64,000 nucleotides of DNA, taken from NCBI GenBank assembly GCA_030425705.1, contig JAUHZU010000016.1:1-64000 (forward strand), given 5' to 3'. A program made the translations under genes and the position numbers. Shown here in pieces: positions 1-64,000 of the stretch. The notes below the pieces were generated by a model. The model searched no databases. It was not told the origin of the DNA and saw only the letters and a list, made by a program, of their open reading frames with translations. Each line of letters begins with the position of its first letter. Within the stretch, counting starts at the first letter, position 1. The DNA is from Phycisphaerae bacterium. Lineage in GTDB: Bacteria; Planctomycetota; Phycisphaerae; Phycisphaerales; Phycisphaeraceae.

Positions 1-54
1 AAGTCCGATAATGCCTGTTATGTATAACTGGCTCAAGTCCCGGGGCGGGGGCCT
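1..54. other. left edge, no gene seen
   Basis: Short edge sequence downstream of the minus-strand BFD gene. I see no convincing hairpin terminator or coding frame in it; a gene entering from the left cannot be judged from 54 bases. Confidence 0.4.
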
Positions 55-369
55 CTAATCGGCGTTTTTTGTGCCAGTATGGCCGTCTTCTGCGGCGCTG
101 TCCACGGCTTCACGGCGGCCGGTAGTTCGGAAGGTCGTCCGGCGTTTGGCGTATTCGGCCGGGCTCAGCGGGAGGTCCGGGTTGGTGTCGCCGGCCACGG
201 CCTGCTTGTGCAGGGACTTGAGGAACGGCACACACCAGCCGCAGCCGGTGCCGGCCGAGAGGCAGTCGCTGATCAGCGAGGCGACAGGCGGGCGTTCGCG
301 CTTGCAGTAGTTCACGATCTTCCGCTTGCTGACGTGGAAGCACAGGCAGACGTGGTCGTCGTCGTTCAT
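55..369 (-). CDS. BFD-like [2Fe-2S] protein
   Basis: A 104-residue protein whose first half is a BFD (bacterioferritin-associated ferredoxin-like) [2Fe-2S] domain. The four expected cluster ligands are visible as C8-x-C10 and C43-x2-C46, and the stretch between them has the helical pattern of the family. The last 50 residues are hydrophilic, rich in Arg, Asp and Ala, and probably disordered. Known BFD proteins release iron from bacterioferritin or act as small electron carriers; which applies here cannot be told, because no ferritin gene is adjacent. The ATG at 369 is fixed by a TACACT -10 hexamer six bases upstream, which predicts a leaderless mRNA. It is divergent from recR, with only 77 bp between the two start codons. 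Confidence 0.85.
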   Translation of the reverse strand: MNDDDHVCLCFHVSKRKIVNYCKRERPPVASLISDCLSAGTGCGWCVPFLKSLHKQAVAGDTNPDLPLSPAEYAKRRTTFRTTGRREAVDSAAEDGHTGTKNAD

Positions 370-381
370 GTCATCAGTGTA
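370..381 (-). promoter_or_regulatory. leaderless promoter of BFD gene
   Basis: TACACT (minus strand, 376-381) is followed by six bases and then the ATG at 369. Transcription would begin at or next to the start codon. No convincing -35 is seen. Confidence 0.5.
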
Positions 382-434
382 GACGAAGCCCTGTCACGCC
401 GAGCGTGCCGGAACCACTCGGCCGTCCGACGACC

Positions 435-446
435 TACAATGCCCGG
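435..446 (+). promoter_or_regulatory. leaderless promoter of recR
   Basis: TACAAT at 435-440 stands six bases before the recR ATG at 447, so the start site should fall on or beside the ATG. No Shine-Dalgarno sequence is present, in keeping with a leaderless message. No clear -35 hexamer is seen. Confidence 0.55.
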
Positions 447-1073
447 ATGACGACGCCGTCTGCCTACGACCAGTTGCTGGACCAGCTTGAGAAGTTGCCG
501 GGGATCGGCAGACGCTCGGCCGAGCGGATCGCGTTCCACCTGCTGCGTCAGCCGGCCGACGCGAGCGTGGCGCTGGCCCGTGCGTTGGAGGCGTTCCGCA
601 CTAACCTGCGGGTCTGCGGGGTGTGTGGGCATGTCACCGAGTCGGACCCGTGCCCGATCTGCACCGACCCGCAGCGCGATGGCACGGTCGTGCTTGTTGT
701 GGAACAACCCAGCGATGTGTTCGCGATCGAGCAGGCGGGCAGCTACCGAGGGCGTTACCACGTGCTGATGGGCCGGCTCGCACCGATGGAGGCGATCGGG
801 CCGGGCGACCTGAACATCCAGCCGCTGCTGGACCGCGTCCGTTCGAGACGTGGTGACGAAGACGGCGCAGTCCGCGAAGTGATCCTGGGCACGAACCCGA
901 CGCTCGAAGGCGACGGCACGGCGCTGTACCTGGCCGAGGCGTTGACGGAACTCGGCGTGTCGGTAACGCGTCTGGCGCGTGGCATGCCGACGGGCTCCTC
1001 GCTCCAGGGCGTGTCCAAGGCGGTGCTCAGCGACGCGGTACAGGCCCGAGTTCGGATGGACAGCCATCGCTGA
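447..1073 (+). CDS. recR: recombination mediator RecR
   Basis: RecR of 208 residues, close to the usual 200. It acts with RecF and RecO to load RecA at single-stranded gaps. In order: an N-terminal helix-hairpin-helix (LPGIGRRSAERIAFHLL), a four-Cys zinc finger (CGVCGH then CPIC), and a Toprim domain starting at VVLVVEQPSD, with RYHVLMGRLAPMEAIGP in place of the usual RYHVLGG loop. The frame stays open upstream to 405, but that extension would cross the TACAAT promoter, so the ATG at 447 is taken as the start. It precedes rpoN by 106 bp; whether the two are co-transcribed is unclear. Confidence 0.95.
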   Translation: MTTPSAYDQLLDQLEKLPGIGRRSAERIAFHLLRQPADASVALARALEAFRTNLRVCGVCGHVTESDPCPICTDPQRDGTVVLVVEQPSDVFAIEQAGSYRGRYHVLMGRLAPMEAIGPGDLNIQPLLDRVRSRRGDEDGAVREVILGTNPTLEGDGTALYLAEALTELGVSVTRLARGMPTGSSLQGVSKAVLSDAVQARVRMDSHR

Positions 1074-1179
1074 TCTGCCGCCCTTTTACACATCCGGCTA
1101 TGCTTTGATTCGCGCGGCGGGATCGCCGATGATATGTGGGTAACGCACGCCCTTTTCCCCTGACGTAAGGCTACCTCCG

Positions 1180-2709
1180 ATGCGGCTGGATACCGGACAA
1201 CACATGCGGATGGACCAGCGGATGAAGCTGGACCCGCGCATGATCCAGTCGATGGAGATCCTCCAGATGCCGATGCCGGCGTTGGAGGAGCGCATCGAGC
1301 AAGAGCTGGCCAGCAACCCCACCCTGGAGTTGGCACAGGGCGGCGAAGACCCCAGCGACCTGCGCGCTGAGCGCGAGCAGGCCCGCCGGGACGACCGCGA
1401 GGGTGAGCGTCCTCTGGTGGTCGAGAACGATCAGGACGGCAAGCATTCGGCCGACGACTTCGAGCGCCTGAGCAACCTCTCCGAGCAGTACGGCGAGGCG
1501 TGGGACGCGAACACGTCCGAGGGGTCCAGCGCGTTTGCGCGGCAGCGTGTTGCCAGCACGGCCGGCGACCGTGACGCGAAGCAGGACGCGATGGCGAACA
1601 CGCAGGCGCGCACCGCCTCACTCTACGACCAGCTCATCGCCCAGTGGCACCTGACTGACGCGCCCGAAGACATGCTGACGCTGGGCGACGTGCTCATCGG
1701 CCAGATCGATGCGGACGGCTACCTCCGCGCGAGCGACGATGAGCTGCTGCAGGAGGCCCCGGAAGACACGACGCCCGAGGCACTCGCCCGCGCGATCGAC
1801 CTGCTACAGCACCGGCTGGAGCCGCCGGGGCTCGCGGCGCGCGACCTGCGCGACTGCCTGCTATTGCAGATCGACGCGAAGCAGGACGAGGAGCCGACGC
1901 TCGACCTGTCCGTCCAGCGGGAGCTGGTGAGCAGCCACCTCAAAGACATCGAGCAGAACCGCTACCCGAAGATCGCCAAGGCGCTGAGCATGGAGATCGA
2001 CGCGATCAAGCAGGCGGTGCTGCACCTGCGGCAGTTCCATCCCCACCCCGGCCGGCTGCTCGCCAGCGACGAGGTGCGTTCGATCACGCCCGACGCGGTG
2101 ATTGAGTACGACGATGAGAACGATGTCTACACCGCGAAGCTGACCAACGGCATGCTGCCGCCGCTGACGATCAGCCGGGAGTACCAGGACCTCGCCAAGG
2201 ACAAGAACGAGGACAAGAAGACGCGCGACTTCGTGATGAAGAACCTGAGCAGCGCCAAGTGGCTGATCGAAGCGATCCAGCAGCGCAACAACACCCTGCT
2301 CCGCGTGATCGGCGTGGTCGTGCAGGCCCAGCGCGACTACTTCGACCAGGGGGCACAAGCGTTGCGCCCCCTGCCGATGACGCAGGTCGCGGACCAGCTC
2401 GGCGTGCATGTTGCGACGGTCAGCCGGGCGGTCAGCGAGAAGTACCTGCAGACGCCGCGCGGCATCCTGCCGTTGCGGATGTTCTTCTCCGGCGGGACCG
2501 AGTCGGAGGACGGTGAGCAGGTGGCCTGGGGTGCGATCCAGGCGAAGCTGCAGCAGATCGTTGACGAGGAAGATAAGACCAAGCCGATGACCGACGACCA
2601 GCTCGTCGACGCGCTCAAGCAGCAAGGCATCGAGATCGCCCGCCGCACCGTCGCGAAGTACCGCAAGGTGCAGAACATCCCCCCCGCCCGGCAGCGGCGC
2701 GAGTACTGA
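1180..2709 (+). CDS. rpoN: RNA polymerase sigma-54 factor
   Basis: Sigma-54 of 509 residues. The N-terminal activator-interacting region is typical (MRMDQRMKLDPRMIQSMEIL, then LEERIEQELASNPTLEL). Residues about 60-130 are acidic and low in complexity. The core-binding and helix-turn-helix domains follow (RPLPMTQVADQLGVHVATVS). The RpoN box near residue 487 reads ARRTVAKYRK, close to the canonical ARRTVTKYR. It directs transcription from -24/-12 promoters with an ATP-dependent activator. A purine-rich TAAGG about nine bases before the ATG at 1180 is the likely ribosome site. A sigma-54-like promoter lies in this window upstream of amtB. No enhancer-binding protein gene is seen here. Confidence 0.97.
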   Translation: MRLDTGQHMRMDQRMKLDPRMIQSMEILQMPMPALEERIEQELASNPTLELAQGGEDPSDLRAEREQARRDDREGERPLVVENDQDGKHSADDFERLSNLSEQYGEAWDANTSEGSSAFARQRVASTAGDRDAKQDAMANTQARTASLYDQLIAQWHLTDAPEDMLTLGDVLIGQIDADGYLRASDDELLQEAPEDTTPEALARAIDLLQHRLEPPGLAARDLRDCLLLQIDAKQDEEPTLDLSVQRELVSSHLKDIEQNRYPKIAKALSMEIDAIKQAVLHLRQFHPHPGRLLASDEVRSITPDAVIEYDDENDVYTAKLTNGMLPPLTISREYQDLAKDKNEDKKTRDFVMKNLSSAKWLIEAIQQRNNTLLRVIGVVVQAQRDYFDQGAQALRPLPMTQVADQLGVHVATVSRAVSEKYLQTPRGILPLRMFFSGGTESEDGEQVAWGAIQAKLQQIVDEEDKTKPMTDDQLVDALKQQGIEIARRTVAKYRKVQNIPPARQRREY

Positions 2710-2721
2710 GCGGTGGTTCCG

Positions 2722-3642
2722 CTAGCTCCCGCGTCGATTCACCATCCCGCCCAACACGTTGTCGCGCTCCGCAGCGGCTTCGTGCACCGCCAGGTAGTCG
2801 ATCGCGTTGCACCGCGCCGCGTCGGTGCTGGTTGTGATCGGAACCGGTGTGACGCCCCACCACCCCGCACGCAGCGCCGCAAAACGGTAGCCCAGCGATA
2901 CCAGCGTCCGTACCTCGGGCCGGTCCAGGAACGGCCCCCCTTCCGCGTGCGACTCAAACAGCACGCAGTGTGCCGGGTGCCGATCCAGCCACGGCCGGGC
3001 CGCCGCGAGCACACGCGGCTCGTGCCCCTCCACATCGAGCTTCACCAGACGCACCGGCAGCTTGTCGGCCGGGATCGGCAGCGCGTCCAGAAAACCGGTC
3101 GCCTCGCGCACCGTGATGTCGAGGGTGTTGCGCGTGGCATCGTCGGGCACGATGCCACGCCCGCCGGTGTCGTCCGGGCGGTAGCCCAGCTTGGCGTCGC
3201 CGTCGTGGTCGGACAGCCCGACGCGGTGGACGGTGGTGTTTGTCAGCCCGTTGAGCGCGAGCGACTGCTCCTGGAGTTCGGCGACATCGTGCTGCGGCTC
3301 GATCGCGTGGACGATGCCGGCGGGACCAACGAGCCGGGCGGCGCGGATGGTGTAGACGCCGAGGTTCGCGCCGATATCGACCACCGCGTCGCCGGTCCGG
3401 AGGATGCGGCGCAGGGCCCACGACACCCGCCGGTCGAAGTCGCCGGTCCAGTAGATCGGCCGGCCGACGTAGTCGTTGATCGGCACCCGCAGCACCCCCC
3501 CACCGCGGAGCCTTGCATCCACGACCTCGGGCTTTGCCGACAGCCGGCGCATCGGCGGCAGGTTCGCGAGCTTCCCCCCACCCTTCATCAGTGGGTAGCA
3601 ACGTGTGAGCGCGGCGAGGGTGGAGCGTAGACAGTTCTGCAT
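2722..3642 (-). CDS. FkbM family methyltransferase
   Basis: A 306-residue SAM-dependent methyltransferase of the FkbM type, which usually O-methylates sugars or other secondary metabolites. The glycine-rich SAM motif is VVDIGANLGVYTIRAARLVG around residue 88. The acidic loop after strand 2 (HAIEPQHDVAELQ) and the conserved VRLVKLDVEGHEPRVLAAA follow, all in FkbM order. It starts 15 bases after the glyA stop in the same direction, so it is probably read from the glyA transcript. Its 3' end lies 12 bp from the converging rpoN stop. The substrate is not evident; a one-carbon link to glyA is only positional. Confidence 0.85.
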   Translation of the reverse strand: MQNCLRSTLAALTRCYPLMKGGGKLANLPPMRRLSAKPEVVDARLRGGGVLRVPINDYVGRPIYWTGDFDRRVSWALRRILRTGDAVVDIGANLGVYTIRAARLVGPAGIVHAIEPQHDVAELQEQSLALNGLTNTTVHRVGLSDHDGDAKLGYRPDDTGGRGIVPDDATRNTLDITVREATGFLDALPIPADKLPVRLVKLDVEGHEPRVLAAARPWLDRHPAHCVLFESHAEGGPFLDRPEVRTLVSLGYRFAALRAGWWGVTPVPITTSTDAARCNAIDYLAVHEAAAERDNVLGGMVNRRGS

Positions 3643-3657
3643 GCCACACGGAAGGCG

Positions 3658-4941
3658 TTAGTGCGGCATCGGGAATCGCTTGCACAACTCGAGGACCTGG
3701 GCGCGGGCGTGCTGGATCTTCTGCTCGTCGCCGGCGGAGTTGATCACATCCACGATGATCTTTGCGACGTCCCGGATGTCGTCTTCCTGCAGGCCGCGGG
3801 TCGTGAGCGCGGGCGTGCCGAGGCGGACGCCGGAGGTCTGGAACGGGCTGCGCTCGTCGCGTGAGACGGTGTTTTTGTTGGTGATGATGCCCGCGTCGTC
3901 GAGCCACTGCGCCGCCATCTTGCCGGTGACCTCGGCGTGGCTGGGGCGGAGGTCGATGAGGACCAGGTGGTTCTCGGTCCCGCCGGTGGCGATGCTGAGC
4001 CCGCCGGCGACAAGGGTCTCGGCCAGGGCCTTGGCATTGCTGACGACCTGTGCCGCGTACTGCTTGAAGCTGGGCTTGAGGTTCTCGCCGAAATTCACGG
4101 CCTTAGCGGCGATGATGTGCATCAGCGGGCCGCCCTGCGTGCCGGGGAAGACGGCCTTGTCGATCTTCTTGGCGAGGTCCTCGACGTTGGTGAGGATGAG
4201 CCCGCCGCGCGGCCCGCGGAGGGTCTTGTGGGTCGTGGTGGTGACGACGTCGCAATGGGGGAACGGCGAGGGGTGCGCCCCGCCGGCGACGAGGCCGGCG
4301 ATGTGGGCCATGTCGCACATCAGCAGCGCGCCGCACTGGTCGGCGATGGCGCGGAAGCGCTCAAAGTCGATGACACGCGGGTAGGCCGAGTAGCCGCAGA
4401 TCAGCAGCTTGGGCTTGTGCTCCATGCACACCCGCTCGACCGCGTCGTAGTCGATGTAGCCCGCGTCATCGCGGGAGGTATCGTAGACCAGCGGGTAGTG
4501 CACCGGGTTGAACCACTTGCCGGACATCGACACCTTGCTGCCGTGCGTGAGGTGCCCGCCTTCGCTGAGTTCGATGGAGCAGAACGTGTCGCCCGGCTCG
4601 AGCAGCGCGAAGAAGACGGCCGTGTTCGCGTTGGCGCCGGAGTGCGGCTGGACGTTGGCGTAGCTGCAGCCGAAGAGCTGCTTGGCCCGCTCGATGGCGA
4701 GGGTCTCGACCTCGTCGTAGAAGTCGCAGCCGGAGTAGTATCGCTTGCCGGGGTAGCCCTCGGCGTATTTGTTGGTCATGATTGAGCCCGCGGCGGCCAT
4801 GACGGCGGGCGAAGCGTGGTTCTCGCTGGCGATCATCTCCAGCGTGTCTTCCTGGCGGAACGCCTCTTTCTGGATCAGGCGGGCGACCTCGGGGTCGGCA
4901 TGGGCCAGGGCGTTGTGCTGGGCTTCGGCGGTCGGGGTCAT
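3658..4941 (-). CDS. glyA: serine hydroxymethyltransferase
   Basis: PLP-dependent serine hydroxymethyltransferase of 427 residues, full family length. It interconverts serine plus tetrahydrofolate with glycine plus methylene-tetrahydrofolate in the cytoplasm. The PLP-binding lysine lies in [16 protein letters not shown]. The N-terminal signature [15 protein letters not shown] and [16 protein letters not shown] are canonical. It has its own TAGAAT -10 upstream (4993-4998) and continues into the FkbM methyltransferase after 15 bp. Confidence 0.97.
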
Positions 4942-4992
4942 CGTCTACGCTCCGGGTGGGCGGTTATGGTGGGTCGGTGGGGATGAGATGGG

Positions 4993-4998
4993 ATTCTA
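4993..4998 (-). promoter_or_regulatory. candidate -10 of glyA
   Basis: TAGAAT on the minus strand, about 52 bases before the glyA ATG. The same hexamer precedes the propeller protein, clpC and pyrF genes. No clear -35. Confidence 0.4.
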
Positions 4999-5044
4999 TC
5001 GGCTTGCGCCGATGCTGCCCGGCCGGTCTTGGCGCGGCGTGATC

Positions 5045-8000
5045 CTACTGGCCCGAGGCAGGAACCGACTCGTTGTCGGGTGTGTCCAGGCCCGGCAGGT
5101 AGAGCACCGACCCGCCCTCCATCGCAAACGCGATCCCCTGCCCCGCGACTACCGCGCGGGTGGGTTCGAGCGGCCCGGGCAGCGGCGGGAGTGTGTACGA
5201 GCGGGTCAGCAGGCCGGTGTCGGCGTCGTGCAGATCGACGCGGTATCGCGCGTCAGGCGCTGCGGCCCGCCGGTTGATCGGGGGCTCGGCCGCGTTCAGC
5301 CCCGGCTGTTGAAGCACCAATGCGACAAGGGTTTGGCCGACCAATGCGTTGCGGACCGGACCGGCGTTCGACGGAGTCTCGCTGCGCCAGCGGAGACTGC
5401 CCAGACGGTCTACCGCGACGACACCGCGCGGGCCGTGCAGCAGCACCCCGCCCTGCATCGCCGCGAGGCGGACGCCCGGCTCGTTGCCCCCCCACGACAG
5501 CCGGAAACGTCCGCGGGTCACCACCTCGTCAGTCAGGCCGATGACTGTCACCATGCCGGTATCGTCCTCGATCGCGAGCACGCTGTTGATCACCCCGCTG
5601 CGGTCGGTCGCCAGACCATCGGTGAGCAGTTGACGCCAGCGGCTCTCGCCGGAGACCGCGTCGAAAACCATGGCTTCGCCCTGTGCCTGCCCTACCACCG
5701 CCACGCGGCCGTCACCCACGCCCACCGCGGCCGGCCGGAAGCCGACGTGCAGGTCGACTCGGTCCAGCACCGGGTTGCCGGTGTAGAGGTCCAGCAGGAC
5801 GATCTTGCCGTGCCCCAGTTCGATCTCTGGGCCCGACACCCCCGCCACCGCGAGGGTCCATGGGTCGTGCGCGGCGGCGGTAATGTCCTGCAGGCCGGTG
5901 TCGGCGACCCAGCGTGTCGTGCCGCGGTACCGATCGATGCCGATCACCCGCCCGGTCGGCCCGACTGCGCAGACCACCGACGGGCCGGCGAGTAGACGTG
6001 GCAGAGCCACCGGCCTTCGCCTGCCGCCGACGTTTGCATCGTCGGCCGGGGCATCCGGTTGGAGCATGGCGAGGTCGGCGGGCTCGGGCCAGAGCGGCCG
6101 ACCGGTCGCGCTGTCCAGGGCGTAGAGCTGTTGGGAGTCGATGGACCACACGAGGACCTGCCCCTGGTCGTCGGCGAGGACGGCGAGGTCGGCACCCTCG
6201 ATCGGCGTAGACCAGTGAGGTTTGCCAGGACGGGTCGGGTCCATTCGAGCAACTTCGCCCGCGGCGGTGTGGATGAACAGGCCGCCGCGCAGGGCAGAAG
6301 CATCCGTGTCGGCCGGTGGCAGGAGCAGCCGGCCGGGGATCAGCACGGGCTGGCCGAGCGCTCCCGCGAGGTGGGGCTCGCGGTCGGTCGGTTGCCCGAC
6401 GGCATCAAATGCCGCACGCCACTGCGCGATCGAAGTCGGCGAGCCCTCACGCAGCGGCATGGGCGGCTGCGCCTCACGTGCCAATCGATCGAGGAGCGCC
6501 TCGGCGTCACGGCTGCGGCGGGTTCGCTCGTAGTAGCCCAGAAGCGCACCGGCGGCGGTGTTGATCTGGTCCGGGGAGATCGCGCTGGCGTAGGCCTGCT
6601 GGTAGTGGCTGAGAGCGCCGGTCGGGTGCCCCTGCGCCTCGAGTTGTGCCCCCGCGGTGAGCAGCGCACGGGACGCGGCGAAGGCGAGCGGGTACCGGCG
6701 GGCGACCCGCGCGAGGGCGTCGGGCTCGGGCGCACCGGCCGCGAGCAGCGCCTCCAGTTCCTGGTCCGCCAGCGCGTCGTACCGCTGGTAGATCGACCGA
6801 CCGTGCGTGCGGACCAGCTTCAGGAGCTCGTTTTGTGCGGTGGCACCAGCCGGGCTGGTCGCGTTGGTGGCGGCCGGGTGGTACCCCGCCGCGGCGAGCG
6901 CGGGGTCGGCCATGACGGACTGGTAGTGCACGACCGCCCGGTCGGGGGCGTCCCGCCGGGCGTGGAATCGTCCGGCGTCCAGGTGGTAGGCGGCGACCTG
7001 CTCGGCCGTCACCACGGTCTGCGCCAACAGGTCCAGCAGACGGCTACGCAGGGCGTCCGAGGCGTTGCTCTGTTCCGCCGCCATCCGCCGGAGCCCGTCG
7101 ATCACGCGTTGCCGTTCCGCCTGCTGCGCCTCGCCCCGCAGCCGACCTACCGACGCCAGCGCGAACCCCAGCCCGTCGAGCACGGCGTTGTCGTTGTCGC
7201 CACGCTCGAGCGCGAGCGACGCCAGCGACATGCCGGGCCCGGGGTCGGTCGGCCGGGCCTCGACACGATCCACCAGCCGGGCGTAGGCGTGGTCCCAGCT
7301 CATGTAGGAACGGACAAACCCGTTGGCCGAGACCAGCACCTCCGCGTCGAGCGCGACGAGGTTACCGCCCAGGGTGTCGATCTCCGAAAGCACCGCGTGG
7401 TCGGCCATCCGAAGCGTGGTGATGCCCCGGTTGGTCGGGATCACGGCGAACTGCTCTGTGACCGCGCCCCGGCCGCGCGGCAGCGTGCCGGGATCAAGCG
7501 GGTGCACCCAGGCGACCTCGCCGCTGCGGCCGTCCCAGAGGACGACGTACGAGCGTGACACCATCAGCACCCGGTCCCCCGCGTCGAGGATGTACTGCGA
7601 GCCGACCAGACGGCGGTCGGCCTGCATCTCGCGCACCGTCCGCCCGTCCGCGGGGTCCAAGAGGTACAGCCGTTCCTCGGTCAACGCGAGCTGCACGACC
7701 AGCCCCGCTGGGGTCAGCACCGGCGGGGAGCTTACCCCCTCCGTGGCAAGACTCAGCCCGTTGAAGCCCCGGCTGCGGTCGTCGGCCAGCACACGCAGCC
7801 AGTTGTATGCACCGCTGTGCACGTCCAGCGACGCGGCGACAGCGATCTGGTCGGTCAGGAACAGCGTGTCGCCGGCGAGCATGAGCTGCGGCGTGATGCG
7901 CGCGGCGTCCGAGCCGTGACGCACCTGGACCAGCGCGATATGCCGGTACCAGCGCATCCGCCCGGTCGCGGCCTCGAACGACGCGAGCCACGTCGTCTGC

Positions 8001-9247
8001 ACGCCGGTGATGTTGGTCCGGCGGACCAACGCGAAGACCTGGCCTTGTGCCGTGACCGGCGTGCCGACAAAGTGTGACTGCTGCAACGCCGCCCCACCGC
8101 CACGCGCTTCATCCAGCTGGGTCGGCTCGCCCTCACCGATCTCGCCGGACCGGCGGGACCAACGCACCTCCCCGGTCCGCGCATCGACACACACCAGCAG
8201 GTTCGGCGGGACCGATTCCGCCCCGCCCCGCCCCTGGATCCCCCGGCAGTCGCCCAGCACCGCGAACACCCGCCCCCCCGACACGGCGACACCCCGCGTG
8301 TCCAGCCAGACCGGCTGGTTCAGCTCGATTCCACCCCGCCCGCCAAGCTCCTCGGGGTAGGCCCACAGCGGCTGGCCCGAGGCCCGGTCCAGTGCCTGAA
8401 GCTGCCGACCCGTGTTGACCAGCACCGATTCACCGACCGCCATGGGGAGCGAACGCAGGCCATCGAACATGGACGGCCCCTGCCCGGACGCGTTCGCGAT
8501 CGGCGCGTCCCACAGCGAAAGCTCCAGGCCCTCCGGCTCGGGGCCCGCGTCGATGAGCCCCCCCACCGCTTCGCCGTCCGGCAGCGCGAGACGCTCGGCG
8601 AAGCTGGCCAACTCGTCGGCCTTCGCCGGCTGCATCAGCGCAAGCCGCGACTGCGCGCGGTTGTACGCCTCCTCGTTGTTCCGCAGCGCCGCGCAAACAC
8701 CCTGGAGGTAGGCCACTCGGCCCTGGGTGTCCGGCTCGTCGGGGTGTCGACCGAGCGTCGTGAGCAGCTTGTCCGCGGCGGAGAGGTCGCCCCGCTCCAG
8801 GAGTCTGCCCGCGAGTTGCAGGCCGGCGTCCAGACCCGGCCGCGTCATGCCGTACCGGCGGTACGCCTCGCGTAGCGCGGGCAGCGAGCCGGTTGAGAGC
8901 GCCTCGGCCAACGCCCTCTCGCCCGATGCCGAGTACCGATCGCGGTAGGCCGCGAGCAGTTCCGGGTCACGCGACAGCTCTCGCCGGACCCACAACTCCG
9001 CATCGATGTAGACCCCGTCGCCCGCGGTGACGAGCTTGAACCGGGCGCCGTCGATCAGTTCCTGGAGCAGGTCTGCCGCGTCCGCGTAGCGGGCCGACCG
9101 CCGCAGATCATTTACCCGGGCCAGCCGCTGCTCGGTGGTGGGCTGGTCGTCGATCGTGACGCTGTCGGTCTGGGCCAAAGCACCACCGGCCCAGAGCCCG
9201 AAGGCCAGCCCCCCTACCCATAGACGGCGTAACAACTGCATCGGCAT
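5045..9247 (-). CDS. large exported double PQQ-like propeller protein
   Basis: A 1400-residue protein with an N-terminal signal peptide (LLRRLWVGGLAFGLWAGGALAQ). Residues about 30-210 are helical and TPR-like. Roughly 240-620 hold BamB/PQQ-type beta-propeller blades (LDRASGQPLWAYP, VDARTGEVRWSRR, FEAATGRMRWYRH, LDPADGRTVREM). Another helical solenoid with YERTRRSRDAEALLDRL follows, then a second propeller from about residue 990 (LDSATGRPLWPEP, IDRYRGTTRWVAD, FDAVSGESRWRQL). Blades of this kind usually bind proteins rather than PQQ. A periplasmic scaffold or envelope-assembly role is inference. The ATG at 9247 is chosen over GTG 9250 because a TAGAAT -10 ends six bases upstream. No TM anchor or sorting signal is seen at the C-terminus. 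Confidence 0.8.
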   Translation of the reverse strand: MPMQLLRRLWVGGLAFGLWAGGALAQTDSVTIDDQPTTEQRLARVNDLRRSARYADAADLLQELIDGARFKLVTAGDGVYIDAELWVRRELSRDPELLAAYRDRYSASGERALAEALSTGSLPALREAYRRYGMTRPGLDAGLQLAGRLLERGDLSAADKLLTTLGRHPDEPDTQGRVAYLQGVCAALRNNEEAYNRAQSRLALMQPAKADELASFAERLALPDGEAVGGLIDAGPEPEGLELSLWDAPIANASGQGPSMFDGLRSLPMAVGESVLVNTGRQLQALDRASGQPLWAYPEELGGRGGIELNQPVWLDTRGVAVSGGRVFAVLGDCRGIQGRGGAESVPPNLLVCVDARTGEVRWSRRSGEIGEGEPTQLDEARGGGAALQQSHFVGTPVTAQGQVFALVRRTNITGVQTTWLASFEAATGRMRWYRHIALVQVRHGSDAARITPQLMLAGDTLFLTDQIAVAASLDVHSGAYNWLRVLADDRSRGFNGLSLATEGVSSPPVLTPAGLVVQLALTEERLYLLDPADGRTVREMQADRRLVGSQYILDAGDRVLMVSRSYVVLWDGRSGEVAWVHPLDPGTLPRGRGAVTEQFAVIPTNRGITTLRMADHAVLSEIDTLGGNLVALDAEVLVSANGFVRSYMSWDHAYARLVDRVEARPTDPGPGMSLASLALERGDNDNAVLDGLGFALASVGRLRGEAQQAERQRVIDGLRRMAAEQSNASDALRSRLLDLLAQTVVTAEQVAAYHLDAGRFHARRDAPDRAVVHYQSVMADPALAAAGYHPAATNATSPAGATAQNELLKLVRTHGRSIYQRYDALADQELEALLAAGAPEPDALARVARRYPLAFAASRALLTAGAQLEAQGHPTGALSHYQQAYASAISPDQINTAAGALLGYYERTRRSRDAEALLDRLAREAQPPMPLREGSPTSIAQWRAAFDAVGQPTDREPHLAGALGQPVLIPGRLLLPPADTDASALRGGLFIHTAAGEVARMDPTRPGKPHWSTPIEGADLAVLADDQGQVLVWSIDSQQLYALDSATGRPLWPEPADLAMLQPDAPADDANVGGRRRPVALPRLLAGPSVVCAVGPTGRVIGIDRYRGTTRWVADTGLQDITAAAHDPWTLAVAGVSGPEIELGHGKIVLLDLYTGNPVLDRVDLHVGFRPAAVGVGDGRVAVVGQAQGEAMVFDAVSGESRWRQLLTDGLATDRSGVINSVLAIEDDTGMVTVIGLTDEVVTRGRFRLSWGGNEPGVRLAAMQGGVLLHGPRGVVAVDRLGSLRWRSETPSNAGPVRNALVGQTLVALVLQQPGLNAAEPPINRRAAAPDARYRVDLHDADTGLLTRSYTLPPLPGPLEPTRAVVAGQGIAFAMEGGSVLYLPGLDTPDNESVPASGQ

Positions 9248-9259
9248 CACCAGATTCTA
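9248..9259 (-). promoter_or_regulatory. leaderless promoter of propeller gene
   Basis: TAGAAT (minus strand, 9254-9259) is followed by CTGGTG and the ATG at 9247. This is the six-base spacing seen before recR and the BFD gene. Confidence 0.5.
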
Positions 9260-9355
9260 GCCCGTGGGACGCGGGCTGCGGCTGCGGGCCCACCCGACGG
9301 ACGCGTCGGCGGGCGGGATGTTCCTGAGCGTGCGACCCTACCGGCTTGATCGGCA

Positions 9356-9361
9356 TATACT
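9356..9361 (+). promoter_or_regulatory. candidate -10 of asd
   Basis: TATACT about 43 bases before the asd ATG at 9405. No good -35 is visible. Confidence 0.35.
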
Positions 9362-9404
9362 GGCCGGTTTGGCCTAAATCACACCCTGCCCACCGAGCGA
9401 CCCG

Positions 9405-10493
9405 ATGACCCGCACCCAGCCCCAGCCCCAGCCCCGCCCCGACACGAACTGCCGGCCCCTGCGCGTCGCGGTGGTCGGCGCGACCGGCGCGGTCGGCCAG
9501 GAGTTCCTGCGGGTGCTGCACCATCGCGGCTTCCCGATCGCCGAGCTCCGGTTGCTCGCTTCGGCCCGCTCGGCCGGCACCGAGATGCAGTTCGCCGGCC
9601 AGCCGTGCCGGGTCGAGGAACTCACGGCCGATAGCTTTTCGGGCATCGACCTCGCCCTGTTCTCGGCCGGGGGGGCGATCAGCAAACAGTTCGCCCCGGC
9701 CGCGGTGGAGGCCGGCGCGGTGGTCGTCGATAACTCGTCGTGCTTCCGCATGACCGAGGGCGTGCCGCTGGTCGTGCCTGAAGTCAACCCGGAGGCGATC
9801 GCCGCCGCGGGGATCGGCTTCGGCGACGGGCTGCGGCCGGGGATCATCGCCAACCCGAACTGCTCGACGATCCTGATGCTCGTCGCGGTCACGCCGCTGC
9901 ACCGCGCGGCGGGTGTGAAGCGGATGGTCGTCAGCACCTACCAGGCCGCGAGTGGTGCCGGGGCCGCAGCGATGCGTGAGCTGGAGCAGCAGACCCGCGA
10001 GGCGCTGGACCCGGCGAACAACGGGCAGGTCCTGACCAAGGACATCTTCCCGTTCCAGTACGCCTTCAACCTCTTCAGCCACAACTCTCCTATGGAGCCG
10101 AACGGCTACAACCAGGAGGAGATGAAGATGGTACGCGAGACGCACAAGATCTGGGGCGACGCCGAGCCGGCCGCGATCACCGCCACGTGCGTGCGGGTCC
10201 CGGTGATGCGGGCGCACGCCGAGTCGATCAACCTCACGTTTGAGCGGCCGCTCACCGAGGAACGGGCCCGCGCGATCCTCGCCGACGCGCCCGGGGTCGC
10301 GCTGATCGACGACCGCGATGCGAACGTGTTCCCCACGCCGCTGGACGCCTCACACCGGGACGACATCTTCGTCGGGCGTATCCGCCAGGACATCAGCCGG
10401 CCCGACGGCACGTCGCTGGACCTGTTCCTGTGTGGCGATCAGGTCCGCAAGGGCGCTGCGCTCAACGCGGTGCAGATCGCCGAGCTGCTGTAA
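9405..10493 (+). CDS. asd: aspartate-semialdehyde dehydrogenase
   Basis: NADP-dependent aspartate-semialdehyde dehydrogenase of 362 residues. It converts aspartyl phosphate to the semialdehyde at the branch to lysine, diaminopimelate, threonine and methionine. The dinucleotide motif VAVVGATGAVGQEFL is near residue 23. The catalytic Cys is in NPNCSTILM, and the substrate region RVPVMRAHAESINL contains the conserved Arg and His. The first ~20 residues are a Gln/Pro-rich tract (QPQPQPRP) not typical of the family; an internal start was considered, but none has a better ribosome site. It ends 5 bp from the converging HDOD-GGDEF gene with no terminator between. Confidence 0.95.
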   Translation: MTRTQPQPQPRPDTNCRPLRVAVVGATGAVGQEFLRVLHHRGFPIAELRLLASARSAGTEMQFAGQPCRVEELTADSFSGIDLALFSAGGAISKQFAPAAVEAGAVVVDNSSCFRMTEGVPLVVPEVNPEAIAAAGIGFGDGLRPGIIANPNCSTILMLVAVTPLHRAAGVKRMVVSTYQAASGAGAAAMRELEQQTREALDPANNGQVLTKDIFPFQYAFNLFSHNSPMEPNGYNQEEMKMVRETHKIWGDAEPAAITATCVRVPVMRAHAESINLTFERPLTEERARAILADAPGVALIDDRDANVFPTPLDASHRDDIFVGRIRQDISRPDGTSLDLFLCGDQVRKGAALNAVQIAELL

Positions 10494-10498
10494 GCCCA

Positions 10499-12004
10499 CT
10501 ACGCCGCCTCGGACTTCTCGCTGGTGCGGGGCACAAAGACCCGGACGCAGTTCCGCCCCGCCGCCTTGGCGGAGTACACCCCGCGGTCGGCGGCCTTGAC
10601 GAACTGGTCGACACGCTTGAAGAACTGGCCGTCGTGCGTCACCACGCCGATCGAGACGGTGACGTTCAGACGCTGGCCCTCAGGGCCCTCGACAGTCACA
10701 TCGCGGTCGACCGACTCACGGATGGTCTCGGCGATGAGCGTGGCGGCCTTGCGGTCCACGCCGGGGAACAGCATCGCGAACTCTTCCCCGCCATAGCGGT
10801 AGACCGTACCGACATTACCGCTGGCTTCGAGCAGCGCGTTGGCAAAGGCCTGGAGCGCGAGGTCGCCGGTGGCGTGGCCGTAGGTGTCGTTGAACTCCTT
10901 GAACCGATCGATATCCATAAACAGGATCGACATCGGCCGTGAGAGCGTCGCGTCGGCGAAACACGCCGCCGCGTCGGCATCAAACCGTCGGCGATTGCTC
11001 ACACCGGTCAGCGCGTCGGTGTTTACCTGTTGCTCAAGCTGCTGGTTGGTCCGCTGGAGCTCATCCGCCTGTTTCGCGGTGGACAGACTGACCCGCTCCA
11101 GGACTTCCTTGGCCTGCCGGAGGATCTCGTCGGTTGAGCCGAGGTCTTCGTCCGGCACCGCGAACAAGTGCTGGATCTCCTTCGCATGCAGGTGCGTGTC
11201 GCTGAGGAGTTGTTCCGTCTGCTCCGGCTCCATACCGAACCAGGCGCTGAGTCGCTGGTTGCACTGCTCCGCGGCGGTGACATCGTCGGGCCGGGTCAGC
11301 AGGTCAGCGATGTACCCGCCCGCCGCGACCGCGCGGGCCAGCAGGATGACGTTTTCCGGTGCGTCATCCGGCGACTCGTGGTAGCGGATCGGCTCGGCGA
11401 TCACCGGCGGGAGCCCCCACCCCTCGATCAAGGCCGCGCCGGCTTCGGCATGATCCCCCTGCAGTTCTTTGCGCTCCAACTCGACCAGTGTGTGGTGGTC
11501 GCCCTTCGAGTTTCTCTGGATCGTGGCGTACTTCCGCCCGAGGACCTGGCTGAACGCGAGGATGCCCACATCCTGAAGCAGCGCCGCGGTAAAGACCTCC
11601 TCGGCCTGGACGATGACCATGTGGTTGCAGATCTGCTTCGCGGCCGCGGCGGCGAAGAGCGAACGCTTCCAGTACGGGTCGTGGTCGAACCCGTCCCCCC
11701 CGGCTTTGGCCAGGTTGCCGACCAGGCAGAAGCCCAGCGCCAGGGTCTTGACGCTATTGAGCCCAAGCACTACCAGGGCCTGGCTGATCGAGCCGATCGA
11801 CTTGGGCTGGCCATAGAAGCTGGAGTTGACGGTCTTGAGGATCTTGGTCGCGAGGGCGGGGTCCTGCCGGATCGTCTCGGCGATCTCATCCATGTTGACC
11901 TCGTCCTGCTGGACCAGGTCGATGATCTTGAGCGCGACCGCAGGGATACTCGGCAGCCGAGGCGACTTCAGCAGTTGATCGAGCAGCTCTGGTTGGATCG
12001 CCAC
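10499..12004 (-). CDS. HDOD-GGDEF diguanylate cyclase
   Basis: About 501 residues. An HDOD domain (residues ~1-205, SIPAVALKIIDLVQQDE and NSSFYG) is followed by a short coiled coil (ELQRTNQQLEQQVNTDALTG) and a GGDEF domain whose active-site loop is intact as GGEEF. Cyclic di-GMP synthesis is therefore expected. No RxxD inhibitory I-site is seen five residues before the GGEEF loop. HDOD probably senses a cellular signal, but the ligand is unknown. The frame extends to an ATG at 12031; the GTG at 12004 is preferred because AGGAG lies seven bases before it. A 7-bp inverted repeat stands upstream at 12062-12077. Confidence 0.9.
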   Translation of the reverse strand: MAIQPELLDQLLKSPRLPSIPAVALKIIDLVQQDEVNMDEIAETIRQDPALATKILKTVNSSFYGQPKSIGSISQALVVLGLNSVKTLALGFCLVGNLAKAGGDGFDHDPYWKRSLFAAAAAKQICNHMVIVQAEEVFTAALLQDVGILAFSQVLGRKYATIQRNSKGDHHTLVELERKELQGDHAEAGAALIEGWGLPPVIAEPIRYHESPDDAPENVILLARAVAAGGYIADLLTRPDDVTAAEQCNQRLSAWFGMEPEQTEQLLSDTHLHAKEIQHLFAVPDEDLGSTDEILRQAKEVLERVSLSTAKQADELQRTNQQLEQQVNTDALTGVSNRRRFDADAAACFADATLSRPMSILFMDIDRFKEFNDTYGHATGDLALQAFANALLEASGNVGTVYRYGGEEFAMLFPGVDRKAATLIAETIRESVDRDVTVEGPEGQRLNVTVSIGVVTHDGQFFKRVDQFVKAADRGVYSAKAAGRNCVRVFVPRTSEKSEAA

Positions 12005-12061
12005 AACGGGGCTCCTGACGCACTCCTGCATCTGTCACCGGACGAAAGATGATGCCGGCGA

Positions 12062-12077
12062 CCGATATCAATATCGG
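12062..12077. repeat. inverted repeat upstream of HDOD-GGDEF
   Basis: CCGATAT, two bases, ATATCGG: a perfect 7-bp palindromic pair with a 2-base centre, 31 bases upstream of the ATG at 12031. The size and shape suit a dimeric repressor or activator site, but the regulator is unknown. Confidence 0.35.
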
Positions 12078-12112
12078 CAGATTGACCCGCAGAGTCCCGC
12101 TACAGGGCTAAG

Positions 12113-12135
12113 AAAAAACCCGCATCGCTGCGGGT
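12113..12135 (-). terminator. rho-independent terminator of clpC
   Basis: A 7-bp stem (ACCCGCA / TGCGGGT) with a TCGC loop. On the minus strand it is followed by six T residues, 29 bases past the clpC stop. Confidence 0.85.
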
Positions 12136-12163
12136 CGAAGCAAGTCAGATGGGGGGCCTCGGG

Positions 12164-14737
12164 TCAGGCCGATTCGGCCCCGGCGGGCGCGACGGGCTCG
12201 TCCTGCCCGCCCGTTGGGCCGTCACCGCCCTCGTCATCGTCGGGGCCGGCGGACTTATCGGTGGCGTCGAAGCTCAGGTGGTCTTCTTCGCCCTGCCGGG
12301 TCACCGTGATGACCTGGCCCTCGCGGATGTCGCCGCGGAGGATCGATTCGGACAGCGGGTCTTCGACGTACTGGCCGATCGCACGGCGGAGCGGCCGGGC
12401 ACCGAAGTCGGGGTTGTAGCCCTTGTCGATGAGGAACTCCTTGGCCGAGTCGTCGAGCTTGAGGACCATCTCGCGCTCCTCGAGCCGCTTGAAGACCTTG
12501 GACAGCTCGAACTCGACGACGGTGTAGAGGTCCTTGCGGTTCAGCGGGCGGAAGACAATGATGTCGTCCAGCCGGTTGATGAACTCGGGGCGGAAGTACC
12601 GTTCGATCTCGGTGGTCAGGGTCTTCTTGATCTTGTCGTAGTCGGCGTCGGGGTCGTGCTTGGCGAAGCCGAAGCCGGCCTTGTTCTTGATCAGATCGGC
12701 ACCGACGTTGCTGGTCAGGATCAGGATCACGTTGCGGAAGTCGACGTGCCGGCCGAACGAGTCGGTGAGCTGGCCCTCTTCCATGATCTGGAGCAGCATG
12801 TTGAAGACGTCGGGGTGCGCCTTCTCGATCTCATCCAGGAGCACGACGGAGTACGGCCGACGGCGGATCTGCTCGGTGAGCTGGCCGCCCTCTTCGTAGC
12901 CGACATACCCGGGAGGCGCGCCGATGAGCCGGCTGACGTTGTGCTTCTCCATGTACTCGGACATGTCGATGCGGATCAGGGAGTCCTGGTCGCCGAACAT
13001 GAATTCGGCGAGCGCCTTGGCGAGGAGTGTCTTGCCGACGCCCGACGGCCCGACAAACATGAACGAGCCCACGGGGAGACGCGGGTTACGCAGCCCGGCC
13101 CGCGAGACGCGGATCGCCTTGGCCACGGTCTTGACCGCGTCGTCCTGTGACACGACGGTCTTGTGCAGCTCGTCCTCGAGCTGGAGCAGGCGCTCGGACT
13201 CTTCCTTCTCCAGCCGGGTCAGCGGCACGCCGGTCATCTTGCTGACGACCTCGGCGATGGTTTCTTCGTCGACAACGCCGTCGATCTCACGCGCCTTCGC
13301 ACGCCAGTCACGCTGGATCTGCTCCTTCTCGCGACGCAGCGACTCGGCCTCGTCGCGCAGCTCGGCGGCTTTTTCGTAGTCCGCGGCCTTCACGGCCTCG
13401 TCCTTCTCGACACTCAGCCGCTCGATCCGCTCTTCGATGTCCGCCAGGTCCGGTGGCTTGCTCATGCTCTTCAGGCGGATGCGGGCCCCGGCCTCGTCGA
13501 TCACGTCGATCGACTTGTCCGGCTGCACCCGGGCGGTGATGTAGCGCTCGCTCATCTCGACGGCCATCTCGACCGCCTCGTCGGTGATCTTCACCCGGTG
13601 GTGCTGCTCGTAGCGGTCGCGCAGCCCCTTGAGGATCTGCACCGTGTCTTCCCGGTTGGGCGGGTTGACCGTGATCGACTGGAACCGGCGGGCCAGCGCG
13701 TTGTCCTTCTCGATGTACTTGCGGTACTCGTCGAAGGTCGTCGCGCCGATGCATTGGATCTCGCCACGCGAGAGCGCCGGCTTGAGTACGTTGCTCGCGT
13801 CGATCGCGCCCTCCGCCCCGCCGGCACCGACCAGCGTGTGCAGCTCGTCGATGAACAGCAGCACGTTCTTGGCGCGACGCACCTCGTTCATGACGGCCTT
13901 GATACGCTCTTCAAACTGGCCGCGGTACTTCGTGCCGGCGACCATCATCGCCAGGTCCAGCACGACGATGCGCTGGTCCAGCAGGATCTCGGGCACGTCC
14001 TGCGCGATGATCTGCTGCGCCAGGCCTTCGACGATCGCGGTCTTGCCGACGCCCGCCTCGCCCAGCAGGACGGGGTTGTTCTTGGTCCGGCGGCAGAGGA
14101 TCTGCACCAGCCGCTCGATCTCCTTGGAACGGCCGATGACCGGGTCCAGCGAGCCCTCGCGCGCCAGCTCGGTCAGGTCGCGGCCGAAGCTGTCGAGCGC
14201 CGGGGTTTTGCTCTTCCCGCCGGAGGGCCGGCCGGAGGATTCGCCGCCGGAGGGCTTGCCTTCGTTGCCGCCGTCGGCTTCGCCTTCCTCCTGGTCAACG
14301 CCGGCCCCGAGCAGGTCCAGGACCTCTTCGCGGACCTCGTCGAGCTTCAGCCCGAGGTTCATAAGGACCTGGGCGGCGACGCCCTCGTGCTCACGCAGCA
14401 GGCCGAGCAGCAGGTGCTCGGTCCCGACGTAGTTGTGGTTCAGCGTACGGGCTTCTTCGATCGCGAACTCGATCACCTTCTTCGCCCGCGGCGTCTGGGG
14501 CAGCTTGCCCATTGTGACCATGTCCGGCCCGCTCTTGACGAGTTTCTCGACCTCGAGGCGCACCTTCCGCAGGTCCACGTTCAGGTTCTTGAGGACGTTC
14601 GCACCGACCCCCGAGCCCTCTTTCACCAGCCCGAGCAGGATGTGCTCGGTACCGATGTACTCGTGGTTGAACCGCTGGGCTTCCTGGTTGGCCAGGGCCA
14701 TCACTTTGCGGGCGCGGTCGGTAAATCGTTCAAACAT
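12164..14737 (-). CDS. clpC: ATP-dependent Clp protease ATPase ClpC
   Basis: ClpC-type AAA+ unfoldase of 857 residues. Two Clp_N repeats (residues 1-140, [20 protein letters not shown]) are followed by a Gly/Ser-rich linker near 150-175. D1 follows with Walker A GEAGVGKT, then a UVR-type middle domain ([20 protein letters not shown]), then D2 with GPSGVGKT and the arginine-rich C-terminal small domain. The middle domain marks it as ClpC rather than ClpA or ClpB. It feeds unfolded substrates to ClpP, which is not in the window. A CTGACG-N17-TAGAAT promoter and an AAGGA ribosome site lie upstream, and a strong terminator follows. The C-terminal ~35 residues are a Gly/Asp-rich tail. Confidence 0.96.
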
Positions 14738-15049
14738 GGAGTCCCATCCTTTTTGACGTCTTGCGGGGCATTCTAGCGCGACATCGATCCATCGTCAGCC
14801 GGACGCGCAGGTGAAACCTACAAAGCCCGTGCCAGCGGTCTATCGGCCATAACACGCCCGAGAGCCCGTATCTTCCCTATCGGCAAGGATTGCACCCCCC
14901 GCCAGCAAACGGAAACAGGAAACCACGCCCTGCCGGTTCGGCAGATACGGGCCGGGGTACCCGGTCCGAGACCACGGGTTTCGGTGTGTGGGTGAATCAT
15001 GTTCGATTAGATGTGCCTTTGGCTTCCGGTCGAGACCCGACACCCGCTT
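14738..15049. other. intergenic stretch with clpC promoter
   Basis: 312 bp between clpC and the radical SAM gene, both read leftward. The right-hand ~230 bp hold no supported gene or hairpin; short open frames on both strands lack ribosome sites and family features. The left end carries the clpC promoter. Confidence 0.5.
14770..14798 (-). promoter_or_regulatory. clpC promoter
   Basis: CTGACG (14793-14798), 17-bp spacer, TAGAAT (14770-14775) on the minus strand, with a leader of about 25 bases before the ATG at 14737. This fits a sigma-70-type promoter; no CIRCE-like repeat is seen. Confidence 0.55.
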
Positions 15050-16282
15050 CTAGAACAGGCCCATCTGCCCGCCCGTGGCCGGTCGGCGGAACGACTTACC
15101 GGACATCGGCCGGATGTCGCGGTTCAGCCCGTGCCGTCGGCAGCAGACGTCAAACACCTTCGCGGTGTTGGCCGCGATCGCGCCGCGGCCCCGCCCGCGC
15201 TGGCCGGGCTTGGCGTGGTACAGCTTGCCCCCGTGCGCCTGACGCAAGAGCGACTCGACCCGCGCCGCCCGGTCCGGCACATGCCTCTGCAGCCAGTCGA
15301 GCACCAGGTCCTTGAGTTGGTACGGCAGCCGGAGCATCACCCACGCCACTCGCCTCGCCCCCGCCGAGGCGACCGCCTCCATGATCGCCGGCAGCTCGTG
15401 GTCGGTCAGCCCGGGGATCACCGGCGCGATGTTGACCGATACATTCACGCCCGCCTTGCTCAGCTCTCGGATCACCCGTAGCCGACCGATCGGGGAACTC
15501 GCGCGTGGCTCCAGAACCTCGGCGAGGTTGGCGTCGAGCGTCACCAGCGTGACCGTCACCCGGCCCGCGTTGACCGCAGACAGTTCCGCCCAGAGCTCCG
15601 TGTCGCGCAGCACCAGCGTGTTCTTCGTCATCGTCGACACCGGCTGCTTGCACTCGGCCAAGACTTCCAGGCACGCCCGCGCGATGCGCAGCTCCTTCTC
15701 GATCGGCTGGTAGATGTCCGTGATCGCCGACATCACGATCGGCTCGGGCTTCCATGACTTCTTCGATAGCTCCCGCGTCAGCAGGTCCGGCGCGTCGTGC
15801 TTCGCTACGATCTTGGTCTCGAAGTCCTCGCCCATCGAGAAGCCCAGGTACTCGTGGTACGGCCGGGCGAAGCAGTAGATGCACCCGTGCTCGCAGCCGC
15901 GGTACGGGTTCAGCGTCCAGTCGAACGGCACGTCCGAGGTTGGCTGCACACGGTTCATGATCGACTTGGTCTTGTCCGCGAAGACCTGTAGCGGTACCAC
16001 CCGGCCACGGCTTGCCGACAACGCCCCATCCGCCCCGATCTTGTTGACCCCGCCCAGTGGCTTGCCGCCGGGACCGACGGAGTTGGCCTGTTCCGCCGCG
16101 CGTTCCTGGGCTTCGTAATCCAGGAACTCGCCCGACCGGTGCACGCGGTTCTTCTCAAACCGGTTGCCCGGGTTCAGCCCCGCCCCGCGTCGATGCCCGG
16201 GCGCATCGCCGGGCAGCGCGTCGCGGTAGTCGTAGTCGGCGGAGTCGGGGCCGTCCGTTGGGTTGTTTGCGCCTCCGTGCAT
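15050..16282 (-). CDS. PA0069-family radical SAM protein
   Basis: A 410-residue radical SAM protein of the PA0069/Rv2578c group, related to spore photoproduct lyase-like proteins. The [4Fe-4S]-binding triad is CEHGCIYCFARP (Cx3Cx2C) after NPYRGC. The N-terminal PGNRFEKNRVHR and the downstream DIYQPIEKELRIARACLE are family hallmarks. The function of the family is not established; nucleic-acid-related chemistry is only inferred. The ATG at 16282 is set by a consensus TTGACA-N16-TATTGT promoter ending six bases upstream, which again makes the transcript leaderless. The open frame reaches 16303, but that part would be inside the promoter. Confidence 0.85.
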   Translation of the reverse strand: MHGGANNPTDGPDSADYDYRDALPGDAPGHRRGAGLNPGNRFEKNRVHRSGEFLDYEAQERAAEQANSVGPGGKPLGGVNKIGADGALSASRGRVVPLQVFADKTKSIMNRVQPTSDVPFDWTLNPYRGCEHGCIYCFARPYHEYLGFSMGEDFETKIVAKHDAPDLLTRELSKKSWKPEPIVMSAITDIYQPIEKELRIARACLEVLAECKQPVSTMTKNTLVLRDTELWAELSAVNAGRVTVTLVTLDANLAEVLEPRASSPIGRLRVIRELSKAGVNVSVNIAPVIPGLTDHELPAIMEAVASAGARRVAWVMLRLPYQLKDLVLDWLQRHVPDRAARVESLLRQAHGGKLYHAKPGQRGRGRGAIAANTAKVFDVCCRRHGLNRDIRPMSGKSFRRPATGGQMGLF

Positions 16283-16316
16283 ACCCAGACAATATGCAAA
16301 CAAGCGGGCCTGTCAA
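16283..16316 (-). promoter_or_regulatory. leaderless promoter, radical SAM gene
   Basis: TTGACA (16311-16316), 16-bp spacer, TATTGT (16289-16294), six bases, ATG at 16282. This is the clearest member of the leaderless set because the -35 is a perfect consensus. Confidence 0.7.
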
Positions 16317-16437
16317 CGCCGGGTACACCGCTTGCGCTCGAGGTTAAGGAAACCCTGCGCATCAGTACCGCTCAGCCCGTTTCGAACACCACAACCCTCG
16401 CCAGATTTTCTCCATTCTGAACAGGGCCTCGGCCGAG

Positions 16438-17448
16438 TCAGTCCGCCAACAACTCAAGGATCGCCTCACCCATCGCAGTGCCGATCAGGTAGTACGTCTC
16501 CCAGTTGCGGTTCCAGTGGTACTCCTGGTTGGACGGCGACTCGTCGTGTGGCCGCCAGAAGTCTCGCGTCTCGACGCCTGCGACGGTGCCCGCGAAGGCG
16601 GGATGCTCTTCCGGGTCGGCCAGGTCGAGTTGATCCTCCATCAAGCGCTCGACGCGCGCTTTGTAGTGCGCGGTCTCCGGGATGCCCCAGCCGCCCATGC
16701 CGGTGTTGGCGATGACGAAGGGCAGGCCGTCTACGCCCAGGTCTGCGCGCATGTCGCGGATGAAGTGGGCCATGTTGTCTTCGTAGGTATTCACCGCGTC
16801 GGCGTTGATCCGGTCGTTCCACCCCTGGTGCCAGCCGAACCCGACGACCTCGTAGCCCTCGCCGGCGTATTCCGGGAAGTAGGTGTCGAGGTTGGCGGTG
16901 ACCTCCTGCACGATTCGGACGACCTCGGCGTACTGGAAGCCCATGTCGCCGTCCTCGGTGGGCTCCTCGTACTCGGCCGCGCTCGGCGGGAGGAAGTTAT
17001 GCACCAGCGAACGCCCGCCCCACGCGCACTTGATGATCAGCACCGGGTCCTCGAAGTGGTCCCCGACCGCGAAGCCGAAGCCGTACTCCGGCCCGATGTG
17101 GTCCGCGCTGGCCCCGTACCCCACCGTCAGCCAGCCCTGGCGTTCTTTACCCGCGTACGACAGGTCTACGATCCACACGTCGTCGCGCACGACGGGCGTG
17201 CCCTCGGCATCCACCAGGTGCCCGTACTGCTCCGGGTCCGCCGCGACGCAACCCGCCATTGTGCCGGCATCCCCCGCCTCGCCGGGCACGGTCCCGAACC
17301 CCACCATATTGGACTGGCCGGCAAGGACGAAGACCTTGAGCTTGCCATTAGCGGGTTGAGGGCTCGGCTCTGAAGCGGGCTGAGCCGAGGCGGCCGCCGA
17401 CATCACCAGCACGGCCGCGATTAGCAGTTTGATCGTCCACCTTCGCAT
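16438..17448 (-). CDS. secreted sialate O-acetylesterase-like esterase
   Basis: An exported SGNH-fold carbohydrate esterase of the DUF303/CE6 type, 336 residues. A signal peptide (LLIAAVLVMSAAASAQ) is followed by KVFVLAGQSNMVGFG, whose Gly-Gln-Ser-Asn block I carries the nucleophile Ser. The catalytic His is likely in GFGWHQGWND, and CAWGGRSL is a conserved block. Such enzymes remove acetyl groups from sialic acids or xylan-type glycans. A GGAG ribosome site precedes the ATG. It lies 64 bp downstream of a sulfatase in the same direction, suggesting joint removal of acetyl and sulfate groups from an algal polysaccharide. The substrate is inferred. Confidence 0.85.
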   Translation of the reverse strand: MRRWTIKLLIAAVLVMSAAASAQPASEPSPQPANGKLKVFVLAGQSNMVGFGTVPGEAGDAGTMAGCVAADPEQYGHLVDAEGTPVVRDDVWIVDLSYAGKERQGWLTVGYGASADHIGPEYGFGFAVGDHFEDPVLIIKCAWGGRSLVHNFLPPSAAEYEEPTEDGDMGFQYAEVVRIVQEVTANLDTYFPEYAGEGYEVVGFGWHQGWNDRINADAVNTYEDNMAHFIRDMRADLGVDGLPFVIANTGMGGWGIPETAHYKARVERLMEDQLDLADPEEHPAFAGTVAGVETRDFWRPHDESPSNQEYHWNRNWETYYLIGTAMGEAILELLAD

Positions 17449-17512
17449 GACGAGGGGCTCCAGTGTGAAGGATCTCGCGGTCGATGCCGGGACGGATGAC
17501 GCAGCGTTGGCC

Positions 17513-19015
17513 TTACCGCCGTGCCTCAGGATACCCCGCCAGGATCGCCTTGAGTTCTTCCAGCACCGCGGGGCGTTCGGCTGCGAGGTTGCGGGTTTCG
17601 TCGGGGTCTGCGTGATAGTCGTACAGCTCGTACTCGGCGGTGTCGGGGGATGCGCCCGGCTCCTTCCACTCGACTAGGCGGTAGCGTGCGGTGCGGATTG
17701 CCCGGCCGATACGCGGCCCACGGGGGTAGGCGTGGTAGGCGTGATCGCGCAGGGCATCGGCCTCGCCATTGAGCACGGGTACCTGGCTCAGCCCGTCGAT
17801 CGGCTGCGGGCCGGCGGGCGCTGGCAGGCCGGCCAACTCGGCGAGGGTCGGGTAGAGGTCCACGGTCTCGATAAACGCCTCGGTGTGCGTGCCGGGCTCC
17901 GTGACGCCGGGGGCGGCGATGAGGATAGGGATGCGGTTGTCCTGCTCGTAGTTGGTGTGCTTCGTCCACGTGCCGTGGTGGCCGAGGTGATAGCCGTGGT
18001 CGCCCCAGAGGACGACGATGGTGTTGTCCTCGAGCCCGAGCCGGTCGAGTTCCTCAAGGACGTGGCCGACCTGCGCATCCATGTAGCTCATCGCGGCGTA
18101 GTAGCCGTGGATCAGCGTGCGCTGTAGCTCTCTGTCGAAGGGCAGTTCCTCCGGCCGATCGGGGCAGGGGAAGAAGTTTCCGATCTCGATGAAAACGTTC
18201 TTTGGGGCATAGCGTGGCGCACCGGCGGGTGGGCGGTTGACCTGTGTGAGCTCGAACGCGTCGCGGTCGTAGAGTTCCCAGTACTGCTCGGGCGCACAGA
18301 ACGGCAGGTGCGGCTTCGTGAAGCCGAGCACGAGGAAGAAGGGCTCGTCCCGCTCGCTTGCGGCTTGCAGCCGGCGGACCCCTTCGCGCGCGATGCGGCC
18401 ATCCGCGTAAGCATCATCTCCGACCTCGCCGACCTCCCACGCGGCTCCACGCGGGAGCCCCCCCACACCGCCCGGCGGCATCTGGTTGCTGAAGTACGCT
18501 TCCTCCCGCGTGAGCTCGGCCCCGCGCTTGGAGTCCACCATGGCGTACTCGATCGGGCTTTCGCTCAGGAACGGCACGCTCCAGGACGCGTCGTCGCCGA
18601 CGTTGCCGTGCCCGATATGGAACACCTTGCCGATCCCCTCGGCCCGGTACCCGTGGGCCATGAAGTGCTGTGTCAGCGTGACGGCGTTGGGGTGGGCGGA
18701 GCGGAAGTTACGGCCCAGGTCGTAGATCCCGCTGCTGGTCGAGCGGGTGCTGGTCATCAGGTGGTTCCGCGACGGCGCGCAGACGGCCTGGTTGCAGTAG
18801 GCCCGGTCGAACCGCATACCTCGGTTCGCCAGCGCATCGATATTGGGTGTCACCGCGTACGGGTCGCCGTACACCCCTAACGCCGGCTTGAGGTCATCGA
18901 CCAGGATCAGTAGGACGTTCGGGCGCTCGGTGGGCTGGGCGGGGGTCTCATCCGCCAGACACACAAGCAAGAGCAACGCCACAAGAATCAGAATCCGGGT
19001 CTTTAGCACGTGCAT
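17513..19015 (-). CDS. secreted sulfatase, iduronate-2-sulfatase-like
   Basis: A formylglycine-dependent sulfatase of 500 residues with an N-terminal signal peptide (LILVALLLLVCLADETPAQ). The metal-binding start NVLLILVDDLKPALGVYG and the maturation motif CAPSR (CxPxR, Cys to formylglycine) are intact. GKVFHIGH, TKPHLPFCAPEQYW and LWGDHGYHLGHHGTWTKHTNYE match the iduronate-2-sulfatase branch (S1_7-like). Planctomycetes carry many of these for sulfated marine polysaccharides. The start is the ATG at 19015, directly before the signal peptide; the frame continues 42 bases further without support. It is divergent from the beta-lactamase-fold gene. Confidence 0.93.
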   Translation of the reverse strand: MHVLKTRILILVALLLLVCLADETPAQPTERPNVLLILVDDLKPALGVYGDPYAVTPNIDALANRGMRFDRAYCNQAVCAPSRNHLMTSTRSTSSGIYDLGRNFRSAHPNAVTLTQHFMAHGYRAEGIGKVFHIGHGNVGDDASWSVPFLSESPIEYAMVDSKRGAELTREEAYFSNQMPPGGVGGLPRGAAWEVGEVGDDAYADGRIAREGVRRLQAASERDEPFFLVLGFTKPHLPFCAPEQYWELYDRDAFELTQVNRPPAGAPRYAPKNVFIEIGNFFPCPDRPEELPFDRELQRTLIHGYYAAMSYMDAQVGHVLEELDRLGLEDNTIVVLWGDHGYHLGHHGTWTKHTNYEQDNRIPILIAAPGVTEPGTHTEAFIETVDLYPTLAELAGLPAPAGPQPIDGLSQVPVLNGEADALRDHAYHAYPRGPRIGRAIRTARYRLVEWKEPGASPDTAEYELYDYHADPDETRNLAAERPAVLEELKAILAGYPEARR

Positions 19016-19071
19016 TTCCAAGAACAGTGATGGGTAGAGAAGAGCGCAGCCGGGCAATGGCCTGAAACATC

Positions 19072-19077
19072 ACTATA
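19072..19077 (-). promoter_or_regulatory. candidate -10 of sulfatase gene
   Basis: TATAGT on the minus strand, about 57 bases before the ATG at 19015. No strong -35. Confidence 0.35.
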
Positions 19078-19146
19078 CCTGCAACCCATTGTGCCCATCC
19101 GGCTTGAGTGCCCAGCACCGAACCTCCAAGACGTTTCTGTGATCGA

Positions 19147-19174
19147 TTGCGTTTGGCCTGATCCGGGATACGAT
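19147..19174 (+). promoter_or_regulatory. candidate promoter, beta-lactamase-fold gene
   Basis: TTGCGT (19147-19152), 16-bp spacer, TACGAT (19169-19174), about 45 bases upstream of the ATG at 19220. Confidence 0.45.
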
Positions 19175-19219
19175 CGTGTGCGCTTGCTTCGGTTTTGTCG
19201 AGATGTATGGGACCCGGTG

Positions 19220-20608
19220 ATGCGTTTACTCTTACGTCAGCAAGCTGTTGTTTCGGTGGTCGTTGCCCTGCTGGGTGTGATCGGGTGTCGGGCTGCGCCA
19301 GTGGAGCGTTCAGATATGAGACTGCTAGTGCGGCATGCCGAGCCGCTGGTTCGGAGCGGGTACGTCCCGGGCGTGGTCCTCGGCGTGTATCGCGATGGCC
19401 AAGAGCAGTTTGTAGCGCTGGGCGCGGTGTCCTACGACTCAGACACACGGCCCGATGAGCACACGCTGTATGAGACCGGGTCGGTCGGCAAGCTTTATAC
19501 CGCCTTGCTCCTCGCCGAGGCGGACCGGCGGGGTGAACTGTCGCTGGATGGATTGATCCGGCAGTCGCCTTCTGTCCGCAGGGAGACGCCGGCGTTGGCC
19601 GGCTCCACGGTGGCGATCTGGCACCTCGCGGCGCACCTGTCCGGGTTGCCGCGGGAGCCCGACAACCTCAATGATGAACAGCCAAACCCCTACGCGGGTT
19701 ACAACGAAGCGATGCTGTGGGACTACCTGTCGCGGGTTGCGCTGCAAGACGCACCCGGCGAGCGGTACGACTACTCCAACCTGGCCGTCGGGCTGCTGGG
19801 CATCATGCTCGAGGAGGCGGCGGGGCTGAGCTACGTGGAGCTGGTCCGGCAGCGGATCGCCCTGCCGCTGGCGTTGCCGGATACGGCGGCTGAGCTGGCG
19901 CCCGAACAGGCCGAGCGGCTTGCCCCGCCCCACGCACTCGGCGTCGAGTCGATCAACTGGCCGGCCGACGACGCCCTCGCGGCTTCGGGCTGCCTGCGTT
20001 CGACCGCCGCCGACACCCTGCGGTTTGTCCGGCTGCACCTGGACCCTCCCGACACGCCGATGGGCCGATCCATGCAGCGGACCACCGAGCAACGCTACGC
20101 GTTTGAGCAAGGCGGGGGCATCGGTCTGGGCTGGCACATCCTCGAAGACGGCACACGCTGGCACAACGGGTCGACCGGCGGGTACCACAGCTTCGTCGCG
20201 TTCCACCGGGAGCACGACCTCGCATTGGCCGTGCTGGCCAACGACTCCTGCCCCGAGGTCACGGAGCTGGGGTTCCACCTGCTGGATGCACTCACCGGCG
20301 TCGCGGATCAGCCGATCGAGATCAAAGAGGCCCCAGTAGTGTCCGCGGCCTCCCTGGATACGCTCGTCGGGCGGTACGTCGATCCCGAGTCCGGCTACAG
20401 CATCACCGTCACTCGGCGGGGCACGCGGCTCCTGGCCCAACTCACCGACCAGCCCGCGTTCCTGGTCCTGCCCGAGACCGAGACCCTGTTCCGCTACCGG
20501 TCCGTGGATGCGGCGCTGCGGTTCGCACGGGACCGCGAGGGGGTTGCCGCGCGTGTCACGCTGCTACAGGACGGCACGGAGTGGACGCTGCGCCGCGCGG
20601 CGGAGTAG
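19220..20608 (+). CDS. serine beta-lactamase-fold lipoprotein
   Basis: A class C beta-lactamase/penicillin-binding-like hydrolase of 462 residues with a lipoprotein signal (VVSVVVALLGVIGC). The SxxK motif is in ETGSVGKLYTA, the YxN motif in YDYSNLAVGLLG, and the third motif is HNGSTGGYHSF (HxG type). This is the serine-hydrolase family that includes D-aminopeptidases and esterases, so resistance to beta-lactams should not be assumed. The final ~100 residues form a small beta-rich domain common in these proteins. The ATG at 19220 (or GTG 19217) directly precedes the signal peptide; the frame is open to 19091 but would run through the promoter. It converges with glnS, leaving 5 bp. Confidence 0.88.
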   Translation: MRLLLRQQAVVSVVVALLGVIGCRAAPVERSDMRLLVRHAEPLVRSGYVPGVVLGVYRDGQEQFVALGAVSYDSDTRPDEHTLYETGSVGKLYTALLLAEADRRGELSLDGLIRQSPSVRRETPALAGSTVAIWHLAAHLSGLPREPDNLNDEQPNPYAGYNEAMLWDYLSRVALQDAPGERYDYSNLAVGLLGIMLEEAAGLSYVELVRQRIALPLALPDTAAELAPEQAERLAPPHALGVESINWPADDALAASGCLRSTAADTLRFVRLHLDPPDTPMGRSMQRTTEQRYAFEQGGGIGLGWHILEDGTRWHNGSTGGYHSFVAFHREHDLALAVLANDSCPEVTELGFHLLDALTGVADQPIEIKEAPVVSAASLDTLVGRYVDPESGYSITVTRRGTRLLAQLTDQPAFLVLPETETLFRYRSVDAALRFARDREGVAARVTLLQDGTEWTLRRAAE

Positions 20609-20613
20609 CCGGC

Positions 20614-22347
<1,734 letters not shown>

Positions 22348-22361
22348 AGCCGGGCAGTTTA
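22348..22361 (-). promoter_or_regulatory. near-leaderless promoter of glnS
   Basis: TAAACT (minus strand, 22356-22361) followed by eight bases and the ATG at 22347. No Shine-Dalgarno sequence is present. Confidence 0.45.
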
Positions 22362-22366
22362 GCTGA

Positions 22367-22449
22367 TTGAACCGCCGAGACGCCAAGGCGCCAACCCGGA
22401 AACTCCACATCCGGTATGGCTCGGTGTTCCTGGCGCCCTGGCGGTTCAA
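22367..22449. repeat. inverted repeat between glnS and gltX
   Basis: TTGAACCGCC (22367-22376) pairs perfectly with GGCGGTTCAA (22440-22449), and inside it GGCGCCA (22387-22393) pairs with TGGCGCC (22431-22437). The left arm also contains the direct units GACGCCAA and GGCGCCAA. The right arm overlaps the gltX -35. It could be a dispersed repeat, a cruciform or a shared operator. Confidence 0.6.
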
Positions 22450-22481
22450 ACGGTCCGCGCCGAACGGCTACAATCCCGCCC
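22445..22481 (+). promoter_or_regulatory. leaderless promoter of gltX
   Basis: TTCAAA (22445-22450), 18-bp spacer, TACAAT (22469-22474), seven bases, ATG at 22482. The -35 lies within the right arm of the inverted repeat. Confidence 0.55.
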
Positions 22482-24194
22482 ATGCCCGCAGAAAACAGCA
22501 CCAGCCCGACCGGCCGACCCGTGGTCACCCGCTTCGCACCCAGCCCCACCGGCGCGCTGCACATCGGCGGCGCACGCACCGCCCTCTTCGCGTGGGCGTT
22601 CGCCCGGAAACACCAGGGCCGGTTCATCCTCCGCATCGAGGACACCGACCTCAAACGCTCCAGCCCCGAGTCGACCAAGGGCATCCTCCGCGACCTGGGC
22701 TGGCTCGGGCTCTTCTCCGACGAAGGCCCCAAGTACCCCTGCGGCAAGCACGGCTGCGGGTGCGGCAAGGCCGTGGATGACGCGGGCTTTGATCCCTACG
22801 ACCGCGGCCGGCAGCTCGGCGATAACGGGCCGTACTTCCAGAGCCAGCGCGCGGCCGACGGCCTCTACGACAGGTACGTCCAGGTCCTGCTCGACGCCGG
22901 TAAGGCCTATGAGGACGACGGGGCCGTGCGTTTCCGCATGGACAAGGACATCGCGTTCACCGACGCGGTCTACGGCGACATTACGGTCAAGGCAGACGAC
23001 CTCGAGGACTTCATCATCCGCAAGGGTGCCGATGGCGGGAAGCTTCCGACGTTCCACTTCGCGGTGGTCGTCGATGATGCGCTGATGGAGGTGACCCACG
23101 TCATCCGCGGGCAGGAGCACCTGACGAACACGACCAAGCACGCGGCGCTGTACGACACGCTCGCCGAGGTCACCGGGGACGCCGCCACCTGGCAACGGCC
23201 GGTGTGGGTACACACCCCGTCGATCATGAACCCCGGCGGCTCAAAGATGAGCAAGCGGGATAAGGCGAGGTTTGCTCGTGATAAAGCTGAAGAGTTCTTA
23301 GCCAAACATCCAACCCGAGAAGATGGCATCGCAGCGTTGTGCCAGATGATGCCAAACGCGATCACTGCTACACATGTATCAGATTTCTTGGGTAAAACGA
23401 CTGATTCTGTTCTTCTCGCATCCGAAATCGCCGGCCGGCTTGGATTCAATCTGCCCGAAATTGAAGTGCGAGATTTCTTGGTTCGTGGCTATCTTCAGTC
23501 CGCCCTACTCAACTACATCGCCCTTCTAGGCTGGAACCCTGGAGACGACATAGAACACTTCGATCTGGATTTTCTCTGTAGCAAGTTTTCGTTGGAACGG
23601 ATCGGTAAAAGCAACTCGACCTTTGACCGCGCGAAGCTCAAGGACTTCAATGCGCAGGCAATCCGTGGGCTCAACTTCGGCAAGTTTGTGGACCGGATGA
23701 CAAAGTATGCCGAGGCATATCGGCCCACATGGTATTCGTCGAAGATCTGCAAGGATGTCGACAAATGGCAGGCCTTCTGCGGTGCGGTACAAGAGCGAAC
23801 ACACTTGCTGCCTGACCCGTTCGAAGCAAACAGATTTCTGCTTTCAGATGATGAATTGATCGAATATGACTTCACTCCCAAGCCGATCCGCAAGGCGATG
23901 ATGGGCAACGATGGGCAGGGTGTCGCCCTGCTGGAGGAGATGCTCGCCGCGTTTGAGTCGTTGCCGGCCGAGGGGTTCGGGGCCGCGGCACACGAGACCA
24001 TCAACGCCCTGGCGGAAGCGTCCGGCATCAACATGGGCAAGTACGCCCAGCCGGTGCGGATCGCGGTGTCCGGTGGGCCGGTGACGCCGCCGATCGACGT
24101 GACGCTGGAGTTGTTAGGGAAGGGTGCGACGCTCGCGCGGATGCGGCGGTGTGTGGACGCGGCGAAGGCGCACCTGGCAGCGGCGTCGGGTTAG
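22482..24194 (+). CDS. gltX: glutamyl-tRNA synthetase
   Basis: GluRS of 570 residues. The HIGH region is FAPSPTGALHIGGARTALF and the KMSKS region GGSKMSKRDK. The protein is longer than the usual ~480 residues. Between the HIGH domain and YFQSQRADGLYDRY there is a ~30-residue insertion with CGKHGCGCGK, three closely spaced Cys. From about 23260 to 23880, just after KMSKR, G+C falls to about half while the flanks are near two thirds. The reading frame is unbroken there and codes an anticodon-binding region with unusual Ser, Lys and Phe content. The ATG at 22482 is set by a leaderless promoter. Confidence 0.93.
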   Translation: MPAENSTSPTGRPVVTRFAPSPTGALHIGGARTALFAWAFARKHQGRFILRIEDTDLKRSSPESTKGILRDLGWLGLFSDEGPKYPCGKHGCGCGKAVDDAGFDPYDRGRQLGDNGPYFQSQRAADGLYDRYVQVLLDAGKAYEDDGAVRFRMDKDIAFTDAVYGDITVKADDLEDFIIRKGADGGKLPTFHFAVVVDDALMEVTHVIRGQEHLTNTTKHAALYDTLAEVTGDAATWQRPVWVHTPSIMNPGGSKMSKRDKARFARDKAEEFLAKHPTREDGIAALCQMMPNAITATHVSDFLGKTTDSVLLASEIAGRLGFNLPEIEVRDFLVRGYLQSALLNYIALLGWNPGDDIEHFDLDFLCSKFSLERIGKSNSTFDRAKLKDFNAQAIRGLNFGKFVDRMTKYAEAYRPTWYSSKICKDVDKWQAFCGAVQERTHLLPDPFEANRFLLSDDELIEYDFTPKPIRKAMMGNDGQGVALLEEMLAAFESLPAEGFGAAAHETINALAEASGINMGKYAQPVRIAVSGGPVTPPIDVTLELLGKGATLARMRRCVDAAKAHLAAASG

Positions 24195-24210
24195 GGGTTA
24201 GTGTCTGACA

Positions 24211-24261
24211 GAAGCCCGGCCCCGGTGGGGCTGGGACCCACGGCCAGAGACCGTGGGCTTC
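24211..24261. repeat. double-hairpin element after gltX
   Basis: GAAGCCC (24211-24217) and GGGCTTC (24255-24261) enclose two hairpins: GCCCC-GGT-GGGGC (24219-24231) and CCCACGG-N7-CCGTGGG (24237-24257). It has no U-run, so it is not a standard terminator. The form resembles a REP-like dispersed element or an mRNA 3'-end stabiliser. Confidence 0.5.
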
Positions 24262-24286
24262 AACGAGTTGCATTGATGGAGTTGTT

Positions 24287-24703
24287 GTGAACTACTGGCT
24301 GATCAAGACCGAGCCGGGCACGTGGTCGTGGGATGACCAGACCACCGCCCCGCGAAAGACGACCGAGTGGGACGGCGTTAAGAACCACCAGGCGAACAAC
24401 AACCTCAAGGCGATGAAGAAGGGTGACCGCTGCTTCTTCTACCACTCGGTGAACGACAAGTGCATTGTCGGGATCGTGGAGGTGAGTAAGCCGTGGGTGC
24501 CCGATCCTGCGCAGCCCGATACACCGTGGGGCTATCCAAGCGTCAAAGCGGTCGAGAAACTCCCGGCGCCGGTGACGCTGGCGGACGTGAAGCAGAACCC
24601 GAAGCTCGACGCGATGGTGCTCGTCAAAAATTCCCGGCTGAGCGTCCAACCCGTCACCCCGGCCGAGTGGAAACACGTCTGCAAGATGGGCGGGCTGAGC
24701 TGA
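24287..24703 (+). CDS. EVE domain protein
   Basis: A 138-residue single-domain EVE protein (PUA-like fold, related to eukaryotic THYN1). It opens with the hallmark MNYWLIKTEPGTWSWDD and continues with WDGVKNHQANNNLKAMKKGDRCFFYHS, PWGYPSVKAVEKL and the closing VTPAEWKHVCKMG. EVE domains bind modified bases in DNA or RNA. The stand-alone bacterial form has no settled role; some fused relatives take part in modification-dependent restriction, but no nuclease is adjacent here. The start is a GTG at 24287, which places the conserved NYWLIK at the N-terminus. A terminator follows immediately. Confidence 0.92.
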   Translation: MNYWLIKTEPGTWSWDDQTTAPRKTTEWDGVKNHQANNNLKAMKKGDRCFFYHSVNDKCIVGIVEVSKPWVPDPAQPDTPWGYPSVKAVEKLPAPVTLADVKQNPKLDAMVLVKNSRLSVQPVTPAEWKHVCKMGGLS

Positions 24704-24709
24704 TTCGAC

Positions 24710-24737
24710 CCGCCACGAGGTTGGCGGCATTTTTCTT
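24710..24737 (+). terminator. rho-independent terminator after EVE gene
   Basis: CCGCCA (24710-24715) pairs with TGGCGG (24722-24727) around a 6-base loop, followed by CATTTTTCTT. It separates the EVE gene from the PfkB kinase 47 bp downstream. Confidence 0.8.
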
Positions 24738-24750
24738 ATTGGAAACGACT

Positions 24751-25662
24751 ATGTCTTTGATTGTGACCGGAAGCGTAGGTATCGACACAGTGGAAACACC
24801 CGACGGCCGACGGGCTGATGAGGTGCTCGGCGGATCGTCGATCTACTTCGCGGCGGGGGCGTCGTACTTCACCAGCGTCCGCCTGGTCGCGGCGGTGGGC
24901 GACGACTTCCCCGATCACCTCGCGCAGAAGTTTGACCACTTCGACGTCTGCACGCACGGCCTGGAAAAGCGCGCGGGGTCCAAGACGTTCCGTTGGCATG
25001 GGCGCTACCACGAAAACATGAACGACCGTGACACGCTGCAGGTCGACCTGAACGTGCTCGGCGAGGCGCTCCCGCCCGTGCCCGAGTCCTACCGCGACTC
25101 GAAGTACATCTTTCTCGCCAATACACACCCGGCCGGCCAGCTCGCGCTGCTCGACCAGTTCCCCGACCGCAAGCTCGTCGTGGCGGACACCATGGACCTG
25201 TGGATCGAGACCGAGCGCGACCTGCTCTTGCAGCTCTTGCAGCGCGTCGACGGCTTCGTACTAAACGACTCCGAAGCCAAGATGCTGACCGAAGAGAACA
25301 ACGTCGTCCGGGCCGCGGACAAGGTGCTCGCGATGGGGCCGACGTTTGTCGTCGTCAAGAAGGGTGAGCACGGCGCGATCCTGCGGCACCGCGACGGCAC
25401 GGGCGCGCTCCCCGCGTTCCCCGCGACGCAGGTCGTCGACCCGACCGGCGCGGGCGACTCGTTCGCCAGCGGCATGATGGGCTACCTCTGCGAGCAGGAC
25501 GACGTGTCGGTCGGTGCCATCAAGCGCGCGATGGCCTACGGCACGGTCGTCGCCAGCTACACGATCGAGAAGTTCTCGACGGACCGGCTGGCGGAGATCG
25601 ACCGCTCGCACATCGACGCACGACTCGCCGAGTTCACCGGGCACCTGCACATCGGCGGGTAA
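24751..25662 (+). CDS. PfkB family carbohydrate kinase
   Basis: A 303-residue ribokinase/PfkB-family kinase. The N-terminal GSVGIDTVETPDGR and GGSSIYFAAGASYF match the sugar-binding part, and the C-terminal signature DPTGAGDSFASGMMGYL contains the catalytic Asp and the anion hole. The sugar or nucleoside substrate cannot be read from the motif. Planctomycete relatives are often annotated as sugar kinase or adenosine-kinase-like. The ATG at 24751 gives the family-typical N-terminus; the open frame upstream to 24493 overlaps the EVE gene and is ignored. A terminator just upstream suggests its own promoter. Confidence 0.9.
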   Translation: MSLIVTGSVGIDTVETPDGRRADEVLGGSSIYFAAGASYFTSVRLVAAVGDDFPDHLAQKFDHFDVCTHGLEKRAGSKTFRWHGRYHENMNDRDTLQVDLNVLGEALPPVPESYRDSKYIFLANTHPAGQLALLDQFPDRKLVVADTMDLWIETERDLLLQLLQRVDGFVLNDSEAKMLTEENNVVRAADKVLAMGPTFVVVKKGEHGAILRHRDGTGALPAFPATQVVDPTGAGDSFASGMMGYLCEQDDVSVGAIKRAMAYGTVVASYTIEKFSTDRLAEIDRSHIDARLAEFTGHLHIGG

Positions 25663-26124
25663 CACCGTCTCTGCTGAATGACTTTGCAATGACCCCGGGC
25701 AAAAAGTGCTTGGTGTTTCTGGTGCCGCACGATACAGTTGATATAGACAATCCGACACGGTGTGGCATCGGTTGCGAGAGACCGCGTACATCCAGCCATC
25801 TTCATCCTCATCCATCCCTTCTCTCGTTTCCCCCACACAACTGAGTTGAGCCCGGCCCTGTGGCTGTCGCCCCGTTGCATTGCTTCGGGTGTGTTGCCGT
25901 GAGGCGTCGGCGCTTGCAGCTTGCACCGTGATTGCATGGGTGTGGCTGCATGTGCCGCCCGTCTCGTGTCGCTTGACAGCTCTGCCGGCGCGATCGGTGC
26001 GCCGCGCTTCCCGCGCACCGGGCGCGCAATCGTCGGGCCCATTCCCCTGGCACCAAGGCCTGGGCGCGTTTGCTGCACCCGTGTACCGCTTCGCAGCCGC
26101 GCGCCCGCTGAAAGGATGGCGACG
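25663..26124. other. long non-coding stretch before membrane gene
   Basis: 462 bp without a supported gene. A TTGGTG-N17-TACAGT promoter (25710-25738) would give a leader of about 380 bases. Inside it are a pyrimidine-rich tract near 25797-25840 and a perfect 8-bp hairpin (CGGTGCGC 25995-26002 with GCGCACCG 26013-26020). It could be a regulatory leader or a small RNA gene. I recognise no known riboswitch class, tmRNA, SRP RNA or RNase P RNA in it. Confidence 0.5.
25710..25738 (+). promoter_or_regulatory. candidate promoter, membrane protein gene or ncRNA
   Basis: TTGGTG (25710-25715), 17-bp spacer, TACAGT (25733-25738). The next supported start codon is about 385 bases downstream. Confidence 0.45.
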
Positions 26125-27465
26125 ATGACGCATGGCACCCCCGACGACCGGCCCGACCTCGCACGGCTCGACGAGGCCCCGGACCCCAACGGAGAGACCC
26201 AGGTGCTGGACTCCCCCGCGCCGGCCGTGTCGCAGACGGCGAGTATGCCGCCGCCGTGGTGGCACCTGCTGATCGACCGCAACCCGTTGTTCCTGCTGAG
26301 CGGGATCAGCATGTTCGCGGGCTGCTACGCGGCGAGCCGGGCGATCCACGCCGACCCGGAGAACCCAGACGCCCTGCCCCTGCTGCTCGGGCTGCTGGGC
26401 GTCTTGAACCTGTACGAGCTGATGGTGATCGGGCTTGGCCTGCTGTTGTCGCGCAGCGCAACACTGGTCCGCGACACCCGCCACCTGCTCGGCCTGGCCG
26501 TTTTGTTGATGGTCGATGTCGGGTTCATCTACCACGAGTCGGCGGTCGCGAGTCTGCCCGTCGGCGTGATGATCGGCGGCGCGGCCACGGCGCTGGGGCT
26601 CGGCAAGGCGGTCCTTATCACGCGCGGCCTCGGTGTCCGGTTGCGGCCGATGGTCGTCGGGCTGGTCGGACTCGACCTCGCCGCGGTGTACTTCCTGCCG
26701 GTCACGATGCGGTGGATCGCCGGTGACGGGTTTGTCTCCCCCGGGGCCATGCTTGGGGTGTTCTGCGTGATGGGCCTTCTCATTGCGTTGCACGCCCTGC
26801 CGCTACGTTGGGGCACGATCAGAGCCGACACACGCAGCGACTACCTGCAGCTCCAGCAGCTGGTGCGGGGTGGCGTGGTGCTGCTGCCGGCGATGTCGGC
26901 AATTGCGCACGTCGCGGTCGGGCCCTGGGTCTACGGCACGGGCTATACCGGCGCGTACCTCGCCCCGCTCCTGCTGGGGCTCGCGGTCGTGATGGGGCGG
27001 CAACTCGCGGCGGCGGGCGATGCGAAGACCGCCAGCCGGTCGGCCCTGGTCCTGACCGCCGCGGCGGTGGCGTCCACGCTCAGCTCGCCGGAGTCGATGA
27101 TCGCCCTGCTCCACGGCCCGGTGGATGTCTACGCCTCGCCGATGCGCGGGGCGCTGTTCGCCGCGATGGCGATTTTTACATGGCTGGGTTGGCGTCACCG
27201 TCAGTGGCGCTACTTCCTGCTCGCAGGTGCTGCGCTCGGCATTGCGCTGCTCGGTCACACCCCGGCAGCGATCCACAGACGTGTCGCACGGATCGTCCGA
27301 GACGCCTGGGAACTGCTGCGTGACATCATCCCCGAGAGCCAGCTCGAGTGGGGTGTCTTCGGGGTTGGCTGTGCGTTCCTTCTTCTGGCGGGTGGCGCGG
27401 GGCTGAGTCTCTGGCAGCACCGGCGGCATGGGCGATCACTGACCGCCCCGCGCAGCACCGCCTAG
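26125..27465 (+). CDS. polytopic membrane protein, unknown
   Basis: 446 residues with about ten to twelve predicted transmembrane helices. After a hydrophilic 45-residue cytoplasmic N-terminus come PLFLLSGISMFAGCYAASRA, LLLGLLGVLNLYELMVIGLG, LLGLAVLLMVDVGFIY and further segments up to VFGVGCAFLLLAGGAGLSLW near the C-terminus. No catalytic motif, nucleotide-binding site or transporter signature is recognised. The start at ATG 26125 has AAAGGA eight bases upstream; ATG 26116 is the next choice, and the frame is open to 25921. It carries a long untranslated leader. It converges with ugd at a strong bidirectional terminator. Confidence 0.75.
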   Translation: MTHGTPDDRPDLARLDEAPDPNGETQVLDSPAPAVSQTASMPPPWWHLLIDRNPLFLLSGISMFAGCYAASRAIHADPENPDALPLLLGLLGVLNLYELMVIGLGLLLSRSATLVRDTRHLLGLAVLLMVDVGFIYHESAVASLPVGVMIGGAATALGLGKAVLITRGLGVRLRPMVVGLVGLDLAAVYFLPVTMRWIAGDGFVSPGAMLGVFCVMGLLIALHALPLRWGTIRADTRSDYLQLQQLVRGGVVLLPAMSAIAHVAVGPWVYGTGYTGAYLAPLLLGLAVVMGRQLAAAGDAKTASRSALVLTAAAVASTLSSPESMIALLHGPVDVYASPMRGALFAAMAIFTWLGWRHRQWRYFLLAGAALGIALLGHTPAAIHRRVARIVRDAWELLRDIIPESQLEWGVFGVGCAFLLLAGGAGLSLWQHRRHGRSLTAPRSTA

Positions 27466-27475
27466 CGCGAGAAGC

Positions 27476-27537
27476 AGCTAAAAACCCGCCGCGTGGTCCG
27501 GCTTCCGGGGCGGGCCACGCGGCGGGATGGGGTTTTT
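27476..27537. terminator. bidirectional terminator
   Basis: A perfect 12-bp stem, CCCGCCGCGTGG (27485-27496) with CCACGCGGCGGG (27515-27526), flanked by AAAAA on the left and TTTTT on the right. It serves the converging membrane-protein gene and ugd. Confidence 0.93.
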
Positions 27538-27557
27538 AGGAAACGCGGGCGATACGC

Positions 27558-28934
27558 TTAGCCGGCGGTGACACTGGGCTTGGTCACCGGTTCGCGGCCG
27601 ACGGAGTAGTAGACAAACCCGTCTTCCCGCATCGACTCGGGGTGGTAGAGGTTCCGGCCGTCGAACACGACCGGCTGGTTCATTCGGGCCCGCATCTGGT
27701 CGAAGTCCGGCTGCTTGAAGCTCGGCCAGTCGGTGCAGATCACCAGCGCGTCCACGCCGACACATGCGTCGTACGGGTCTTCGGCGTAGGTGATCTGGTC
27801 GCCCATGCCGTGGTCCTGGCAGGTCTCGTGCGCGACCGGGTCGTGGGCGACTACCTGCGCGCCGTTGTCGAGCAGGGCCTTCATCAGGGTCAGCGACGGG
27901 GCCTCACGGATGTCGTCGGTGCCCGGCTTGAACGCGATACCCCACACGCCGATCTTCTTGCCCGCCAGGCCGCCGGCGCCGAAGTGCGAGCTGATCTTCT
28001 CGAAGAACCGGTCGCGCTGGAGCTGGTTTACGTTGTGGACCGCGTCCAGTAGCTGAGTCGGCCGACCACAGTCCTCGCCCATCGAGATGCACGCGAGCAC
28101 GTCCTTGGGGAAGCACGACCCGCCGTAGCCCAGCCCGGGGTAGAGGAACTTGTTGCCGATGCGCGAGTCGGTGGTCATCCCGCGCCACACCTCGTCGACA
28201 TCGCTGCCGTAGGCCTCGCAGAGGTTGGCGATCTCGTTGATGAAGCTGATCTTCGTGGCGAGCATCGCGTTGGAGGCGTACTTGACCATCTCGGCCGAGG
28301 GGATGTCCATGACAAAGACGGGGTTGCCGTTGCGGACAAACGGGTCGTACAGCTTGCGGAGGCGCTCGCCGGTGCCCTCGTCCTCGGCACCAATGACCAC
28401 GCGGTCGGGCTTGTTGAAGTCGTTGATCGCGGCGCCTTCCTTCAGGAACTCGGGGTTCGAGCCCATCTTGAACGGCTTGTTGGTGTGCTTGGCGATCTCG
28501 GCCCGGACCTTCTTGTTTGTGCCGACCGGGACGGTGGACTTGACCACGATGATCTTGGCGCGGCGTTCTTCTTCGCCGCCACCCGTCTCGCCGGGGCCGG
28601 CCTCGATGGCCTTGCCGATGTCGGCGGCCGCGGCGAGGACGTACTTCAGATCGGCCCGGCCGCGCTCGTCGCTGGGGGTCCCGACACAGATGAAGACCAC
28701 CTGCGCCGACTGGTAGGCCGACGCCGCGTCCGTCGTGAACGTCAGCCGGCCGGCCTTCGCGTTGCGCTGGATCATGTCGTCCAGGCCGGGCTCGTAGATC
28801 GGCGAGATGCCGTTGTTGAGCTTGTCGATCTTCTTCTGATCGATATCCAAGCAGGTGACATCGTTGCCGATGTTCGCGAAACACGTCCCTGTCACCAGGC
28901 CGACGTAGCCGGTCCCAACCATCGTGATCTTCAT
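27558..28934 (-). CDS. ugd: UDP-glucose 6-dehydrogenase
   Basis: UDP-glucose (or related UDP-sugar) 6-dehydrogenase of 458 residues. It makes UDP-glucuronate for surface polysaccharide. The NAD motif MKITMVGTGYVGLVTGTCF is at the N-terminus, the central helix ends in SAEMVKYASNAMLATKISFINE, and the catalytic Cys is in GYGGSCFPKDVLA. The C-terminal UDP-binding domain carries WGIAFKPGTDDIREAPS. The start is the ATG at 28934, which begins the Rossmann fold; the 13-codon extension to 28973 is rejected. A TAAGAT -10 lies at 28989-28994. Confidence 0.95.
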   Translation of the reverse strand: MKITMVGTGYVGLVTGTCFANIGNDVTCLDIDQKKIDKLNNGISPIYEPGLDDMIQRNAKAGRLTFTTDAASAYQSAQVVFICVGTPSDERGRADLKYVLAAAADIGKAIEAGPGETGGGEEERRAKIIVVKSTVPVGTNKKVRAEIAKHTNKPFKMGSNPEFLKEGAAINDFNKPDRVVIGAEDEGTGERLRKLYDPFVRNGNPVFVMDIPSAEMVKYASNAMLATKISFINEIANLCEAYGSDVDEVWRGMTTDSRIGNKFLYPGLGYGGSCFPKDVLACISMGEDCGRPTQLLDAVHNVNQLQRDRFFEKISSHFGAGGLAGKKIGVWGIAFKPGTDDIREAPSLTLMKALLDNGAQVVAHDPVAHETCQDHGMGDQITYAEDPYDACVGVDALVICTDWPSFKQPDFDQMRARMNQPVVFDGRNLYHPESMREDGFVYYSVGREPVTKPSVTAG

Positions 28935-28988
28935 CGTCTTGCTTTCCCTGATCGTGTCTGAAGCCGCGTCCACGCCCCGGCCGTGCCT

Positions 28989-28994
28989 ATCTTA
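28989..28994 (-). promoter_or_regulatory. candidate -10 of ugd
   Basis: TAAGAT on the minus strand, followed by AGGCA. The same TAAGATAGGCA string occurs upstream of tal (56162), which supports its being a real promoter element. Confidence 0.45.
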
Positions 28995-29075
28995 GCCCTA
29001 TTGTCTTCGGCCAGTCGAGCCCCACAATGCAGCAGCTACACCGGAAAACACGGGATAGCCCTAGCCTGTGGCCCC

Positions 29076-29103
29076 TTGCTGGCTGCCTTGAAGGGTTTAC
29101 AAT
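29076..29103 (+). promoter_or_regulatory. promoter of sulfite/nitrite reductase gene
   Basis: TTGCTG (29076-29081), 16-bp spacer, TACAAT (29098-29103), giving a leader of about 40 bases. Confidence 0.55.
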
Positions 29104-29148
29104 GGAGCGTTTTGCATTCCGGGCCGATAACCACGGAGCCCCACCCCG

Positions 29149-31029
29149 ATGGCACGCAACAAGGTCCCCGAGCCGCAGCTGCGGACTCCCGCCGAAGATC
29201 ACAACAAGGTCGAGCAGTACAAGCGCGACTCGGAGGGGGTTGTCGGTGCCCTGCCCGAGCACGTCCGTGACCAGTCGGCCGGCAACATCGCCGAGGACTC
29301 GGAGCAGCTCGCCAAGAGCCACGGCATCTACCTCGAGTACAACCGCGCCCAGACCGGGCGGGAGAAAGACTGGCTGTACATGGTCCGCGTGACCGTGCCC
29401 GGCGGCGGGTCGTTCACCGCCGACCAGTGGCGCGTCTTCGACCAGATCGCGGACAAGTACTGCGACCACAACCCCGACGGCGGGCCGTCGCTCCGCCTCA
29501 CCACCCGGCAGAATATCCAGTACCACTGGCTCAAGAAGCCGGACCTGGTCCGCCTCGTCCAGGACGTCGCCTCCACCGGGTTCTACACGCTCAACGGCTG
29601 CGGGGACAACGTCCGCAACGTGATGGGTTGTCCGCTCAGCAAGTTCTCGCCGATCTGCGACGCCAACGCGCTGGCACACGAGTATGGGGCGTACTTCCGT
29701 CTGCCCGCTGCGCCGCATATCCAGGTCTTCGCCGTGGACCCCAACCACATCGACGACCCGGCCCGGCAGTATGCGTACGGCAAGCAGCTGCTCAACCGCA
29801 AGTTCAAGATCGCCTTCGCCTCCGTCACCCGCGACGACGACGGCAACGTGATCGGCGATAACTGCGTCGAGGCCCGCGCTTGCGAGATCGGTGTCGCGCC
29901 GGTGGTCGAGCACGAACAAGTCATCGCGTACGAGGTTTTCATCGGCGGCGGACAGGGCGAGAAGAACGGCAAGCCGACCTTCGCGGGCATGGCCCTTCCG
30001 TTCGCCCGCGTCGCGCCCGACCAGCTCTTCCCCACCATGAAGGCCATCGTCGATGTCCACAAGGACTGGGGCGACCGCAAGAACCGTGTCTGGGCCCGCA
30101 TGAAGTACGTCGTCCAGAAGCAGGGCATCGGGTGGTACCAGGAGCAGGCGCGCGCCCTCGGTGCCGAGTTCGAGCCCCCCGACCCGGGCTTCGACATCGG
30201 GCCGCGCCTGATGCACCACGGCTGGCACACCCTCGAAACCACCGGCAAGCTGGCGTACGGCGCGTACGTCGAGAACGGCCGGCTCATCGACGCCGAAGAC
30301 AACGGCCGGCAGAAGGCGATGGTCTCGCCGCTGCTCGAACGCTTCGGCTGCGAGCTGATGCTCACCGCGAACCAGGACCTCCTGTTCACCGGCATCGAGC
30401 CGGACGCGAAGGACGACTTCGACGCCGCGCTGGCGGAGTACGGCTACGGCCAACGCAGGGGCAAGGCGTTCTCGTCGCTGCGCGTCCTGTCCGGCGCGTG
30501 CGTCGGGCTGCCGACCTGCCGGCTGGCGTACACCGACTCGGAGCAGTGGGAGCCGACCTTCCTCGATGAGCTGGAGGCGTTGGGCTATGGTGATATGGCC
30601 GAGTCCATCGGGATCACCGGCTGCGAGCGGCAGTGCTTCCGCCCGGCCACCAAGACGATCGGCTGGGTAGGCCAGGGCCCTGACCAGTACGCGCTGAAGC
30701 TCGGCGGCTCCGAGGACGCCCGCTACCAGGGCCAGTGGGTCACGGGTATCGATCCGGACAAGCCGGAAAAAGGTGAACAGTGGCTGCTCCGCCGGGTGAG
30801 CAAGAAGGACGCGGTCACGGTCACCGCCGCGCTCTTTGATTTCTACAAGGAAAACGGCGAAGCCGGTGAAAGCATGGGTGCTTTCCACCGTCGGGTCGGT
30901 ATGGATGCGATCGTGGCGCACCTCCGGGCGTTGGAAACCACCCGCGACCAGTTCGCCAAGACCTTCCCCCTACCGTTCATGCCCTACGACATCCACAACG
31001 AGCCCCGGCTGGACACGGCAGCGTCCTGA
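29149..31029 (+). CDS. ferredoxin-type sulfite/nitrite reductase
   Basis: A 626-residue siroheme and [4Fe-4S] reductase. Two ferredoxin-like half domains surround the siroheme domains. The cluster ligands are CVGLPTC (Cx5C) and GCERQC (Cx3C), in the right order near residues 447 and 500. RLTTRQNIQYHWL and GCGDNVRNVMGCP are the substrate and siroheme region. It transfers six electrons to sulfite or nitrite. Sequence alone does not separate the two; CERQC instead of the usual CPNGC-type sequence is noted. A secreted protein gene follows after 20 bp. The nearby glnB-amtB genes make nitrite plausible, but that is positional inference. Confidence 0.88.
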   Translation: MARNKVPEPQLRTPAEDHNKVEQYKRDSEGVVGALPEHVRDQSAGNIAEDSEQLAKSHGIYLEYNRAQTGREKDWLYMVRVTVPGGGSFTADQWRVFDQIADKYCDHNPDGGPSLRLTTRQNIQYHWLKKPDLVRLVQDVASTGFYTLNGCGDNVRNVMGCPLSKFSPICDANALAHEYGAYFRLPAAPHIQVFAVDPNHIDDPARQYAYGKQLLNRKFKIAFASVTRDDDGNVIGDNCVEARACEIGVAPVVEHEQVIAYEVFIGGGQGEKNGKPTFAGMALPFARVAPDQLFPTMKAIVDVHKDWGDRKNRVWARMKYVVQKQGIGWYQEQARALGAEFEPPDPGFDIGPRLMHHGWHTLETTGKLAYGAYVENGRLIDAEDNGRQKAMVSPLLERFGCELMLTANQDLLFTGIEPDAKDDFDAALAEYGYGQRRGKAFSSLRVLSGACVGLPTCRLAYTDSEQWEPTFLDELEALGYGDMAESIGITGCERQCFRPATKTIGWVGQGPDQYALKLGGSEDARYQGQWVTGIDPDKPEKGEQWLLRRVSKKDAVTVTAALFDFYKENGEAGESMGAFHRRVGMDAIVAHLRALETTRDQFAKTFPLPFMPYDIHNEPRLDTAAS

Positions 31030-31049
31030 CCCGGCTCACTGGAGACACC

Positions 31050-31721
31050 ATGCGTCCATCGCTGATTGCCACCTGCGTTGCCTGTGTTATCGCCCTGCTT
31101 GTGCTCATGCCGGCGGCGGCACAGGAGCAGCGTCGGCTCGAGGTTGAGCTGGACACCTCGCAGGTCGCGGACAAGCCCGCGCTGGTCCAGTGGGGCGAAG
31201 ACGCGAAAGCGCTCATGGAGGAGTGGCATCCGCGGCTGGTGAACCTGCTGCAGACCCCCGGGTTCGAGCCGCTCTACGAGGTCCGCCTGGTCATCCGTGA
31301 CACCGATGAGGGGGTTGCCTTCGCGCAGGGCAACCGCATCGTGGTCTCGTCGCACTGGATCGAGGCCCACCCCGAGGACATCGGTCTGGTCGTGCACGAA
31401 CTGGTCGACATCGTGCAGCACTACCGAAGGCGGGTGCCCGGCTGGGTGACAGAGGGGATCGCCGACTACCTGCGCTGGGCGATCTACGAGGGCAAGCCGC
31501 AGCGCTGGTTCCATCGGCCGGACGAGCCGCGGGCCTACCGCCAGGGCTACCGGACGACGGCGGGCTTCTTCCTCTGGCTCGAAGCGGATCAGGCCCCGGG
31601 CATCGTGGCCCGCCTGAACTCCGCCGCCCGCCGGGGCGAGTACGACGACGACCTGTTTGAAGCGGCGACCGGCAAGACGCTGGACGCGCTCTGGGACGAG
31701 TACCGGCGTGAAGGCCGGTAA
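31050..31721 (+). CDS. basic secretory protein-like metallopeptidase, altered motif
   Basis: A 223-residue exported protein (signal ATCVACVIALLVLMPAAAQ) of the plant/bacterial basic secretory protein family, a putative zinc peptidase group. The order VSSHWIEAHPEDIGLVVHELVDIVQHY, then PGWVTEGIADYLRW, then GYRTTAGFFLWLE is that of the family. The zinc motif HExxH is altered: the sequence is HELVD, with GAC (31407-31409) where CAC would give the second His. Asp can bind zinc, so activity may remain, or the protein may be non-catalytic. GGAGA precedes the ATG, 20 bp after the reductase stop, so the two are probably co-transcribed. Confidence 0.8.
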   Translation: MRPSLIATCVACVIALLVLMPAAAQEQRRLEVELDTSQVADKPALVQWGEDAKALMEEWHPRLVNLLQTPGFEPLYEVRLVIRDTDEGVAFAQGNRIVVSSHWIEAHPEDIGLVVHELVDIVQHYRRRVPGWVTEGIADYLRWAIYEGKPQRWFHRPDEPRAYRQGYRTTAGFFLWLEADQAPGIVARLNSAARRGEYDDDLFEAATGKTLDALWDEYRREGR

Positions 31722-31885
31722 GCCCAACACCAGACGGGGTATCACAGTCAAGCGCGTTGACCCATCCAGCCATGCATTCGCTGGTATTCTTTAGGAATGA
31801 CACCTAATGCGGGAGTGACGAGGTTGCCGCACCGTTGCGCACGCCGGGCAGACTGCGAAGCCGACGCACTCCATGACAAACGACA

Positions 31886-31929
31886 CCGCCCCCGGGGTCT
31901 TGGGCCCAGTCCAAGAGCATCGGGGGCGG
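31886..31929 (-). terminator. hairpin downstream of glnB
   Basis: CCGCCCCCG (31886-31894) pairs with CGGGGGCGG (31921-31929), with an inner CTTGG/CCAAG pair. On the minus strand a weak U-rich tail (GTCGTTTGTC) follows, so it may end the amtB-glnB transcript. The remaining DNA of this 240-bp gap shows no supported gene. Confidence 0.55.
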
Positions 31930-31961
31930 CGTACAGGAGGAATCGGTTGTGGGTGGGCGGA

Positions 31962-32303
31962 TCAGCCGATGGCGTCGCCGTTGGTCTCGCCGGTACGGAT
32001 GCGGATGCACTCGTCCAGGGTGATGATGAAGATCTTGCCGTCGCCGATGCTCCCGGTGCGGGCGGCGGAGCAGATCGCGTCGACGGTGGGCTGGACGAAC
32101 TCGTCGTTCAGGGCGATCTCGATGCGGGTCTTCTTGAGCAGGTTGACCTCGATCTCGGTGCCTCGGTAGTGCTCGTGGAAGCCCTTCTGCTGGCCACAGC
32201 CCAGGGCGGTGGTCACGGACATCTTGAAGATGCTCTTCTCGTACAACGCCTGCTTCACGGCGTTGAGCTTCTCGGGCTGGATGTAAGCGATCAGTAGTTT
32301 CAT
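31962..32303 (-). CDS. glnB: PII nitrogen regulatory protein
   Basis: PII signal protein of 113 residues, normal family length. It binds 2-oxoglutarate, ATP and ADP and controls the ammonium channel and other nitrogen targets. The T-loop reads GCGQQKGFHEHYRGTE, keeping the Tyr (Y51 equivalent) that can be uridylylated. The C-terminal signature TGSIGDGKIFIITLDECIRIRTGE binds nucleotide. It lies 66 bp behind amtB in the same direction, the usual GlnK-AmtB pairing, so it probably gates that channel. A GGAG ribosome site precedes the ATG. Confidence 0.96.
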   Translation of the reverse strand: MKLLIAYIQPEKLNAVKQALYEKSIFKMSVTTALGCGQQKGFHEHYRGTEIEVNLLKKTRIEIALNDEFVQPTVDAICSAARTGSIGDGKIFIITLDECIRIRTGETNGDAIG

Positions 32304-32369
32304 CCGAATGGACTCCGGGGTGTTTTGTTCGTTAGGGGACAGGGTGGGGGCGATCGTGCGGGCAAGGGG

Positions 32370-33842
<1,473 letters not shown>

Positions 33843-33902
33843 AAGACAACTCCACAAGAGGGATGTGACCGATCAGCGACGCGAACCGAAGCGTTGTCGC
33901 CG

Positions 33903-33949
33903 GAGACGCTCGATAAACAGGCAATCCCTAGGCAGAATTGCCGCGTCTC
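33903..33949 (-). promoter_or_regulatory. structured 5' leader of amtB
   Basis: GAGACGC (33903-33909) pairs with GCGTCTC (33943-33949), and inside it GGCAAT (33920-33925) pairs with ATTGCC (33937-33942). The predicted sigma-54 start near 33950 puts this hairpin at the very 5' end of the mRNA. It may protect the message or regulate it. Confidence 0.5.
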
Positions 33950-33960
33950 TACACATGCAA

Positions 33961-33976
33961 AACAACCCGCGTGCCA
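33961..33976 (-). promoter_or_regulatory. sigma-54-like -24/-12 promoter of amtB-glnB
   Basis: On the minus strand TGGCAC (33971-33976), five bases, TTGTT (33961-33965), against the consensus TGGCAC-N5-TTGCW. The -24 element is perfect and spacing is exact; the -12 GC is GT. The start would be near 33950, about 110 bases before the start codon. Confidence 0.6.
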
Positions 33977-34049
33977 AACCGCGCATCCCGGACAATCCGT
34001 GCGTTCCCAGCGGTTTGCATCAGATGGCAGCCGGTGCACGTGGAACCAT

Positions 34050-34093
34050 GCTGCTTAAAAAACAGGCGTGTCGGTTTTGAGCCGACACGCCTG
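34050..34093 (-). terminator. terminator of DUF1080 gene
   Basis: A perfect 12-bp stem, CAGGCGTGTCGG (34063-34074) with CCGACACGCCTG (34082-34093). On the minus strand it is followed by a T-run. It lies 53 bases past the DUF1080 stop and insulates amtB from read-through. Confidence 0.9.
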
Positions 34094-34145
34094 CCTAATG
34101 GTTTGGCAATGGTCTGCTAAAGCAGCACTCACGCCGCCCGAACGC

Positions 34146-35384
34146 CTACTCCAGCGGACGCAGCTCGATCTTGCGGAACTCGATCGCGGTCCCCTCCGAC
34201 TGCAGGCAGATCGCGCCGTAGTCGGCCTCCAGGTCCCACCCGGCGTTCACCGCTTCGCCGTTGACCTCGACGGAGATGCGGTCGCCATCACAACGCACCA
34301 CCATCGTGTTCCACTCGCCCAGCGCGTTCTCGCTGCCGTCGGTGGTGTTGACCGTGCGTCGGCCCTGCGTGGTCTGTTCGTCCGACACTTCCAGTGACAG
34401 GCCGATCCGCCAGAAGTCCCCGGCGTTGCCCGAGCCGAGTTGCACCTCCAGGCACTTGGGCCAGGGCCCCATGGCGCGCGGGTCCGAGCAGTGCACCAGC
34501 AGCCCCGAGTTCCCGCCGCCTGCCGGCCAACGCCACTGCAGCTCCAACTCGTAGTCCCGGTAAGACTGGATCGTGCGCAGCACGCCCGCGGGTCGGCCGG
34601 CGTCTTTAAGGATGCCGCCGTCCACGCTGAACACGTCTGTCATCGCCGCGCCGTCGTTGAGGTCCGTGGTCCAGCCCGCCAGGGATTCCCGATCAAACAA
34701 CGACACGGTGTCGGTCGGGGTCACGACCAGCGGGTGGATCATCACCTGCCTGAACTCGATCGGCTTGCCCTCGCTCTGCAGCCCGATCCGCCCGGAGGAG
34801 GCCTCGGTGTCGTGGCAGCGGTTGACCAGCACGCCATTGATGTAGACCGTGGCGGTGTTGCCGTCGCAGACGACGTGCATCGTGTTCCACTCCCCGAGCG
34901 CGTGTTCCGCGCCCTCGGCGGTCTTCACCGCGCGGCCGCCGGTCTGCGGCTCGTCTTTGTGGTCGGCGTGGTAGCGGAACCCGCCGATGCCGTGGAAATC
35001 GCCAGCGTCGCCGGACTGAAGCTGCGGCTCCAGGCACTTGGGCCAGGGCCCGGCCACCCGTGAGCCCGAGGCGTGCACGAGCACACCCGAGTTGCCCGCG
35101 CCTTCCGGCCAACGCCACTGCAACGAGAGCACGTAGTCGCTATACTCCGCCTCGGTGAGCAGCGCACCGACCGGCTGGCCGGAGAACCGGATCACGCCGT
35201 CTTCGATGGTGATGTGCTCGGCGGGGTCATCGACATCGGGCACATCGAAGTACCAGCCGTCGAATCCGCCGTCGACAAACAGCGGGGCCGATCGCTCGGG
35301 TCGGACCACCTCGTCCGCCCAGGCCCGCGGGCAGCAGACGGCGATCAGGGTCAGCAGGACGCAGGGTAAAGCAAAGTGTCGCAA
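34146..35384 (-). CDS. exported protein with two DUF1080 domains
   Basis: 412 residues: a signal peptide (LPCVLLTLIAVCCPRAWA) and two tandem copies of the DUF1080/3-keto-disaccharide hydrolase-like domain, which has a concanavalin-type fold. The copies share LQWRWP, GNSG-LVH, GPWPKCLE-QL-SG-AGDF, ALGEWNTM-V-CDG and LQSEG-IEFR. They are clearly an internal duplication. Single-domain relatives are abundant in planctomycetes and are linked to carbohydrate binding or glycoside hydrolysis. The start is TTG 35384, because GGAGG lies seven bases upstream of it; the frame runs open to 35402. Confidence 0.85.
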   Translation of the reverse strand: MRHFALPCVLLTLIAVCCPRAWADEVVRPERSAPLFVDGGFDGWYFDVPDVDDPAEHITIEDGVIRFSGQPVGALLTEAEYSDYVLSLQWRWPEGAGNSGVLVHASGSRVAGPWPKCLEPQLQSGDAGDFHGIGGFRYHADHKDEPQTGGRAVKTAEGAEHALGEWNTMHVVCDGNTATVYINGVLVNRCHDTEASSGRIGLQSEGKPIEFRQVMIHPLVVTPTDTVSLFDRESLAGWTTDLNDGAAMTDVFSVDGGILKDAGRPAGVLRTIQSYRDYELELQWRWPAGGGNSGLLVHCSDPRAMGPWPKCLEVQLGSGNAGDFWRIGLSLEVSDEQTTQGRRTVNTTDGSENALGEWNTMVVRCDGDRISVEVNGEAVNAGWDLEADYGAICLQSEGTAIEFRKIELRPLE

Positions 35385-35455
35385 GGCGAGCCCTCCAGGC
35401 AAGGGGTGAGTGCGTCGGCGTGTCTGTCAGATGAGACCCGGGACGTGCCGGTGTG

Positions 35456-36022
35456 TTACGCGTCTGCCGGCCGCCAGAGCACGTCGTCTTCGCCCGCCAA
35501 CCGGTTGGCCAGGCGGGCGAGGACGAACAGCAGGTCCGATAGCCGGTTGAGGTAGGTCAGGATACCCGGGTCGATCGGTGTGCCGCTGGCAAGGTCGACC
35601 ACGTGACGCTCGGCCCGCCGGCAGACCGTCCGCGCGAGGTGCAGCCGTGCCGCCAATTCACACCCGCCGGGCAGGATGAAGCCTGTCAGCGGCTCCAGCC
35701 GGCGGTCGGCCTGGTCCATCGCCTGTTCCATCGCCTCCGCATCGGCCAGAAACCCCGTTTTCGGGGCCTCCGTGGGGGGTGGGGTCGGTTTGTAGGGCTT
35801 CTGGGCCGCCAGAGCCGCCCCGAGATCAAATAAGCGGTGTTGCGCGGTAATCAGGGGGGTTTTGATCGCGTCATCCTCACAGCAGGCAAGGGCCAGGCCC
35901 AGCGTGGCGTTGAGTTCGTCCACGCAGCCCACCGCCCGGACCCTCGGGTGGTCCTTGCCGACACGCGGGCCCCCGATCAGGTCGGTCTGGCCCGAGTCGC
36001 CGCGACGGGAGTAGATCCGCAT
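35456..36022 (-). CDS. ATP:cob(I)alamin adenosyltransferase, PduO type
   Basis: A 188-residue PduO/MMAB-type adenosyltransferase, which transfers the adenosyl group of ATP to cob(I)alamin. The family motifs are RRGDSGQTDLIGG at the N-terminus, RAVGCVDELNATLGLA, CRRAERHVVDL (RxAER) and YLNRLSDLLFVLAR. The length matches the family. A TATCAT -10 ends six bases before the ATG at 36022, so this too should be leaderless; the long open frame upstream to 36670 is ignored. With the BtuF/BtuC-type importer at 61.8-63.9 kb it suggests that the cell salvages cobamides. Confidence 0.93.
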   Translation of the reverse strand: MRIYSRRGDSGQTDLIGGPRVGKDHPRVRAVGCVDELNATLGLALACCEDDAIKTPLITAQHRLFDLGAALAAQKPYKPTPPPTEAPKTGFLADAEAMEQAMDQADRRLEPLTGFILPGGCELAARLHLARTVCRRAERHVVDLASGTPIDPGILTYLNRLSDLLFVLARLANRLAGEDDVLWRPADA

Positions 36023-36034
36023 ACGGCCATGATA
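36023..36034 (-). promoter_or_regulatory. leaderless promoter, adenosyltransferase gene
   Basis: TATCAT (minus strand, 36029-36034), six bases, ATG at 36022. No Shine-Dalgarno sequence or clear -35. Confidence 0.5.
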
Positions 36035-36121
36035 CGCCGTCCAACCTCGCCGCTGTGTTGTTTGGCTCAGAAAATCCCGTGTGACACAAGCGCACGGACC
36101 GACGTTTACAAACGGGACTGA

Positions 36122-36127
36122 TACAAT
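36122..36127 (+). promoter_or_regulatory. candidate -10, small exported protein
   Basis: TACAAT about 40 bases upstream of the ATG at 36167. A TTTACA lies only 11 bp upstream, too close for a normal -35. Confidence 0.4.
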
Positions 36128-36166
36128 CCCGCGACCCCAACGGGCACGACCCGTACCGAGACCCTC

Positions 36167-36544
36167 ATGACACGCCGGAACCTTATCCTCGCCTTCGTCA
36201 CCGCGGCAACGATGCTCCTCGCGGGCACCAGCCCGGCGATGGCGGCGCGGCTTGCCTCCGTCTCCGCGGAGGCCGGGGCCGAACAGGCGTCCAACGCCGG
36301 GCTCTTTCGCCTCAGCGAACAGACCCGCGTCGAGCTCAACTTCAACGCCACGGTCAACGGCAACGGCTCCGCCGCTGTCCACGTCTATCAGAAGCTGCCC
36401 AACGGCCAGTGGCAGCGCGTCAACACCCCGGTCAACACCAACCGATCCCAGAACGGCAAGGTCGAGATGACCCTCCACGCCGGCGAATACAAGATCGAAG
36501 CGGTCGTCACGAACGCCCGCCTGAGCGTGACCGTCGACAACTGA
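36167..36544 (+). CDS. small exported protein, unknown
   Basis: 125 residues, with a clear signal peptide (LILAFVTAATMLLAGTSPAMA). The mature ~95 residues are predicted to be beta-rich: ELNFNATVNGNGSAAVHVYQ, VNTPVNTNRSQNGKVEMTLH and GEYKIEAVVTNARLSVTVDN. No cysteine and no known domain is recognised. The shape suggests a small single-domain beta-sandwich in the periplasm. It has its own -10 and a strong terminator directly after the stop, so it forms a single-gene unit. Confidence 0.75.
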   Translation: MTRRNLILAFVTAATMLLAGTSPAMAARLASVSAEAGAEQASNAGLFRLSEQTRVELNFNATVNGNGSAAVHVYQKLPNGQWQRVNTPVNTNRSQNGKVEMTLHAGEYKIEAVVTNARLSVTVDN

Positions 36545-36575
36545 CGCGCTGAGCCAGCCCATTGCTCGGACGGCG

Positions 36576-36602
36576 ACCCATGCTCGCCGGCATGGGTTTT
36601 TT
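36576..36602 (+). terminator. rho-independent terminator
   Basis: ACCCATGC (36576-36583) pairs with GCATGGGT (36590-36597) around a 6-base loop, followed by a run of T. It ends the small exported protein gene. Confidence 0.9.
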
Positions 36603-36625
36603 AACTTGGGATCCGGCCTGTCTTC

Positions 36626-36655
36626 TTGGTGAACCGCCCATTGGGCTGGTACGAT
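36626..36655 (+). promoter_or_regulatory. promoter of YwqK-CAP gene
   Basis: TTGGTG (36626-36631), 18-bp spacer, TACGAT (36650-36655), about 38 bases before the ATG at 36693. Confidence 0.5.
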
Positions 36656-36692
36656 CCAAGCCGAAATCAAGCCACCCGGACCGGGGAATCAC

Positions 36693-38162
36693 ATGCAAAG
36701 TCTGAAACGAACCGCTGCCCTGCTGCTCGCATTGTCGGCCGGGTCGGTGCTGGTGCTGGGTGTGCCCGACGGGTCGGGCGTGCTGCTCCGGGCTGCCGCG
36801 GCGGCCGACACCATCCCGACCAATGATGACGGCCATCGCCACGGCCGGGTCACGCTTGAGCACGCCAACGGCGAAACCCAGGTCCAGGCCGGCTACCGCG
36901 ACGGGCTGCTACATGGCACCTACCGCGAGTTTAATGATGCGGGCCAGCTCATCCTGCAGGCCGCCTTCCGCGAGGGCCGGCTCGATGGCCGACTCGAGCG
37001 GCGCACCGACACGGGCGACCGGCTCGAGGTCTGTCGATACCGAGACGGTCAACGCGAGGGCACCCGCCAGGTGTTCGCCGACGGACAGGTCGTGCTCACC
37101 GAGACATACGAGGACGGCCAACGCACCGGGCAGGAAGGCGACGCCTCGGCCGACCCCGGCCCGCCGGTCTTCGCCGTGGGCGACCACGGCTTCGCGGGTG
37201 CGGAACAGGCTGCTCCCGAGGACGCGCCCGGCCCAGATGCCGCCTCCCCGCGCGGCCCGGCCCGGCCCGCGCACCAGCAGGACACCTCCCGCAAGCCCAA
37301 CGGCTACCCCTACAGCATCGACGAGATCACCCGCGCCTTCGGGCGGATCGACGAACTGCGCATTGAAGGCGGGCCTGATGAACAGCAGGCCGCGGCAATC
37401 CGACGGCTGATCAAGTACCGCCTGGTCTGTGGGCTCGCCAATCCGATCGTGGCTTTCGATCGTGAAGAAGCCATCCTCGCACAACGCGCCTCGGAGGTGT
37501 GTCATGCGCTGGGGCGTCTTTCTCATGAACCACCAAACCCCGGGCTTCCTGAAGACATCTACCAACAAGGTGCCGAGGGAGCTATTCGCAGCAATCTTGG
37601 ACGCGGAGTTCCACCCAATCCTGGATTCTCCATAGAAGGATGGATGGTCGATGGCGGGTTCAACAATCGTGACGAGGTTGGACACCGTCGCTGGTGCCTT
37701 GCCCCGGGACTATATGAAACGGCATACGGATACCACGAAGGGTATGGGAGTCTTCTGGTCTCGGGGAACACCCGCGATGGTGTTGAGTACGATTACCTCG
37801 CGTTCCCGGGTATCGGCTTCCAACCTGTAGAGTATTACGATAACCTCCAACGACGAGGTGCCGAGCATCTCATCTGGACCGTCCATCTCAATCCAGCCGT
37901 TTACAACACTCCAGAAAGTATCGACCGGCTGCGAGTCACCGTGTATGAAGTCTTAGATGATGGTACACGCGAAGCAGTCGAAATCGAGCGTACACATATC
38001 GCGGAAAAGCCGCTTCCTTTAGACGCCATCCTCTTCACGCCGGTGATTGATGAGTTTGCTCCCGGGACGGTCTACGAGGTCAACGTGCAGGGGCTGGAGC
38101 GCAGCCGCCGTCCGTTCACGCTGACTTACCGCGTCGAGTTCTTCACCCTCGGCGAGCAGTAG
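36693..38162 (+). CDS. exported YwqK/MORN-repeat plus CAP-domain protein
   Basis: 489 residues with an N-terminal signal-like segment (LLLALSAGSVLVLG). Residues about 45-145 hold at least four YwqK/MORN-type repeats (YRDGLLHGTYREFNDAGQL, FREGRLDGRLERRTDTGD, YRDGQREGTRQVFADGQ, YEDGQRTGQEG). A Pro/Ala-rich linker follows. From about residue 240 the sequence resembles a CAP/SCP-PR1 domain: NPIVAFDREEAILAQRASEVCHALGRLSH, SIEGWMVDGGFNNRDEVGHRRWCLAPGL and GHRRW in particular. Function is unknown; a wall- or matrix-associated role is inferred. G+C falls to about 53% between roughly 37430 and 38035, covering the CAP part. The combination of the two modules is unusual. Confidence 0.72.
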   Translation: MQSLKRTAALLLALSAGSVLVLGVPDGSGVLLRAAAAADTIPTNDDGHRHGRVTLEHANGETQVQAGYRDGLLHGTYREFNDAGQLILQAAFREGRLDGRLERRTDTGDRLEVCRYRDGQREGTRQVFADGQVVLTETYEDGQRTGQEGDASADPGPPVFAVGDHGFAGAEQAAPEDAPGPDAASPRGPARPAHQQDTSRKPNGYPYSIDEITRAFGRIDELRIEGGPDEQQAAAIRRLIKYRLVCGLANPIVAFDREEAILAQRASEVCHALGRLSHEPPNPGLPEDIYQQGAEGAIRSNLGRGVPPNPGFSIEGWMVDGGFNNRDEVGHRRWCLAPGLYETAYGYHEGYGSLLVSGNTRDGVEYDYLAFPGIGFQPVEYYDNLQRRGAEHLIWTVHLNPAVYNTPESIDRLRVTVYEVLDDGTREAVEIERTHIAEKPLPLDAILFTPVIDEFAPGTVYEVNVQGLERSRRPFTLTYRVEFFTLGEQ

Positions 38163-38194
38163 ACCCGCAGCGTTCGGCACCCGGCGTGGCTCGG

Positions 38195-39313
38195 TCACCG
38201 CCGTCGGCGGAGCAACGCCAGGCCCGCGAGCAGCAGAGCGCCCGATGCCGGCTCGGGCACCGGGCCGAACCGATCGGCAAAGTCGATCGGCAGGTCGAAC
38301 GCGTGGGCTGAGCCGGTCCGGTAGATGCCAAGCGTCGGCGAGTAGGTCCGCACGTGGATCACGCCGTTCTCCTCGTCGAACTCGTAGAGCCGGATCCACC
38401 CCTCGATGGTCCCGGTGCGGTCGTCGTTTGCGTAGTCCTGCACGATCGTGAACACGTCGTTGCCCGCGTCGTTGGTTCGGGTCTGATGGAGTGCCTGCCC
38501 GGTGTGCCCGCCGAGCACCATAAAGACCTGGTCGTTGCCGGTGATCAGTTCGTCCCAGATCTCGTTGGCGCTGTTACGGCCCGGCCCGCTGAGGTACGGG
38601 TGGTTGGGCGGGCCGAACTGCGTCCCCTCAAACACGTGGGTGCTGATGATCGTGGGCATCCCGGGGTGGGCATCGATCACGCTCTGCGCCCAGGCCAGCG
38701 ATTCGTCTGGGATGTCCACCTGCAGGTGCAGGTGCAGATACTCCCGCCCCCCGCCGTCGTAGACGAAGTAGGTGTCGACGTCGTTGTCGGCCGCGCCGCC
38801 GAACTGGGACATGCCGTCGTAATGCCCGGTCGTTTCGGGGCCGAAGTAGGTCTTCCAGATTTCAAAACCGCTGGGGGGCACCGGCGTGCCCGGGTTCGCC
38901 GAGGACCACCAGCTTGAACCGGGTATGAGGCCCGGGCGGACATCGACCCAGTCCAGTTCATGGTTCCCGGCCAGGGTCCCCCAGCCGACCGGCGTCGCGT
39001 CGAGCAGCGACATCGCGTTGTTGGCACGCTCCCACTGCTGGGCGTTGTTCGTTGTCGGTGCCGGGGTGCCAGGTGAGCCGTAGCCGCCGTCCTGAACGAT
39101 GTCGCCGAGTTGGGTCACGAACGCGATGTTGTAGTCCGTGTAGTGGTCTGCGACCCACTGCATGTTGTCGTAAAAGACCTGCCCGCCGGCCTCGGACTGG
39201 ACGAGAACCTGTGTGTCGCCGACACCGACCAGCGTCCAGGGCTCCTGCCCCGCTGCCGACAGGGCGAGGGCGGTCGAGGTCAGTACGGCTGCAGTGATCG
39301 CGGGAAACTTCAT
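38195..39313 (-). CDS. PEP-CTERM metallophosphoesterase
   Basis: 372 residues: a signal peptide, a calcineurin-like phosphoesterase domain, and a C-terminal PEP-CTERM sorting signal ([21 protein letters not shown]). The metal-site blocks are VGVGDTQ (Gln in place of the usual His of DxH), TQLGDIVQDG, AGNHELDW, STHVFEG and GGHTGQ (the second His of GHxH is Gly). DTQ occurs in some branches of this superfamily, so activity is not excluded. The PEP-CTERM tag predicts sorting by an exosortase; none is in this window. AAGGA lies five bases before the ATG at 39313. It is the last gene of the sigma-factor cluster. Confidence 0.88.
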   Translation of the reverse strand: MKFPAITAAVLTSTALALSAAGQEPWTLVGVGDTQVLVQSEAGGQVFYDNMQWVADHYTDYNIAFVTQLGDIVQDGGYGSPGTPAPTTNNAQQWERANNAMSLLDATPVGWGTLAGNHELDWVDVRPGLIPGSSWWSSANPGTPVPPSGFEIWKTYFGPETTGHYDGMSQFGGAADNDVDTYFVYDGGGREYLHLHLQVDIPDESLAWAQSVIDAHPGMPTIISTHVFEGTQFGPPNHPYLSGPGRNSANEIWDELITGNDQVFMVLGGHTGQALHQTRTNDAGNDVFTIVQDYANDDRTGTIEGWIRLYEFDEENGVIHVRTYSPTLGIYRTGSAHAFDLPIDFADRFGPVPEPASGALLLAGLALLRRRR

Positions 39314-39368
39314 GGGTTCCTTCTCCAAAGGGGATCAGTTGTGAGACAAGGTTGCGTGGTTGTACAAC

Positions 39369-40277
39369 TCAGCCCGGAGCCGAGATCGGCTCGACATCGG
39401 CCTGCCGGACGTGGCCCTCGAGGCGGAGGGAGTGGTCCTCGAACACCAGCAGCCGGCCGAAGCTGTTGTTCTCTCCGCCGGCCCCCTCGACCATCGCTCG
39501 GACGACCACATAGTCGATCCCGTTCACCTGCTCGTGCAGGTTCTGGTGCGAGTGGCCCGAGAGCACAAGCATGACCTTGCCCGAGGCCTCCATGATCGCG
39601 CGCGCCGCCGCGCCGTTGCGCACGTTGTGCGGGCCTTCGAGGCCGTCGATGCGCTGGTGCGTGAGGACGACGGCAGGGCCGGGCGCCTCATCGAGTTGCT
39701 GCTCGAACCAGGCGAGCTGGTCGTCCGGCAGGTTCGCATCGGTCCAACTGAAATTGCCCCGCTGGTATGGCTCACCCTCAGAGGTAAAGCACGAGTCGAG
39801 GATGATGAACCGAACCCCCGCGAGGTCGAAGCTGCTGTGCGGCGAGGTCATACCGCTGTTCTCAATAAACTCGTCCTTCGTCAGGAGGTGGACGCAGTGG
39901 TTGCCGAGCACGTAGTGTCGGTCGGCTTCGAGCCGGGCGTATTCGGCATCGATCGTCCGGAGGTGGCGGACCTCGCTCTCCAGGTCGCCGGCCGAATCGA
40001 TCAGGTCGCCCATCACGACCGCCGCATCGATACCTAGTTCGTTCAGGCCCGTGACCGCCGCACGCATCTTGCCCAGCGAATCCCGGTAGTGCCGGCTGCC
40101 ACGGGTGGCGATGTCGGCGTAGTGGACGTCGGTAATCAACCCCAGCCCGGCAACGGGCTCGGCCGATCCCCCCTCGGCGAAAGCGATCGGCAGACGACCC
40201 GCCAAACAGCCGCCGGCCAGCGCGAGGCCGGCCTGGCCCAGGAACCGTCGACGGGTCAGTGTCTTGGAGTTGGGCAT
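39369..40277 (-). CDS. Tat-exported metallophosphoesterase
   Basis: 302 residues with a twin-arginine signal (TLTRRRFLGQAGLALAGGCLAG). It is a calcineurin-type phosphoesterase with all metal blocks intact: LITDVHYAD (DxH), VVMGDLIDSAG, YVLGNHCVH, VLTHQRIDG and LSGHSHQN (GHxH). Tat export suggests that the metal is inserted in the cytoplasm. The substrate is unknown. AAGGAAA precedes the ATG at 40277. It lies 62 bp after the pseudopilin gene and 55 bp before the PEP-CTERM phosphoesterase, all in the same direction, so the two phosphoesterases are probably co-expressed and exported by different routes. Confidence 0.9.
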   Translation of the reverse strand: MPNSKTLTRRRFLGQAGLALAGGCLAGRLPIAFAEGGSAEPVAGLGLITDVHYADIATRGSRHYRDSLGKMRAAVTGLNELGIDAAVVMGDLIDSAGDLESEVRHLRTIDAEYARLEADRHYVLGNHCVHLLTKDEFIENSGMTSPHSSFDLAGVRFIILDSCFTSEGEPYQRGNFSWTDANLPDDQLAWFEQQLDEAPGPAVVLTHQRIDGLEGPHNVRNGAAARAIMEASGKVMLVLSGHSHQNLHEQVNGIDYVVVRAMVEGAGGENNSFGRLLVFEDHSLRLEGHVRQADVEPISAPG

Positions 40278-40339
40278 ACCCGTTTCCTTAGGGAGAGAGA
40301 ACAAATCCTATCCGCGGAACAAGCGGCGAGGGAGGCGGT

Positions 40340-41086
40340 TTAGTTGTCCGGGTGGTACTCGCTGTTCGGCGGCAGGTAAATCTGACCAAAACTATTGGGC
40401 CGGGCGTACATCTCGTCGATGGTCAGGAACCGGGCGCTCCCGTCGGCGAACACATTCGTGACGTTCTCGACATCGGACACCGCGTCGGATGACCACTGGG
40501 CGTAGGCCGGTCCCAGTGACGGATCGCCGTTCTCATCCCACACCCCGGTGGACTTGCGGACATGATTGGCACGCATGTTCCCCCAGCCGGAGACGAAGGC
40601 GGCGTGCTCTGCCCAGAGCGCATCCTCCGACGAGGCGGACATATTCTTGATCGGCGATACATAGGTGCCGGTCTCGTAGTTCGCCATGTAGACGTAGTTC
40701 CACCGCGCTGAGACCGTGCCGTCGGGATCGGGGGCCTCGTGCGGCGGCGCGACCGGGCAGACAAACACCTCGGGTGATTCGCTGAGGTGGTCAAGGATCA
40801 CATCGGCCAGATTGTAGAGCGAGCCGTCGGGGTTCAAGGTGGTAAACGCGTAGAAGTACGGCAGGCCGTTGCCCCCGACCCCCGGGTGGGTAGGGAAGTT
40901 GCCTTTGCTCTCGCTGGCATAACTGGTGAGCCCGACGCCGACCTGGCGGTGGTTGACCAGGCACTGGGTCATCCGGGCCGAGCGTTTTGCGGCCCCAAGC
41001 GCGGGCAGGAGGATCGCGATCAACAGCGCGATGATGGAGATCACGACCAGCAGTTCGATCAGGGTAAATCCGTTGCGGCGTTGCAT
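40340..41086 (-). CDS. prepilin-like (pseudopilin) protein
   Basis: 248 residues. The N-terminus is a type IV prepilin/type II secretion signal, [27 protein letters not shown], with the peptidase site after Gly and Glu at +5. The large C-terminal head resembles the planctomycete pseudopilins often labelled DUF1559, including a closing [10 protein letters not shown]. Such proteins are very numerous in planctomycetes and their role is not settled; they may build short pseudopili or act as type II export components. GGAAG precedes the ATG at 41086; the frame is open to 41173. It lies between a PEP-CTERM protein and a Tat phosphoesterase. Confidence 0.88.
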
Positions 41087-41169
41087 GGTGGGCTTCCGTA
41101 GCGGGAGGTCGGGGACGTCAGGAAAACCGCGCACCCGACCGAACGGGGACGCGGCGGTGGAGGAGCAGG

Positions 41170-41868
41170 TCAAGCACGGCGACGCCGGAGCAGCGCCAGG
41201 CCGCCCAGCCCGAGCAACGCCAGAGAACCGGGTTCGGGGATGTCAGCGATGCTGCCGATCGTCAGGTTGTCGAAGGACATGGTCGAACCAAAGTCTTCCA
41301 CGCCGATGAACAGGTCCTGAGAACCGACGGCGGCGAGGGTATAGGTATCCAAGAGGGTGAACCCGCCGCCGTCGTCGTAGCCGACCGAGAAACTCGTATC
41401 CGTGTTGCGGAGGATGTACATCGTGATAGCGGTGTCGGTGAAGACGGGTACGGCATAGTCGACATCGGTGCCCGATCCGTCTTCGTATTTCCGGGACCGC
41501 AGCGTGTTTTCTCCGGAAAAAGCAAGACGGATGCCGTCGGCATCGCCGGTATTCGGGCCCCGCAAAATCGTGGAGACAGTAAGGTAGAAGTTGGTGGGCT
41601 GAGCGCTGGGCACGTCGACACTGAGGAATTCGCCCGCCTCAAGGTTCGCGGTGTTGTGGAAGACATCGAAAGTCCGGTTGCCCGTTGAATCGATGTTCAG
41701 TGTGCCACCGGAGACATCGAACCCGCCGCCCGCCGCCCCGTAGGTCACGGTCCCGGTGTAGTTTAGCGACGTATCGCTCGAAAAGTCATCGAAGAACGCT
41801 GCGCCGAGCGCGGGCTGTGCCACGAGAGCGCCGAGTCCGAGAGCCAAGGGGGTGGTTTTGCTGAGCAT
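41170..41868 (-). CDS. PEP-CTERM surface protein
   Basis: 232 residues with a signal peptide ([16 protein letters not shown]) and a complete PEP-CTERM tail ([23 protein letters not shown]). The body is beta-rich and resembles a LamG/concanavalin-type domain ([15 protein letters not shown] near the start, [13 protein letters not shown] near the end). It is probably cut and released or anchored by an exosortase system. AGGAG lies eight bases before the ATG. It is the first structural gene after the sigma and FecR genes, and it shares the closing FDNL motif with the FecR protein. Confidence 0.88.
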
Positions 41869-41955
41869 TTCTTACACTCCTAGGTGAGTTGGTGGGCCTG
41901 CGGCCGCCCGGGGTTTCAATAGGTCCGCAGCATGATTAGGGCGACACCGCCCTCG

Positions 41956-43677
41956 TTAGTCGGGGATCGATTCCAGCCGGAGGTTGTCGAAGCCGAACGT
42001 TCGGCCGCGGTAGTACGAAAACGCCTCCACACCGACGGACAGCGGCAGGTCCTCGTCGAGGCCGGTGTGTGTGCGTTCACCGATCAGCCGCCACTGTGCC
42101 TCGCCTTCAAAGCGCACCCAGAAGGCGAAACGCGAGCGGCTGATACGCCCGATCGCGAGTCCGGCGGGGACGCCTTCGCAGATCAGGTCGTAGGAAGCGT
42201 CCCCGCCGGGCGGGGCGCCGTCGTGTTCGATACGGATCCCGTTGTCTTTGACATCCCAACGCAGACGGAAGCCACGTGAGCCGTTGCGCATCGGGTTCTC
42301 GGGGTCGGCCGGCCCGGGCTGGGCGGCACCGGTCGAGATCGCGAGGAACAAGGTGTACAGGTCGTCGCCTCCAACATTCGAGAGCGGAGACAATTCCACC
42401 TGCCAGCGTGTGCCGGTCGGCAACGCTCGACCCTCGGGCTGCATGTAGCAGCAGACGGTGTTGTTCCCGCCCGGCTCCAGGAGCAGCCGACCAGAACGAA
42501 CTCGCGCAGAGCCCGGCGTGCTCCCATCCGTCACATAACCTTGCCCCACTACAAACCGCTCTATGGCGCGATCATCTTCGAACGGCTCCACGACGAGTTG
42601 CCGGCGTTCCGCGAATGAAGCAAACCCCTCAAAGTCCTGTGGCAGATCGTTCGGGACCGGAGCATCTGCCCGGATCGTCACGGGCTGGTCCCCTACACTG
42701 ACGAGCAGGTCCGAACGTCCAAGGCCGACACGCCGCTGGTCCGATTGGAACTCTACGCTGCCGGCAAAGACATACGATCCGACGCGCTGCGGCTCGACCT
42801 GAATACCAAGACGGGCCCCTACGCTTGAGAAACGCCCGCGCTCGGTATCGAGTTGGAACGCCCCACTGCCGGCAGGTGACTCGCACAAGACCCGGCCGCG
42901 GTGGACCATCATCCCGTTACGATTGGTCAGGACGAGTTCAGCCGGGGCCAGCACGGTGACCACCGCCCCGCTGGGGTAGACCAGCTCCGCGACGCCGGAC
43001 TCGAGGCGGTACGTCCCGGACGCCAGCGAGACACCCGGCAGGCGTGTCGGCAAGGACTCGGCATTCGCCCAGCCCGCGGTGGACCGCAGCGACAGCACCA
43101 CCCCGGTATCGACGCTGTCAGCAGGCGCACCCGGGCCGGGCGCGGTCGGCTGCTGGCCGGCGGTTGGCGGGGAGGAAGATGGGTTCCGTCCCGCGGTGAG
43201 CCAGACCGTCAGCAGCATCAGCAACGCGACCGCCGCCGCGAGCAGGCCCCAGGAAAGCACACGGATCGAGCCCTCACCGACACGGTGCTGTTCGCGGTAG
43301 CGGGCCCGCATCGCGGCTTCCCTGCGGTCGAGTTTTCTTTGACGGGACTGCCGCGCACGAATGCTGTCGGTGATGTCCACCGGTGGCACGGTGTCCGCCG
43401 AGGCCTCCATCGCAAGCAAGTCTTTCAGGTGGCTTGTGCCGGGAATCGGGTCGGTCCCCAGGTCGGCAAGGAGGTCGTCCTCTTCGAGTTCGAGTAGGCC
43501 ATCGACTTCCAACGCGCCGCGGTACTGATCGCGTAGCGCGACATCGAAGCGTACTGCCTCGATAAACTGTTTCGCGAGGTCCGGCTCCTCGGCGAGGCGG
43601 GCACTAAACGCCGCCATCGTCTCGGGGTCCATCGAGCGGTCGAGGTAGGCGTTGATGTGGGGGTCTTCGTGGATCAC
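41956..43677 (-). CDS. FecR-type transmembrane regulator with LamG-like C-terminus
   Basis: 573 residues. The cytoplasmic N-terminus (about 1-135) is acidic and helical (MDPETMAAFSARLAEEPDL), as in sigma-binding proteins. One TM helix follows (VLSWGLLAAAVALLMLLTVWL, about 140-163). A FecR domain (about 215-330, RLESGVAELVYPSGAVVTVLAP and MMVHRGRVLCE) comes next. A C-terminal beta-rich region ends FGFDNLRLESIPD, reminiscent of the PEP-CTERM protein downstream without its sorting tail. The GTG start at 43677 overlaps the sigma-factor stop as GTGA, so the two are translationally coupled. Anti-sigma or signal-transducing function is inferred from this pairing. Confidence 0.87.
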   Translation of the reverse strand: MIHEDPHINAYLDRSMDPETMAAFSARLAEEPDLAKQFIEAVRFDVALRDQYRGALEVDGLLELEEDDLLADLGTDPIPGTSHLKDLLAMEASADTVPPVDITDSIRARQSRQRKLDRREAAMRARYREQHRVGEGSIRVLSWGLLAAAVALLMLLTVWLTAGRNPSSSPPTAGQQPTAPGPGAPADSVDTGVVLSLRSTAGWANAESLPTRLPGVSLASGTYRLESGVAELVYPSGAVVTVLAPAELVLTNRNGMMVHRGRVLCESPAGSGAFQLDTERGRFSSVGARLGIQVEPQRVGSYVFAGSVEFQSDQRRVGLGRSDLLVSVGDQPVTIRADAPVPNDLPQDFEGFASFAERRQLVVEPFEDDRAIERFVVGQGYVTDGSTPGSARVRSGRLLLEPGGNNTVCCYMQPEGRALPTGTRWQVELSPLSNVGGDDLYTLFLAISTGAAQPGPADPENPMRNGSRGFRLRWDVKDNGIRIEHDGAPPGGDASYDLICEGVPAGLAIGRISRSRFAFWVRFEGEAQWRLIGERTHTGLDEDLPLSVGVEAFSYYRGRTFGFDNLRLESIPD

Positions 43678-44228
43678 TGCCCCACCCCCCGTCGGCCGAG
43701 CTCGTGGTTCACACACTCTCGCAGGGCCTTTCGCGAGCGGTGCAGGATCGATCCCACGGTGCCGCGTGCGACGGCCAGGTGGTCCGCGATCGCGTCGAGC
43801 TTCTTCCCGTCACGATAAAACAGCTCGACCACCTGCTTGCTCCGGCCGCGCAGCCGCTGCATGCAGCGGCCCAGCGCGTTGCGCACATCGGTGTCGGGCT
43901 CGGTCTCGCATTCCTTGTGAGCCTGCGCCAGTGCCTCCAGCGCCTCGTCGGAAAAGAAGACCCGTGTGTCGCGTGACTTCTCCCGCCGATACCGCAAGAC
44001 CTCGATGTGCGCGATGCTTACAGCCCAAGACGTGAACGATCGCTCTTCATCGAAGTCGGCGAACTTACGGATCGCCGACATCGCGGTCCGCTGCAGCAGG
44101 TCCTCCGCGTCGTGGTGGTCGTACACCAGTGACGCCAGGTACGCCGCGACGGCGGGCTGTGACCTTGTCCAGAGCCCGGCGATCTGCTCGATGCGTTGGT
44201 GGACCTGGTTGTCGGTTGGTGAATCCAC
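43674..44228 (-). CDS. ECF-type RNA polymerase sigma factor
   Basis: A 184-residue extracytoplasmic-function sigma factor with regions 2 and 4 only. Region 2 contains YDHHDAEDLLQRTAMSAIRKFADFDEERSFTSWAVSIAHIEVLRYRR, and region 4 the helix-turn-helix RSKQVVELFYRDGKKLDAIADHLAVARGTVGSILHRSRKALRECV. It belongs to the branch found beside FecR proteins in planctomycetes and Verrucomicrobia. The start is a GTG with TAGGAG upstream. It heads a co-directional run of six genes and presumably reads at least part of that run. The 219 bp upstream to the divergent sulfotransferase gene are A+T-rich and hold no clear promoter match. Confidence 0.92.
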   Translation of the reverse strand: MDSPTDNQVHQRIEQIAGLWTRSQPAVAAYLASLVYDHHDAEDLLQRTAMSAIRKFADFDEERSFTSWAVSIAHIEVLRYRREKSRDTRVFFSDEALEALAQAHKECETEPDTDVRNALGRCMQRLRGRSKQVVELFYRDGKKLDAIADHLAVARGTVGSILHRSRKALRECVNHELGRRGVGQ

Positions 44229-44447
44229 GTCGGGCTCCTACTAGGTATCCGCAATGACGGAAAGATGTTTGCATGGCGGGGCACACTTTTTCAAAATCCA
44301 TGTTCCCGCACGGGTACGCGGCTGTTTTTGCCGATTGCTCATTTTGTCATGCTTTGATAAACAGGGCTCGCGACAGTGCGCCTCGGTCAGTTCATGGCCA
44401 GCTCTGTTTGAGATGTCGGCCTGCGAGCCCCACGTTAGGGATGCCAG

Positions 44448-46043
44448 ATGTCACGAAAACAAAGGCGCGCCGGTGCGAAAGCCGGCCCTAAACAAAACGC
44501 GAAACGGCCGCAGCCAGCCGCCGCAGAACAGGCAAGCTTCCGCTTGTCCGCTGCGCGTGGCCTGCTGAAAGCCAGCCGGTTCGCGGAGGCGTACATGGCA
44601 TATCGCTCTCTGATCTTTGATCCCCCGGGGTGCCGTGAGGCCGTGCCGGAGCTGCTGCAAGCATTGGCCCAACGCAGCGCCCTGGCCGAGGCCGAGTTTA
44701 TTGCTGTGCGGGCGACGGAGCGCTTTCGTGATGACAGCCGGGCCTGGCTTGAGTTGGGTCATATCCGGCAGAAGCTTGGCCGGGCCGCTGCGGCGATCGA
44801 TGCCTACCGCCAGGCGCTCGTGTTGGACGACCAAGGTGCGCATGCCTGGGCAGGACTCGCGCAGGTGTACGAACGCCTGCACCGGCTCGAAGAAGCGTTG
44901 GAAGCAATCGACGCGGCGATCAACCTCCTGCCCGGATCGAACTACCTCCGGCACTGTCGGGGCGTGATCCTCCGACGCATGGGCCGCCTCGAGGAAGCCA
45001 AGCACACACAGCACGGGGTGCTCTCAGCAACCGCAGACGAAGACGCGTTGTTGCAGCACCGGGTCTGGCATGAGTTGTGCCAAGTCCACCGCGCTGCCGG
45101 CGATCTCCCGGCATCGCACGACGCGTTAGCTCGTTGCAAGACGGCACAGGCCCCGCTTGCCGAGCCGCTGCACGACCGGTTTACCGCATACCAAGCGGAG
45201 GTGGCCAAACGGTTTGATGGGTTGAGCGGCCGCACCGTCAAGCGCTGGGGGGAGCAAGTGGAGGCGAGCAACAGCATGCCCACCCCGCAGACCGCCTTCA
45301 TCGTTGGACACCCGCGCTCGGGCACGACGCTCACGGAGCAGGTGCTTGCTGCTCACCCCGCCGTCGTGACCCTCGATGAAAAAGAGGTCCTGCCACATGT
45401 CGAGGCAACCGTGTTTCCGCACGGGGCCGGCATTGCAGCGTTGGACCGTGTCGGCCCCGACGAGCAACAGCGCTTCCGCCAACTATACCTGCACGAGGTG
45501 GAGCGTTACCTTGCAACGCCCCTTGCAGGGCGGTACCTGATCGATAAGCGGCCTGACTCGCTGCTGATGGTTCCCACGATCCTGCGGATGATGCGCGGGG
45601 CGAAGCTGTTAGTTGTGATCCGCGACCCGAGGGATGTCTGCGCAAGCTGCTATCGGCAGGCATTTGAGCTGGGCATCGTGAGCGCTCAGTTCATTTCGAT
45701 TGAATCGACATGTCGGTACTACGCGTGGTTCATGTCGCATTGGCTGTACCTGCGCGATGTCTTGCCTGGGAAGTTTTGGCACGAGGTCCGGTATGAGTCG
45801 CTGGTCTCGGAATACGAGTCAAACACGCGGTCAATCACCGCGTTTCTGGGCCTCGGCTGGGACCCTGCGATGCTCGCGCCCGAGGAAGCCGCCTCGGACC
45901 GCCTGATCGCGACGCCCAGTTACGCGGCAGTGACGAGCCGGCCGAACCGAGACGCGATCGGCGGTTGGCAGGAGTTTGCCGATGCGTTTGAGCCGTGCCG
46001 GCCTGTCCTGCAGCCATTTTTAGACGCCTTCGGATACCAGTAG
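44448..46043 (+). CDS. TPR-sulfotransferase
   Basis: 531 residues. A basic N-terminus (SRKQRRAGAKAGPKQNAKR) is followed by TPR repeats (about 30-230; AWLELGHIRQKLGRAAAAIDAYRQA, AWAGLAQVYERLHRLEEALEAIDAA). A PAPS-dependent sulfotransferase domain comes next. The 5'-phosphosulfate loop is FIVGHPRSGTTLTEQVLAAHP, and the 3'-phosphate-binding motif is VIRDPRDVCASCY. The acceptor may be a glycan or a protein and cannot be deduced. TTAGGG stands seven bases before the ATG at 44448. It is divergent from the sigma-factor cluster and converges with lon. Confidence 0.93.
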   Translation: MSRKQRRAGAKAGPKQNAKRPQPAAAEQASFRLSAARGLLKASRFAEAYMAYRSLIFDPPGCREAVPELLQALAQRSALAEAEFIAVRATERFRDDSRAWLELGHIRQKLGRAAAAIDAYRQALVLDDQGAHAWAGLAQVYERLHRLEEALEAIDAAINLLPGSNYLRHCRGVILRRMGRLEEAKHTQHGVLSATADEDALLQHRVWHELCQVHRAAGDLPASHDALARCKTAQAPLAEPLHDRFTAYQAEVAKRFDGLSGRTVKRWGEQVEASNSMPTPQTAFIVGHPRSGTTLTEQVLAAHPAVVTLDEKEVLPHVEATVFPHGAGIAALDRVGPDEQQRFRQLYLHEVERYLATPLAGRYLIDKRPDSLLMVPTILRMMRGAKLLVVIRDPRDVCASCYRQAFELGIVSAQFISIESTCRYYAWFMSHWLYLRDVLPGKFWHEVRYESLVSEYESNTRSITAFLGLGWDPAMLAPEEAASDRLIATPSYAAVTSRPNRDAIGGWQEFADAFEPCRPVLQPFLDAFGYQ

Positions 46044-46080
46044 CCGAGCGCTGGGTATGTCGGGCATCCGCTGATGAAGG

Positions 46081-48522
46081 TCAGCCGTGTTTCATCTTCA
46101 CGCCCGGCAGCGCGAGCTTGACAAGGGCGTCGACATCCGCGACGAACTTCAGCTTCAGCTTCGCGCGGACCTTCGGGTCGATCTCATCGAGGTCGCGGCG
46201 GTTGGCCTCGGGCAGGACCACGGTGTCGATGCCCAGGCGGTGGGCCGCGAGGGTCTTCTCCTTGACGCCGCCGATAGGCAGCACCTTGCCGCGGAGCGTG
46301 ATCTCGCCGGTCATCGCGAGCTTGGGCTTCACGGGTTTGCCGGTCATGAGGGAGACGATCGCGGTGTACATCGCGACGCCTGCGGACGGGCCGTCCTTGG
46401 GGACCGCGCCCGCGGGGACGTGGATGTGCAGGTCGGTCGTGTCCATCTCCTTGAGGTCGACGCCGAAGCGTGACGCACGCGACTTGAATAGCGACAGCGC
46501 CGCCTGGGCCGACTCTTTCATCACGTCTCCGATCTGCCCGGTGAGCTTGACGTTGCCCTTGCCCGCGTAGCGGGTGGCCTCGATGAAAAGCACCTCCCCG
46601 CCGACGGATGTGTACGCCAGGCCGAGCACGACCCCCGGCCCGCCCGCGCGGATATCCAGCTCACGCACATACTTCTCGGCCCCGAGGTAACCCTCGACCG
46701 CGTCGGCGTCGATCACCGCCTGCTTCGGCCGGCGCTTCGCGGAAGCGACCTTCGCCGCGACGCCCCGGCAGACGGCGCCGATCTGCCGCTCCAGCTCGCG
46801 GACGCCGGCCTCCCGGGTGTAGCCGTCGATGATCCTTCGGAGGCCCGACACGCGGAATGAGCAGTCGCGGGTCTTGAGCCCGTGCTCCCCGAGTTGGCGG
46901 GGCACGAGGTACTTGCGTGCGATCGCGAGTTTGTCGTGGTCGGTGTAGCCGGCGATGTCGATGATCTCCAGCCGGTCGAGCAAGGCCGGCGGGATATTGC
47001 CGATGTAGTTCGCGGTGCAGATGAACAACACCTTGGACAGGTCGAAAGGCACGTCGAGGTAGCGGTCGACGAAGGCGTGGTTCTGTCGCGGGTCGAGCAC
47101 CTCGAGCAGGGCCGAGCTGGGGTCGCCGCGGAAGTCGCTGCCGAGCTTGTCCAGCTCGTCGAGCATGATGACGGGGTTGTTGGTCCCGCAGCGGCGGATG
47201 TCCTGGATCAGCCGGCCGGGCATCGCGCCGATATAGGTCCGGCGGTGGCCGCGGACCTCGGCCTCGTCGCGCACGCCGCCCAGCGAGATCCGCGCGAACT
47301 CCCTGCCCAGCGCCTCGGCCACGGACTTGCCCAGTGACGTCTTGCCGACACCTGGTGGCCCGGCGAGACACAAGATCGCCCCGCGTCCGTCCGGGTTGAG
47401 CTTGCGCACCGCGAGCGACTCGATCAGACGAGTCTTGACCTTGTCCAGGTCGAAGTGGTCACGGTCGAGGATCGCGCGGGCGCGGTCCAGGTCGAGGTTG
47501 TCGTCGCTCGCCTTGTTCCACGGCAGGTCGGCGATCAGCTCGACGTAGCCCAGGATCACCGAGTACTCCGGGCTCGCGGGGGGGACCATCTCCAGCCGGC
47601 CCAGCTCGCGCTCGGTCTCGGTCATCACGGCCTCGGGCGGCGCGGCCTCGACGAGGCGTTGGCGCAGCCCCTCGACGACCTCGGCCGTGCCGTCGCCCCC
47701 CTCGCCCAGTTCTTCCTGGATCGCCTTGACCTGCTCGCGCAGGTAGAACCGGCGCTGGCCCTCGCTGATGTTGGCCTCGACGTCTTGCTGGATCTTGTTC
47801 TGGAGGCGGACGATCTGGAGCTGTTGGCTGAGGAGTTGGTGCGTCTTCGCGGCGCGAGCCGGGACGGACAGCTCGTTGAGCAGGGCCTGTTTGTCCGCGA
47901 CCTCGATATCCAGGTTCGCGGCGACATAGTCGACCAGAGCGCCCGGCTGCTCGATGTTCATCAGCATCGTCAACGCCTGCTCGGGCGAGTTGGGCGTCAG
48001 CTCGATGAGTTCCTGAGCCAGATCACGGATCTGGTTGATCGTGGCGATGAAACGCTTGCCCTTACCCTCGACCTGCTTGGGCTTGGTGACTCGTGCGGTG
48101 AGGTACGGCCGGGTCTGCTTCGGGCCGGTGAGCTCGATACGGCGCAGTCCGTGGACGATGAGGGTCAGGGTCTCGTCGGGCTGGCGGATGAGCTTGAGCG
48201 CGATCGCGGCGGTGCCGATCGGATGGATGTCTTCGAACCCGGGCTCTTCGGCGTCTTCATCGACCTGTGTGGCGAGGCCGATGATCTTGCTCTTGGCGAG
48301 CGACTCGTCGAGGAGCAGCCGGCTGGACGGCCGACCGATGCCCAGCGGGATGATTGTGCCGGGGAAGATCACTGTGCCGCGCACCGGGAGGATCGGCAGG
48401 ACGGGGGGGATATTCTGCGGGCCGGCGATGACCTCGCCACCCGGGCCGACCGACTGCGCGGGCGGTGCGGGAGCGCGTTTGGTCCGGCGGGTCCGGCGGG
48501 TTGTTTTCTTCTTGGGGCTCAA
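46081..48522 (-). CDS. lon: ATP-dependent protease Lon
   Basis: Lon protease of 813 residues. The N-terminal LON substrate-binding domain begins LPILPVRGTVIFPGTIIPLGIG. A helical region follows, then the AAA+ module with Walker A GPPGVGKTSLGKS, then the protease domain. The catalytic Ser is in KDGPSAGVAMYTA and the Lys in GGVKEKTLAAHR. A basic Lys/Arg N-terminal extension (SPKKKTTRRTRRTKR) precedes the LON domain. The start is a TTG at 48522, since no ATG or GTG gives the domain. It lies 45 bp after hsp20 in the same direction, a heat-stress pair. Confidence 0.97.
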   Translation of the reverse strand: MSPKKKTTRRTRRTKRAPAPPAQSVGPGGEVIAGPQNIPPVLPILPVRGTVIFPGTIIPLGIGRPSSRLLLDESLAKSKIIGLATQVDEDAEEPGFEDIHPIGTAAIALKLIRQPDETLTLIVHGLRRIELTGPKQTRPYLTARVTKPKQVEGKGKRFIATINQIRDLAQELIELTPNSPEQALTMLMNIEQPGALVDYVAANLDIEVADKQALLNELSVPARAAKTHQLLSQQLQIVRLQNKIQQDVEANISEGQRRFYLREQVKAIQEELGEGGDGTAEVVEGLRQRLVEAAPPEAVMTETERELGRLEMVPPASPEYSVILGYVELIADLPWNKASDDNLDLDRARAILDRDHFDLDKVKTRLIESLAVRKLNPDGRGAILCLAGPPGVGKTSLGKSVAEALGREFARISLGGVRDEAEVRGHRRTYIGAMPGRLIQDIRRCGTNNPVIMLDELDKLGSDFRGDPSSALLEVLDPRQNHAFVDRYLDVPFDLSKVLFICTANYIGNIPPALLDRLEIIDIAGYTDHDKLAIARKYLVPRQLGEHGLKTRDCSFRVSGLRRIIDGYTREAGVRELERQIGAVCRGVAAKVASAKRRPKQAVIDADAVEGYLGAEKYVRELDIRAGGPGVVLGLAYTSVGGEVLFIEATRYAGKGNVKLTGQIGDVMKESAQAALSLFKSRASRFGVDLKEMDTTDLHIHVPAGAVPKDGPSAGVAMYTAIVSLMTGKPVKPKLAMTGEITLRGKVLPIGGVKEKTLAAHRLGIDTVVLPEANRRDLDEIDPKVRAKLKLKFVADVDALVKLALPGVKMKHG

Positions 48523-48567
48523 GTGAGTCGTCGTCCTTTAGGCGGCGGTTTCGTGCCGCGGGTGATC

Positions 48568-48984
48568 CTACGCGTCCAGCGGCAGTTCGATCCATAGCAG
48601 ACCGTCGCGATAGCGGCTGCTGACGCCGTCCAGGTCGACGCCCTGCGGCAGCGCGAGGGTGCGCTCGAACGGGCCGGCGTCGATCTCCATGCAGTGGATG
48701 CGTTTGGCGGTGTCGGTCGGGGGCTCGGGCGTGGCGCGGTAGCCGTGGATCGTGAGCCGGCCGGGCTCGACGCTGACGTGGATCGTCTCGCGGTCCACAC
48801 CTGCCAACTCGACGCAGACGTGCAGCATGCCCGCGGACTCGTAGCAGTTCAACGCAGGCGTCCAGCCACTCTCGGCGGGTACGGCACCGAAGACCCGCGT
48901 GACGGTGTGCGAGACGCGCACCCGTGCGGATTTAGAGCCGGGCGGGCGTCCGCCGGGCGGCTTGCTGGGTGGGTTGGGGGGCAT
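48568..48984 (-). CDS. Hsp20 small heat-shock protein
   Basis: A 138-residue Hsp20/alpha-crystallin family chaperone. The alpha-crystallin domain occupies about residues 44-138, with the conserved Leu-Gly replaced by ELAGVDRETIHVSVEPGRLTIHGYR, and the closing RYRDGLLWIELPLDA. The N-terminal 35 residues are Pro/Gly-rich. The usual C-terminal IxI tail is missing, so oligomer assembly may differ. It is followed by lon after 45 bp. Divergent from folE2. Confidence 0.9.
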   Translation of the reverse strand: MPPNPPSKPPGGRPPGSKSARVRVSHTVTRVFGAVPAESGWTPALNCYESAGMLHVCVELAGVDRETIHVSVEPGRLTIHGYRATPEPPTDTAKRIHCMEIDAGPFERTLALPQGVDLDGVSSRYRDGLLWIELPLDA

Positions 48985-49004
48985 CGCGGGTGTCTCGCTG
49001 GGTT

Positions 49005-49033
49005 TTGTCCGGGCAAGTTCGGTGGGCTACAAT
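49005..49033 (+). promoter_or_regulatory. candidate promoter of folE2
   Basis: TTGTCC (49005-49010), 17-bp spacer, TACAAT (49028-49033), with a leader of about 80 bases. A second possibility is TTCTAT at 49106-49111, close to the ATG at 49123. Confidence 0.45.
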
Positions 49034-49122
49034 GCCTCGTTCCGCGTCGTGGGCCCGCTCCCAGGCGAACCGGTGGTGCGACCCCGCACCACACTCACCC
49101 CATCATTCTATAGGCCCGCACG

Positions 49123-49941
49123 ATGTCAACCCCCCCCGCCTCGACCAAGCCCCCCGCCGCCATGCCCGATGTCCAGGGCAGCCAGGACTCGCGCAACGTC
49201 GCGATCGACAAGGTCGGCGTCAAGGACATCCGCTACCCCATCGCGCTCTACTGCCCCAAGTCCGAGGGCAAGCAGCACACGGTCGCGATGGTCAACATGT
49301 ACGTCGCCCTGCCCCACTACCAGAAGGGCACCCACATGAGCCGGTTCCTGGAGGTGCTCAACAAGCACCACCAGGGCATCGACTCGGGCGATGTCATGCA
49401 GGTCGCCCGGGATATGAAGGTCCGTCTCGAGGCCGAAGAGGCGCACCTGCAGATGTCTTTCCCGTACTTCATCGACAAGCAAGCGCCGGTCACCGGCCAG
49501 CCCGGCAAGCTGGACATCGAGGTCACGTTCGAGGCCGTCGCCGGCGAGACCGACGACTTCATCCTCGGCATCAAGGTGCCGGCCACCTCGCTCTGCCCCT
49601 GCTCCAAGAAGATCTCCGACTACGGCGCGCACAACCAGCGCTGTGAGATGGAGGCGCAGGTCCGGTTCGCGCCCGGCAAGATGATGTGGATCGAGGAGCT
49701 GTTTGAGCTGGTCGAGCAGTGCGCGAGCACGCAGGTCTTCGCGGTGCTTAAGCGGCCGGACGAGAAGCACGTCACCGAGGCGGCGTACGACAACCCCAAG
49801 TTCGTGGAAGATATCGTCCGTGATCTCGCGCTCGCGTTGGACGCGGAGGACCGGATCGTCTGGTTCCGCGTCGCGAGCGAGAACTTCGAGAGCATCCACA
49901 ACCACAACGCCTACGCGGTCGTGGAGCGGGACAAACGGTAG
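49123..49941 (+). CDS. folE2: GTP cyclohydrolase IB
   Basis: FolE2 (GTP cyclohydrolase type IB) of 272 residues. It converts GTP to 7,8-dihydroneopterin triphosphate for folate or queuosine precursors. The family signature is VPATSLCPCSKKISDYGAHNQR, with the metal-binding Cys. VGVKDIRYPIALYCP near the start and the closing SIHNHNAYAVVERDK fit. FolE2 accepts metals other than zinc and often serves under zinc limitation; no Zur-type site was recognised upstream. It converges with the bifunctional nuclease gene with 2 bp between stops. Confidence 0.95.
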   Translation: MSTPPASTKPPAAMPDVQGSQDSRNVAIDKVGVKDIRYPIALYCPKSEGKQHTVAMVNMYVALPHYQKGTHMSRFLEVLNKHHQGIDSGDVMQVARDMKVRLEAEEAHLQMSFPYFIDKQAPVTGQPGKLDIEVTFEAVAGETDDFILGIKVPATSLCPCSKKISDYGAHNQRCEMEAQVRFAPGKMMWIEELFELVEQCASTQVFAVLKRPDEKHVTEAAYDNPKFVEDIVRDLALALDAEDRIVWFRVASENFESIHNHNAYAVVERDKR

Positions 49942-49943
49942 GC

Positions 49944-50372
49944 CTACAGGAAGCCGTTGTCCCCGCCGCAGACCTCGTCGAGCACGTCTTCGGCGACGTA
50001 GATCGGGATATCGTGCGCGGAGCCCAGTGCGATAGCGTCGCTGGGGCGGGCGTCGACCTCGACCATCCGGTCGCCGCCGCGGAGGTACAGCCGGGCGAAG
50101 AACGTGTGGTTGTCCAGGTCGGTGATCTCGATGCGGTCCAGCTCGAAGCCCAGCTTCTGGATCACGCTGTCCATCAGCTCGTGCGTCTGTGGCCTGGGCG
50201 GGACCTGGCCCATCAGGCGGCGCTCGATCGCCGCGGCCTCCATGAGCCCGATGACGATCGGGAAGACGCGGGCCTGGTCCTCGTCCTCGACGTCCGCCTC
50301 GCGCAGCTCGACGACGTGGGTGTCATCGGTCTCGCGGATCAGGACGCGGGCGAGTTCCATCTTCACGGCCAT
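49944..50372 (-). CDS. bifunctional nuclease family protein (DUF151)
   Basis: A 142-residue DUF151/BFN-type protein. The core VFPIVIGLMEAAAIERRLMG, then TDLDNHTFFARLYLRGGDRMVEVDARPSDAIALG, is the domain signature, including the conserved DARPSDAIALALR-like motif. Plant and bacterial members have been reported as nucleases with roles in stress. AGGAAA lies seven bases before the ATG at 50372; the frame upstream through the rRNA methyltransferase region is a shadow. It is followed by the converging folE2. Confidence 0.9.
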   Translation of the reverse strand: MAVKMELARVLIRETDDTHVVELREADVEDEDQARVFPIVIGLMEAAAIERRLMGQVPPRPQTHELMDSVIQKLGFELDRIEITDLDNHTFFARLYLRGGDRMVEVDARPSDAIALGSAHDIPIYVAEDVLDEVCGGDNGFL

Positions 50373-50413
50373 GGCAGCGTTTCCTGAGTCTCTTCCGGGT
50401 CGAGGTGGGTTCC

Positions 50414-51754
50414 TTACAACCGCACCAAGGCATGATAGCTGCCGTCGGTGTACCCGTCGCCGGTCCCGCCGGGGAGGATCGCGTCCTCGGCGATGCATTC
50501 GCCGCCGGTTGCACGGAGCAGGCGGTCGATCTGGTTGTGGTTCTCGGCCCGCTCGGTGCTGCAGGTGCAGTAGAGCAGGTGCCCGCCGGGGCGGACCCAC
50601 GCGCTGGCGCGATGGAGGATGTCGCGCTGGATGCCGACGAGCTGGCCGAGCGTCTGCTGCGTGTAGCGGTAGCGGGCCTCGGGCCGGCGGGCGAGGACGC
50701 CGGTGTTGGTGCAGGGCACGTCCAGGACGACCAGGTCGTACTGCCGATCCCCGGCATCGTCTGGCTCCACCACGCAGACGTTCGGCAGGCCGGCGACCGC
50801 CTCGCGGAGCTGCTCCCGGCGTGGTGCGTAGGTGTCGGTCGCGGTGATCCGGGCGTCGGGGTGCATGGCCGCGAGTTGGCGGGTCTTGGTGCCCCGTCCG
50901 GCGCAGTAGTCCAGCACGGTCGCGGGCGACAACGATGCCGTCGCGGCACACGACGCGGTCGAGGCGGCGTCCTGCACCCGTCGGCCCGGGTGGCCTTCGA
51001 GGAAGCGCGAAAGCCCCTCTCGCTTGCCCTGCCAGACGATCGAGCCGGGGCGCTGGTGCGGGACCCAGTCCACGTTCTGGCCGGTGATATCGAACCCGTC
51101 TTCGACCGCGACCACCGTCGGCGGGTTCTCGATGGTGTGCAGGCACAGCCGGGTGGCGACCTCCGGCCCGTGTGTCTCCAGCCAGTGCTTAACGAGCACA
51201 CGCGGCACGCTCGCCGCGATGGTGAGTGAGCCGACGAGGTCCTCGGGGTCGGGCAGCACGTTCTGCGTCAGCGTCAGCGTTCCGCCGCCGGGGAGGGGCA
51301 GCGTACGACGGCTGGGCACCCAGGCCGCCGCCGGGTCGTGATCGCGGACGAGCTTGGCGGTCTTGCGGAGCACAGCGTTGGCCATGCCCGCCGCGCCGGG
51401 TCGGACGAGCTTGCGTGCCAGCCCCACCGCCTGGTCGACGACGGCATAATCCGGCAGCCGGTCCAGGAACACGAGTTGCGCGGCGGCGGACAGCAGGACC
51501 GCCTGCATGCCCGGCTCGAGCTTGCGGAGCTTCTTCGAAAGGGACCGCTCGAGCAGGTGCTCCAGCGTCAGCCACCGCTGGACCGTGGTGCGGTAGATCG
51601 CCAGCGCCAGCGCCGCGTCGGCGGGCGAGAGCCCCGTCGGTTCGAGCGACGGCGGGTCGAGGTCGGGGAACCGCGCGGCGGGCTCGGCCAGTGCGTGGGC
51701 GACCCACATCCGGGCGTTGGTGCTGGAGGTGACGCCGGGCCCGCGATCAGTCAT
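50414..51754 (-). CDS. 16S rRNA m5C methyltransferase, RsmB/Sun-like
   Basis: 446 residues. An N-terminal NusB-like helical domain (about 20-150) is followed by the NOL1/NOP2/Sun methyltransferase fold. SAM motif I reads VLDYCAGRGTKTRQLAA (DxCAxxGxK variant), motif IV LVVLDVPCTNTGVLARRPEARYR carries the Cys of PC, and motif VI LLYCTCSTERAEN contains the TC Cys. These two Cys are the catalytic pair. It probably methylates a cytosine in 16S rRNA. The ATG at 51754 overlaps the end of the upstream GAF/response-regulator gene by eight bases, so translation is coupled. Confidence 0.9.
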   Translation of the reverse strand: MTDRGPGVTSSTNARMWVAHALAEPAARFPDLDPPSLEPTGLSPADAALALAIYRTTVQRWLTLEHLLERSLSKKLRKLEPGMQAVLLSAAAQLVFLDRLPDYAVVDQAVGLARKLVRPGAAGMANAVLRKTAKLVRDHDPAAAWVPSRRTLPLPGGGTLTLTQNVLPDPEDLVGSLTIAASVPRVLVKHWLETHGPEVATRLCLHTIENPPTVVAVEDGFDITGQNVDWVPHQRPGSIVWQGKREGLSRFLEGHPGRRVQDAASTASCAATASLSPATVLDYCAGRGTKTRQLAAMHPDARITATDTYAPRREQLREAVAGLPNVCVVEPDDAGDRQYDLVVLDVPCTNTGVLARRPEARYRYTQQTLGQLVGIQRDILHRASAWVRPGGHLLYCTCSTERAENHNQIDRLLRATGGECIAEDAILPGGTGDGYTDGSYHALVRL

Positions 51755-53456
51755 GGTTCGTGGCCCGGGACGCGGCGCCCGTATCGGCAGACGAAGCGAT
51801 CGCCTTGCGTGCCTCTTCGAGGAACTGCTCGACCTTGAACGGCTTGAAAAGCACGGCGGCGAGCCCCTCCTGGCTGGCACGCACGATCGAGTGGTGCGGG
51901 TCGTAGCCGAAGCCCGTCATCAGCACCACGGGCGTCAGCCGGTTTGCACGCTGGGCCGCGGCGTAGATCTCGTAGCCGTTGCGGTACGGCATCTTGATGT
52001 CCGACACGACCAGGTCGAACTCGGACTGCTCCAGTTGGGTGCAGGCCTCGTAGCCGTCCTTTGCCACCGCGACGCTGCAGCCGTGCTTGGTAAGGATGTC
52101 GTGGATCGTCTTGCGGATGTTCGGCTCGTCGTCGGCGACCAGCACGCGCTTGCCCGAGAGGACCGGGTCGCCCTGCTGCTCGGCCACGTCCTGCGAGCCG
52201 ATGACCGCGTTCGGCCCGCGCTTCACATTGTCCAGCGCCTCGCGGATCTTCGTGACGTCGGCCATGATGCGTGTCACGCTGTCGGTGTGCGACTCGTCGC
52301 CGATGTAAGTGTCCTTCAGCCGCTCGCACTCGTGGAGGATGTCGTTGAGCGGCGCGGACATCTCGGTCACGACGCTGTCGGTGATCTGGCCGGACGTGGT
52401 AAACCGCTCGACGACCAGGAGGTTGAGGATGTTCATCGCAAGGGCGACGTACCGGCCGAAGATCTCGGCGAACTGCCGGTCGTCCTCGTTGAACGAGCCG
52501 ATCTTCTCCGACTCGACGTTATAGACGCCGACCACCTCGTCAAAGAGCATGAGCGGGACGGTGAGCGAGCTCTTGGAGTGCTCGAGCCCGAGGACGTACC
52601 GCGGGTCCTTTTCGGTGTCGTGGCAGATGTAGGACCGACCGGTCGCCGCGACGTACCCGGAGATCCCGTTGCCCTCGGGCTGGGCGTAGAGGTCGATCTC
52701 CAGCGCCTCGGGCGGCAGCCCCTCGGCGATCACGACCTCGAGCTTGTTGTTCTTCGGTTCGAGCAGGCGGATCGCGAAGTGGTCGAAGTGCATCAGGTCT
52801 TTGGAGTACCTGATGATTTTGTCCTGCAGCAGCCGCAGCCGCTGGGGCGGGGTCATGCCGCTGACCGCCTCGGAGTCGAGCTTGGCCAGTTCTCGGCCGG
52901 ACGCGTCGATCGCGTCGATCTTCCGCTGCAGCCGCTTGCCACCCGTGGCGTCCCAGACCACCGCGACGACCTGGGTGACGGCGTCGGACTCGTCGACGAC
53001 CGGCGAGCAGATCATCTCGAAGTAGCGGTCGTCCACGCCGAAGGTGTACTTCTTGCTGCTGGGCCGATTCGAGCCCGCGCTGGTGTGTGCGGTGCTGAAG
53101 AGCTTGTGCGCCTGCGTGCAGATCCGGCGGACCTGCTCGCCGACCTCCGGCGGATAGGCCCGCATGCGCTTATTCGACCAGGTACACCGGCCCTCGGGCT
53201 CGACGATGCACGCGCCCTCGCCGATGGTGTTCAGGATCAGGCTCGCCTGGTCGCTGACCATCGCACGCTCCAGCGGCAGGTAGTCGCCCACGTCCGCGAA
53301 GACGCCGTGGTAGTCGCGGGAACGCAGCGCTTCGACCGCCTCCTCGCTGGTCTGGACGACGTCGGCATCGACGTAGCCCTGCAGCAGCTTGACCACGGGG
53401 TGATCGCCCGGCGAGGACTGCCCCAGGATCAGGATTCTTGGACGCTTCTGAGCCAT
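51747..53456 (-). CDS. PAS-GAF-response regulator protein
   Basis: 569 residues. An N-terminal receiver-like domain (residues 1-75, RPRILILGQSSPGDHPVVKLL) lacks the usual phospho-acceptor context. A PAS domain follows (about 80-200, ILNTIGEGACIVEPEGRCTWSNKRMRAY), then a GAF domain (about 225-390, FDHFAIRLLEPKNNKLEVVIAEG, SLTVPLMLFDEVVGVYNVES). A short coiled region follows, then a C-terminal receiver (about 450-550, RVLVADDEPNIRKTI, DLVVSDIKMPYRNG, FKPFKVEQFL). The phospho-acceptor Asp is that of SDIKMP. No histidine-kinase ATPase domain is present. It overlaps an rRNA methyltransferase gene. Confidence 0.85.
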   Translation of the reverse strand: MAQKRPRILILGQSSPGDHPVVKLLQGYVDADVVQTSEEAVEALRSRDYHGVFADVGDYLPLERAMVSDQASLILNTIGEGACIVEPEGRCTWSNKRMRAYPPEVGEQVRRICTQAHKLFSTAHTSAGSNRPSSKKYTFGVDDRYFEMICSPVVDESDAVTQVVAVVWDATGGKRLQRKIDAIDASGRELAKLDSEAVSGMTPPQRLRLLQDKIIRYSKDLMHFDHFAIRLLEPKNNKLEVVIAEGLPPEALEIDLYAQPEGNGISGYVAATGRSYICHDTEKDPRYVLGLEHSKSSLTVPLMLFDEVVGVYNVESEKIGSFNEDDRQFAEIFGRYVALAMNILNLLVVERFTTSGQITDSVVTEMSAPLNDILHECERLKDTYIGDESHTDSVTRIMADVTKIREALDNVKRGPNAVIGSQDVAEQQGDPVLSGKRVLVADDEPNIRKTIHDILTKHGCSVAVAKDGYEACTQLEQSEFDLVVSDIKMPYRNGYEIYAAAQRANRLTPVVLMTGFGYDPHHSIVRASQEGLAAVLFKPFKVEQFLEEARKAIASSADTGAASRATNHD

Positions 53457-53582
53457 ACAACACAGACCTCGCCCCCGAGATCGAACCCTTATTAGTACCA
53501 CACGGCCCATGAGGCCGCTACGCCGGATGTCGGCCGTGGGCAAAGTTTTCCATCATTTTTCGGGCCGTGCGGGGCGTCACGG

Positions 53583-54632
53583 TTAGTACCGCCGCACCAC
53601 GACCTGCTCGGCCATCGCCAGGAGCGTCGCCCGTGCCGGTGAGTCGGGCAGCGTGTCGGACAGCAGCGTGCGTGCCTCGGCAACGAGTTCCTCGGCCTGT
53701 CCGCGCGCCTGTTCCAGCGCGCCCGAGGAGGCCAACGCGTCACAGACCCGGGCGTACACCGTGTCGTCTGCCGGGTGCTGTTCGCCGCCGGCCGCGCCTT
53801 CGCGCAAGAGCGCGAGCATCGCTTCGGCGCTGTCGCCGTCCGCCTGGTCCAGGTAACGGATCACCGGCAGCGTCAGCTTGCCCTTCGCGAGGTCCCGGCC
53901 CAGTGATTTGCCGACCGTGCCCTCGTCGCCGGACAGGTCCAGCAGGTCGTCGATGATCTGGAACGCGATCCCCAGCTTCTCGCCGAAGGTGAACAACGCC
54001 TCGCCGACCCGGCCGTCGCCGTTGCGCGCGCCCGGCTCGTGCGACAGGAGCGTCGGCAGTTCACAGCAGAGCCCGACCAGCGACGCGGTCTTGCGGCGGA
54101 TCACCTCGTAGTAGGTCCGCTCGTCCAGCGACCAGTCCTCGCGGTGGCTGAGCTGCAGGAGCTCGCCCTCGCAGACGGTGTTGGTCGCCCGCGCGATCGC
54201 CCGGCTGATGTCGGCCCGGCCCAGCGACGAGCACAGGTGGTAGGCGTGGCTGATGAGGTAGTCCCCGAGCATCACCGCGGTCTCGTTGCCGCGGAGCTGG
54301 TTGACGGTCGCGCCGCGGCGGCGCATCGCGGCACCGTCGAGGATGTCGTCGTGTACCAGGGTGGCCATGTGCACCATCTCGCACACCGTCGCGGTGACGA
54401 CCGCCGACTCGCGCAGGTCCCCCAGGTCGGTCCGCCCGGAGACCGCCATGGACGAGAGCAGCACCAGGGTCGGCCGAAGCATCTTGCCCCGGTAGCGCTC
54501 GACGTGCCCGACCAGTTCGTTCACGCACGGCAGGTCGCTGAGCAACTCCGCCCCGAAGCGGGCCTCGACGTCTTGCAGCAGTCGGCCCAGGGACTGGCCC
54601 ACTTCGTGATCGGCTCCGGCGATGAGCAGCAT
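53583..54632 (-). CDS. polyprenyl diphosphate synthase
   Basis: Trans-isoprenyl diphosphate synthase of 349 residues. The first Asp-rich motif is LVHDDILDGAAMRRR and the second FQIIDDLLDLSGDEGTVGKSLGRDLAKGKLTLP, both catalytic. RGKMLRPTLVLLSS is the N-terminal motif. It makes long-chain prenyl diphosphates, probably for quinones such as menaquinone. Two candidate starts exist. TACAAT at 54669-54674 is only three bases from the ATG at 54665, so transcription would begin inside that codon; the ATG at 54632, with TAGGG upstream, is chosen. It is divergent from the Ser/Thr kinase. Confidence 0.93.
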   Translation of the reverse strand: MLLIAGADHEVGQSLGRLLQDVEARFGAELLSDLPCVNELVGHVERYRGKMLRPTLVLLSSMAVSGRTDLGDLRESAVVTATVCEMVHMATLVHDDILDGAAMRRRGATVNQLRGNETAVMLGDYLISHAYHLCSSLGRADISRAIARATNTVCEGELLQLSHREDWSLDERTYYEVIRRKTASLVGLCCELPTLLSHEPGARNGDGRVGEALFTFGEKLGIAFQIIDDLLDLSGDEGTVGKSLGRDLAKGKLTLPVIRYLDQADGDSAEAMLALLREGAAGGEQHPADDTVYARVCDALASSGALEQARGQAEELVAEARTLLSDTLPDSPARATLLAMAEQVVVRRY

Positions 54633-54668
54633 GGATAGCCCTAAGGGGTGACACGGGACAGGCATAGG

Positions 54669-54674
54669 ATTGTA
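54669..54674 (-). promoter_or_regulatory. -10 of polyprenyl synthase gene
   Basis: TACAAT on the minus strand, 36 bases before the ATG at 54632. It rules out the upstream ATG at 54665 as start codon. Confidence 0.5.
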
Positions 54675-54766
54675 GGGGCCAAGCCGCTGCCGTGGCGAAT
54701 CTGGGTGGCTTGTAACCGTTGGATCGGCCGGTGTGTTTGCTTCGGGTGTGGGCGGTGCAGGACGGA

Positions 54767-54809
54767 TTGACACCCCCCCACCCCCGGTCTACTCTCCCAA
54801 GGTTACAAT
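54767..54809 (+). promoter_or_regulatory. tandem promoter candidates of Ser/Thr kinase gene
   Basis: A perfect TTGACA (54767-54772) with 17-bp spacing to TACTCT (54790-54795), and a separate TACAAT at 54804-54809 nearer the gene. Either could serve. Confidence 0.5.
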
Positions 54810-54872
54810 CGTCCTTTCCGCGTCAGCGATTCTGCCACCCGCGCCTCGCCTGTGTCTTCTTTCAAACCTCCC

Positions 54873-56117
54873 ATGCCCGAACCCGCACAAGCCAGTCTGG
54901 ATTCCGTGGTGGGACGGTTCGTGGTCGAGAAAGGCCTCGCGACCCGTGAAGAGGTCGACGACTGCCTGAGCAGGATCCGGCAGAGCTCGGGCGATTCGGA
55001 CGTAAACCAGCGCAGCCTGTCGTCCATGCTCGTGTCCGAGGGCATCGTGACCCAGCGGCAGATCGAGCGGATCCAGCCGGAATTGGAAGAGCAGCGGGCC
55101 GGTCGGCAGATCCCCGGCTACCAGATCCTGTCCAAGCTCGGGGCGGGGGCGATGGCGACGGTCTACAAAGCGCGTCAGCTCTCGCTGGACCGTATCGTCG
55201 CGATCAAGGTCCTGCCCCAGAAACACAGCAACGACCCGAACTTTATCCAGCGGTTCTACGACGAGGGCAAGGCCGCCGCCAAGCTGAACCACCCGAACAT
55301 TGTCGGCGCGTACGATGTCGGTCAGGCGGGCAACTTCCACTACTTCGTCATGGAGTTTGTCGACGGCCGAACGGTCTACGACGACATCTCCAAGAACGGT
55401 GCCTACCCCGAAGCCGACGCGATCCGTATCGCGGTTCAGGTCACCAAGGCCCTGTCGCATGCACACGCCGCGGGCTTCATCCACCGGGACGTGAAGCCCA
55501 AGAACATCATGATCGCGAGCAGCGGGACGGTGAAGCTCGCGGACATGGGCCTGGCCCGCGCGGTCAGCGACCGCGAGGCCGCCGAGGCCGAGGCCGGCAA
55601 GGCCTACGGCACGCCGTACTACATCAGCCCCGAGCAGATCCGCGGCGAGGTCGAGATCGACTTCCGTGCCGACATCTACGCCCTGGGCGCGACGCTCTAC
55701 CACATGGTGACCGGCCGTGTCCCGTTCGAGGGGCCCAATCCCTCGGCCGTTATGCACCGCCACCTCAAGGACGAGCTGGTCCCGCCGGATCACATTAACA
55801 CCCACCTGACCTCGGGCATCTCCGAAATCATCGAGGTCGCGATGGCCAAGTCCGCACGGAAGCGTTACACGACCACCGAGGACCTGCTCCAGGACCTCGA
55901 GCAGGTCCAGCGCGGCGAGAAGCCCTCGATCGCCCGGAAGATCTTCGATATCTCCTCGCTCGCGTCTCTGGACTCGGACGCGACCGAGATCACCACGTTC
56001 GAGCCGGAGTACGGCGGCGGGCCGCTCATGGAGCAGCCGCTGTTCTGGGTGGCGGTGCTGGGCTGGGCCGCGTTCCTGCTGGCGCTGGTGATCCTCCTGG
56101 TCCTCGCGGCGAGCTGA
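54873..56117 (+). CDS. transmembrane Ser/Thr protein kinase
   Basis: A PknB-type Ser/Thr kinase of 414 residues. An N-terminal helical segment (about 1-80) precedes the kinase domain (about 85-350), and a single TM helix closes the protein (LFWVAVLGWAAFLLALVILLVL). Key residues: GAGAMATVYKA glycine loop, VAIKVLP Lys, HRDVKPKN catalytic loop, ADMGLA in place of DFG, and GTPYYISPEQIRG. DMG keeps the metal-binding Asp and is seen in other planctomycete kinases. The ATG at 54873 is taken over GTG 54852. The C-terminal anchor puts the kinase in the cytoplasm with almost nothing outside, so it is unlikely to sense directly through a PASTA-type domain. Confidence 0.92.
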   Translation: MPEPAQASLDSVVGRFVVEKGLATREEVDDCLSRIRQSSGDSDVNQRSLSSMLVSEGIVTQRQIERIQPELEEQRAGRQIPGYQILSKLGAGAMATVYKARQLSLDRIVAIKVLPQKHSNDPNFIQRFYDEGKAAAKLNHPNIVGAYDVGQAGNFHYFVMEFVDGRTVYDDISKNGAYPEADAIRIAVQVTKALSHAHAAGFIHRDVKPKNIMIASSGTVKLADMGLARAVSDREAAEAEAGKAYGTPYYISPEQIRGEVEIDFRADIYALGATLYHMVTGRVPFEGPNPSAVMHRHLKDELVPPDHINTHLTSGISEIIEVAMAKSARKRYTTTEDLLQDLEQVQRGEKPSIARKIFDISSLASLDSDATEITTFEPEYGGGPLMEQPLFWVAVLGWAAFLLALVILLVLAAS

Positions 56118-56161
56118 CGCTCCCACCGCCGGCGATCATCCAACGCAAAAAATGCACACGC

Positions 56162-56167
56162 TAAGAT
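56162..56167 (+). promoter_or_regulatory. candidate -10 of tal
   Basis: TAAGAT followed by AGGCA, the same 11-base string as upstream of ugd. It lies 55 bases before the ATG. Confidence 0.45.
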
Positions 56168-56222
56168 AGGCAAGCCGGTCGAAGATCGGCGGCTCTGTCA
56201 CACCCCATCCGAGGAGCACCCT

Positions 56223-57278
56223 ATGGCTACCGGCATCGCCTCGCTCGTCCAGTCCGGCTCGAAGATCTGGCTCGACTCGGTCGACCCCGACGAGATCGAC
56301 AAGAACCTGCCACGCGGCGTCACCGGCGCTACCTCCAACCCCAGCATCATCGCCGACCTCATCGCGTCCGGCCGGTTCGACGGCCTCCTCGCTGAACTGT
56401 CAGGCGAGAACACCAGCGACGAGGACCTGGCCTGGGCGATGACCGACCGCCTGGTCCGCGAGGCGCAGGCCAGGTTCCACGGCATCTGGGAGAAGTCCGG
56501 CGGGGACGACGGCTGGGTCAGCTTCGAGCTTGATCCGCTTCTCGAAGACAAGGACAACACGCTGTCACACGATCAGCGTGTCGCCCGCTATATCGAGCTG
56601 GGCAAGCAGTGGAACGCCGGCCACGACAACCGCATGATCAAGGTGCCGGCCACCGACGCGGGGCTGGACGCGCTGGAGGAACTCGCCGCGGCGGGGCTGA
56701 CGCTCAACGTCACATTGATCTTCAGCCCCCGGCAGTACAAGCTAGCGCGCGAAGCGGTCTGGCGCGGCCGGCAGCGGTATGGCCAACTCGACCGCTTTAA
56801 GAGCGTTTACTCCATCTTCGTCTCGCGGGTCGACGTCTACACCCAGAAGCATGTGCCCGAACTGTCTGATGCGGCGCAGGGCCAGGTCGGCACGATCAAC
56901 GCGAAGCAGATCGGCATCGATAACGCCGCGTGGTGGGCCGACAAGGGGCTCAAGCTGAAGCAGGAGATGATCTTCGCCTCGACGGGCAAGAAGCTGGACT
57001 GGCAGGACGAGGATACGTACATCGCCGAGCTGGCCGGGAGCGATATCCAGACCAACCCGCCGGGCACGAACGACGCGCTCGAAGCGATGGGCAAGACCTA
57101 CCCCGCGAAGTCGCGGGACCTCGGGGACCCTGCGGTGGTGGCTGAGATCGGCGAGAAGGTCGATATCTCCAAGCTGGAGGCGACCCTGATGGCGGAGGGC
57201 ACGGCGAAGTTCGCCGACCCCCACAAGTGCCTGATCCAGACGATCTCGGAGAAGCGTGGCTCGGCGGTCGGCGGCTGA
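56223..57278 (+). CDS. tal: transaldolase
   Basis: Transaldolase of 351 residues, of the longer class related to the TalB/Tal-Pgi fusion group. It transfers a dihydroxyacetone unit in the pentose phosphate pathway. The N-terminal [16 protein letters not shown] and the Schiff-base lysine region [21 protein letters not shown] are clear, as is [17 protein letters not shown] lies six bases before the ATG. It is followed by a lipoprotein gene with its own promoter. No glucose-6-phosphate dehydrogenase is nearby. Confidence 0.96.
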
Positions 57279-57311
57279 GCCGGCCGGGGCACCGGTTATG
57301 AATAGCCGTGC

Positions 57312-57340
57312 TTGACCAAAACCCTGCTCGCGTTGATACT
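57312..57340 (+). promoter_or_regulatory. promoter of propeller lipoprotein
   Basis: TTGACC (57312-57317), 17-bp spacer, GATACT (57335-57340). The leader is about 55 bases. Confidence 0.6.
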
Positions 57341-57401
57341 TATGCCCCCGACCCCGCCGGCAGAGGCCCCCGGGTCTAACTTTTTAGTGGAGACGGTGCG
57401 G

Positions 57402-58553
57402 ATGCACACGATGGTCAAGCGATGGGTACTGGCTGGCACGGTGGTCCTGATGGGGCTGGGGGGCTGCGCGTCCACCGGCACCGGCCAGACCTCGACCAAC
57501 ACCAACTCACCCCGGACCCGGCCCAGCACGCCGACCGGCCACCTGATCGAGCCCGGCCCCGCCGCCGAACTCGGCTACCGGATCAACTGGTCCCGCGACA
57601 TGGACATGTCACGCAGCCAGCAGATCACCGCGGCGGTCATCCTCGACGACCTGCTCATCACCGTTGAGCAGCCCGAGAACTTCGTCACCGCCCGCTCGGT
57701 CCGCGACGGCCAGCTCAAGTGGAAAGTCAAGCTGGGCAGCCGGCTCGAACGCTTCTTCGCCCCGGTCCGTGACGGCGAAGAGATCTACATCAACAGCCAG
57801 ACACGCATCTTTGTGCTCCACGCCAATACTGGCGACGTGCTCGCGGTCGCCGATCTCGACTCCACCGTCGATTCGTCCCCGCTCTACCACGCGGAGACCG
57901 GGCTGGCGATCTTCGGCGGGTCCAACGGGCTGGTCTTTGCCCACAGCATCGATAACAACTTTGCCCGCTGGCGCTACCAGTTGCCCGGCCGGATCGGCGC
58001 GACTCCGGTCCGCACCGACCGCGATGTGTTTGTGATCGACGACCAGGGCAACTACGTCATGCTCCAGATCACCTCCGGCCGGATCCAGTGGCGCAACCGC
58101 ACGCTCGGGCAGGTCGTCGCCCCCCCGGCGGTGCAGGGCAACGATGTACTCATCGCGTCGCTGGACCGCAAGCTCTACGCCTTGAACCGGACCAGCGGCC
58201 GGGACGCCTGGGTGTACCTCGGCGGGGAGCGTCCGTTGACCGCCGCACCGGTCCCGCTGGGCCGGACCATCGTTCTGCCCCTGCCGCCGGACGGCGGGAT
58301 CGTCGCCCTCAACTCGCTCAACGGCAACGAGCGGTGGCGCAGCGACCTCAACGCCACGCCTGTGGTTGAACGCGACCGTGACCTGGTCCTCCACACCGAG
58401 CGTCGCCTGCTGCTCATGGACCTGGACGACGGAGAGACTCTCGTGGATGCACCGACGCTGCCGCTGCAGATCGTGCTCCCTGGTCCGAACGAGTCGCTGA
58501 TCCTGGTCAGCCCCCGCGGCCGGCTGCTCCGGCTGAACCGCATCGCCGGCTGA
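57402..58553 (+). CDS. PQQ-like propeller lipoprotein, BamB-like
   Basis: A 383-residue lipoprotein (signal VLAGTVVLMGLGGC, Cys at the lipobox). After a 40-residue flexible region it forms a PQQ-like beta-propeller (GQLKWKVKLG, VLHANTGDVLAVADL, ALNRTSGRDAWVYLGG, ALNSLNGNERWRSDL, RLLLMDLDDGETLVDA). The size and layout resemble BamB of the outer-membrane protein assembly complex, but planctomycetes have many such propellers and a Bam role is only a guess. GGAGA precedes the ATG at 57402; ATG 57411 is an alternative. purH follows after 55 bp in the same direction. Confidence 0.82.
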   Translation: MHTMVKRWVLAGTVVLMGLGGCASTGTGQTSTNTNSPRTRPSTPTGHLIEPGPAAELGYRINWSRDMDMSRSQQITAAVILDDLLITVEQPENFVTARSVRDGQLKWKVKLGSRLERFFAPVRDGEEIYINSQTRIFVLHANTGDVLAVADLDSTVDSSPLYHAETGLAIFGGSNGLVFAHSIDNNFARWRYQLPGRIGATPVRTDRDVFVIDDQGNYVMLQITSGRIQWRNRTLGQVVAPPAVQGNDVLIASLDRKLYALNRTSGRDAWVYLGGERPLTAAPVPLGRTIVLPLPPDGGIVALNSLNGNERWRSDLNATPVVERDRDLVLHTERRLLLMDLDDGETLVDAPTLPLQIVLPGPNESLILVSPRGRLLRLNRIAG

Positions 58554-58608
58554 TCCAGACCCTTCCCGACGCCCCTGGAATCCCGCGCCCGGCGCGGTGT
58601 GACACGCT

Positions 58609-59241
58609 ATGGCCGACCTGGTTCCCATCAAGACCGCGCTGCTGTCGGTGTCGGACAAGACCGACCTGGTGCCTTTCGCCCGCCGGCTGATCTCCTGCTG
58701 CGGCACGACAATCATCTCGACGGGGGGGACCGCCCGAACACTGTCGGAAGCTGGCATCGAGGTGACGCCCGTCGAACAGGTCACCGGCTTCCCCGAGATG
58801 ATGGACGGCCGGGTCAAGACGCTGCACCCAAAGGTGCATGGCGGTCTGTTGGCCATGCGCGACAAGCCCGACCACGCGGCCTCGCTCCGCGAGCACGGCA
58901 TCACGCCGATCGACCTGGTCTGTGTGAACCTGTACCCGTTTGAGAAGACCGTCGCCGACGAATCTGTGAGCGACGCCGACGCGATTGAGCAGATCGATAT
59001 CGGCGGGCCATCGATGGTCCGCTCGGCCGCGAAGAACCACGCCTACGTCACGATCATCACCGACCCGGGCCAGTACGACCGGGTCGCGAACGATATCGAA
59101 CTCAACAGCGGCGCTACGACGCTGAAGCTGCGCCGCTCGCTGGCGTCGGCCGCGTTCGCCCGGACCGCGGCGTACGACACCGCGATCGCCACATGGATGC
59201 GGACACGCTTCGACGCGCATCCCGCGCCCAGCGAGGTATGA
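58609..59241 (+). CDS. stand-alone IMP cyclohydrolase domain (PurH N-terminal half)
   Basis: 210 residues covering exactly the MGS-like IMP cyclohydrolase domain of PurH (IKTALLSVSDKTDLVPFARRL, IISTGGTARTLSEAGI, GFPEMMDGRVKTLHPKVHGGLL, LVCVNLYPFEKTV, IDIGGPSMVRSAAKNH, FARTAAYDTAIA). The AICAR transformylase half (about 310 residues) that normally follows is absent. The stop is clean at the domain boundary, and the next 300 bp show no remnant of it in any frame. It therefore looks like a separate gene rather than a fresh truncation. The last step of IMP synthesis is expected from it, with the formyl transfer done by another enzyme such as PurP or a separate protein. Promoter unclear; possibly read with the upstream lipoprotein gene. 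Confidence 0.85.
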   Translation: MADLVPIKTALLSVSDKTDLVPFARRLISCCGTTIISTGGTARTLSEAGIEVTPVEQVTGFPEMMDGRVKTLHPKVHGGLLAMRDKPDHAASLREHGITPIDLVCVNLYPFEKTVADESVSDADAIEQIDIGGPSMVRSAAKNHAYVTIITDPGQYDRVANDIELNSGATTLKLRRSLASAAFARTAAYDTAIATWMRTRFDAHPAPSEV

Positions 59242-59328
59242 GCACCCAGCAACAGAGGCACTACGAACACCGGCAGACACAAGGTCTGCACGGTGCATGT
59301 TTACAGCAGGCAGGCGCGCTTGCCGTCG

Positions 59329-60570
59329 TTATCGCCGACGACGCACACAAAGCAGACCTGCTCCCAATACCATGAACGCCAGTGAGGTGGGCTCGGGGAC
59401 GACGTCTTCGCTGATCGCCTCGATCGCGTTGATGTCGACCACGCCGTAGTTTGGGTCGTCCGGGCCGACCCCCGGCAGGATCGAGAACACCGCCAGGGAA
59501 TAGGCGTGGTCCCAGACATGTCCGCCATGGATCAGGAAGAAAACCGTCCCCGATGCGTCCAACACAAACAACTCGCTGCCGGTTGCGTAATAGCCATCGG
59601 GGTCTCCGGGGTCGGGGATCTGTTCGATGCTGAAAATGATTGAGTCTGCGGCCAGCCCCCCGGCTGGATCAAACTCAAACTCGTCGGGGCTGCCTAGCGT
59701 GTCTTGGACCATGAGCGCGTCAAGGTTGACCCTATCTTCAGGCACCCCGCCCGTCGAGTCGGGGCCGAGCAGTGCCGCCACCGCGGTCACGATCGTGCTG
59801 TGGGCGATGTAGGGCGAACCGCTGCCATTCCATACCGACACCGCGTCTCCTGGGATGGGGCCGGGAGGCCCACCCGGCGCGCTGAAGCTGAGGATGTCCG
59901 TATCAAGTGAGTATTTGTCGGTATCCGCGGAGAACGCCGGCTCAGGCCCCCACAACTCGACGCCGTCGACATCGACCGGCAGCGGCATCGCGTTGATCAT
60001 GGGCTGGGGCGCCCAAAGCATCTGTGTATCCAGCGGATTCCCTACACTGACCCCCATCACGCCCAGTTCCACCGATAACTCGCCGGGGCCGCCGATGATG
60101 CTCCCGTTCGCCAGCACCACAGGCCCCGCGGGGGGGAGTATGACGGGGAATGGCGCTCCGAAGGAGTAACCCGTAAACATGTCGTCGATCGAAAAGACCA
60201 GGTGGGCCTCGTCCGAAAGGATGCGAGTGTAGAGGTGGTCGATGTGGTTGGCCATCGCATCGATCTGGCTGTCGGGGGTGAAGGATGGCCGGGTACCCGT
60301 AAAGTCCAAACCGTCCGCGGTCCCGCCGATGCCGTCCCAAGCCACAATCTGCTCAGGATCCAGGATGCCCCCCCCGCCTAGGGTGGTCAGGTCCAGGTCA
60401 TGAGAAAACTCTTTGCCCGGAACCAGACTCGGAGGTGCAACTCCGGGACCAAGCCCCGGCGTCCCCCCGGTCACCGGTGTATAGGGAACCGTCGCCCAGC
60501 ACACCGGTGATGCGATGAATGCGCAGGATGCGCTAAACAACACCGCAGAGTTAGGTTGTCGTCTTTTCAT
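59329..60570 (-). CDS. PEP-CTERM exported protein
   Basis: 413 residues with a signal peptide (SAVLFSASCAFIASPVCWA) and a C-terminal sorting tag (VVPEPTSLAFMVLGAGLLCVRRRR). The body is rich in Gly, Pro and Asp and has no recognised catalytic motif. It may belong to the dockerin-like secreted proteins, since YGVVDINAIEAISEDVVPEP resembles a short dockerin-type segment. A perfect AGGAGG lies seven bases before the ATG. Its G+C is lower than that of the neighbours. It converges with the purH-domain gene. Confidence 0.82.
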   Translation of the reverse strand: MKRRQPNSAVLFSASCAFIASPVCWATVPYTPVTGGTPGLGPGVAPPSLVPGKEFSHDLDLTTLGGGGILDPEQIVAWDGIGGTADGLDFTGTRPSFTPDSQIDAMANHIDHLYTRILSDEAHLVFSIDDMFTGYSFGAPFPVILPPAGPVVLANGSIIGGPGELSVELGVMGVSVGNPLDTQMLWAPQPMINAMPLPVDVDGVELWGPEPAFSADTDKYSLDTDILSFSAPGGPPGPIPGDAVSVWNGSGSPYIAHSTIVTAVAALLGPDSTGGVPEDRVNLDALMVQDTLGSPDEFEFDPAGGLAADSIIFSIEQIPDPGDPDGYYATGSELFVLDASGTVFFLIHGGHVWDHAYSLAVFSILPGVGPDDPNYGVVDINAIEAISEDVVPEPTSLAFMVLGAGLLCVRRRR

Positions 60571-60845
60571 CAGATGGCCTCCTGTTCGTTACCCAAGATT
60601 GGTCCATGTGACAACAGTGCGGCACAAAGCCACCGCAGTCACACCATTCGAGAGACTCGGGATCCCCATGATCCGACGCGAACCAACAGAAGCGCGAGAC
60701 GCGATCCTCCCCATCGCCAACTTTCAGCATATCCACGTTGGCTCGTTGGCAGAAGGAAAAAACAGCGGCGTGCAAAAAATGCTTAACCATGTACGGTGGG
60801 ATCAGTGTATGCGTACAGGTTGCTAACACCGAAGTTTGGGACAAA
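60571..60845. other. A+T-rich intergenic stretch
   Basis: 275 bp between the PEP-CTERM gene and pyrF, both read leftward. It is lower in G+C than its surroundings. A minus-strand TACACT lies at 60804-60809 and could start a leader of about 230 bases. Short open frames on both strands have no ribosome site or family match and are not called. Confidence 0.4.
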
Positions 60846-61775
60846 TCAACTCGTCGGATGGCTGAGGATGTCGCTGACCGCATCGCGGAGCGCCTCGGAT
60901 GCCGTGGCCACCCGGATTTGCCACGCGGTGCCGCCGGCACGCTCACTGTCGTCGATGCCGGGGTAGATCACCGACCGGCTGGCGGTGATAAGGGCGCCGG
61001 TGCCGTCGGGCTTGAAGCAGGCACGCACGTCTTCCGCGCCGCCGCCCTGTGCGCCGTAGCCGGGGACGAGGAACAACTGTTGCGGGTAGCGCTCGCGGAG
61101 GGCCACGGCGTCTTCGGGCTTGGTTGCGCCGACGACCATGCCGATGCTACTGTAGCCGCTCGTACCGACGTCGCGCTGACCGAGGGTGGCGACGACATCC
61201 CCGACCGCCTCGGCGACGGTCCGGCCGTCTTCGAGTCTGAGGGACTGGATCGCGTCGCCGCCGGGGTTGCTGGTGCGTACCAGGACGAACAGCCCCTTAC
61301 CGTCGCGCTGGGCGACCTCGGCAAACGGCTCGAGCCCGTCGCCGCCGAGGTAGCCGTTGGCCGTGAGCGCGTCGCAGCCGTTATCGCCTGCGAGCAGGCC
61401 CGCGGCGTAGTGCGCGCTGGAGGTGCCGATGTCGCCGCGTTTCGCATCGCTCACGACGATCAGCCCCGCCGACTTGGCGTGCCGGACCACGCGGTGGAAC
61501 ACCTCGACCCCCGCCCCGCCGTACCGCTCGAAGCACGCCGACTGCGGCTTGACCGCCGGGACGTACGGCTCGACGGCATCGATCACGCCGAGACAAAACC
61601 GCTCGATCGCCGCAGCCGGGTTGCCGGTGTCGATCGGCTCGGGCAGGCGTTCAAGGACGGGGTCGAGCCCGACACACACCGGTGCGCCCTTGGCGCGGCA
61701 CTGGTCGAGCAGACGGTCGGCGAAGTGGGTCAAGAGGGGCCTAGGGGTTGCGGCCTGCGTGCATGGCCTCGGCAT
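60846..61775 (-). CDS. pyrF: orotidine 5'-phosphate decarboxylase, type 2
   Basis: OMP decarboxylase of 309 residues, the type 2 (mycobacterial/myxococcal) branch. It makes UMP in pyrimidine synthesis. The catalytic motif is VVSDAKRGDIGTSS. GAPVCVGLDPVLERLP, VKPQSACFERYG and LVPGYGAQGGG are typical. The ATG at 61775 follows a leader that is almost wholly a 9-bp hairpin. It lies downstream of the BtuC-like gene in the same direction but has its own TAGAAT -10 at 61808-61813. Confidence 0.95.
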   Translation of the reverse strand: MPRPCTQAATPRPLLTHFADRLLDQCRAKGAPVCVGLDPVLERLPEPIDTGNPAAAIERFCLGVIDAVEPYVPAVKPQSACFERYGGAGVEVFHRVVRHAKSAGLIVVSDAKRGDIGTSSAHYAAGLLAGDNGCDALTANGYLGGDGLEPFAEVAQRDGKGLFVLVRTSNPGGDAIQSLRLEDGRTVAEAVGDVVATLGQRDVGTSGYSSIGMVVGATKPEDAVALRERYPQQLFLVPGYGAQGGGAEDVRACFKPDGTGALITASRSVIYPGIDDSERAGGTAWQIRVATASEALRDAVSDILSHPTS

Positions 61776-61780
61776 TGGTA

Positions 61781-61803
61781 CCGCGCGTCACGCCGACGCG
61801 CGG
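61781..61803 (-). promoter_or_regulatory. hairpin leader of pyrF
   Basis: CCGCGCGTC (61781-61789) pairs perfectly with GACGCGCGG (61795-61803) around a 5-base loop, five bases before the ATG. With a start near 61800 the leader is nearly all hairpin. Confidence 0.5.
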
Positions 61804-61807
61804 GAGG

Positions 61808-61813
61808 ATTCTA
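61808..61813 (-). promoter_or_regulatory. -10 of pyrF
   Basis: TAGAAT on the minus strand, 32 bases before the ATG, placing the start site near 61800. No clear -35. Confidence 0.5.
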
Positions 61814-61840
61814 ACGCAACCGGTCCGGTCCATTCAGCGG

Positions 61841-62872
61841 TTACGCCAGCCCCCGCCCGAGTTTTGGTCGGAGCATCCACAGGAACGCCGGCCCACCGAC
61901 CAGGGCGGTGAAGATGCCCACGGGCAGGATACCCGCGCGAGGGCGGAGGTAGGCGATCCACTCCGAGACCACGCTGGCACCGACCAGCAGCGCCGCGCCC
62001 AGCAGCACCGAGCCGACCAGCAGCCCGCGGTGGGACGGCCCGAGCACGACCCGCGCCAGGTGCGGGCAGATCAGCCCGACGAACGCGATCGGCCCGGCGA
62101 TGACGACGGCCGACGCGGCAAGCCCGCTGGCACAGAGCAACAGCAGCAGGCGGAGCCGGCCGTGGTGGATGCCCAGGGCATGCGCCTCGTCGTCGTCGAG
62201 GGTCGCGATGTCGATCGCCCGCGCCTGCCAGAACAGCAGCAGGACACCGACCGCACAGATACCGACCGCCACCGAGTCCCCCCACCCCACCGACCGGGAC
62301 GGCAGCACGCCCATCATCCAATACATCAGGTTCTCGCGCTGCATGCCCGGCGGCGTCAGGTGGTTGAGCAGCAGGATCAACGCGCCGTTGAGCGTCGAGA
62401 CGACCACACCTGTCAGCAGAAGGCCCAGCCGGTCGATCACGCCCCGCCGCCGGCTCGCGAGGTAGACCACGCCCAGCGTCAGCAATGCCCCGACCAGCGC
62501 TCCCGCCTCGTTGGGCCCGGCGTAGACCGCCCACTGCGCGGCGATGAACCCCTGCACCGCGATCCCCAGCCCCGAGCCCGTCGAGAGCCCGAGGATGTAC
62601 GGTTCGGCCAACGGGTTGCGCAGCAACGCCTGCAGCGCTACCCCGCTCGCCGCCAGCGCCGCGCCTACGACTGCGGCAAACAGCAGCAGCCGGGCACGCT
62701 CGGTCACGATGTGCCCCGCGTGTGTCCCGCTTGGCCAACCGACCCCCGATGAACCGATCCACAGCCGGGCCGCTGCGGCGGCCATCAGCACGGCCGCAAA
62801 CACGATGAGCCCGGCGACGATCCGGCGGTTGACGCGGGGCTGCACGGGTTCTTCTGGCTCGGTACGCGTCAC
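61841..62872 (-). CDS. FecCD/BtuC-type ABC permease
   Basis: A 343-residue importer permease with about ten transmembrane helices. Family blocks: ASGVALQALLRNPLAEPYILGLSTGSGLG, GALLTLGVVYLASRR, and GPIAFVGLICPHLARVVLGPSHRGLLVGSVLLGA (the ATPase-coupling region). It transports a metal chelate such as cobalamin or a ferric siderophore. Its start overlaps the stop of the binding-protein gene as ATGA. No ATPase gene follows; pyrF does, so the ATPase must lie upstream of the window or elsewhere. Confidence 0.93.
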   Translation of the reverse strand: MTRTEPEEPVQPRVNRRIVAGLIVFAAVLMAAAAARLWIGSSGVGWPSGTHAGHIVTERARLLLFAAVVGAALAASGVALQALLRNPLAEPYILGLSTGSGLGIAVQGFIAAQWAVYAGPNEAGALVGALLTLGVVYLASRRRGVIDRLGLLLTGVVVSTLNGALILLLNHLTPPGMQRENLMYWMMGVLPSRSVGWGDSVAVGICAVGVLLLFWQARAIDIATLDDDEAHALGIHHGRLRLLLLLCASGLAASAVVIAGPIAFVGLICPHLARVVLGPSHRGLLVGSVLLGAALLVGASVVSEWIAYLRPRAGILPVGIFTALVGGPAFLWMLRPKLGRGLA

Positions 62873-63864
62873 GGCGAAGCCGCCTGTGGATCGTTTGCGT
62901 GTGCCGCTTCTCCAACGCTTCGCAGGGCCAGGTCGATCGCCTCGGCGCGGTTGGGGTGCAGGGCCTTGGCCATCTCCGCGAGCACAGCCGGCAGTGAGGT
63001 GCTGGGCAGCAGCGCCTGCGGGTGCGCGACCAGCACGACGCGGTGCTCGATCACCGCGCGGATCGGCAGCCCGTCCAGCGGACGCAGCCGGGTGTCGTCT
63101 TCGGTCAGGGCGTGTGCGGCGGGTGAGATCAGGAGGATCACGTCGGGGCGGACGCGCTCGATCAGCATCTGCCGGTCGAGCGTGACGTAGCCCACGCCGG
63201 CATCGGCCAACGCGTTCACGCCGCCCGCCATGGTCAGGAGCTGGTCGTGGGTGACGCCCGGGCCGATGCCGGCCATCGGCGCGGTGCTCAACAGCATCAG
63301 CACCCTCGGCCGAGGCAGCCCGCTCACCGCCTGCTGCACCGCCAACAACTCGGCGTCCATGCGGTGGCTCAGCGCCTGGGCCTCTGCCTCGGCCTCAAAC
63401 AGCACGCCCAGCCCGTGCTCGGGGTGCGTCAGTGCCTTCTTTACATCAGCGATCGAGCGCACCTGTGGCACCGCCACCACTTGCAGGGCCCCCGCCGACT
63501 CGAGTTCAAGCAGCCGCGCGGGCACCGCCGGTGCCCCCGTCACCGCGGTCTCGGTCAGCACGATGTCCGGCTCCAGCGCGAGGATCCGTTCCACATCCGG
63601 GTCCAGGAAGTTGCCGCAGACCGGCAGGTCGAGCGTCGCGTCGTCGTGCTGGGCGATGCCGACCAGGTGCTCGCCCTCGCCAAGGTCCCGGACCATCCGT
63701 GTCAGGGCCGGTGAGAGCGAGACGACGCGCGGGTGGGGCGCGGGCGCTTCCCCCGCCGCGGGTGGCGCTGCAGAAGAGCCGCAGCCGGCCTGGGCGATCA
63801 GCCAGGCAAACGCGATCGCACCCGCGCAGACCGAGACCACCGCGCGATGCCGGACACCCGCCAT
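62869..63864 (-). CDS. BtuF/FecB-type substrate-binding lipoprotein
   Basis: 331 residues with a lipoprotein signal ending in LIAQAGC. It has the class III periplasmic-binding fold of cobalamin and siderophore binding proteins: RVVSLSPALTRMVRDLGEGEHLVGI, LDLPVCGNFLDPDVERILALEPDIVLTET, a long connecting helix (EAEAEAQALSHRMDAELLAVQQAV), VLMLLSTAPMAGIGPGVTHDQLLTMAGG, and LIERVRPDVILLISPAA. BtuF is favoured over siderophore binding because a cobalamin adenosyltransferase is in the window, but the ligand is not certain. It starts 3 bp past the preceding partial gene, forming an operon with it. Confidence 0.9.
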   Translation of the reverse strand: MAGVRHRAVVSVCAGAIAFAWLIAQAGCGSSAAPPAAGEAPAPHPRVVSLSPALTRMVRDLGEGEHLVGIAQHDDATLDLPVCGNFLDPDVERILALEPDIVLTETAVTGAPAVPARLLELESAGALQVVAVPQVRSIADVKKALTHPEHGLGVLFEAEAEAQALSHRMDAELLAVQQAVSGLPRPRVLMLLSTAPMAGIGPGVTHDQLLTMAGGVNALADAGVGYVTLDRQMLIERVRPDVILLISPAAHALTEDDTRLRPLDGLPIRAVIEHRVVLVAHPQALLPSTSLPAVLAEMAKALHPNRAEAIDLALRSVGEAAHANDPQAASP

Positions 63865-63867
63865 GGG

Positions 63868-64000
63868 TCAACCCTCCGCCGCTTCGGTATCCACGGCTGC
63901 GCCGCCGCTTGGCGCGGCCCAGAGCACATCGCCTTCGCCCGAGTCGCAATCGTCCAGCGGTGTGCCGTCCGCCGCGCGACGCATGAGCAGGTAGACGTGG
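63868..64000 (-). CDS. C-terminal end of an unknown protein (partial)
   Basis: The last 43 or so codons of a minus-strand gene that runs off the right edge. It reads VYLLMRRAADGTPLDDCD near the edge and ends in an Ala/Gly-rich, acidic tail before a TGA. It is directly followed by the binding-protein gene after 3 bp, so it is co-transcribed with the importer. The tail does not identify the family. Confidence 0.6.
   Translation of the reverse strand, partial: HVYLLMRRAADGTPLDDCDSGEGDVLWAAPSGGAAVDTEAAEG

Follow-up and report, generated by a model that had tools for sequence, protein, structure and literature searches.

Genes and features at the locus

The window, which is the whole 64,000-nucleotide stretch of Phycisphaerae DNA analysed here, carries on its minus strand a six-gene cassette that runs from a sigma factor gene at 44228 down to a tagged metallophosphatase gene at 38195. 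Its genes and the features within them are listed below.

43674..44228, minus strand: ECF sigma factor of 184 aa (TIGR02989, 144.1 bits, cut-off 124.55)
41956..43677, minus strand: putative FecR-like membrane anti-sigma protein of 573 aa (homology to paralogues)
43201..43260, minus strand: predicted single transmembrane stretch of FecR, about residues 140-159 (most hydrophobic 20-residue stretch)
42706..43110, minus strand: FecR core, about residues 190-324 (alignment of 17 paralogues)
41965..42591, minus strand: FecR C-terminal domain, homologue of the cargo domain (sequence and profile comparisons)
41170..41868, minus strand: PEP-CTERM protein, the cargo, of 232 aa (PF07589, 29.1 bits, cut-off 20.7)
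41245..41805, minus strand: cargo domain, homologue of the FecR C-terminal domain (bridge and profile matches)
41176..41244, minus strand: PEP-CTERM sorting tag, cargo residues 209-231 (Pfam scan)
40340..41173, minus strand: pseudopilin-like DUF1559-type ORF (N_methyl above cut-off, SBP_bac_10/DUF1559 just above cut-off)
39369..40304, minus strand: metallophosphatase (PF00149, 39.9 bits)
38195..39328, minus strand: metallophosphatase with a PEP-CTERM tag (PF00149 above cut-off; TIGR02595, 18.3 bits, cut-off 16)

The sigma gene product also scored above the Pfam cut-offs for Sigma70_r2 and r4_2. The FecR gene follows it directly, its GTG start overlapping the stop codon of the sigma gene; an alternative in-frame GTG at 43716 would give a protein of 586 aa. 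The FecR protein has no Pfam or NCBIfam match of its own (none to PF04773 at E<=5), and we assigned it to the FecR-like proteins because it is homologous to, and aligns with, 16 paralogues in the same genome. Out of ten paralogues scanned, five exceeded the PF04773 cut-off and the other five gave sub-threshold matches. The C-terminal end of the FecR protein reads FGFDNLRLESIPD; this ending and that of the cargo, as quoted in a preliminary description of the window, are both in place in the ORF translations. By eye we recognised a signal peptide on the cargo and a likely ATG for the pseudopilin-like ORF at 41086. The tag of the second metallophosphatase scored below the cut-off of the Pfam PEP-CTERM model. 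Three matches above the cut-off to the exosortase family PF09721 were found in the window's genome (G000). The family names of TIGR02989 and of a neighbouring protein in G058 (PSCyt) suggest a planctomycete-like origin.

The whole six-gene cassette is collinear in a second genome of the same genus (G058), with identities of 71, 53 and 80% for the sigma factor, FecR and PEP-CTERM protein and of 79, 82 and 76% for the pseudopilin-like ORF, the metallophosphatase and the tagged metallophosphatase. Between fecR and the PEP-CTERM gene (41869-41955) lies a short inverted repeat of the form GGGC-loop-GCCC, which by eye is present in both genomes (also at L019:3205-3293) and is possibly an attenuator or a processing hairpin. 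A divergent gene for a TPR-sulfotransferase (PF13469) at 44448-46043 also keeps its position in G058 at 57% identity, and relatives about 30% identical to it are found in the L052, L063 and L072 loci.

Relatedness of the FecR end and the cargo domain

The preliminary description had noted that the FecR protein ends like the cargo without its sorting tag. It proposed that, if both have the same LamG-like fold, the cargo domain would be present on the regulator as a tethered copy, which might act as a feedback sensor for whose FecR module secreted cargo or its ligand competes. Direct alignment of FecR residues 361-573 with cargo residues 15-212 was collinear, with 24% identity and E=0.003, a score reached by 3 of 2000 shuffles of the cargo. 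The two-sequence profile comparison proposed in that description gave a HHalign probability of 18.5% (E=1.3e-3), and in the test of 82 FecR proteins described below the window pair reached 27% over 24 columns. Both proteins close on the motif FDNL; FDN[LVI] occurs within the last 25 residues of 2 of 135 FecR ends, these being the window protein and its orthologue, and of 6 of 107 cargo ends. This short tail was considered insufficient as sole proof of relatedness, and a bridge protein was used instead.

A search of 294 genomes of the phylum with the FecR end led to one further relative, L163 in genome G451 (E=2.8e-7), where the match closes a protein that also has DUF3592 and DUF4886 domains. 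Picked by its likeness to FecR alone, L163 matches the cargo at E=5e-16 and FecR at E=2e-14. When it was added to the cargo side only, the profile comparison rose to 97.7% (E=1.9e-12, 166 columns), and when it was added to the FecR side only the probability was 85% (E=6e-6). Amongst 4917 ORFs from 117 loci, L163 matched only the cargo-FecR pair of the window and that of the orthologous locus L076 (E from 7e-12 to 6e-8, next best 2.8). Since a bridge chosen without regard to the cargo matches both proteins, we conclude from these sequence comparisons that FecR from about residue 360 to 573 and the cargo from about residue 22 to 208 are homologous. That the pair share a common FDNL tail by chance on two unrelated folds is very improbable, given the bridge and a collinearity across about 200 residues, even though their direct likeness is weak and structure models could not decide the matter. 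The locus thus almost certainly holds an adjacent sigma factor, FecR-type regulator and PEP-CTERM protein in which the C-terminal domain of the regulator is homologous to the domain of the cargo.

The proposed tethered homologue was therefore borne out, and the name LamG was not: neither the window FecR nor the cargo matched Pfam LamG/Laminin_G_3 (PF13385) at E<=5. Structure prediction, also proposed at the outset, gave models too poor for the folds to be compared. The single-sequence AlphaFold model of the cargo was poor (mean pLDDT 47.4, pTM 0.52) and found 3mep as its top Foldseek hit (E=4.4e-4, TM 0.45), followed by SPRY domains and L-type lectins among others, its best matches being sandwich folds at TM values of about 0.45 or below; the FecR model made in the same way was unusable (pLDDT 38.7) and gave nothing below E=1.6. 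A concanavalin-like fold of the cargo domain is thus a lead from a poor model. A profile built from the FecR end, the cargo domain and L163 (A6) had no meaningful match amongst solved structures (best E 0.24).

With all candidates scored, the A6 profile found two copies each in the window's genome and in G058 and a single copy in G451; G076, G088 and G139 had none. Each time, the two copies in G000 and in G058 lie in the neighbouring FecR and cargo genes. Over 392 genomes of the phylum, with at most the eight best candidates scored per genome, A6 was found in G000 and G451. The whole cargo protein, searched against 298 genomes of the class at E<=1e-12 with at most the nine best candidates per genome, retrieved only itself. 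On present sequence comparisons the FecR end domain of the window is a rare family distinct from Laminin_G_3.

Sister cassettes and the matching of regulators to their cargos

The window's genome contains 17 sigma-FecR pairs, 15 of which have a PEP-CTERM gene downstream on the same strand within 2.6 kb and all 17 of which have a PEP-CTERM or a pseudopilin gene downstream. In three further genomes of the genus a PEP-CTERM gene stands beside FecR at 14 of 16 (G058), 14 of 20 (G076) and 36 of 38 (G088) loci, so that 79 of the 91 FecR loci of this one genus have a sigma/FecR pair with a PEP-CTERM gene alongside. In G015, from another family of the same order, a PEP-CTERM gene is present at 1 of 46 FecR loci and a pseudopilin gene at 29. 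A sigma gene adjoins 134 of the 137 FecR ORFs in the fetched loci. PEP-CTERM and pseudopilin genes were recognised at these loci by regular expressions, and many loci of G076 and G088 lie near contig ends. The FecR matches and the ORFs recovered in fetched loci number 17 and 16 (G058), 20 and 20 (G076), 40 and 38 (G088) and 56 and 46 (G015), the shortfall being due to loci that are partial, weak or outside the fetched set.

At 99 of the 137 loci (L046-L161) a pseudopilin-like gene is found no more than 3.5 kb downstream of FecR, so that the FecR cassettes are tied to pseudopilins and not to PEP-CTERM genes alone. By genome these are 13/17 in G000, 11/16 in G058, 11/20 in G076, 35/38 in G088 and 29/46 in G015. 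The regulator family is strongly expanded in family f6, where FecR-core matches number at least 56 in G015, at least 99 in G010 and at least 95 in G025 amongst the best 150 candidates scored of 158, 179 and 182, respectively.

In four genomes, each of 82 FecR ends was set against every listed cargo of its own genome by HHalign, with FecR profiles built from FecR ends only and cargo profiles from cargos only. FecR ends shorter than 90 residues were left out, which retained 135 of 137, and for loci with no PEP-CTERM gene downstream the nearest one upstream on the same strand was taken if present, as at L060. For 12 of the 82 FecRs the best cargo was their own, where 4.0 were expected (s.d. 1.7) and none of 2000 permutations reached this number. 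Own pairs reached a probability of at least 80 in 11 of the 82 (5.1 expected, 1 of 2000 permutations). The enrichment of own-best cases was found in G000 (4 of 16, reached by 15 of 2000 permutations) and G058 (5 of 14, 6 of 2000); there was none in G076 (2 of 16, 455 of 2000) or G088 (1 of 36, 1470 of 2000). Amongst the 12 own-best cases the probabilities for L068 and L092 are below 3% and those for the window and L076 are 27%. For the other 70 FecRs the best-scoring cargo was a foreign one.

LamG, which is present on many FecRs and few cargos, is the source of much of the noise in this test. The FecRs of the sister loci L048, L050, L054 and L060 end in Laminin_G_3; the LamG cluster itself was defined by sequence clustering and includes L049/L066, though Pfam sees no LamG in the L049 FecR. 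Outside this cluster (32 FecRs), 6 of 39 own pairs matched at E<1e-3 as against 0 of 955 foreign pairs (Fisher 2.5e-9); the six are not independent cases because they represent three locus types, each in two genomes. At E<1e-5 the numbers were 4 of 39 and 0 of 955, and the window pair drops out. For the 50 LamG FecRs, 12 of 68 own and 111 of 1488 foreign pairs matched at E<1e-3 (p=0.009), and significance was lost at E<1e-5 (9 of 68 own against 104 of 1488 foreign, p=0.088). These pooled tests count some pairs twice because the loci of G000 and G058 are partly orthologous. Sharing of a domain by FecR and its own cargo thus appears as a minority condition that is nevertheless enriched amongst sigma-FecR-PEP-CTERM loci. 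A universal pairing of FecR and cargo was ruled out, since most FecRs have no match to their own cargo and the sensor domain class A10 matched FecRs only in G000 and G058.

Two more locus types share a domain between regulator and cargo. At L058/L064 the FecR end is 37% and 44% identical by BLAST to a cargo with a DNRLRE domain, and at L052/L063 the identity is 26-27% by BLAST with a HHalign probability of 97%. At L075 a sulfatase gene holds the only non-FecR match in G058 (E<=0.001) to the end domain of the FecR at this locus; the sulfatase lies outside the cargo set of the 82 FecRs, was flagged as PEP by a looser expression only and has a tail unlike a clear PEP-CTERM. BLAST matches of a FecR fragment at a contig end (L082, 3-758) were set aside. 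Relatives of the tagged metallophosphatase of the window, with 36% identity, recur beside the FecR-cargo pairs of one of these further locus types (L058:4997-6154 and L064:2759-4270). In G015, a pseudopilin fused to LamG lies one gene apart from a FecR whose LamG domain is 42% identical to its own (E=6e-49; the two ORFs are at L144, 9980-10909 and 11653-12999), possibly a case of domain sharing with a pilin-type product. The other carriers of the shared domains, namely the DUF4886 hydrolase-like protein L163, the L075 sulfatase, the DNRLRE cargo of L058 and LamG, suggest a link to glycans.

Possible mechanisms and comparison with known systems

We tentatively rank first a sense-and-display cassette in which, by analogy with RsgI, FecR would sense the ligand that is bound by the displayed cargo, because the other carriers of shared domains (sulfatase, DUF4886, DNRLRE, LamG) favour glycans. 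The C-terminal domain of FecR would face the periplasm and share its ligand, most likely a polysaccharide or another glycan, with the displayed cargo. Once FecR has bound the ligand, proteases would cut it and release the sigma factor, as in known FecR-class systems, and the free sigma factor would transcribe the cassette. After export and processing by an exosortase, the cargo would be displayed in contact with that ligand. A tethered relative of the product would thus serve as the sensor, and cargo would be supplied when its ligand is present. This proposal is consistent with the homology and adjacency of both domain copies in G000 and G058, with the sigma type, the PEP-CTERM tag, the three exosortase matches and the conservation of six genes in G058, and with the enrichment of own-cargo matches over permuted and foreign pairs; the anti-sigma factors of the RsgI type, with their C-terminal carbohydrate-binding modules, provide a precedent (PMC4711584). 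Several results speak against it: a foreign cargo is the best match of 70 of the 82 FecRs, own-cargo matches are not enriched in G076 or G088, L068 and L092 count among the 12 own-best cases at probabilities below 3%, the stricter threshold removes the window pair and the significance of the LamG class, and the A10 class matches FecRs alone in G000 and G058. In addition, a k-mer analysis of the regions upstream of 89 sigma and 105 cargo genes turned up GC-rich words and a ribosome-binding signal and no common promoter motif, a null result that would also arise if each sigma factor read its own promoter.

One main rival, somewhat unlikely, is domain shuffling with no functional coupling, in which FecR ends and cargos would both sometimes draw on common secreted beta-sandwich domains, helped by local duplication, and their likeness would be irrelevant to signalling. 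That sharing is confined to a minority of loci, that two of the four genomes lack enrichment, that the A10 class has no cargo copy and that for LamG FecRs a match to a foreign LamG cargo comes about as easily as one to their own (111/1488 against 12/68) all fit this explanation. It accounts poorly for the 6/39 own against 0/955 foreign matches outside the LamG cluster at E<1e-3, for the rarity of the window domain (2 of 392 phylum genomes with at most the eight best candidates each) and for the adjacent, conserved copies in both G000 and G058.

The other main rival, about as likely as shuffling and nearest to the preliminary description, is that like pairs with like, such that unsorted cargo in the periplasm would pair with the homologous FecR domain and either shield FecR from proteolysis or trigger it, with sigma activity tracking export and sorting of the cargo in an autogenous feedback loop. 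The idea is reasonable because FoxR and FoxA set a precedent in the same regulator class (PMC11637429), and the homology of the two domains and the bias towards own cargo argue for it. It could not be general, because at most loci the cargo shows no detectable relationship to its FecR; moreover, the window FecR and cargo are just 24% identical and the domains look carbohydrate-related. Sensing of a shared ligand is the competing view and explains the same facts as cargo pairing. Somewhat less likely still in our opinion is a class-wide form of the pairing idea, an ECF sigma/FecR class with tens of members per genome, devoted to exosortase surface proteins and in a sister family to pseudopilins. 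There the FecR end, tethered and related to its own cargo's domain, would pair with unsorted cargo, transcription would follow export and sorting of that product, and the cargo itself would be the transducer in cell-surface signalling.

The shared domain raises the possibility that regulator and product sense a common target or one another. With a ligand common to sensor and cargo, a screen of either one would reveal what an orphan surface protein binds; if the FecR end and the cargo pair, the loop would be a new autogenous one. The matched FecR-cargo pairs are testable predictions under either reading.

Our literature search, which left most subscription papers uncovered and is weak evidence of absence, found no paper with both PEP-CTERM and FecR, nor one on such an arrangement. 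The paper that described PEP-CTERM proteins places a sigma-54 control element in Proteobacteria only and leaves further regulators to be found (PMC1569441). In the PrsK/PrsR system of that source, sigma-54, a kinase and a response regulator control many proteobacterial PEP-CTERM genes; regulation is linked to PEP-CTERM genes in both cases, whereas here one ECF/FecR pair stands beside each cargo. Within the regulator family itself, the FecRs that end in Laminin_G_3 likewise carry an extra C-terminal sandwich-like domain, but the window FecR has no Laminin_G_3 match and its end domain is different and rare.

Closer parallels come from two systems. In the biomass-sensing SigI/RsgI systems of Clostridium thermocellum, the RsgI anti-sigma factors sense polymers and have carbohydrate-binding modules at their ends (PMC4711584). 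As there, several paralogous sigma/anti-sigma pairs are present and the outside C-terminal domain of the anti-sigma factor is of the kind found on the controlled products. Unlike SigI, the window sigma factor is an ECF of TIGR02989 type, the window FecR has no RsgI domain (Pfam, E<=5), and the product is a PEP-CTERM protein whose carbohydrate binding is putative. In the FecIRA-type systems FoxI/FoxR/FoxA and PupR/PupB, the regulator's C-terminal periplasmic subdomain and a domain of the coupled surface protein are structural homologues (PMC11637429). The window resembles them in having a regulator of the FecR class whose C-terminal domain is related, here by sequence, to that of a surface protein. 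It differs in that those systems use an STN domain and a TonB-dependent transducer, neither of which was found by Pfam among the seven window proteins scanned, and in that the partner here is a PEP-CTERM protein. The principle of a sensor that resembles its product is already known; what seems new is the presence of many-copy ECF/FecR pairs beside exosortase cargo, with domains common to both in some of them.
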